Below, piece by piece: positions 1 to 36,804 of a DNA stretch of 36,804 bases. Under the pieces are notes generated by a model. That model was not told the origin of the DNA, did not search any database, and saw only the letters and a list, made by a program, of their open reading frames with translations. Origin of the DNA: Candidatus Nomurabacteria bacterium (lineage in GTDB: Bacteria > Patescibacteriota > Minisyncoccia > Phycocordibacterales > UBA9973). Made by a program: the position numbers and the translations under genes. The stretch's first letter is position 1. Each line of letters begins with the position of its first letter. Location of the stretch: the NCBI GenBank assembly GCA_020851595.1, contig JADZCK010000051.1:1-36804 (forward strand). The letters run 5' to 3'.

Positions 1-14
1 AACTTATCCCCAAA

Positions 15-88
15 GCTGGGAGGCTTGGATTCGAACCAAGATAGCCTCCTTCAAAGGGAGGAGTCCTACCATTAGACGATCTCCCAGC
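15..88 (-). tRNA. tRNA-Gln (anticodon TTG)
   Basis: Reverse complement GCTGGGAGATCGTCTAATGGTAGGAC..CCTCC-CTTTGAA-GGAGG..GGTTCGAATCC..CTCCCAGC folds as a cloverleaf; anticodon loop CTTTGAA. Confidence 0.93.
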
Positions 89-100
89 TTTATGGACAAA

Positions 101-796
101 TTATCCCTTTATTACTTTTTCAAAAATCCCCTCCGACCAACCCGCAATCCTTCTTACTAAATCCGAACTTCTTTTGACCTTTATTTTTAACACACCGTTA
201 TATTTTTCCCCTACATTCTTACGATTAGTCTTTATGTTGTTCTTTTTCCAATATACCGTGGAAAAATTATTTACTGGAAAACCAGTAATCTTAGACCAAT
301 ACTGCCTTATTTCTTCCACCCTGTGTTTGTGAGTCTTATGAAGAAATATATTGAAGATTATCATATTTTTATCAATTTTGCACACTTTTTTGAGCCAAAT
401 AAGAAAAATCTGTATCATTTTCGGATCCATATTTGAAAACTGAAGCTGAGATCCGGGGTGATATTCTTTCTCTTTTGCTCCTTCTGCCCAGTACATAATA
501 ACCCCAATTAGAAACAATTCTCTGTCTGAGATGCCTTTTATTTCCAAATTGGCTCGCGAAATTATGCTATCCTGCTTTTCTATCCGTTGCTTTCTCTTTG
601 CTTGTCCGCCACGAAGCGACGCTAGCTTTTTGGCTAGAGTGAATCTTTGTTTTTCTGGGATAGAAAGTTTTGCATCTTTCAACCAAATACCGAGAGTGGA
701 TTTTGCTACGGGAATTGCCCTCAAAATATCAGAGTAGGTTTTGCCTTCTTTTCGAAGAGTAATAGCTTTTTCTTTTTCCGCCGTTTTTCTTATCAT
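101..796 (-). CDS. HTH-containing protein with LAGLIDADG-like C-terminal region (hypothetical)
   Basis: 231 aa ORF; N-terminal HTH-like segment (EKAITLRKEGKTYSDILRAIPVAKSTLGIWLKD) followed by a region with 'LFLIGVIMYWAEGAKEK', reminiscent of LAGLIDADG-like proteins in CPR genomes. Confidence 0.6.
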   Translation of the reverse strand: MIRKTAEKEKAITLRKEGKTYSDILRAIPVAKSTLGIWLKDAKLSIPEKQRFTLAKKLASLRGGQAKRKQRIEKQDSIISRANLEIKGISDRELFLIGVIMYWAEGAKEKEYHPGSQLQFSNMDPKMIQIFLIWLKKVCKIDKNMIIFNIFLHKTHKHRVEEIRQYWSKITGFPVNNFSTVYWKKNNIKTNRKNVGEKYNGVLKIKVKRSSDLVRRIAGWSEGIFEKVIKG

Positions 797-856
797 AGGT
801 AGGACATTATTATTATAACACCTTACCTATGTACGAAACAAGCAATATTTAAAATA

Positions 857-1024
857 CTAACTCACTTTCTTCCACCTATGCGTCTTTTTGCGGTTGCTGC
901 AATTTGCGCACTTGAAATCATCGGGAACATCTTCCCATTTGGTGCCCGGAGCTATGCCTTTCGGCGGATAGCCTAGCGCTTCGTCATATATCCATCCACA
1001 ATCCGAACAACGATATTTAGCCAT
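857..1024 (-). CDS. Rubredoxin-like protein (55 aa)
   Basis: Own translation [55 protein letters not shown]; two CxxC knuckles and typical GxxPGTxWEDVPDDxxC rubredoxin core. Below the ORF-track size cutoff. Confidence 0.85.
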
Positions 1025-1026
1025 AT

Positions 1027-2088
1027 TTACTTATCTTGTCCTAAAATTTTAATCAAGGCAAGCTCGAGCGGAAGCTCGGGTATAAATGTGTTGTCCATAT
1101 TTTGGTAAGCTTCGAGGAGTACAGCGAGCGCGCCGGAACGAAGCACCCTGTCTTTATCCTCTTTAATTATTTTTTTCAAAAACTCTAAATCAGAAGCTGA
1201 TAAATCCCCCGCCATTTGTTCTTCCAATTTTGGAGCGTAGTGCAATATTATAGCCATACGGAATTTCTGGATGATGAGTTTGAAATATAATCTGATATCC
1301 AAATTTGATTCTGAGGCAATTTTTACAGTATTAATTCCCTTTTCCAAATCTTTCTCAACGATTGCGGAAATAAAATCATTCACAAGGGTGGTCTTCGGCG
1401 CGCCGGTTATTTTTTCTACCTCTTCTCTGGTTATTTTTATATTCTTTTTACTTTTACCATCTTTGCTCAAGAAATTCAAAACCTTTTGAAGCTCTCCAAG
1501 AGCGTCACGGAAAGAACCATCAGCCAAAACGGCTAGAAGCTCCGCAGAAGGAACATCCAAATCAAATCCTTCTTTTGTAGCTATATCTAAAATTATATTT
1601 TTTAATATTTTTTCTGTTGGCTTTTTGAAAGTAAAAACTTGGCAACGAGAAATAATAGTCTCGGGAACTTTGTGTAGCTCTGTGGTCGCCAAGATAAATA
1701 TGACGTGTTTTGGAGGCTCTTCCAAGGTTTTAAGCAAAGCTCCCCAAGCGTCTTTGGAAAGCATATGTACTTCATCTATAATGTAAACTTTGTATTTTGA
1801 ATCAAAAGGCAATACTCGTACACCGTCTCGCAATTCTTTTATGTCTTCTATTCCTCTATTTGAAGCGGCGTCTATTTCGTAGAGATCGTTTACGGAAACT
1901 CCTATTTCTTTTGCGAAAATGCGAGCTATCGAGGTTTTTCCTGTACCTCTAGAGCCGACAAATAGATAGGCATGCGACACCTTGCTTGTTTTGACAGAGC
2001 TTTCAAGCACATCGGTGATGTGTTCTTGTCCAAAAACTTGAGCCCATTTTTGTGGTCTGTATTTTCGATATAAAGCTAAATCGTGCAT
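1027..2088 (-). CDS. dnaX: DNA polymerase III subunit gamma/tau (short form)
   Basis: [15 protein letters not shown], Walker [45 protein letters not shown] motifs. Confidence 0.93.
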
Positions 2089-2097
2089 AAAGCTATT

Positions 2098-3099
2098 CTA
2101 CTCTATTTCTTTTAAAAAATCATTAACTATTTTTTCTACTTGTTTGGCGTTTTCAGCTTCCATTAATTTCACACGGAGTTCTTTGGCGCCTTCAAAATTA
2201 TTCACATAGGCCTTGTAATGTTTTTTCATAACTGCAAAATTTTTATGTTTAGGCTTCGAAAGTTCTTTTTCAAAAAGTTTTGTATGCTCTACCATAACTT
2301 TCAATTTCTCTTCAAGCGAAATATTAGGTTTTTCTTCTAGTAAAAAGAACCATGGATTTCCAAAAACCCCACGGCCGATCATCACTCCATCGCAACCATA
2401 TTTTATCGCCTTCTCCTCCCCGTCTTTGATACTTACTATGTCTCCGTTGCCGATAAGCGGTATGTCTTTACCACTTTTTTTAATAAGTTCTTTTATTTTT
2501 TTAATATGTTCCCAGTGAGCAGGAACTAGTGACATCTCTTTGACCGTACGCAAATGAATCGTCAAAGCAGAAATATTTTCTTTCAACAATTCTGGTATCC
2601 AATTATCTATATCTTCTTTATTAAAACCAATTCTTGTTTTTACGGATACTGGAATATTTTGCCCGGCTGATTTTATACCATCATGAGCTGCCCGTATTAT
2701 TTTTCTCGCAAGCTCCGGAGTCCTGATCAGTCCTGCTCCTGCTCCTTGGCTTATGACAGATCTATCTGGACAACCCATATTTATATCAATTCCATCAAAA
2801 CCAAGACTAGCGATATATTGGCAAGCCTTCTTCATGTTTTCGGGATTAGCGCCAAAAACTTGGGCCACGATAGGCCTTTCCTTTTCAGAAAATTCCAATA
2901 TGTGTGACAATTTTTTCTTTGCAAGCTTATTACACAAGCCATCAGCTGCCACAAACTCTGTCCAAAAAACAATTCTGTCTTTGTTTTCTCTGTTTTTGCC
3001 GTATTTTGCCAAGATGCTGCGAAAAGCGATATCCGTAACATTCGACATCGGCGCTAAACAGAAAAAGGGTTTTTTTAGTTTTTCCCAGAAATTGTTCAT
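2098..3099 (-). CDS. dus: tRNA-dihydrouridine synthase
   Basis: LAPMSNVTDIAFR, GxDINMGCPD, SVKTRIG, IGNGDI, GVMIGRGVFGNPW motifs. Confidence 0.9.
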   Translation of the reverse strand: MNNFWEKLKKPFFCLAPMSNVTDIAFRSILAKYGKNRENKDRIVFWTEFVAADGLCNKLAKKKLSHILEFSEKERPIVAQVFGANPENMKKACQYIASLGFDGIDINMGCPDRSVISQGAGAGLIRTPELARKIIRAAHDGIKSAGQNIPVSVKTRIGFNKEDIDNWIPELLKENISALTIHLRTVKEMSLVPAHWEHIKKIKELIKKSGKDIPLIGNGDIVSIKDGEEKAIKYGCDGVMIGRGVFGNPWFFLLEEKPNISLEEKLKVMVEHTKLFEKELSKPKHKNFAVMKKHYKAYVNNFEGAKELRVKLMEAENAKQVEKIVNDFLKEIE

Positions 3100-3105
3100 A
3101 ATTTT

Positions 3106-4029
3106 TTATTCAATACTGGGAGAGCTAGGAGCTCCAAATTTATAGTAAACTTTATTTCCAAATCTTAAATCAATATATTGAAGAAGCGCATATTTATTCT
3201 TAAATTCTGTCTTGAATGGGTCAGTATCAAGCGCGGCATCTAAGTTCTCAGCTAGATTTTCAAAATCAGAATCCAATTTAAATCTTATCTGGGGTTCTAA
3301 GGTTGTTTTTGAAGACAAAAAGAAATTGCCTTCACCTTGGTTGGTCAACCAGAAATAATCTGGAGACAATTTCATGGTCTCCAGATTATTTTTAAACTCA
3401 GCAATTTCTACAAATTTATCTTTCAAGAAATATTGCCCCAATGGATTTTCAGTGTTTATCTTTTGGTCACCCTCGACCGTAGCCATTTGAATGAGGCCGT
3501 AGAATTTAAAATAAACCCCAGGCGAAAAGTAAGGCGCTTCATCAAAAATATAACCAACAGAATCCATAAAATAACACTCTGGTTTATTGCTATCACCACG
3601 CAAAGAAGGTACAAGAATGCCACACCAGAGATATTTTGGTTCACGCTCTGTGATAGATATCAGTAATTTTGTCCTATTGTTTTCAATTGAAAAATTTACA
3701 TCTTTAATTCTTTTAAACTTTTCTTGCAAATTTTTCTTTATTTTATTTTGTGGATAGAAAAGAACATTTGTTTTTGGAAAAAGCCAAAAATACTTGCTGG
3801 ATATTTCGTTTTGCACAGAAACTCTAATATCTTCAGTTTTAATTATTTTATTCCCAACGACTTCTACTTCGGCGATATTTATTTCTTTTAAGCCAGAAAG
3901 ATAAGAAAGAACAAAAAATATTAGAGTCAGAACAAAAAAAGAAAAAAATAACCTAATCCAAACGGCTTTCCTTCTTTGTCTTTTTAATTCCGAAAGACGT
4001 GGAGAACTTAAAATATTTCTTTTTTGCAT
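3106..4029 (-). CDS. FtsQ/POTRA-domain cell division protein
   Basis: One N-terminal TM helix followed by POTRA-like 'INIAEVEVVGNKIIKTEDIRVSVQNEI...FPKTNVLFYPQNKIKKNLQEKFKRIKDVNFS'. Confidence 0.7.
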   Translation of the reverse strand: MQKRNILSSPRLSELKRQRRKAVWIRLFFSFFVLTLIFFVLSYLSGLKEINIAEVEVVGNKIIKTEDIRVSVQNEISSKYFWLFPKTNVLFYPQNKIKKNLQEKFKRIKDVNFSIENNRTKLLISITEREPKYLWCGILVPSLRGDSNKPECYFMDSVGYIFDEAPYFSPGVYFKFYGLIQMATVEGDQKINTENPLGQYFLKDKFVEIAEFKNNLETMKLSPDYFWLTNQGEGNFFLSSKTTLEPQIRFKLDSDFENLAENLDAALDTDPFKTEFKNKYALLQYIDLRFGNKVYYKFGAPSSPSIE

Positions 4030-4039
4030 ATCAACTTAA

Positions 4040-5350
4040 CTATTTAATAAATTCTTTTCCGCCCATATATTTACGTAAAACTTCCGGAATTTTTATTGAA
4101 CCATCAACTTGTTGATAGTTTTCTATAATAGCAATCAAAATACGTCCAATAGCAACAACTGTAGCATCGTTCATATGTACTGGTTCTATTTTTCCATCAC
4201 TTCTTCGGACTCGAGTATTTAAGCGCCTGGATTGAAATCCACCAGTAGAATCCGAACTATGGGTTTCTCTATATTTATTTTGTCCAGGCATCCAAGTTTC
4301 AATATCTATCTGTCTATTATCTGGGAAACCCATATCTCCAGAACACACTGCTACTACTTGGTAAGGAAGTCCTAATGCTTGAAGCACGTGTTCTTGAATA
4401 GCTACAAGAAAATTTTGTTCTTGCATTGAATTTTCAGGTAAAGAAAAAACCTCCATTTCTAGTTTATCAAATTGATGTTGACGCAAAATTCCATTTGTAT
4501 CCTTCCCTGCTGCCCCAGCCTCTCTACGAAATGCAGTCGAATATCCGGCGTATCGTATAGGCAAATCTTTTTCCTCGAAAATTTTGCCCATATGCATTGA
4601 ACCAAGAGTATGTTCTGCGCTACCGATAAGCATCAAATCATCGTTTGGAAACATATAGTGTTCTTCTGGGGTCATAAATCGAGCCATTTTAACTTGTACA
4701 AGTGGCCGGATAAAAACTGGTGGTATTACAGGTATAAAACTTTTTGGAATTATTGAAATACCGGAATTTGTTGCAATATTTTTGAGTACTTCCTCGTTTG
4801 TTAAAATATCTAAACACATTTGAATAATAGCAAATTGCATTAAAACCAAATCACCTTTCAGATATGCATATCTTGAACCGGAGACTTCAGCTGCTGTTTC
4901 AGTATCAATTATTTTTAGGGCTTTTCCTAATTCATAATGTTCTTTTGGGGTAAAAGAAAACTGTGGTTTTTCTCCCCAACTACGTAACACTTGGTTACCA
5001 CTATCATCGGGCCCTTCTGGTGTGTCTACCGAAGGAATATTTGGAATTTTTAGCATCATTTTTTGCCATTCTTCCACGGTTGCTTTCAACTTTTCTTCTT
5101 TTATTTTTATTTCTTCTTTAACTGTACGCATCTCTTCAATAAGCTGAATGCGTAGCGCGGTATCTTTGCTATTTGCTACATCAATAGAAACACGATTGAT
5201 TTCACTGCGAAGATCTTCGACTTCTTTTAATTCTTTCAAGCGAGTATCGTCGAGAGCAATCAGCTTTTCAATGTCTATATCAACTCTTTTTTTCTTTGCT
5301 CCAGCTTGAACAATGTCTTTATTTTCTCGTATAAATTTTATATCCAACAT
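4040..5350 (-). CDS. serS: Seryl-tRNA synthetase
   Basis: N-terminal coiled-coil arm MLDIKFIRENKDIV; class II motifs (LIGSAEHTLGSMHMGKIFEEKDLPIRYAGYSTAFRREAGAAGKDTNGILRQHQFDKLE). Confidence 0.95.
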   Translation of the reverse strand: MLDIKFIRENKDIVQAGAKKKRVDIDIEKLIALDDTRLKELKEVEDLRSEINRVSIDVANSKDTALRIQLIEEMRTVKEEIKIKEEKLKATVEEWQKMMLKIPNIPSVDTPEGPDDSGNQVLRSWGEKPQFSFTPKEHYELGKALKIIDTETAAEVSGSRYAYLKGDLVLMQFAIIQMCLDILTNEEVLKNIATNSGISIIPKSFIPVIPPVFIRPLVQVKMARFMTPEEHYMFPNDDLMLIGSAEHTLGSMHMGKIFEEKDLPIRYAGYSTAFRREAGAAGKDTNGILRQHQFDKLEMEVFSLPENSMQEQNFLVAIQEHVLQALGLPYQVVAVCSGDMGFPDNRQIDIETWMPGQNKYRETHSSDSTGGFQSRRLNTRVRRSDGKIEPVHMNDATVVAIGRILIAIIENYQQVDGSIKIPEVLRKYMGGKEFIK

Positions 5351-5389
5351 ATTTGTGATTATATACCAGAACGACTATAATTACAAAAC

Positions 5390-6256
5390 ATGAAATTTGA
5401 TTTAAGGATTTTAAAAGGTAAAGATATTCCTGCAAATCTTTTAGAAATTCCCCAACCCCCAAAGAAGCTTTATCTTGCTGGTAAGCTTCCAAAAGAAAAT
5501 ACTGTTTATTTGGCAGTAGTCGGCTCAAGGAAAGCTACTACTTACGGAAAAGATGTGGTAAAAAAACTTATCTCTGGCCTCAAAGGATACCCGATAGCAA
5601 TAGTCTCGGGATTGGCTGTAGGTATAGATGCACTTTCTCACGAAGCAGCACTCGATGCCGGCCTCACCGCTGTCGCTTTCCCTGGTTCAGGAATTTCCGA
5701 GGAAGCTTTTTTCCCATCGACCAGTTTAAGGCTAGCAGAAAGAATAGTTAATTCTGGTGGATGTGTTTTATCTGAATTTGAACCGGATTTGAAAGCAGCT
5801 TATTATACTTTTCCAATGCGAAATAGACTTGTAGCTGGACTTTCTAAAGCTGCGCTTATTATAGAAGCACAAGAAAAATCTGGAACATTGATCACGGCTC
5901 GCATGGCGCTAGATTACAATAAAGAAGTCTTGGCAGTACCAGGGCCGATAAGCTCAGAATATTCAAAAGGCACAAACAGATTGATCAGACAAGGAGCGAC
6001 GCCCATAACATGTAGTGACGATATTTTGGAAGCCTTAGGTTTTAAAATAGACGAAGAAAGCAAACAGCAAAATCTTTTTGAAGATGCGCGCCCAGAAGAA
6101 AAAGCTGTTTTAAAATTACTAACAGAACCCGTAGAAAGAGACGAGCTAATCCGCAAAATGAAGCTCTCTACCGGTGAAGCAAATGCGCTTCTTTCAGTGA
6201 TGGAAATAAAAGGATTGATAAAAGAAGAACTCGGCGAAATCCGTGCAAGTTTTTAA
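5390..6256 (+). CDS. dprA: DNA-processing protein DprA/Smf
   Basis: AVVGSRKATTYGKDVV, IVSGLAVGIDALSHEAAL, PGSGIS, FPMRNRLVAGLSKAALIIEAQEKSGTLITARMALDYNKEVLAVPG; C-terminal winged helix. Confidence 0.95.
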   Translation: MKFDLRILKGKDIPANLLEIPQPPKKLYLAGKLPKENTVYLAVVGSRKATTYGKDVVKKLISGLKGYPIAIVSGLAVGIDALSHEAALDAGLTAVAFPGSGISEEAFFPSTSLRLAERIVNSGGCVLSEFEPDLKAAYYTFPMRNRLVAGLSKAALIIEAQEKSGTLITARMALDYNKEVLAVPGPISSEYSKGTNRLIRQGATPITCSDDILEALGFKIDEESKQQNLFEDARPEEKAVLKLLTEPVERDELIRKMKLSTGEANALLSVMEIKGLIKEELGEIRASF

Positions 6257-6316
6257 AATAAAATTTTCTCTACAGATTTGCAAAATAATTCTCTTTCATG
6301 TAATACTTGTTAAATC

Positions 6317-8527
6317 GTGAAATTATTAATCGTAGAATCACCAAGTAAAGCAAAGACTATCGAAAAATATCTCGAAGGCGCTTTTGCTGTGCGAGCATCT
6401 GTCGGACATATTCGTGATTTGCCAAAATCAAATAAAAAAGCGATCGACATCGAAGCTGGTTTTGTACCTCATTATGAAATTTCAAAAGGAAAAGAAAAAG
6501 TAGTTCACGAGTTGCAAACTCTTGCAGAAAAAGCAGAAGAAGTATTGCTCGCGACAGACCCTGACCGCGAAGGAGAAGCTATAGCCTGGCACATAGAAAC
6601 ACTTTTAAATCAAGATAAAAAAATAAAAGCGCCAATTGACCGCGTTACTTTCCACGAGATCACAAAAGAAGCTGTAGAAGAAGCATTAAAGCACCCTCGC
6701 AAAATAGACACAGCTTTACGCAAAGCTCAAGAAGCGCGCAGAGTGCTCGACAGACTCGTAGGGTATGATCTTTCTGGACTTATTTGGAAAAAAGTACGCT
6801 ATGGACTTTCTGCTGGACGTGTCCAATCCCCTGCGCTTCGCATAATAATGGAACGCGAAAGAGAAATTCGCGCTTTTGTGCCAGAAAAATATTGGAAGAT
6901 TTTAGGATTATTTGAAACTGAGAAAAAAGAAAAAATTACTCTAGAATGTTCGGAAGAACCTCGTGACCAAAAATTAGTAGAAAAAATAATGTCTGAGGGC
7001 AAAAAAGGTACTTGGGTTGTAAGTACCGTAAAAGAAAGTGAGCAGAAACGTTCTCCTCGCGCGCCATTTACCACTTCTACACTTCAACAAACGGCAAGCT
7101 CACGCTTAGGCTACTCCCCTTCACGTACAATGCAAATCGCGCAGAAACTTTACGAAGCTGGACATATCACATATATGCGTACAGACAGTACAAACGTTTC
7201 TACCGTAGCCCAAGGACAGATACTTGCTTTTGTAAAAAAAGAATATGGAGCAGAATACGCTGAAGCCCACATATATAAGACAAAATCAAAAAATGCCCAA
7301 GAAGCACACGAGGCTATACGTCCTACCCACATAGATAAATTATATGTAGGCACGGATGAACAAAGTAATCTTTATAAACTTATATGGGAACGCGCAGTAT
7401 CATCTCAGATGACTGACGCAAAATTATTAAAAACAAAAATTACTGCAAAAATTGACGGACACGAAGACTTACCAGAATTCGGGGCTACAGGATCAAGACT
7501 TTTGTTCCCTGGATGGCTCGCCGTAGATACTGGCGCGCGCGGAGATGATGTAGAACTTCCTATATGCAAAGCTGGAGAGAAATTAAAATTGCTTGGTTTG
7601 AGTGATGAAGAAAAATTTACAGAACCACCAAGTAGATACAGCGAAGCGGGACTCATCAAAGAACTTGAAAGTAGAGGCATAGGCCGACCTTCCACTTATG
7701 CTTCTATCATGAAGACTATCGAGGAGCGTGGATATGTAAATAAAGAAAATAAAACATTGTTCCCTACCGATGTCGGCGAAGTAGTGTCTGACTTCTTGGA
7801 AAAACATTTTGCAAATTATATTTCAGATACTTTTACAGCAGAAATGGAAGATGAATTAGACGAAATATCTCGTGGAGAGCGTGAATACGAAAAAACATTA
7901 AAAGATTTCTACGGACCTTTTTTGAAAGAAGTAAAAGCAAAAGATAAATTAGAAAAAGCTACAAATTTAGGTGAAGCTCCAGCAAATATAAAATGTCCGA
8001 AATGCGGAAGTTCCATGATTATCAAACTTTCCCGTGGAGGAAAATTTTATTCTTGTTCCAAATATCCGGATTGTGATGGAGCGCTCATGCTCGATGGAAC
8101 AGAATTAAAAGGTCCAGAAGAAACCGGTGAGATATGCCCAGAATGTGGAGAGAAAAAAGGAGGCAAATTGATCATCCGCCAAAGACGCGATGGCACAGGT
8201 ACATTTATTTCTTGTTCAAGATATCCAAAATGTAAATTTATTAAAAAAGACGAAGCAGAAGAAGCCAGAAAAAGAACTGGCGTTATCTGCCCATTATGTA
8301 AAAAGGGAGACATTTCTGAAAGACGCGGAAGATTTGGAGTTTTCTATTCGTGTTCAAATTATCCGGATTGCAAATTTGCAATAAAAGCAAAACCTACTGG
8401 AAATATTTGCAAGCTTTGCGGAAGCTTAATGATGGAAGGCACAAAAACCATACCTGAACGTTGTTCAAACAAAACTTGTCCAAACCACAACCCTCACAAG
8501 ATATCTAAAATTGATATAAAAAGCTAA
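6317..8527 (+). CDS. topA: DNA topoisomerase I (type IA), GTG start, C-terminal zinc ribbons
   Basis: LLIVESPSKAKTIEKYL, TDPDREGEAIAWH, AGRVQSPALRII, YMRTDSTNVS; several CPxC..SCS.YPxC zinc modules. Confidence 0.96.
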   Translation: MKLLIVESPSKAKTIEKYLEGAFAVRASVGHIRDLPKSNKKAIDIEAGFVPHYEISKGKEKVVHELQTLAEKAEEVLLATDPDREGEAIAWHIETLLNQDKKIKAPIDRVTFHEITKEAVEEALKHPRKIDTALRKAQEARRVLDRLVGYDLSGLIWKKVRYGLSAGRVQSPALRIIMEREREIRAFVPEKYWKILGLFETEKKEKITLECSEEPRDQKLVEKIMSEGKKGTWVVSTVKESEQKRSPRAPFTTSTLQQTASSRLGYSPSRTMQIAQKLYEAGHITYMRTDSTNVSTVAQGQILAFVKKEYGAEYAEAHIYKTKSKNAQEAHEAIRPTHIDKLYVGTDEQSNLYKLIWERAVSSQMTDAKLLKTKITAKIDGHEDLPEFGATGSRLLFPGWLAVDTGARGDDVELPICKAGEKLKLLGLSDEEKFTEPPSRYSEAGLIKELESRGIGRPSTYASIMKTIEERGYVNKENKTLFPTDVGEVVSDFLEKHFANYISDTFTAEMEDELDEISRGEREYEKTLKDFYGPFLKEVKAKDKLEKATNLGEAPANIKCPKCGSSMIIKLSRGGKFYSCSKYPDCDGALMLDGTELKGPEETGEICPECGEKKGGKLIIRQRRDGTGTFISCSRYPKCKFIKKDEAEEARKRTGVICPLCKKGDISERRGRFGVFYSCSNYPDCKFAIKAKPTGNICKLCGSLMMEGTKTIPERCSNKTCPNHNPHKISKIDIKS

Positions 8528-8563
8528 TATTTCAAAAACCCGCATAAATGCTATAATCATTTT

Positions 8564-10033
8564 ATGCCGAATGTTAAACAAATAATTGACCTTATTGAAG
8601 GCGGAGTGGATAAAAAAGAAGAGGAACTTTTAACAAAAGCTTATAATTTTGCCGAAAAAGCGCACGAGGGACAGAAAAGGCTATCCGGAGAACCGTATTT
8701 CTACCATGTTTTTGAAACTGCAAAGAATCTAGCTAAACTCGGTATGGATACTCAGACGATAGCTGCCGGACTGATGCATGATGTCTTGGAAGATACCGCC
8801 ACCCCAGAAGAAGAAATGCGAAAAGAATTCGGCGATGATATTTTATTTTTAGTAAAAGGGGTAACTAAACTCGGAACTTTGAAATATCGCGGACACGAGA
8901 GACACGTAGAATCTTTACGCAAATTTTTCGTCGCTATGGCAAATGACCTGCGTGTGGTTATTATTAAATTTGCAGACAGGCTACACAATTTAAGAACTTT
9001 AGAATTTGTACGTGAAGACAAAAGACGCAGAATCGCTTTAGAATCTCTCGAAGTTTATGCTCCCCTTGCAAACCGACTCAGTATGGGAAAACTCAAAGGT
9101 GAAATAGAAGATGCTGCTTTTCCTTATGTTTATCCAAAAGAATATAAAGAGATAGAGGACATAATAAAAGAGAAAAAAGAACTTTATGAAAAATATTTAA
9201 ATGAAGTAAGAGAAGAATTAAAAAAACAACTTAAGAAAAATAAAATAAAAGTTGTAGAAATAAATTACAGAATTAAACACAAATATTCTCTATACAAGAA
9301 ACTTTTAAAACACGATATGGATATAGAAAAGATATACGATATCGTAGCTTTGCGCGTAGTCGTAGATACAGTGGAAGATTGTTATCGAGTTTTGGGACTC
9401 GTACACGGCATATGGAATCCATTACCGGGAAAGATCAAGGATTATATCGCTGTCCCTAAACCAAACGGATATCGATCTTTGCACACCACAATATTTACAG
9501 GATTAGGAGGTATTGCAGAAATACAGATTAGAACCAAAGAAATGCATGCGGAAGCGGCTTATGGAGTCGCTGCGCACTTTGCTTACAAAGAACAAGGTGA
9601 GAAGAAATTAAAGGATGATAAAAGTAAATTTAAATGGATCGAAGAATTAAAAGATTTAAATTATTCTCCCGATGATCCAAAAAAATTTATAGATCACTTA
9701 AAAACTGATTTCTTTAATGATCGTATTTTTATTTTTACACCCAAAGGAGACGTCATCGATATGCCAGAAGATTCTACTCCGCTTGATTTCGCTTATGCGA
9801 TACATTCTGATATAGGTGACCATACAGCAGGCGCTAAAATAAATGGCAAAATGATGCAGATATTTTCTAAACTGAAAAACGGAGATATTGTAGAGATAAT
9901 AACTAACAAGAATTCAAATCCATCAAATAAATGGCTCGAATATGCAAAAACAGCTCTTGCGAAAAAACACATAAAAGCATATTTAGAAAAACACAGCTTA
10001 TTGTCCAAGCTTAAATCATTTGGTAGATCCTAA
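8564..10033 (+). CDS. (p)ppGpp synthetase/hydrolase family protein (HD + synthetase + TGS, no visible ACT)
   Basis: HD motif LMHDVLEDT, synthetase region KPNGYRSLHTTIFTGLGGIAEIQIRTKEMHAEAAYGVAAH, TGS region DRIFIFTPKGDVIDMPEDSTPLDFAYAIH. Confidence 0.93.
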   Translation: MPNVKQIIDLIEGGVDKKEEELLTKAYNFAEKAHEGQKRLSGEPYFYHVFETAKNLAKLGMDTQTIAAGLMHDVLEDTATPEEEMRKEFGDDILFLVKGVTKLGTLKYRGHERHVESLRKFFVAMANDLRVVIIKFADRLHNLRTLEFVREDKRRRIALESLEVYAPLANRLSMGKLKGEIEDAAFPYVYPKEYKEIEDIIKEKKELYEKYLNEVREELKKQLKKNKIKVVEINYRIKHKYSLYKKLLKHDMDIEKIYDIVALRVVVDTVEDCYRVLGLVHGIWNPLPGKIKDYIAVPKPNGYRSLHTTIFTGLGGIAEIQIRTKEMHAEAAYGVAAHFAYKEQGEKKLKDDKSKFKWIEELKDLNYSPDDPKKFIDHLKTDFFNDRIFIFTPKGDVIDMPEDSTPLDFAYAIHSDIGDHTAGAKINGKMMQIFSKLKNGDIVEIITNKNSNPSNKWLEYAKTALAKKHIKAYLEKHSLLSKLKSFGRS

Positions 10034-10036
10034 TAT

Positions 10037-11023
10037 CTATAAACTAAAGTTTGAGATATTGTAAAGGTCAGTATCGTCTTCTTTGGCTACTTCTTCTTTA
10101 GGTCTATCGTCAACAGGCACCTCTTCTGCAATTTTAGAGTTATTTTCTGCAATAATATGATTTTCTAGTAAATTTATCGTTTTACCTTCCCCTTCTTTTT
10201 TATTTAGTAATTCCAAAATGGTGCGCAAATCTTCCGTAGAAAAGAAATCAATCTTGATCTGTCCGCCTAATTCTTTACGATCTATCTGCACTCTAGTTCC
10301 TAATTTTTCTTGAAATTCTTCTTCAAGCTCAGAAATTTCTGGATCAATCACAAGATCCTTTTTTCGGATTTTATCAGAAGCTATTTTACGAGCGAGTCTT
10401 TCAGCTTCGCGGACTGTTATTTTTTTATAAACAATTTCTTTAAACAAAACCAATTGTTCCTCTGGGCGATCTGAAAGCATCAAAAGAGGTCTTGTATGCC
10501 CTTCAGACATTTTACCTTCAGACAAAGCATTTAATATTTCTTCTGGCAAAGACAAGATACGCAATGTGTTTGAAACATATTCTCTACTTCTTCCCATTTT
10601 TTTTGCTATATCAGCGTGCGTAAAATTAAATTCATTAGATAATCTTTGAAATGCTCTCGCGCGATCGACAGCATTCAAATCTTCGCGTTGCAAATTTTCT
10701 ATTATTGCAAGCTCGAGCTTCATCATCGATGTATCTCCTTCACGAATAACGACTGGTACCTGAGATACTCTTGCCAATTTAGCGGCCCTCAATCTTCTTT
10801 CACCTGCTATTAATTCGTATTCTGTAACAAGGCCACCTTCATCTTTTTCTACTTCCGTTCTGGAAACAATTAATGGTTGCAAAACACCGTATTGCTTTAT
10901 AGAATCAGCTAAATCTTGTAATTTTGCTTCATCAAAATCACGCCTTGGTTGGTAAGGATTAGGTTTGATCTTGTCTGTGTCGATCCAGAAAATTGAATTT
11001 GAGTATAAATTATTATTGGACAT
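10037..11023 (-). CDS. parB: ParB/Spo0J-family partition protein
   Basis: IKPNPYQPRRDFDEAKLQDLADSIKQYGVLQPLIV, ELIAGERRLRAAKLA, HTH region DIAKKMGRSREYVSNTLRIL. Confidence 0.93.
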   Translation of the reverse strand: MSNNNLYSNSIFWIDTDKIKPNPYQPRRDFDEAKLQDLADSIKQYGVLQPLIVSRTEVEKDEGGLVTEYELIAGERRLRAAKLARVSQVPVVIREGDTSMMKLELAIIENLQREDLNAVDRARAFQRLSNEFNFTHADIAKKMGRSREYVSNTLRILSLPEEILNALSEGKMSEGHTRPLLMLSDRPEEQLVLFKEIVYKKITVREAERLARKIASDKIRKKDLVIDPEISELEEEFQEKLGTRVQIDRKELGGQIKIDFFSTEDLRTILELLNKKEGEGKTINLLENHIIAENNSKIAEEVPVDDRPKEEVAKEDDTDLYNISNFSL

Positions 11024-11059
11024 GAATTGATTTTAGCACACTAATTTTATTTTAAACAA

Positions 11060-11088
11060 TTGATTTTAGTGTATTTCTTGTGTAGAAT
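11060..11088 (+). promoter_or_regulatory. Sigma70-like promoter upstream of tRNA-Leu
   Basis: TTGATT (11060-11065) - 17 nt - TAGAAT (11083-11088), about 30 nt before the tRNA. Confidence 0.6.
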
Positions 11089-11117
11089 GTGTGAATTGCA
11101 GTGTATGCAGTTTGTTT

Positions 11118-11201
11118 GCCCAGGTGGCGGAATTGGTAGACGCGATAGACTCAAAATCTATTGATGGCAACATCATGAGAGTTCGATTCTCTCCCTGGGC
11201 A
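11118..11201 (+). tRNA. tRNA-Leu (anticodon CAA)
   Basis: GCCCAGG...CCTGGGC acceptor, anticodon arm ATAGA-CTCAAAA-TCTAT, long variable arm TGATGGCAACATCA, T-loop GTTCGATTC; CCA not encoded. Confidence 0.93.
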
Positions 11202-11224
11202 CAATTTATAATAAGTTATCCACT

Positions 11225-11252
11225 TTGCATTATCTCATATATGAGATATACT
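11225..11252 (+). promoter_or_regulatory. Promoter with palindromic operator-like sequence for the HTH-MurA gene
   Basis: TTGCAT (11225-11230) - 16 nt - TATACT (11247-11252); 18-bp perfect palindrome TATCTCATATATGAGATA at 11231-11248; ATG at 11260. Confidence 0.6.
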
Positions 11253-11259
11253 TTTAGAC

Positions 11260-12789
11260 ATGAAAAAAACACAAAATAAAAATACGGAAACAGAACAGCA
11301 AAAGATAGGTTATTTTATAAAAGAACTTCGTGAACGGAGAGGAATGACTCAAGAAGAATTTGCTCGCGAACTAGGCACTTCTCAAAGCTCTGTACCAAGA
11401 ATGGAAAAAGGAGAACAAAATTTTACCACTGAACTTTTAGCAAAAATAAGTAATGTATTAGAACACAAAATAGTTTCTATAAAAGATTCTATCGATTTTC
11501 AAGTAAATGGCGGAAAAAAATTAAGTGGAACCATAAAAACAAATTTCTCAAAGAATGGATCTGTCGGGCTTCTTTGCGCTTCCCTTTTAAATAAAGGTAA
11601 AACAACTCTTCACGGCATAGCTCGCATAGAAGAAGTAAATAGAGTAATAGAAATATTGGAAAGTATTGGGGTGGAAGTAAAATGGCTAGACCACAATACC
11701 GTGCAGATAATTCCTCCAAAAGAATTTTCTATGGAAAAGATAAACGTGGAATCCTCTATCAAAACTCGCTCTGTGATAATGCTTATAGGCCCTTTGGCAC
11801 ACATCATGACTTCTTTCTCAATCCCTCATGCTCAAGGCTGCAAACTTGGTAAAAGGACTATCTCGGCTCACACCTACGCGCTTGAAGATTTAGGAATAAA
11901 AATAAAAACCACGAATTCTAGATACGAAATAAAAGTAAATAAATTAAAAGCTAGCGATATAGTAATGTATGAAGCTGGAGACACTGCTTGTGAAAATATT
12001 TTGACTGCTGTAGCCAAAATACAGGGCACTACGACGATAAGTTTTGCAAGCGCGAATTATATGGTGCAAGAGATATGTTTCTTTCTTGAAAAACTAGGGG
12101 TAAAAATAGAAGGTATTGGCACATCTACTTTGGTAGTACACGGAATTAAAGATATAGATACTGACGTCGAATATTGGAACAGCGAAGATCCGATCGAATC
12201 TATGATGTTTATATCTGCTTGCGTTATCACTGATTCCAAACTCACAATCACCAGATGCCCTATTGATTTCCTTTCTTTGGAGCTTGAAAAATTAAAAAGA
12301 ATGAACTTAAAATATAAAATTCTAAAAAGATATTATTCTTACAATGAGCGCACAAGATTAGTAGATATAGAAATACTGCCAAGCAAGCTAAAAGCGTTAG
12401 AAGATAAAATTCACGCACAACCATACCCAGGGATAAATATGGATAATCTACCCTTTTTTGTGCCAATCGCCATAAAAGCTGCGGGTCAAACTATAATCCA
12501 CGACTGGAGTTATGAAAATAGAGCTATTTATTTTGCAGAATTAAATAGACTGGGCGCAAATATTACCTTGGCTGATCCACACAGAGTATACATCCAAGGA
12601 GGAACGACACTCAAACCAGCTCAGATAGTATGCCCACCAGCTCTTCGCCCATCGATGATTATTCTTGTTTCAATGCTTGGAGCTACCGGAACTTCAATTC
12701 TGCGCAATGTATATATGATCAGTCGTGGATATGAAGAAATCGCTGAAAGACTCAACTCTATCGGCGCTGATATCAAGATTTTAAAATAA
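11260..12789 (+). CDS. UDP-N-acetylglucosamine 1-carboxyvinyltransferase-like protein with N-terminal XRE-type HTH domain
   Basis: N-term IGYFIKELRERRGMTQEEFARELGTSQSSVPRMEKGEQNFTTELLAKISNVL (XRE HTH), then EPSP-synthase fold: SKNGSVGLLCASLL (KN motif), IPHAQGCKLGKRTISAHTYAL (catalytic Cys loop). Confidence 0.88.
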   Translation: MKKTQNKNTETEQQKIGYFIKELRERRGMTQEEFARELGTSQSSVPRMEKGEQNFTTELLAKISNVLEHKIVSIKDSIDFQVNGGKKLSGTIKTNFSKNGSVGLLCASLLNKGKTTLHGIARIEEVNRVIEILESIGVEVKWLDHNTVQIIPPKEFSMEKINVESSIKTRSVIMLIGPLAHIMTSFSIPHAQGCKLGKRTISAHTYALEDLGIKIKTTNSRYEIKVNKLKASDIVMYEAGDTACENILTAVAKIQGTTTISFASANYMVQEICFFLEKLGVKIEGIGTSTLVVHGIKDIDTDVEYWNSEDPIESMMFISACVITDSKLTITRCPIDFLSLELEKLKRMNLKYKILKRYYSYNERTRLVDIEILPSKLKALEDKIHAQPYPGINMDNLPFFVPIAIKAAGQTIIHDWSYENRAIYFAELNRLGANITLADPHRVYIQGGTTLKPAQIVCPPALRPSMIILVSMLGATGTSILRNVYMISRGYEEIAERLNSIGADIKILK

Positions 12790-13659
12790 ATGCAAAAACA
12801 AAAAGTTATTGTAATACTAGGCCAAACTGCCACTGGCAAAAGCGACCTAGCAGTAAGAATAGCTAAGAAAATAAATGGCGAAATTATTTCTGCTGATTCT
12901 AGACAAGTTTACAAAAATCTTGATATTGGCACAGGTAAAATTACTAAAAAAGAAATGGGGGGTGTACCTCATCACCTGCTCGATGTCGCAAGTCCTAAGC
13001 ATAAATTTACAGTATCAGAATATAAAAAATTAGCAGAAGAGAAAATAAAAGAAATAATCTCACATGAAAAAACTCCTATTATCTGTGGAGGCACAGGACT
13101 ATACATCGATGCAATTACAAATGGTGTCATTTTTCCTGAAGTTCCACCAAATAATAAATTGAGAAAAATTTTAGAAAAGAAATCTGAAATAGAACTTTTT
13201 AAAATGTTACAAAAATTGGATTCTGAGAGATCTAGAACTATAGACAAAAATAACAAAGTAAGATTAATCAGAGCGATAGAGATAGCAAAGGCTTTGGGTA
13301 AAGTGCCTAAAATTACACAAGCGAAATCTACATATAAATTTATAAAAATTGGATTATTTTTACCAAAAGATTTATTGAAAAAGAAAGTAGAACTCAGAGT
13401 TAAAAAAATGTTTGATAAAAAAAATAAAGGAGGATTGCTTAATGAAATAAAAAAACTTAAAAAAACTGGTATTTCTAATAAAAGATTAAAAGAATTTGGT
13501 TTTGAATATTTTGAACCGACTTATGAAAAAGTAGTAGTAGAAACTCTCAAATATGCCAAACGCCAGATGACGTGGTTTAAAAGAGACAAAGAAATAAAAT
13601 GGTTTGACGCATCAAAAATTTCAGACAAAGAAATACTGGATTATTTGTATATATTGTGA
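12790..13659 (+). CDS. miaA: tRNA dimethylallyltransferase
   Basis: VILGQTATGKSDLAVRIAKKINGEIISADSRQVYKNLDIGTGKI, HHLLDV, GGTGLYIDAI, YAKRQMTWFKRD. Confidence 0.95.
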   Translation: MQKQKVIVILGQTATGKSDLAVRIAKKINGEIISADSRQVYKNLDIGTGKITKKEMGGVPHHLLDVASPKHKFTVSEYKKLAEEKIKEIISHEKTPIICGGTGLYIDAITNGVIFPEVPPNNKLRKILEKKSEIELFKMLQKLDSERSRTIDKNNKVRLIRAIEIAKALGKVPKITQAKSTYKFIKIGLFLPKDLLKKKVELRVKKMFDKKNKGGLLNEIKKLKKTGISNKRLKEFGFEYFEPTYEKVVVETLKYAKRQMTWFKRDKEIKWFDASKISDKEILDYLYIL

Positions 13660-13687
13660 TATAAATTTTTTAGAAAGGAAACAGGTT

Positions 13688-14143
13688 ATGGAAATAGAAC
13701 TGAGGAAAATCCTTTACTTGCCACGCAAGGAAGAAGCTTTCAATTTCACTGAGATCCTAGGAAGAAAACCCGACATCATCGATCCCCTTTTTCAAAAGTT
13801 CTTTTCATTGATAGGCGACAAGTACACCGCACCTAGATTGGAATACTGGGTGCATACGATCAAGAATGTGTCGAGTGTACTCGATGTACCTCTAATTAGC
13901 CAGAGTGAAGCACACAATCTCTGCGCTGTAATGGCCACACTCGGGCCTAGCGGACTGCTCGTGATCCCTCACCGCTCGGATGAAACGGAAGTCGTTTTTG
14001 GACGCACTATCGTCGACGATACTGAAGTAGTGCTTCTAATCGAACACGAATACAAATATGGACGCGATCAGATCCATTGCCACGCTCGGCCTGCCTGGGA
14101 GTGGCGGAACGACAAATCCACTCTCGTCACCCGGAAAGCCTAA
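13688..14143 (+). CDS. Hypothetical protein (151 aa), orphan
   Basis: ATG at 13688 preceded by AAAGGA; MEIELRKILYLPRKEEAFNFTEILG...; the longer ORF-track start (13604) overlaps miaA. No family recognised. Confidence 0.65.
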   Translation: MEIELRKILYLPRKEEAFNFTEILGRKPDIIDPLFQKFFSLIGDKYTAPRLEYWVHTIKNVSSVLDVPLISQSEAHNLCAVMATLGPSGLLVIPHRSDETEVVFGRTIVDDTEVVLLIEHEYKYGRDQIHCHARPAWEWRNDKSTLVTRKA

Positions 14144-14172
14144 AAAGCTTTCCTTCACAACACAAAATCCAC

Positions 14173-14196
14173 GCCCCGAATATTCGGGGCTTTTTG
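14173..14196 (+). terminator. Rho-independent terminator after the orphan gene
   Basis: Perfect palindrome GCCCCGAATATTCGGGGC (14173-14190) followed by TTTTTG. Confidence 0.85.
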
Positions 14197-14210
14197 TTTA
14201 AAAAATCCTG

Positions 14211-14281
14211 CGGGCGATGAGGGAATCGGACCCCCGCCAGCGGTTTTGGAGACCGCTGTTCTACCACTAAACTAATCGCCC
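14211..14281 (-). tRNA. tRNA-Trp (anticodon CCA)
   Basis: Reverse complement GGGCGATTAGTTTAGTGGTAGAACAGCGGTCTCCAAAACCGCTGGCGGGGGTCCGATTCCCTCATCGCCCG; anticodon loop CTCCAAA; discriminator G. Confidence 0.93.
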
Positions 14282-14418
14282 ATACTTCGGCCTTAAGGAC
14301 CGAAGCACGGAAATGTCAGAGAAAAATTATAAATAATATTCTCACATTTCCAGAAAGAACAAGCAACAAAACTTTTTGTTGCGAACTAAGTATATCAGAA
14401 CAAATAAAAAACTAGAAA

Positions 14419-14577
14419 TTATTTTTTAACTTCTTTGTGTTTGGTCTGCTTTCGGCACCATTTACAGTACTTTTTAAGCTCGATTTTCTTGGTTACGAGT
14501 TTCTTATTCTTACTGGACCAGTAATTTATACGTTTGCAAGTCCCGCAAGCAAGTTTTATAAGTCTATCTTGTGACAT
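14419..14577 (-). CDS. rpmG: 50S ribosomal protein L33 (52 aa)
   Basis: Own translation MSQDRLIKLACGTCKRINYWSSKNKKLVTKKIELKKYCKWCRKQTKHKEVKK*; CxxC...CxxC and L33 pattern. Confidence 0.92.
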   Translation of the reverse strand: MSQDRLIKLACGTCKRINYWSSKNKKLVTKKIELKKYCKWCRKQTKHKEVKK

Positions 14578-14620
14578 GTTTCTATACTAATATAAAAGTA
14601 ATCTAAAAGCAACCTGTATT

Positions 14621-15760
14621 TTAAACAATAATTCTGGGTAGCAATGGACTTATTCGCGTGGTTATTTCATAGTTAATAGTCTTAATTTTATCTGCCATAC
14701 TTTCAGCGGTTATTTCTTCTTTGCCCTGATGACCTAAAATTACAACTTCATCCTCTTGTTTTACATTTGATAAATGACTTATGTCTACGACAAACATATT
14801 CATAGAAACTCTGCCCAAAATCTTGCACATAGCTCCACCAATCAACACGAAGCCATTATTTGAAAATCCTCGATCAAATCCATCAGCATAACCTTGTGGA
14901 ATTACAGCGATTTTTGTTTCTTTTTTTGTTTTGAATGTAAGCCCATAGCCGATAGTCCTACCCTTCGTAAGTATTTTGATCTGCGCAATTTTTGTTTTCC
15001 AGGATAAAACTGGCTTTAAATTAAATTTAGAGTTGCTATATTTTGATTTTAGGTGTTCTGATGGCCACATGCCATAAGCGCCGATACCGAGACGGATTAG
15101 TGGATTAATTCCTTTTTTGTTTTCATAAACCAAAAGCCCCGAAGTCGCAGATATGTGTGTTTGTAAATTTTTAAAATCAAATTCTTCTGCAATATTTAAA
15201 GCTTTTTTGTATTCGTCAATTTGCTTTTGTGCGTGAGAGAAATCTGTAGTGTCTTCAATGTTTGCAAAATGCGCATATATGCCAGTAAGTTTTATATATT
15301 TTGATTTTTTTATTTCTTTGAAAATTTCTGGTAAATCATTCAGCAAAAATCCTTCTCTCCCCAAATAAGCATCAATGGATAAATGAACTTCTTGCGCTAC
15401 ATGGCATATTTCAGCTATAGCTGAAATATGCCAAAGCTGTTCTAGAGAGAAAACCGACAAAATACAATTCAGTTGTATAGCCCTCTCCAAATCTTCTTTT
15501 TGCACATATCCCAAAACCAGAGTTTTTTTGTGACTGACTTTACGTAACAATTCAAGTTCTACTACGCTATTTACTTGAAAATAGTCTACATACAGCTCAA
15601 GAATTTGAGCTATTTCGTTTTGTCCATGACCATACGCATTCCCTTTTATTGCCACAGAAAATCTAGTCCCCTTTTTGGCTAAACTTTTAAACATTTTGAT
15701 ATTGTGAATCAAATTCTTTTTTGAAAGTTCGATATAAGAAAGCGGTAAATTATTTCTCAC
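14621..15760 (-). CDS. alr: Alanine racemase
   Basis: SVAIKGNAYGHGQNEIAQ (PLP lysine), RLGIGAYGMWPS, TIGYGLTF, IPQGYADGFDRG, GRVSMNMFVVDIS. Confidence 0.95.
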   Translation of the reverse strand: MRNNLPLSYIELSKKNLIHNIKMFKSLAKKGTRFSVAIKGNAYGHGQNEIAQILELYVDYFQVNSVVELELLRKVSHKKTLVLGYVQKEDLERAIQLNCILSVFSLEQLWHISAIAEICHVAQEVHLSIDAYLGREGFLLNDLPEIFKEIKKSKYIKLTGIYAHFANIEDTTDFSHAQKQIDEYKKALNIAEEFDFKNLQTHISATSGLLVYENKKGINPLIRLGIGAYGMWPSEHLKSKYSNSKFNLKPVLSWKTKIAQIKILTKGRTIGYGLTFKTKKETKIAVIPQGYADGFDRGFSNNGFVLIGGAMCKILGRVSMNMFVVDISHLSNVKQEDEVVILGHQGKEEITAESMADKIKTINYEITTRISPLLPRIIV

Positions 15761-15764
15761 GGTT

Positions 15765-16730
15765 TTATTTTACAGAAGTTTTTAAATTCTTTTCTCTCTC
15801 AAATCGTTCAAAGGCCAATTCTACAAGCCTGTCTAAAAGTTTGGGAACTGGTATGCCACTTGCCTCCCACAATTTTGGATACATGCTTATGTTTGTAAAT
15901 CCGGGGATTGTATTGATCTCATTTACCAAAACTTCCCCATTTTTCTTTAAAAAGAAATCGACGCGACTCAAACCTTCACAATTTAATACTTGAAAAGTTT
16001 TGATAGCTAATTCTTGAATTTTCTTTGAAGTTTTTTTGTCTATTTTTGCTGGAATTTCTGCTACTGAGCCAGTATCAATATATTTTGCATCATAAGAATA
16101 AAAATCTTGATTTGCTATTATTTCTCCCGGGATAGAAGCCATTGACACATCGTTACCAAGGAGCGCGCATTCAATCTCTCGCCCTGCTATATTTTCTTCG
16201 ATGATTACTTTTGTATCGTATTTAAAAGCTTCTACTAACGCTTTTTTAAATTCATTTTCATTTCGGACTTTACTAACCCCAACAGAAGAACCCATATTTG
16301 CTGGTTTAATGAAAAGAGGCAAACCTAATTCTCTTTTAGCTTTTTGAAAATTTATTTCAGAAACTTTTCTGATTGTAATAAATTTTCCGACAGGAATACC
16401 AGCATCACGTAAGATTCTTTTTGTGACATCTTTATCCATACCAACAGCTGAACCAAGCACACTAGGACCAACGAAAGGCATGTTTAAAAGTTTCAATAAA
16501 CCCTGCATGCTTCCGTCTTCGCCAAAAGGTCCATGCATTACCGGAAAAACAACATCTAAACCTTTTGTAACATTTGGATTAAATTTGCCATCTTTATTTA
16601 TTTTTATTGATTTTATTTCGTACTTATTTTTATCTAAACCTGAAATAACATTTTTGGCAGACTGAAGAGAGACTTCATGTTCTGCTGATTTACCTCCAAA
16701 AAGCACCCCTATCTTTATTTTCTTTGTCAT
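15765..16730 (-). CDS. ddl: D-alanine--D-alanine ligase
   Basis: GVLFGGKSAEHEVSLQSA, MHGPFGEDGSMQG, FIKPANMGSSVGVSKV, NEINTIPGFTNISMYPKLW. Confidence 0.96.
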   Translation of the reverse strand: MTKKIKIGVLFGGKSAEHEVSLQSAKNVISGLDKNKYEIKSIKINKDGKFNPNVTKGLDVVFPVMHGPFGEDGSMQGLLKLLNMPFVGPSVLGSAVGMDKDVTKRILRDAGIPVGKFITIRKVSEINFQKAKRELGLPLFIKPANMGSSVGVSKVRNENEFKKALVEAFKYDTKVIIEENIAGREIECALLGNDVSMASIPGEIIANQDFYSYDAKYIDTGSVAEIPAKIDKKTSKKIQELAIKTFQVLNCEGLSRVDFFLKKNGEVLVNEINTIPGFTNISMYPKLWEASGIPVPKLLDRLVELAFERFEREKNLKTSVK

Positions 16731-16767
16731 TTGGAGAGTATATCACTTTTTAAATTTTTGGTAATTA

Positions 16768-17862
16768 TTAGAACAATTTAGCTACGTCGTGGTAAGTGAT
16801 GAAAACCATAAGCAATATGAGAATTCCAAAACCAATCATATTTGCAGTATTTGCTATGTTTGGATTTATCCTAGAACCTTTTATTTTTTCAATAAGCAAG
16901 AAGAAAAGTCGCCCACCATCAAGAGCTGGGAATGGAAGCAAATTAATAATTGCGAGATTTATGGAAATCAAAGCGGCAAAAGACAAAAGGTACACAAAAC
17001 CGAAATTGTATGCGTCTCCGACAATTCCCACCATTCCCACAGGTCCAGTAACGGTATCAAAGCTACCTTTGCCACTTATAGCCTGCAATACAAGCGTATA
17101 AAGCCCTATAGCAGTGTTTTTGGTCATAAACCAGTCTAAACGTAGACCCTCCCAAATAGCCTTAAAAAAAGGCAATTTAGCCGTACCAATCATATCCATA
17201 GAAATGCCTATAGCAGGATGCCCGCTAGTCTCTACTGGAACTACTTTTGCAATATTTATGTCAGATTCTTGACCACGTTTATAACCAATTTCTATTTCTT
17301 TTCCTTCTCCTCCAACAACTAAAGATTTTATTGTTTCTGGACTTACGTAAGTGGTAAAGTTATTTCCTATCCTGGCATTAATTATTTTATCACCGATTTT
17401 TAACCCCGCTTGTTCTGCTGGAGATTTCGCTAAAACAGAAGTAATAACTAAATTTACATTTTGAAGTTTATAACCAGTAGGCTCACTTCCAGCAGAAGTA
17501 GGAAGTCCAGACATGAACCCGATAGAAAATAGAACCCAAGCCAATAAAAAATTCATTAAGACTCCAGCAAAAAGCACTGTAGCTTGTTGCCATTTTGGTT
17601 TATTTACAAAACTTCTTTCAGAATCTGGACCATTTGTATTCTCTTCATCAGGATTCTCTCCAAATATTTTTACAAAACCTCCGACAGGCAAAAGATTGAA
17701 GGTGTATTCAGTCTCCCCTTTTTTAATACCAAATAATTTTGGCGGAAAACCAAAACCAAATTCATCTACCCTAATTCCAAACTTTTTAGCACTAAAAAAA
17801 TGTCCAAATTCATGAACCAAAACCAACACAAGCAAGATAACAACAAAAATTATTATATTCAA
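16768..17862 (-). CDS. rseP: RseP-like site-2 intramembrane metalloprotease (PDZ), TTG start
   Basis: HEFGHFFSAKKFGIRVDEFGFGFPPKLFG, PDZ region KSPAEQAGLKIGDKI, NLLPFPALDGGRLFF. Confidence 0.93.
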   Translation of the reverse strand: MNIIIFVVILLVLVLVHEFGHFFSAKKFGIRVDEFGFGFPPKLFGIKKGETEYTFNLLPVGGFVKIFGENPDEENTNGPDSERSFVNKPKWQQATVLFAGVLMNFLLAWVLFSIGFMSGLPTSAGSEPTGYKLQNVNLVITSVLAKSPAEQAGLKIGDKIINARIGNNFTTYVSPETIKSLVVGGEGKEIEIGYKRGQESDINIAKVVPVETSGHPAIGISMDMIGTAKLPFFKAIWEGLRLDWFMTKNTAIGLYTLVLQAISGKGSFDTVTGPVGMVGIVGDAYNFGFVYLLSFAALISINLAIINLLPFPALDGGRLFFLLIEKIKGSRINPNIANTANMIGFGILILLMVFITYHDVAKLF

Positions 17863-17890
17863 TTTGAAATTCTTAATTTATAATCAACCC

Positions 17891-18442
17891 TTAACCCATC
17901 ACTTCTTTTTCTTTTTTTCCAAAAATAGATTCTAAATTATCATTTGTCTCAGTAATTATTTTTTGTAATTCTTCTTTCGCACGAAACATCTCATCTTCGG
18001 TCATTTTACTTTCTTTTTTCTTAGTCTCCATATCATCCATAACACCCTCGCGTTCCTTGCGAACTGTTATCCTACTATCTTCCAACTTTTCTTTAAGAAC
18101 TTTTACGAGTGTTTGTCTTGTTTCTGTGGTAAGTTGGGGAAAAATAACTCGAATACCTTGATCATCAGTAGCGACAGATAAACCCAGGTTTGCTCCTACG
18201 ATAGCCTTTTCGATACTTTTTATCTGGCTTTTATCCCAAGGAGCAATGCGCAAAGTCTTTGGATCTTCTATAGACACAGAAGCGACATTTTTGAGTGGGA
18301 CATATGAACCATAAGATTCTACTGAAACACCGTCCAATATCATTGGTGAAGCTCTTCCTATGTTCAACTGGCTATATTCCTTCCCCAGAAACTCTTCTAC
18401 TTTCTTTAAATTTGTTTTAAAATTTGAAAAATTGTATTGCAT
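17891..18442 (-). CDS. frr: Ribosome recycling factor
   Basis: LNIGRASPMILDGVSVESYGSYVPLKNVASVSIEDPKTLRIAPWDKSQIKSIEKAI, VRKEREG. Confidence 0.95.
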   Translation of the reverse strand: MQYNFSNFKTNLKKVEEFLGKEYSQLNIGRASPMILDGVSVESYGSYVPLKNVASVSIEDPKTLRIAPWDKSQIKSIEKAIVGANLGLSVATDDQGIRVIFPQLTTETRQTLVKVLKEKLEDSRITVRKEREGVMDDMETKKKESKMTEDEMFRAKEELQKIITETNDNLESIFGKKEKEVMG

Positions 18443-18465
18443 AGGCTTATTGTAACATGTAAAAA

Positions 18466-19218
18466 TTAATTTGAAAAATTTGGAATAGTTATAGCCACAG
18501 ACTCTAATAAACTCTTAGTAGAACTACCAGGCATTCTCAAAAATTCTCTAGCTTTAAAAATCTGTTGGAAGCAGTTTACTAAAGAATTCTGAATGGGGAA
18601 GGTTCCGGCCGAAGGCTGGAGTAAACCAGAAGAATTTTTTAGAAAACTGGGATGCAATGAACTTTCTAGCGCGTTTAAAAACTTTATGGCCTTTGAGCGA
18701 GTCGAATCTAATGAAAGATTTTCACCTTCTTCGTCCTCATCTTCATCCTCTTTTGCTAACAATTCTTTAATAAAATCTATCCTGTTTTTCAAGGGCATCT
18801 TTATAAACTCTAGCGCTTTCTTTTCTTCCGCTAGGTCTTTCCTAGCGGAGCTGTCTGGCTTTATTAAATAAAACCTAGAAACGAAAGTATCCAATAAAAC
18901 ATTTACATCTGGCAAGATTATAAAAAAATGTGTATCAGATATAGGCTCTTCAAACATTTTTAATAAGCTATTTTGCGCTTCTAGTAGAAAACTATTTACT
19001 GAGATAATGAATATTTTTTTCTTATCTGAATATCCCTTCTCTAATCCATGCAACTTTAAATTTCTAGCATCCTCGATTTTAAATGAGTCTAAATTTATTT
19101 GGATCAATTCCTGTCCTTCGGTAAATTTTAAAAGTTCTGGGATGATTTCTTCCCGCACGCCTTCTATCAAATACGCATGATGTAAATTACCTTTTTCTAA
19201 ATGTTCTAAAATATTCAT
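18466..19218 (-). CDS. DNA polymerase III delta'-like protein
   Basis: HHAYLIEG..., NSFLLEAQNSLLKMFEEPISDTHFFIILPDVNVLLDTFVSRFYLI (delta'/HolB-like). Confidence 0.75.
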   Translation of the reverse strand: MNILEHLEKGNLHHAYLIEGVREEIIPELLKFTEGQELIQINLDSFKIEDARNLKLHGLEKGYSDKKKIFIISVNSFLLEAQNSLLKMFEEPISDTHFFIILPDVNVLLDTFVSRFYLIKPDSSARKDLAEEKKALEFIKMPLKNRIDFIKELLAKEDEDEDEEGENLSLDSTRSKAIKFLNALESSLHPSFLKNSSGLLQPSAGTFPIQNSLVNCFQQIFKAREFLRMPGSSTKSLLESVAITIPNFSN

Positions 19219-20231
19219 TACTTCTTACTTAAAACTGTCTTTTTGTAAACATCCAAATGGTCCAAGGCAATACCAGTGCCTTTTACCACACAGAAAAGAG
19301 GATCTTCTGCGAGAGTAGCCTTGACCCCTGTTTTCCTGTAAACCAAATCAGTTAAATTGCGAAGCTGAGAAGAACCACCCGTCATAATTATCCCATGATC
19401 GATAATATCAGAAGCGAGTTCTGGTGGAGTTTCCTGCAACACATCTTTGATAGCTTTGATGATTTGCCTAAGCTCACCGTCAATAGCTTTTACTATTTCA
19501 TTTGTTCCTACTTGCGCGCTCCTTGGCAATCCTTGAATAAAATCACGACCTTTGATGGTTACCCTTAGCTCTTCTTCCAGGGACACTGCTGCCCCTATTT
19601 TTATTTTTACCTCTTCTGCTGTTTTATCTCCTATTGCTAAGTTGAAAGTTTTCTTAATATAATCTGCAATCGCAGCATCTATTTTATTCCCGGCACATTT
19701 TACAGAAGTCGAAGCGACAATTCCTCCGAGAGATATCACTGCCACATCAGTAGTCCCTCCTCCTATATCTACTATCATATGACCTTTTGATTCATAAATG
19801 GGAATACCTGCGCCAATCGCTGCCAAGATGGGTTCTTTTACAACATATGCATTTTTTGCGCCTGCGCGTATCGCTGCTTCTATGACCGCGCGTCTTTCTG
19901 TGGAAGTAACACCAGCAGGAACAGAAACCATAACATCTGGTTTAAATAAATTAAATTTACCCATCGCCTTACTAATAAAATAACGAAGCATAGCTTCTGT
20001 TACCCTGTAGTCAGCGATAACTCCGTCTTTCATCGGACAATAAGTAATTATAGAATCTGGAGTTTTCCCAATCATATCTTTCGCCCCAAAACCAATAGCT
20101 AAAATTTTATTATCTTGTTCTGATACGGCCACCACAGACGGCTCGTTCAAAACAATGCCTTTTCCGGGTATAAAAACCAGGGTATTTGCCGTCCCCAGGT
20201 CAATTCCTAATTTTCGTGAAAAAAAACCCAT
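19218..20231 (-). CDS. mreB: Rod shape-determining protein MreB
   Basis: LGIDLGTANTLVFIPGKGIVLNEPSVVA, MIVDIGGGTTDVAVISLGGIV, GIIMTGGSSQLRNL. Confidence 0.96.
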   Translation of the reverse strand: MGFFSRKLGIDLGTANTLVFIPGKGIVLNEPSVVAVSEQDNKILAIGFGAKDMIGKTPDSIITYCPMKDGVIADYRVTEAMLRYFISKAMGKFNLFKPDVMVSVPAGVTSTERRAVIEAAIRAGAKNAYVVKEPILAAIGAGIPIYESKGHMIVDIGGGTTDVAVISLGGIVASTSVKCAGNKIDAAIADYIKKTFNLAIGDKTAEEVKIKIGAAVSLEEELRVTIKGRDFIQGLPRSAQVGTNEIVKAIDGELRQIIKAIKDVLQETPPELASDIIDHGIIMTGGSSQLRNLTDLVYRKTGVKATLAEDPLFCVVKGTGIALDHLDVYKKTVLSKK

Positions 20232-20298
20232 AGCGCTAATATAGCATATTTTTATGCTAGAATGAAATAACCAGAATCAAAGGAAAAGGCCCAAAATT

Positions 20299-22245
20299 AT
20301 GAATATAATATCTGTAATTCCACTTAAAAAGGGCATACTAAAAGGTGATTTGACCTACTTTTCTAATTTAGATATTTCTATTGGTGATATTGTGTCTGTA
20401 CCCATAAGAAACAGAAAAATCATAGCACTCGTAACTTCTGTTAAAAAACTAAAAGAATGGAAAGGAAATATAAAGGAAATGGATTTTAATTTAAAGAAAG
20501 TTATTGAAACAAAGGGTAAATCAATTTTTAGAAAAGAATTTCTCGATGCTGTATCTGATACAACAAAATATTTTGCGCAAAATAAAAATATGACGATAGC
20601 ATCTCTAATACCAAATATTTTTATAGAAGAATACGATAGAATTGCTCTTATATCACCAAAAGAAGAGTATGTTGTGAGTGCAGAAACTACACCAAATATA
20701 AGAACAGAAAAATTATTGTTGCAATGCGGAGAAGAAGACAGAATATCTACATACAAAACACTCGTAAGAGAGTCTTTTGCTAGAGGCAAATCTATTTTCT
20801 TGGTATTACCCACAGAATTTGATATAGAAAAATATACGAATTTATTGTGTAAAGGCATAGAACAGTTTACTTTCTCGCTACACAGCAGTATGAGCATGAA
20901 AAAGAATTTAGTAACTTATGAAAAAATAATCTCTTCTTCGCACCCGATACTAATCATCGCTACCCCACCATTTTTATCCATACCCAAAAAGAATATTGGA
21001 ACAATAATCCTAGAACATGAAAATTCAAATGCATACAGAACAATCAGAAGACCACATGTAGACCTACGAATATTTGCAGAAATTTACGCATCAAAAATAA
21101 ACGCAAAATTTATTTTATCGGATGATGTTTTACGTTTTGAAACAATAGCAAGAAAAGAATTAGACAATTTTAACCCCTTGCATTCTATGTCTTTTAGGGT
21201 TGATTTTGGCGGAGAAATAGAAATAGAAAACCCAAGAACACTGACATTCCAGATGTTTTCAGCAAAAACAAAAGACGAAATAATAAGCGGTTTAGAAAGT
21301 AAAAAAAATATTTTTATATTTTCTTTAAGAAAAGGATTAGCCACAGAAACTCTTTGCAAAGATTGTGGAAGAACAGTAAATTGCAAGAAATGTGGCGCCC
21401 CTTTGGTTTTATACTTATCGCATAAGGGTAAAAAAAGAATATTTGTTTGTAATAGATGCGCAGAAGAAAAAGACGGAGATACTTCTTGTGAATCATGCGG
21501 GAGCTGGAATTTGCTTCCTCTTGGTATAGGTACTGATACTGTATATGAAGAGATAAAAAAGATAATTACAGAAGAAACAACCTTATCTAAAACCAAAGTT
21601 TTTAAGTTAGATAAAGAATCCGCAAAAACACAAAGAGGAGCCCAAAATATAATTAAAGAATTTGAAGAAAATAGGGGTGCAATACTTGTCGGAACAGAAA
21701 TGACATTTTTTTATTTAAAAAACAAAGTACCACTTTCTATTATTGCTTCTTTTGATTCACTTTGGAGTATACCAAATTTCAAAATGAGTGAAAAAATAAT
21801 TCATATAATCTTATCGATAACCAAAAATACTACGAGTAAATTTATTATCCAAACTAAAAATGAAAACGATAAAGCTATAGGAGCTATAGAATCACTAAAT
21901 CTACTATCTTTTATCCGTGAAGAGTTAGAAGACAGAAAAGCTTTAGGTTACCCGCCATTTAAAAGATTTATTAAAATTACTCACTTGGGAGACAAAGAAG
22001 AAACCCGAAAAGCAAGGAAATTACTAGAAGAAGTTTTTAAAGAATATTCTGTAGAAATTTTTAGCGGCTTCGTCACGCAAATGAAAGAAAAATATGTTAC
22101 AAACGCACTTCTAAAATTAGAATTAAAAAATTGGTCTCTCCCCTGTCTTTCCATTGATTCTACAATAGATGAAAAATTATTTACCAAACTTCTTAATCTA
22201 CCACCTTCTTTTGAAATTTTTGTAGATCCAGAAGATTTATTGTAA
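20299..22245 (+). CDS. PriA-like primosomal protein N' with degenerate helicase motifs
   Basis: Zn-binding CKDCGRTVNCKKCGAPL..CNRCAEEKDGDTSCESCGSWNLLPLGIGTDTVYEEIKK; DRKALGYPPFKRF; C-term FVDPEDLL; Walker A and GRAGR-like motifs not found. Confidence 0.85.
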   Translation: MNIISVIPLKKGILKGDLTYFSNLDISIGDIVSVPIRNRKIIALVTSVKKLKEWKGNIKEMDFNLKKVIETKGKSIFRKEFLDAVSDTTKYFAQNKNMTIASLIPNIFIEEYDRIALISPKEEYVVSAETTPNIRTEKLLLQCGEEDRISTYKTLVRESFARGKSIFLVLPTEFDIEKYTNLLCKGIEQFTFSLHSSMSMKKNLVTYEKIISSSHPILIIATPPFLSIPKKNIGTIILEHENSNAYRTIRRPHVDLRIFAEIYASKINAKFILSDDVLRFETIARKELDNFNPLHSMSFRVDFGGEIEIENPRTLTFQMFSAKTKDEIISGLESKKNIFIFSLRKGLATETLCKDCGRTVNCKKCGAPLVLYLSHKGKKRIFVCNRCAEEKDGDTSCESCGSWNLLPLGIGTDTVYEEIKKIITEETTLSKTKVFKLDKESAKTQRGAQNIIKEFEENRGAILVGTEMTFFYLKNKVPLSIIASFDSLWSIPNFKMSEKIIHIILSITKNTTSKFIIQTKNENDKAIGAIESLNLLSFIREELEDRKALGYPPFKRFIKITHLGDKEETRKARKLLEEVFKEYSVEIFSGFVTQMKEKYVTNALLKLELKNWSLPCLSIDSTIDEKLFTKLLNLPPSFEIFVDPEDLL

Positions 22246-23991
22246 TTTATTCACCTCCCCCCTCGTCCTCCTCCCCACCACCCCATCAGGAACAAGGTTA
22301 TTATTCTTTTGAAAAGAGATAACGGATTGTTTAGTTACTTTGCCGAAGATACCGTCTTGTGTAAGGTTTAGTTTGGATTGTAAACATTTGACTTCTTCTC
22401 CCTTGTTACCTTGTCTTAATGTTTTAGTGATAGTACAGATAGGTATTGTGGTTATTGGTGTGGGGGTTGGTGTGATTGTGGTTGAAGTAGTAACAGTTGG
22501 AGTAGAAGGTTTAGGTGGTGTATATGATGATCCTCCTCCACTGTTGTAGGAAGAATTGATAGTGAAGGTTACAGAATCTGTGGTTCCTCCTCCTGGGGTT
22601 GGATTAGTTACGGTAATGTTAGCTGTACCGGGAGAAAGGATGTTTGTGGTTGGTACGATAGCTGTTAACTCTGTGCTAGATACGTATGTGGTGGTTAAAG
22701 AAGTTCCATTCCAGTTTATTGTTGAATCAGATACGAAGTTTGTACCTGTGGTGGTTAGAGTGAATTGTGAACTGTTCATGGTTGTGGTGGTGGGAGAGAT
22801 GGAGGTTAAGGTGGGTACAGGATTGTTTATGGTAAAGGTTTGTGGATCACTTGTTCCTCCTCCGGGTGTAGGGTTAAAGACTGTTACGTTTGCTGTACCA
22901 GCTCCTGCTAAGTTCTCTGTTGGTACTGTAGCTGTTAGTTCTGTGTCTGAGACGTATGTGGTGGTTAAGGATGTTCCGTTCCACTTTACTACTGAATCGG
23001 TTACGAAGTTTGTACCTGTGACGGTGAGGGTGAATTGGATGTCGGTGGTTAACTTACTTGTGGGGGTGATATTGGTGGTGGTGGGGAGGGGGTTACCGAT
23101 TTTGGAGACGTTGTTGGAATTATAATTTGAGGCATATATATTCCCCAAACTATCTATTGTTATAAAATAAGGAAAAGAGCCAGTTGTACCAACGATAGTA
23201 GAAACTCCTTCGGGTGTAATTTTGGAAATATCGCTTGAAGTAAGATTTGATGTATATATATTACCATCTGCAACATCTATAGTTATACCAGCAGGACAAG
23301 AACCAGTAGTACCTAAAATAGTAGAAACTCCTTCGGGGGTAATTTTGGAAACGTTGTTGGAACTACAATTAGCTGTATATACATTACCGTTTGAATCCAA
23401 AACTATACCATAAGGACAAGAACCAGTAGTACCTAAAATAGTTGAGACTCCCTCGGGGGTAATTTTGGAAACGTTGTTGGAACTACAATTAGCTGTATAT
23501 ACATTACCGTTTGAATCTACTGTTATTGCCGCTGGATAAGAACCAGTAGTACCTAAAATAGTAGAAACTCCTTCGGGGGTAATTTTGGAAACGTTGTTGG
23601 AGTTATAATTTGGAGTATAAACATTACCAGATTCATCTACTGTTATACCATCAGGACCTGAGCCTGTAGTACCTAAAATAGTAGAAACTCCTTCGGGGGT
23701 AATTTTGGAAACGTTGTTGGAGTTATAATTTGGAGTATAAACATTACCGTCTCCGTCTATAGTTATACCCCAAGGACCTGAGCCTGTAGTACCTAAAATA
23801 GTAGAAACTCCTTCGGGGGTAATTTTGGAAACACTACCTGAATAATTTGCTGTGTATAAATTACCAGATCCGTCTATAGTTATAGCAATAGGACCGTTTC
23901 CGGTAGTGGCAAAAATAATACTGGTTGCAGCAAAAATTACTTGAAAAGATAAAAATACGAAAATGAAACTAAGTAATATTATTTTTTTCAT
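22237..23991 (-). CDS. Secreted protein: 7-repeat beta-propeller + two IPT/TIG domains + C-terminal peptidoglycan-binding domain
   Basis: N-term signal MKKIILLSFIFVFLSFQVIFA; seven ~40-aa repeats (NNVSKITPEGVSTILGTTGSxPxGITxDxxGNVYTxN); two TIG units (VTGTNFVTDSVVKWNGTSLTTTYVS...); PG_binding_1 TLRQGNKGEEVKCLQSKLNLTQDGIFGKVTKQSVISFQKNNNLVPDGVVG. Confidence 0.88.
   Translation of the reverse strand: MKKIILLSFIFVFLSFQVIFAATSIIFATTGNGPIAITIDGSGNLYTANYSGSVSKITPEGVSTILGTTGSGPWGITIDGDGNVYTPNYNSNNVSKITPEGVSTILGTTGSGPDGITVDESGNVYTPNYNSNNVSKITPEGVSTILGTTGSYPAAITVDSNGNVYTANCSSNNVSKITPEGVSTILGTTGSCPYGIVLDSNGNVYTANCSSNNVSKITPEGVSTILGTTGSCPAGITIDVADGNIYTSNLTSSDISKITPEGVSTIVGTTGSFPYFITIDSLGNIYASNYNSNNVSKIGNPLPTTTNITPTSKLTTDIQFTLTVTGTNFVTDSVVKWNGTSLTTTYVSDTELTATVPTENLAGAGTANVTVFNPTPGGGTSDPQTFTINNPVPTLTSISPTTTTMNSSQFTLTTTGTNFVSDSTINWNGTSLTTTYVSSTELTAIVPTTNILSPGTANITVTNPTPGGGTTDSVTFTINSSYNSGGGSSYTPPKPSTPTVTTSTTITPTPTPITTIPICTITKTLRQGNKGEEVKCLQSKLNLTQDGIFGKVTKQSVISFQKNNNLVPDGVVGRRTRGEVNKLQ
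23110..23920 (-). repeat. 120-bp tandem coding repeats (beta-propeller blades)
   Basis: Block 'accagtagtacctaaaatagtagaaactccttcgggggtaattttggaaacgttgttgga' recurs at 120-bp spacing starting near 23303, 23423, 23543, 23663 and 23783. Confidence 0.92.
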
Positions 23992-24078
23992 ACGTAAAAA
24001 ATTATTGGTAAAATACCAATACTAATAATACCATATATATATATTGATTAGAAATCAATAGGTGGATAATTTTAGTTT

Positions 24079-24753
24079 TTACGCCACAATTACCACAAAT
24101 TCTCCTCTTTGTTTGTCTTTGTTTGTAAGGAAATATTCTAGAATTTCAGCAGGAGTACCTGTTTTAAATTCTTCGTAGATTTTTGTTATTTCACGAGCGA
24201 TACAGACTTTTTTATCCGGGCAAAATTTTACAAGCGATTCTAATGTTTTTAAAATTCTGTGAGGAGATTCATAAAAAGCAAAAGTTCTTTTGGCAACGCT
24301 TATTTCTTTAAACAAAGTTTCTCTTCCCTTTTTGTGCGGTAAAAAACCAAGAAAAGTAAATTCGTGAATTGGCAAACCAGACACAGAAAGCGCAGATATC
24401 AATGCTGTGGCTCCAGGAACCGGAATCACATTTACACTATCACTGAAATACTTCTTGATCTCTGAAACAAGCATTGCCCCCGGATCAGAAATACCTGGTG
24501 TGCCAGCATCTGAAACTAAAGCAATATTTTTCCCTTCTTCTAACAAAGAAATTATTTTATCTGTTTTAGAAAGCTTACTCTGAGCATGATAGCTCATCGT
24601 AGGTTTATTTATATTATATTTATCTAAAAGTTTTTTTGTGACTCTGGTATCTTCACACAATATCAAATCGACACTTTTAAGTGTCTCAATTGCTCGAAAT
24701 GTAATATCTCCCATATTCCCAATCGACGTCGCAACTATATAAAAATTAGACAT
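24079..24753 (-). CDS. rsmI: 16S rRNA (cytidine1402-2'-O)-methyltransferase
   Basis: FYIVATSIGNMGDITFRAIETLKSVDLILCEDTRVT, LVSDAGTPGISDPG, PVPGATALISALSVSGLP, FYESPHRI. Confidence 0.94.
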   Translation of the reverse strand: MSNFYIVATSIGNMGDITFRAIETLKSVDLILCEDTRVTKKLLDKYNINKPTMSYHAQSKLSKTDKIISLLEEGKNIALVSDAGTPGISDPGAMLVSEIKKYFSDSVNVIPVPGATALISALSVSGLPIHEFTFLGFLPHKKGRETLFKEISVAKRTFAFYESPHRILKTLESLVKFCPDKKVCIAREITKIYEEFKTGTPAEILEYFLTNKDKQRGEFVVIVA

Positions 24754-24797
24754 AAATTAAGTATCAACTTCGCTCGTAAAATAGTCAAGTAATAAAG

Positions 24798-24828
24798 AAG
24801 CCCCGCGCGGTGTGACCGCGCGGGGCTT
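24798..24828. terminator. Strong GC-rich hairpin terminator (bidirectional)
   Basis: AAGCCCCGCGCGG-TGTGA-CCGCGCGGGGCTT perfect 13-bp stem, located just 3' of the small orphan ORF. Confidence 0.85.
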
Positions 24829-24832
24829 GAGT

Positions 24833-25015
24833 TTATTGATCTGCCTCCCACTTGGGAGGATCAATGATCAGATCGGAAGGTAGTCCTTCGTCGGCTGTCG
24901 AATCCTCAGAATGTCTGGCGTCATGCCAGTGCTTCTGAGAAGAGAAGAGTGAATAATCAGCCAGACGAAGTGGCCGAAACATCTTTGTGCCCCCATGACT
25001 ATCATCCAAGGACAT
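24833..25015 (-). CDS. Small orphan protein (60 aa)
   Basis: ATG at 25015 preceded by AAGGAG + 7 nt; MSLDDSHGGTKMFRPLRLADYSLFSSQKHWHDARHSEDSTADEGLPSDLIIDPPKWEADQ; strong terminator immediately downstream. The ORF-track start (25075) lies upstream of this SD. Confidence 0.6.
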   Translation of the reverse strand: MSLDDSHGGTKMFRPLRLADYSLFSSQKHWHDARHSEDSTADEGLPSDLIIDPPKWEADQ

Positions 25016-25131
25016 AAAAGAACTCCTTACAAAAAATAAATTTAGCTTAAAAAAGCCAGAAACAATATAGCACATATAACTAAAAAGTCAATGTTTGTAC
25101 ATTGACTTTTTAGTGTGATTTGAGGTTTTAT

Positions 25132-25578
25132 TTATTTTCTATATTTTCTAGTTCTCCATTTGTCAGCAATTTTTACTCTAGTCAAAGATCGTTCGAGCTC
25201 TGATTCAAAATGTTCAAAATCTACATGCTCTTTATTCTCCATCAATTTCTTCAATTCTTCTGCGCGAGCTTTAGCTTTTTCTATTTTTTCATCGTGAAGC
25301 TCAGATACATGCTCAGCAAAATCCGCAAGAATAGCTACCTCTGTCTCCCCCTTTAATCCTTTTTTTATTTCAACAAATCCTCCGACGACAGCCATAGGCA
25401 CGTGTTCACCATTTACAAAAGCTACAATATCACCAGAAAGAAGCCCTGTGATCAAAGGAATATGATCTGGCAAAACTGTAATTTCACCCAAAGTGGTAGG
25501 TATGCTGACTTGGTCTACCATCTCTTCCAAGACCAATCTTTCGGGTGTAACTATTTTTAATTTTAATTGCTTTGACAT
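25132..25578 (-). CDS. atpC: F-type ATP synthase subunit epsilon
   Basis: LKIVTPERLVLEEMVDQVSIPTTLGEITVLPDHIPLITGLLSG. Confidence 0.94.
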   Translation of the reverse strand: MSKQLKLKIVTPERLVLEEMVDQVSIPTTLGEITVLPDHIPLITGLLSGDIVAFVNGEHVPMAVVGGFVEIKKGLKGETEVAILADFAEHVSELHDEKIEKAKARAEELKKLMENKEHVDFEHFESELERSLTRVKIADKWRTRKYRK

Positions 25579-25582
25579 ATTT

Positions 25583-26995
<1,413 letters not shown>

Positions 26996-27931
26996 TTAAC
27001 TAACACTCACCATCCCTGCGCTTATCTCTGATATCTCCCTCGTAATGTTTGCTTGTCTTGCTTTGTTAAACATCAAAGTCAATTCATCTATCATCTCACC
27101 GGAAGCTTCACTTGCATTTTTCATGGCCATCATTCTAGAAGATTGTTCACTCGCATTTGATTCAAGAAGCATCTGGTATATCTGCATTCTAGTAAGTTTT
27201 TCTGCCAGAGAAGATATAAGTTTATCGAAATTTCCTTCAAACAAATAATCTATTTTTTCATTTTCCAATTCTGATAATACTTTTTCTTCTGTGCTGGCTT
27301 CTCTTTCTTCTCCCAGACTTTCTATCAATTCTTCCAAGGCTGTTTTCGAAACTGGGAGAATTTGTTTGATATTTGGTTTTTGTGTAAGCGCAGAAACAAA
27401 ATCTGTATAAGCTATCAAAACTCGATCATAACGAAGTGCGCTGTATTCATCCATAACAAATTTAGTAATAGGCAAAACATCAGAAAGAGAAATATTGTCC
27501 GGCAATTCAGAAAAAGTCGCGACTATATTTCTACCAAGGCGACGCATAGCTACATCTCCTTTTTTGCCGATAGCCATGAATTCAATATTTATACTGCCGT
27601 TTTCAACTTTCAGTAATGAAATAACTTTTTTTATTATTTGAGCATTGTATGCTCCGCAAAGACCTCTGTTTGATGAAATCAAAACTACTAAAACATTTTC
27701 TTTACCTTCTGTTTTTTCATGTTCAGTAAAAAGAGGATGTTTGGATTCACCTAAATTTCTAGCAATAGAAGTAAGAATTTCCCAAGAATATTCAGCATAC
27801 AAACGTGAAGCTAAAGTGCTGGATATTGCACGCTTCATCTTGCTCGCAGCGACAAGCTCCATAGCTTTAGTTATTTTCTTTGTATTTTTTACTGATTTTA
27901 TTCTATTTTTAATTGCCTTACTATTTGCCAT
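26996..27931 (-). CDS. atpG: F-type ATP synthase subunit gamma
   Basis: N-term IKNRIKSVKNTKKITKAMELVAASKMKRA, LISSNRGLCGAYNAQI, C-term FNKARQANITREISEISAG. Confidence 0.96.
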   Translation of the reverse strand: MANSKAIKNRIKSVKNTKKITKAMELVAASKMKRAISSTLASRLYAEYSWEILTSIARNLGESKHPLFTEHEKTEGKENVLVVLISSNRGLCGAYNAQIIKKVISLLKVENGSINIEFMAIGKKGDVAMRRLGRNIVATFSELPDNISLSDVLPITKFVMDEYSALRYDRVLIAYTDFVSALTQKPNIKQILPVSKTALEELIESLGEEREASTEEKVLSELENEKIDYLFEGNFDKLISSLAEKLTRMQIYQMLLESNASEQSSRMMAMKNASEASGEMIDELTLMFNKARQANITREISEISAGMVSVS

Positions 27932-27945
27932 AAAATATATACAAA

Positions 27946-29451
27946 CTATGCGCTCAAGAAATCGCCCTTGAAATCAGTTATCACTTTTTTCAATTCTTCT
28001 TCACCTTTTTCATCCCACATTTTCTTTTCTAAAACTTGTTTATAGAAAACTTTTGCATTTCTTTCACTGTAATCTATAAGTCCTTTTTCAAATTCTTTTA
28101 TTTTATCAATAGCCACGTCATCCATATATCCTTTTGTAAGAGCGTAAAGAACAACTACCTGGTGTTCTGTTTTCATCGGAGCGTATTGCAACTGTTTCAA
28201 AACTTCGATAGCTCTCTTACCTCTTTCAAGCTGACGTTTAGTATTATCATCAAGATCAGAACCGAATTGAGCAAACGCTTCGAGCTCTCGGAATTGAGCC
28301 AAGTCGAGTTTGAGTGTTCCTGCGACTTTCTTCATTGCTTTTATTTGAGCAGAAGATCCAACACGAGAAACAGAAAGACCGACGTTTACAGCAGGACGAA
28401 TACCTTTATAGAAAAGATCTGTCTCTAAGAAAATCTGTCCGTCTGTAATAGAAATAACGTTTGTAGGAATATAAGCAGACACGTCCCCAGCTTGTGTCTC
28501 GATGATAGGAAGAGCTGTAATAGATCCACCTCCGTATTTTTCATTTCTTCGGCAAGCGCGTTCAAGCAGACGAGAGTGTAAATAAAAAACGTCTCCAGGG
28601 TAAGCTTCACGGCCTGGTGGACGGCGAAGAAGAAGAGAAATTTCACGATACGCTACTGCATGTTTTGAAAGATCATCGTAAATAATAAGAACATCTTTAC
28701 CTTGATCCATAAAATATTCAGCGATAGAAACTCCGGTGTAAGGAGCAATGTATGAAAGAGACGCTGCTTCAGATGCACCAGCAGAAACTATCACAGTATA
28801 CGCCATAGCTCCACCTTCTTCTAAACGTGTTTCTATTTTTCTTAATTTAGAATCTTTCTGACCAATAGAAACATAAACACAAATCATGTTTTGTCCTTTT
28901 TGATTTAAAATAGTATCTATTGCGATAGCTGTCTTACCTGTCTGTCTGTCACCAATGATAAGCTCACGTTGACCACGACCGATAGGAATAATAGCATCGA
29001 TAACTTTGATACCAGTAGCAACTGGTTGATCCACAGAAAGACGAGTGACCACACCAGGAGCGACTTTTTCGATTGGATAAGTTTTCTCAGATTTTATAGC
29101 GCCCTTGCCATCAATAGGGATACCAGCGGCATTCACGACACGTCCTAAAATATTATTTGAAACAGGAATTTCAAGAATTCTACCAGTAGCTTTTACCTCA
29201 TCCCCTTCTTTAATTTTAGAAAAATCACCAAGAATAATTACTCCGATAGCATCTTCTTCCAAGTTCAAAGCAACACCTATTTCTCCTCCTAGAAATGTAA
29301 CCATTTCAGAAGACTTGATATCAGACAATCCAGATACTTTCGCGATACCATCGAAAACTTCTAAAACCTTTCCGACTTTTTCTGCTTTGACTTGTGAGGA
29401 AAAATTCTCTATTTCCTTTTTTAAATTTTCTACAATTTGATTTGTTATCAT
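27946..29451 (-). CDS. atpA: F-type ATP synthase subunit alpha
   Basis: [70 protein letters not shown]. Confidence 0.98.
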
Positions 29452-29454
29452 ATG

Positions 29455-29859
29455 CTACTTTATTAAATATTCTTGTAATTTTCCTATTTTATTCTTGATT
29501 GTAAGATCGATCACTTCATCATCAACCTCTATTTTGAATCCTCCTAGTAACTTTTCATCTAAATTCTCAACCATTTCTATTTCTTTTGCAGAGTATCTAC
29601 GGGCTAAAGTTTCTGCGAGCATTTTGTTTGTTGTATTATCTATTTTTTCCTTACTCGAGATCCTAGCTACCACCTTTCCCTCAGCATGATTTATTATTTT
29701 TTTTAATCGAGAAAGTATATCCGGCGCTTTTGACAATAATTTTCTCTTGATTAGAAAATTAACGATCTTTTTATAAAACAAAGACATCTCCTCGTGCTTA
29801 ACATCTTTTGAAGCCAAATATATTGCATGAGCTATGTCGTTGTTTGATACCATTGCCAT
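29455..29859 (-). CDS. atpH: F-type ATP synthase subunit delta
   Basis: Operon position; C-term VENLDEKLLGGFKIEVDDEVIDLTIKNKIGKLQEYL typical of delta/OSCP. Confidence 0.85.
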   Translation of the reverse strand: MAMVSNNDIAHAIYLASKDVKHEEMSLFYKKIVNFLIKRKLLSKAPDILSRLKKIINHAEGKVVARISSKEKIDNTTNKMLAETLARRYSAKEIEMVENLDEKLLGGFKIEVDDEVIDLTIKNKIGKLQEYLIK

Positions 29860-29864
29860 AAATA

Positions 29865-30356
29865 TTACAAATTATTTAAATCTTTGACTGTTTTATCATT
29901 AAAAGATTTATCTATTTTAGTGCTAATCAATTTTTCTGTAGCCAGCATCGCCAAATTTACAATTTCCTTTTTTGTCTCTTCTAGCATTTTTACTTTTTCA
30001 GCTTCGAGCATTTTCTTTCCATTTTCTATCACAGTTGTTACTTCATTTTTTGCACCCTCAAGCATTTGAGCTTTTTCGGCTAAAGCTTCTTTTTTACTAT
30101 CTTGAAAGATCTTGTTTGCTTCGGTTTTAGCTTTAGAAATAACGTCTTCGTATTCTTTACGAGTCTTTTCCAAAAGCTCTGCATTTATTTTCGCATCATC
30201 TATACCCCTTCCAATCTTCTCACTTCTTTCACTCATCAATTTTGAAAGAGGTTTGAGGGCATACAAATACAAAACGGTAAAAACAACTCCGAAGTTTATA
30301 GCTTGAGCGATGATAATTTTCCAATCTATGTGAAATGTAGAAATAATTGATTCCAT
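29865..30356 (-). CDS. atpF: F-type ATP synthase subunit b
   Basis: One TM helix then long charged helix (KPLSKLMSERSEKIGRGIDDAKINAELLEKTRKEYEDVISKAKTEAN); operon position. Confidence 0.92.
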   Translation of the reverse strand: MESIISTFHIDWKIIIAQAINFGVVFTVLYLYALKPLSKLMSERSEKIGRGIDDAKINAELLEKTRKEYEDVISKAKTEANKIFQDSKKEALAEKAQMLEGAKNEVTTVIENGKKMLEAEKVKMLEETKKEIVNLAMLATEKLISTKIDKSFNDKTVKDLNNL

Positions 30357-30462
30357 TTAATTAAAGATTTTTGAATTTATAAAATCTAATCACAGCTACT
30401 AATTTCTCAGAATTTACGAATAAACACCGAGAAGCTAGCAGCCGTAGCTACTAGATTGCTTA

Positions 30463-30678
<216 letters not shown>

Positions 30679-30718
30679 TTAAATTAATTAATAATAATTT
30701 TGACCTTTAATAATAAAT

Positions 30719-31693
30719 TTATGCTATTTCTTCTATTGCTTCTTTGATTAATCTGTCTTCTTCCTTTCCATGTCTGTTTTCTTCGTGAATCTTATTTACT
30801 TCATGGTGCTCTTCGTGGTGTTCATCATGGTCAGAAGCACCGATAGTAAAATATACAACAAGTAAAATAGAAAATATAAGAGCCTGAACTACTCCTACAA
30901 GTATTTCTAGAAAAAGAAACGGTATTGGAACAATATATGCCATCAATGCTGCCATAGAAGCCAACAACACCTCTCCAGCAAAAACATTACCAAAAAGACG
31001 AAAAGAAAGCGATGCAACTTTTGCAAACTCTCCAACAATTTCTATTAAACCAACAAAGAACTTAATCGGAGAAACTATTATTATTGAAGGATTTTTACGA
31101 AATTCTTTAAAAATATCTCCGATTACCTCCAGATTAACATATTTATTTAAAGTTTTCCAGACACCGATAGACACCACACCAAACACGTTTGCGCCTATTA
31201 CCGCCATTACAGCTAATGCAATTGTTGTATTTATATCAGCTGTAGCGCCACGAAGAAACGGTACGAACAAAAGGCCGTGCTTACCTTCCTCCACTATTCC
31301 AAATCCACCTAGTGGCATTATACCAAGCCAGTTGCTAACTAAAATAAAAAAGAAAGCTGATATCGCTAATGGAAATATTTTTACAGAAAGCGCCCTGTCG
31401 TTTGTAACTTGGTCGCACATACCTAGAGCTCCCTCTACAACCATTTCAAAAACACTTTGGAATTTTCCAGGAACTGCTCGAAGTTTGGAACGCAAAATCA
31501 AAGATATAATTATTATTATAAAAACCGCAAACCAGCTAGTAAGCAAAGAATTTGTAATCGTTAAATTTTTTATATGAACAATGGGCTCAGCAAATAATGT
31601 TATTTCTTGAGAAATTTCTTCTTTTACTGCTTTTGGAGCTTCGTTTATATTTTCTGTTATTAATTGTGTTTCTGTTTGTGCTTGTGTTGACAT
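30719..31693 (-). CDS. atpB: F-type ATP synthase subunit a
   Basis: FVGLIEIVGEFAKVASLSFRLFGNVFAGEVLLASMAAL (conserved a-subunit Arg helix). Confidence 0.95.
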   Translation of the reverse strand: MSTQAQTETQLITENINEAPKAVKEEISQEITLFAEPIVHIKNLTITNSLLTSWFAVFIIIIISLILRSKLRAVPGKFQSVFEMVVEGALGMCDQVTNDRALSVKIFPLAISAFFFILVSNWLGIMPLGGFGIVEEGKHGLLFVPFLRGATADINTTIALAVMAVIGANVFGVVSIGVWKTLNKYVNLEVIGDIFKEFRKNPSIIIVSPIKFFVGLIEIVGEFAKVASLSFRLFGNVFAGEVLLASMAALMAYIVPIPFLFLEILVGVVQALIFSILLVVYFTIGASDHDEHHEEHHEVNKIHEENRHGKEEDRLIKEAIEEIA

Positions 31694-31697
31694 AAAA

Positions 31698-31979
31698 TTA
31701 TTTTTTCAAATTATTTTTCTCTAGATTTTCTGTATCTTTTACTTTTTTTATGTAAATTTTTACAATATTTACTATCTTAAAACAGGAAAATAAAAAAGCA
31801 ACACCGGACAGTACAAGAAAAATAACAGGCTTTGTCCCATAGCGTGCATCTAGCATTTTACCAAAAATAAGAGCTAAAACAATAGGCACCACAATCCAGG
31901 TAGAAATCTCACTAAATATCTGCATTCCAGGTTTCCACCAAGGACCCTTGTTATTCAAATTTTGTTTATTTTCTTCCAT
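31698..31979 (-). CDS. AtpI/AtpZ-like ATP synthase accessory membrane protein
   Basis: Two predicted TM segments, first gene of the atp operon; WIVVPIVLALIFGKMLDARYGTKPVIFLVLSGVAFLFSCFKIV. Confidence 0.75.
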   Translation of the reverse strand: MEENKQNLNNKGPWWKPGMQIFSEISTWIVVPIVLALIFGKMLDARYGTKPVIFLVLSGVAFLFSCFKIVNIVKIYIKKVKDTENLEKNNLKK

Positions 31980-31989
31980 AAAACCAAAG

Positions 31990-32061
31990 TGAGCGTGGAT
32001 GGGATCGAACCATCGACCTCTGTCTTATCAGGACAGCGTTCTACCACTGAACTACACGCTC
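31990..32061 (-). tRNA. tRNA-Ile (anticodon GAT)
   Basis: Reverse complement GAGCGTGTAGTTCAGTGGTAGAACGCTGTC-CTGATAA-GACAGAGGTCGATGGTTCGATCCCATCCACGCTCA. Confidence 0.93.
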
Positions 32062-32246
32062 AAGCTATATTTTTAAACATCATCCCCGTAACGTCCTATA
32101 CTGAACTACACGCTTAAAAACTTTAAAAACAACATAAGAAATATAACAAAAAAAACAAACTTCAGCAAATAAAAACAGAGTCGCCCGGCTCGGATAGAGT
32201 CGAAGCAACCCTACCTTGCACGGGCGATTAGGTTTTGATGTTAAAT

Positions 32247-32648
32247 TTACCTATCTGGAATATGAGCGCCAGGACGCTTCTTCCAGATTTGAAACAAACT
32301 AAGCCAAAAAAACCAAACACCTAGATTAGCTAGGTGAGCAAAATCGTAGGTGGTATCATAAATTCCTGTATACGAAAAGACAAGCCAGCAGGTTACAAAT
32401 AAAGAAAGGACAATTCCATGAATCATCTGGTTCTTTGGCACCATGAAGGTCAAAAACCACACCCAGAAAAACTGCACCACATAAGCTAGCATCCCTAGGT
32501 ACGCCGTCAATAATGACGACTTGAAGGGAAAAGGTACACCTAAAAGACTCGTCAACTCAATCATAAACATAATAATCAAGAAGACAGAGATGGTGATAGA
32601 AGCACCCCACGCACTAGTGATATCTACAAAATTTTGGTTTTCGTTCAT
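32247..32648 (-). CDS. Small multi-pass membrane protein (133 aa), hypothetical
   Basis: ATG at 32648 preceded by AAGGAGG + 7 nt; about four hydrophobic segments; no family recognised. Confidence 0.75.
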   Translation of the reverse strand: MNENQNFVDITSAWGASITISVFLIIMFMIELTSLLGVPFPFKSSLLTAYLGMLAYVVQFFWVWFLTFMVPKNQMIHGIVLSLFVTCWLVFSYTGIYDTTYDFAHLANLGVWFFWLSLFQIWKKRPGAHIPDR

Positions 32649-32721
32649 GACAATCCCTCCTTTTGAAGTACATGATTCTTTGTTTAGAATAAAATATTAT
32701 TTTAAATTTGTCAACAAAAAC

Positions 32722-32750
32722 AAAAAACCACTCTTTACGAGTGGTTTTTT
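32722..32750. terminator. Bidirectional intrinsic terminator
   Basis: AAAAAACCACTC-TTTAC-GAGTGGTTTTTT perfect 12-bp stem with T/A tracts, just 3' of the RRM gene. Confidence 0.9.
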
Positions 32751-32763
32751 GACTAAATAAGTT

Positions 32764-33078
32764 TTAGTATTCTCGGCGTCCTCCGCCATTGTATCCACCT
32801 CGGTCTCCACCTGTTCTTGGTGGGCGAGCTTCCATAGGGCGAGCTTCGTTGACAGTAAGCTTACGTCCTTCAAATTCTTGATCATTGAACATAGAGATAG
32901 CCTTTGCAGCCTCATCAGCTGATGACATTTCTACGAATCCAAAACCTTTTGAACGACCGGACATTTTGTCCATGATAATCACAGCAGAAACAACGTTTCC
33001 AGCTTGTGCGAAGAGCTCTTTAAGAGCATCCTCTTGAGTGCTGTAAGGGAGTCCCCCTACATATAGCTTTGTAGCCAT
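32764..33078 (-). CDS. RRM-type RNA-binding protein (glycine-rich tail)
   Basis: RNP2 KLYVGGLPY, RNP1 KGFGFVEM, C-term GGDRGGYNGGGRREY. Confidence 0.95.
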   Translation of the reverse strand: MATKLYVGGLPYSTQEDALKELFAQAGNVVSAVIIMDKMSGRSKGFGFVEMSSADEAAKAISMFNDQEFEGRKLTVNEARPMEARPPRTGGDRGGYNGGGRREY

Positions 33079-33222
33079 ATTTTAACTTTCTCCCGTTTTT
33101 AAAAAATCGGGCAAAAACTAATTATAAACGTAGAAACTTCATTTCGCTAAATGAGACCCTACGTGCAAATAATAACACAACTAAAACAAAAAGCAAAGTA
33201 AGGAGAAAGAAAAAGTTGTGGT

Positions 33223-34188
33223 TTATTCTTCATCTTCATCCCCTACAGCTCCAGATTCAATATCAGAAATAATACCCCCAATATCTCCTTCTAAAATTTT
33301 AGGCAAATTATGCCAAGATTTTTTGATGCGATGATCTGTAACTCTGTCTTGAGAAAAATTGTAAGTACGAATTTTTTCTGAACGATCTCCTGTACCTATC
33401 TGATTCTTTCTTTCACCTGCATATTTGCTTGCCTCTTTTTCTTCTTCGAGTTGTTGTAATTTTGCAGTCAAAATCATCATCGCCTTTTCGCGGTTTGCGA
33501 GTTGGCTACGTTCATTTGTAGAACGCACATCAAGCCCGGTAGGTTTGTGAATTATACGAACAGCCGTTTCGACTTTGTTGACATTTTGTCCTCCTTTTCC
33601 ACCCGAACGAGAATACTCCATTTCAAAGTCTGCTGGATTAATCTGAAAAGTTACTTTTTTTCTAATAGGCAAAACAGCTACTGACGCAGTAGAAGTATGT
33701 ACTCGTCCATTTTTTTCAGTAGCAGGCACTCTTTGCACTCTATGAACACCCTGTTCATATCGCATTTTTCTATATACATCTTTACCTTTTATCTCGAAAC
33801 TTGCCTCTTTATAACCATTCAAGTCACTTTTTGATTCATAATTTGTTTTCCATTGCCAACCTTCCATTTCGGCAAATTTTTCATACATATGCGCGAGTTC
33901 CCATGCGAAAAGACTGGCCTCGTCTCCGCCAGCTCCAGCTCTTACTTCAAGCACTATTTCATTTGGAAATTCTTCTGCTTCTTTGTCTTTATCTAAAATA
34001 TCTTGTACTTGTTTTTCTATTCTTTCTTTTTCCTCTTGAAGGGTTTTGAGTTCTTTAGCAGCTAGTTCATACAGAGTTTCATCTCCAGCAAGCATCTCCC
34101 GCACCTCAGCTTCTTCACGAGCCAAGCGTTCAAGTTCACCAGCTAAATAACTGGTATTATGATTATTTTTTAATTCGCTTAAGTCCAT
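33223..34188 (-). CDS. prfA: Peptide chain release factor 1
   Basis: EVRAGAGGDEASLFAWELAHMYEKFAE, GVHRVQRVPATEKNGRVHTSTASVAVLP, GGQ in SRSGGKGGQNVNKVETAVRIIHKPTGL. Confidence 0.94.
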   Translation of the reverse strand: MDLSELKNNHNTSYLAGELERLAREEAEVREMLAGDETLYELAAKELKTLQEEKERIEKQVQDILDKDKEAEEFPNEIVLEVRAGAGGDEASLFAWELAHMYEKFAEMEGWQWKTNYESKSDLNGYKEASFEIKGKDVYRKMRYEQGVHRVQRVPATEKNGRVHTSTASVAVLPIRKKVTFQINPADFEMEYSRSGGKGGQNVNKVETAVRIIHKPTGLDVRSTNERSQLANREKAMMILTAKLQQLEEEKEASKYAGERKNQIGTGDRSEKIRTYNFSQDRVTDHRIKKSWHNLPKILEGDIGGIISDIESGAVGDEDEE

Positions 34189-34407
34189 TTATTTTTTAGC
34201 TTTAAGAGAGGCAGCAGCGCGCTTTTTGAAACGATCAACACGTCCAGCGGTATCCATTATTTTTTCGTTACCAGTATAAAAAGGATGGCACTCACTACAT
34301 ATTTCCATCTTAATTTCAGGCATTGTAGAACCAACTTCAAAAACAGATCCGCAAGCACAGGTTGCCTTTGTTTTTAAATCATATTTTGGATGTGTATCTT
34401 TTTTCAT
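34189..34407 (-). CDS. rpmE: 50S ribosomal protein L31
   Basis: MKKDTHPKYDLKTKATCACGSVFEVGSTMPEIKMEICSECHPFYTGNEKIMDTAGRVDRFKKR. Confidence 0.95.
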   Translation of the reverse strand: MKKDTHPKYDLKTKATCACGSVFEVGSTMPEIKMEICSECHPFYTGNEKIMDTAGRVDRFKKRAAASLKAKK

Positions 34408-34436
34408 AACTCGTATAGGTTATCACAACTTTACGG

Positions 34437-35789
34437 TTAAAGCAAATCTATATTTGCTTGTATGCCGGCTTTTAATTTCATGACACTTCGACCATAAGAA
34501 CAAGTCGAACCTCCAGAACCATAGTATTTACAAGCTGCTCTCGTCTGAGAACTAGCACTATTACCTGTAGCTCCAAGATCTCCTAAATACATCCCAGAAG
34601 CCATAAATGCATCTCGAGGCGACCAAGGATTAGCAAAATATCCTAAAATATTCTGTAAACGATCTTCGAATATTTTCCAAGTAGAAGGAATAAATTGGGC
34701 TGGACCCATAGCTCCTCCATAACCAGCAACACCAGCAATAGGACAAGACACGGCAGTTTTAAACGCATTAAAACCAAGAGCGTTTGTGATTTCTAAAAAT
34801 GGAGCCACATCTCGTGTTGGCTTCATAACATTTGCAAACGGTGTTCCTGTATTTTTCCCTACCCCTGCACCTGTATCTGGATTTGTAAGATAACATTGAC
34901 CGACATTGGCCCCCAAATTTGATTCTTGAGTAAGAATTGCAAGTAGAAATGCAGGATCAACACCTAATTTATTTTTAACTTCATTTGCATATTGCAAGGC
35001 TGTCCCGAAATCAATTTTAGTAGAAATGCCAGCCAGACTAAACAAAGCGCTACGAATCTTGTCTGCTTGCGCTTTTTTCTGCGCTGCTAATTTTTTATAA
35101 GCATCTTCTTTTTGTTTGGAAATAGCCAGAAGTTCTTTTTTATCAGCTTCAGATTTTGCAACTTTTTTTTGCGCACTTTCGAGCTCAGATTTTGCATCGG
35201 TCTCTGCGTCTTGTTTTTTCTCAAGATCTTGTTTTGCTGCTTCTGTCTGTATTTTAATTCCATTAATATGATCCACAGAAGCTTTCACGGCTTTTTTAAT
35301 AGAATTATAAGACTCCAAATCACTATAGAAATTTGAAATACTGTCATTGGAAAGAATCAGGGTCACTAGATTATCTTCAGCAAATTCATTTGTGTTACGA
35401 AGAAGTTGGGCCAAAGAAGCATGCTCTCTGTTTATTTTTTCTGTAAGAGATTGAATAGCGCTTACTTTTTCCGAAATATTTACTTTTAATTGTGAAATAG
35501 CAAGAGCCCTCGCTTTTATTTTCGCTTTTAATGCTTTGATCTGACTATTCAAATAATCCACGTCACCCTTTATGGTACCTGTTTGTTTTTGTTGTTCTTT
35601 TTGCTTGTTTAGCAATTCATTAAGCTCTGCTTCTACGGAAGCAAGCTGGCTTCTACAATAATCTTTATCAGACTGAGAAGAAGAAGTACTTAATGTAAGA
35701 CAATCGAATTCGGCATATGATTTATGGGCGGTAAATAACGAAACAAGCAACAAACCCAAAAAAATAAAAACTATGGCTTTTCTATCCAT
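34437..35789 (-). CDS. Secreted coiled-coil protein with C-terminal lytic transglycosylase-like domain
   Basis: Start likely at internal ATG (MDRKAIVFIFLGLLLVSLF.. signal); long coiled coil; C-term ILTQESNLGANVGQC...GYGGAMGPAQFIPSTWKIFEDRL...NPWSPRDAFMASGMYLGDLG. ORF track starts at 35876. Confidence 0.8.
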   Translation of the reverse strand: MDRKAIVFIFLGLLLVSLFTAHKSYAEFDCLTLSTSSSQSDKDYCRSQLASVEAELNELLNKQKEQQKQTGTIKGDVDYLNSQIKALKAKIKARALAISQLKVNISEKVSAIQSLTEKINREHASLAQLLRNTNEFAEDNLVTLILSNDSISNFYSDLESYNSIKKAVKASVDHINGIKIQTEAAKQDLEKKQDAETDAKSELESAQKKVAKSEADKKELLAISKQKEDAYKKLAAQKKAQADKIRSALFSLAGISTKIDFGTALQYANEVKNKLGVDPAFLLAILTQESNLGANVGQCYLTNPDTGAGVGKNTGTPFANVMKPTRDVAPFLEITNALGFNAFKTAVSCPIAGVAGYGGAMGPAQFIPSTWKIFEDRLQNILGYFANPWSPRDAFMASGMYLGDLGATGNSASSQTRAACKYYGSGGSTCSYGRSVMKLKAGIQANIDLL

Positions 35790-35835
35790 AGTTTTTATTA
35801 TAACATATTTTTTAAATTTTTTACTAAGAGCTTCT

Positions 35836-36495
35836 TTATTCTTTAGCGGGAGCAGCAGCCTCAGTATTAGCTTCACCTTCCTCCTCTTTCTTGCCTTTCT
35901 TTTCTACTTCAATAGCAGACAAATCGACTGGCACAACTTCTTCTTTTTCTTCAACTTGTTCAACGACAGAAGCTACAACATCAGTAGGATTGTCTATAAC
36001 CACAACACCTTTTGGAAGTTTTATATCAGAAACAAAAACTTGATCATTAAGATTTTCGAGTTTTGAAATATCCACAACTAGATCATGCGGAAGATCTGCA
36101 GGTAATGCTTCTATTTTTACCTCATGTAAAACTTTAACCAAATTACCAATACCACTTTTTACAGCATTAGAAACACCCTCAAACACAAGAGGGACGTCCA
36201 CTTGTATTTTTTTCTTCATGTCGATAGCCAAAAAGTCTACATGTATAGGTTCATCGGTAACGCTGTCTACTTGTACTTCGTGTATCAAAGCATCGATACT
36301 CTCTGTACCAGCTTCTACTTTTACAGCAGAAGACTCTCCAGCATCTCGCCAGATTTTTTTAAATTCAACTATAGGCACGGAGATAGAAGTAGCTTTTTTA
36401 CCTGCTCCATAAAAAACAGCTGGAATTTCTCCCCCTTTTCTTAAAGCATCTACTTTTACGCCCTCATCTCTCTTTTTAGCTTTGATTGAAAACAT
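35836..36495 (-). CDS. rplY: 50S ribosomal protein L25/CTC family
   Basis: LRKGGEIPAVFYGAGKKATSISVPIVEFKKIW, HEVQVDSVTDEPIHVDFLAIDMKKKIQVDVPLVFEG; acidic C-term. Confidence 0.92.
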   Translation of the reverse strand: MFSIKAKKRDEGVKVDALRKGGEIPAVFYGAGKKATSISVPIVEFKKIWRDAGESSAVKVEAGTESIDALIHEVQVDSVTDEPIHVDFLAIDMKKKIQVDVPLVFEGVSNAVKSGIGNLVKVLHEVKIEALPADLPHDLVVDISKLENLNDQVFVSDIKLPKGVVVIDNPTDVVASVVEQVEEKEEVVPVDLSAIEVEKKGKKEEEGEANTEAAAPAKE

Positions 36496-36569
36496 AAAGA
36501 CAGTATATATAAAAATTATAAAAAAGCAAATCCAAATAAGATAATTCGTCTTTAAATTCCCAAATTTTC

Positions 36570-36804
36570 TTACTCCCCCATCTTAGCCCTCGTCCTCCTC
36601 CCCACCACTCCATCAGGAGTAAGGTTATGATTCTTTTGGAAAGAGATAACGGATTGTTTGGTTAATTTACCGAATAGTCCATCTTGGGTAATGTTTAGTT
36701 TAGATTGCAGACATTTGACTTCTGCTCCTTTACTACCTTGTTTTAAGGTTTTAGTGATAGTACAGGTAGGTATTGTGGTTATTGGGGTTGGAGTTGGGGT
36801 GATT
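36570..36804 (-). CDS. Partial (window edge) secreted protein, C-terminal peptidoglycan-binding domain; paralogue of 22237..23991
   Basis: Own translation ...ITPTPTPITTIPTCTITKTLKQGSKGAEVKCLQSKLNITQDGLFGKLTKQSVISFQKNHNLTPDGVVGRRTRAKMGE*; aligns almost gap-free with the 3' end of the 22237 gene. Confidence 0.85.
   Translation of the reverse strand, partial: ITPTPTPITTIPTCTITKTLKQGSKGAEVKCLQSKLNITQDGLFGKLTKQSVISFQKNHNLTPDGVVGRRTRAKMGE

Follow-up and report, generated by a model that had tools for sequence, protein, structure and literature searches.

The locus examined here raises the question of whether an enzyme catalyzing the committed step toward peptidoglycan, fused to a DNA-binding domain, controls its own gene through a palindrome in that gene's promoter. 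It lies in a stretch of 36,804 nucleotides from a Candidatus Nomurabacteria bacterium (contig JADZCK010000051.1), called the window below.

HTH-MurA joins an XRE-type HTH to a MurA domain

The gene and its downstream neighbor comprise the following features:

11260..12789, + strand: HTH-MurA fusion protein, 509 residues (Pfam, NCBIfam, AlphaFold, Foldseek)
11293..11460, + strand: HTH domain, modelled helices at residues 12-67 (HTH_3 at residues 20-67; model helices)
11377..11400, + strand: recognition helix TSQSSVPR, residues 40-47 (covariation of its residues with operator bases)
11500..12786, + strand: MurA catalytic domain, with KN (98-99) and the Cys194 loop (Pfam, active-site residues)
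12790..13659, + strand: miaA, IPP transferase (Pfam IPPT, E 3.7e-57; junction sequence)

Pfam identifies an HTH_3 domain at residues 20-67 (E 2.6e-13), that is, an XRE-type HTH, followed by an EPSP_synthase domain at residues 82-498 (E 4.7e-38). The protein passes the NCBIfam MurA subfamily model PRK09369 (300.9 bits, cut-off 297) and scores 292.9 bits with TIGR01072, under the cut-off of 392.7. The MurA active-site positions are held by K98-N99, R170, C194, R199, H204, D395, E419/R421, R463 and R489. Across 18 HTH-MurA proteins the active-site Lys, Asn, Cys, Arg, His and Asp are invariant and align with 5ujs; the T, Q, S and R of the recognition helix are likewise invariant. The AlphaFold model (mean pLDDT 88.9) comprises four HTH helices (H12-26, H31-38, H44-49 and H57-67), a short linker and a MurA fold, with lower confidence for the linker (residues 68-77). 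The top Foldseek matches are MurA structures, with a TM-score of 0.89 on the target for 5ujs.

HTH-murA is the sole EPSP/MurA-family gene of its source genome (0.73 Mb, 100% complete), which also encodes murC, murI, alr and ddl. HTH-MurA should thus be a working MurA; we consider this likely, the enzymatic activity being inferred from the sequence and from this gene content. The HTH-murA stop codon directly abuts the miaA start, and the two genes are probably co-transcribed.

A palindrome fills the promoter spacer of HTH-murA

The region upstream of the gene harbors three overlapping or adjoining elements:

11225..11230, + strand: -35-like element TTGCAT (sequence; TTGCAT or TTGCAA in most HTH-bearing genus orthologues)
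11231..11248, no strand: operator palindrome TATCTCATATATGAGATA (perfect palindrome; conserved across HTH-murA loci)
11247..11252, + strand: -10-like element TATACT, overlapping the operator (sequence; position before the ATG kept in the genus)

The 18 bp of TATCTCATATATGAGATA are complementary at 9 of 9 pairs and occupy the 16-nt spacer between TTGCAT and TATACT. The -35/-10 pair matches 9/12 in a promoter scan, and such matches are not enriched in the window. In the window the -10 element ends 7 nt 5' of the ATG at 11260, and in the genus this distance is 6-7 nt. With a -10 element so close to the start codon, the transcript is probably leaderless or near-leaderless, an inference from this distance. 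In 61 of 112 loci, the operator stops 8-11 nt short of the first in-frame ATG.

A reading of the locus from sequence alone (hereafter the sequence-only reading) had described the perfect 18-bp palindrome, its position in TTGCAT-N16-TATACT with overlap of the -10, and the ATG at 11260. It had also recognized an XRE-type HTH joined to an EPSP/MurA-type enzyme with the KN motif and the catalytic-Cys loop. Both descriptions held, the first as stated and the second by Pfam and active-site residues.

The palindrome was rejected as significant by itself, since perfect 18-bp palindromes occur three times in the window, where about 0.27 would be expected. A separate perfect palindrome, GCCCCGAATATTCGGGGC (14173-14190), lies near a tRNA-Trp gene (14210-14281, minus strand) and is possibly a terminator.

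The operator is present where the HTH is present

We gathered orthologues from the genus and the order and inspected the upstream DNA of each. Two of 117 HTH-bearing loci were truncated by contig ends, leaving 115 with readable upstream DNA. An 18-bp site, TATxyCATATATGyxATA, was found upstream of all 115, versus 1 of 27 HTH-less murA genes (Fisher 1.4e-27); the HTH-less set includes 4 distant MurA (~30% identical). With a weight matrix of this operator, none of the 112 sites used to build it scores under 17 bits, and the highest-scoring of 128,616 coding positions stays under 6 bits.

A referee may object that the consensus was picked after the sequences had been seen, as it was; it still held on loci outside the building set. 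With the matrix unchanged and a threshold of 12 bits, loci from a different collection, absent from the first set, reached the threshold in 29 of 34 HTH-bearing cases versus 0 of 11 HTH-less ones. The five exceptions are two loci with weaker sites and three from Kaiserbacteria (L280, L287 and L291). These three keep an HTH whose recognition helix is degenerate, and their upstream DNA has no operator-like palindrome.

A search for the exact operator in 394 genomes of the order returned 58 sites, versus 0 for a reversed control pattern. Conservation, and not the palindrome alone, exceeds chance. This bears on whether the palindrome could have arisen by chance, or as a structural feature, in an AT-rich promoter. 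The three perfect palindromes in the window speak for that view; the excess over the control and the tie between conservation and HTH speak against it. The comparative data already refute this explanation, and we regard it as practically ruled out.

We counted changes of HTH state on a MurA tree of 47 rows: no fewer than 6 fall on well-supported branches, the best tree has 9, and the operator state tracks the HTH state. In genome G025 HTH-murA is separated from the operator by a histidine-phosphatase-like gene, and it is this new first gene that the operator precedes; in G029 the operator and HTH-murA are split by a contig break. The HTH-less murA of G238 (L151) still has the operator, and a search of G238 for a stand-alone HTH replacing the lost one found no close one; a recent loss of the HTH is possible. 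Beyond the order, few members of the class (G536, G657 and G587) have an alignable HTH.

In four genus members (L048-L051), the same position behind tRNA-Leu is taken by a distant MurA (~30% identity). The shared position suggests that murA may have been replaced in situ.

The recognition helix covaries with the operator half-site

Base 5 of the half-site goes with helix residue x, which follows the first Thr of T-x-Q-S. At least one AGC-type half-site is present in 50 of 50 loci with Thr at x, versus 5 of 65 loci without it (Fisher 3e-27). Pagel's likelihood test, run on a tree from which the helix columns had been left out, supports the association of helix Thr with the AGC half-site (LR 41, p 2.5e-8), although the tree rests on only ~130 columns. 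We turned to this test because the well-supported branches yielded no more than 2-3 pairs for an independent-pairs sign test, putting significance out of reach. Helices of the SS[VI]P type go with a TATCTC half-site in 12 of 12 cases, among them L100 of a distant family.

Since the operator is kept or absent with the HTH and covaries with its helix, the HTH is very likely its binder, and HTH-MurA very likely binds its own operator; this is shown by comparison only, without binding data. Alternatively, a different regulator could bind the palindrome, the HTH of HTH-MurA being unrelated. In favor of this, G238 and G252 have the operator without a detectable HTH-MurA-type HTH. However, a different regulator would predict neither the joint absence of HTH and operator nor covariation of the operator with HTH-MurA's own recognition helix, and we hold this explanation to be very improbable.

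The sequence-only reading had proposed that the palindrome be sought in orthologous promoters and compared with recognition-helix residues. It was conserved in the former and covaried with the latter, and it was absent when the HTH was absent, bar the single HTH-less gene noted above. With these comparative checks all passed, autoregulation is strongly supported.

Other operator sites suggest a small regulon in some lineages

Some lineages have operator sites at further envelope genes, murC among them, which the sequence-only reading had overlooked. The exact operator occurs upstream of murC in G116 and G252, and with one mismatch in G219. HTH-MurA was searched for in G252 and not found. In family f82 (L158, L159, L197, L198 and L201) the operator lies directly upstream of murC. 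We rejected murC as a general target, the site being confined to this family among 30 murC loci.

An exact operator also precedes a gene for a beta-lactamase-fold serine hydrolase in G043 and G127 (L153, L154), the hydrolase being followed in G043/L154 by a MurC/Mpl-type Mur ligase. A further exact operator precedes a 60-75-residue membrane-like protein (MKILRaIGLGlAIIxLRxLMPevfHafE...) without a Pfam family (loci L152, L155-L157, L160-L162, L164, L167-L172 and L184). This small protein has the operator upstream in 7 of 11 HTH-MurA genomes versus 0 of 19 others (p 1.6e-4). The comparison is partly circular, the profile having been derived from operator-associated copies. G051 has two copies, with a site before each. 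The protein was looked for in the window's genome and not found. From these sites we infer a small cell-wall regulon (murC, serine hydrolase, small membrane-like protein) in some lineages.

A large regulon in the window's genome was rejected: near-matches other than the self site are at about the level of control patterns, and the self site alone is strong. The best of them, TCTATCATATATGATATA (C15:6063, equal to L143:1564-1581), scores 18 and lies directly behind the murI stop; 0.1-0.2 such sites are expected by chance. In G148 (L165), an exact operator-like site was observed upstream of a signal-peptidase-like gene, and no HTH-MurA was found in that genome.

The position of the sites bears on whether HTH-MurA might activate transcription instead of repressing it. 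At L155 and L156 the small-protein gene has a TTGACA-like -35 that closely follows the site, an arrangement compatible with an activator. Against this, the murA operator in most loci takes up the spacer between -35 and -10 and extends into the -10 itself. We consider activation unlikely.

Proposed mechanism

We propose that HTH-MurA is an autorepressing MurA "trigger enzyme" of Paceibacteria. The reading as a whole appears likely, in the absence of binding, expression or enzyme data, and its steps differ in strength. The two-fold symmetry of the site leads us to infer dimeric, sequence-specific DNA binding, in which two HTH domains would bind the two half-sites and cover the -35 and -10 elements. 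Protein on the operator would block RNA polymerase, and enough free HTH-MurA would shut down HTH-murA and the downstream miaA. The committed step of peptidoglycan synthesis would then be under negative autoregulation. HTH-MurA may, in some families, also control murC, the serine hydrolase/Mur-ligase operon or the small membrane-like protein. Self-repression of HTH-MurA/miaA had been put forward by the sequence-only reading. Repression is probable, but it is inferred from the overlap of the operator with the core promoter, a position that suggests and does not prove it, and no expression data support it.

In the last step, UDP-GlcNAc, PEP or the feedback inhibitor UDP-MurNAc on the MurA domain would alter DNA binding, as in BirA and PutA; feedback inhibition of MurA would make UDP-MurNAc a natural candidate signal. 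That the ligand state of the MurA domain gates DNA binding is inferred only, without data, and we would not favor it over its negation. The earlier claim that the enzyme senses its substrate or occupancy is neither supported nor refuted and remains an inference.

The main rival contests this ligand step alone and is otherwise a sub-case of our explanation: HTH-MurA may be a plain autorepressor that holds the amount of enzyme constant, its MurA domain sensing nothing. In its favor, the self site alone is strong in the window's genome, and simple negative autoregulation requires no ligand. The lower model confidence of the linker (68-77) further means that coupling between the HTH and MurA domains need not exist. 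Against it, fusion to an enzyme instead of a separate repressor favors some sensing of the pathway, as do additional targets in the same pathway (murC). The evidence leaves this rival and ligand gating evenly balanced.

A bolder version of the trigger-enzyme reading would give HTH-MurA, in Parcubacteria, the role of a master regulator over peptidoglycan synthesis, gated by metabolites. The ligand state of the MurA active site would then set binding at murA, murC, the serine-hydrolase/Mur-ligase operon and the small-membrane-protein gene, and the uncharacterised small membrane protein may itself act on the envelope. We put this forward tentatively, as it is rather more doubtful than the reading above.

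Comparison with known systems

In the literature searched, we found no description of a MurA with a DNA-binding domain, nor of a transcriptional regulator of cell-wall synthesis in Patescibacteria (CPR). Control of Enterococcus MurA is described as acting on enzyme activity (PMC12077105), and Gram-negative MurA is subject to feedback inhibition by UDP-MurNAc, with a dormant complex in crystals (PMC12077105). Under the proposed mechanism, a large group of tiny, uncultured bacteria would have the committed-step enzyme and its regulator in a single protein, and the fold targeted by fosfomycin could act as a sensor domain. More than 110 operators, discrete specificity classes and repeated absences provide natural controls. 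Binding, specificity and metabolite gating are testable with synthetic DNA and one protein, with no need of culture.

Canonical MurA shares with HTH-MurA the fold, the KN motif, the catalytic Cys and the other active-site residues. HTH-MurA differs by the extra N-terminal HTH of about 75 residues and by an AQGC loop where 5ujs has GGC. BoxR (PRK08154) similarly fuses an XRE-type HTH to a metabolic-enzyme fold, here a shikimate-kinase-like domain, and its model weakly matches the HTH region of HTH-MurA. The enzyme fold and pathway of BoxR are different; in HTH-MurA the enzyme domain keeps its active site and is the sole copy.

The trigger-enzyme criterion, an enzyme and a DNA-binding domain in one chain with operators in its own pathway, is met by sequence and comparison only. 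The closest analogues are BirA and PutA, enzymes that repress the genes of their own pathway (PMC6978683). PutA, the proline dehydrogenase and put repressor, likewise combines enzyme and transcriptional repressor in one polypeptide (PMC6978683). It differs from HTH-MurA in its ribbon-helix-helix DNA-binding domain and catabolic pathway. BirA, the E. coli biotin ligase and bio operon repressor, is an essential biosynthetic enzyme with a DNA-binding domain and own-pathway repression (PMC6978683), the combination proposed for HTH-MurA. Ligand-driven dimerisation is established for BirA, whereas for HTH-MurA it is merely inferred. The HTH of BirA is of a different type and its target is the bio operon, whereas the main target of HTH-MurA is its own gene.
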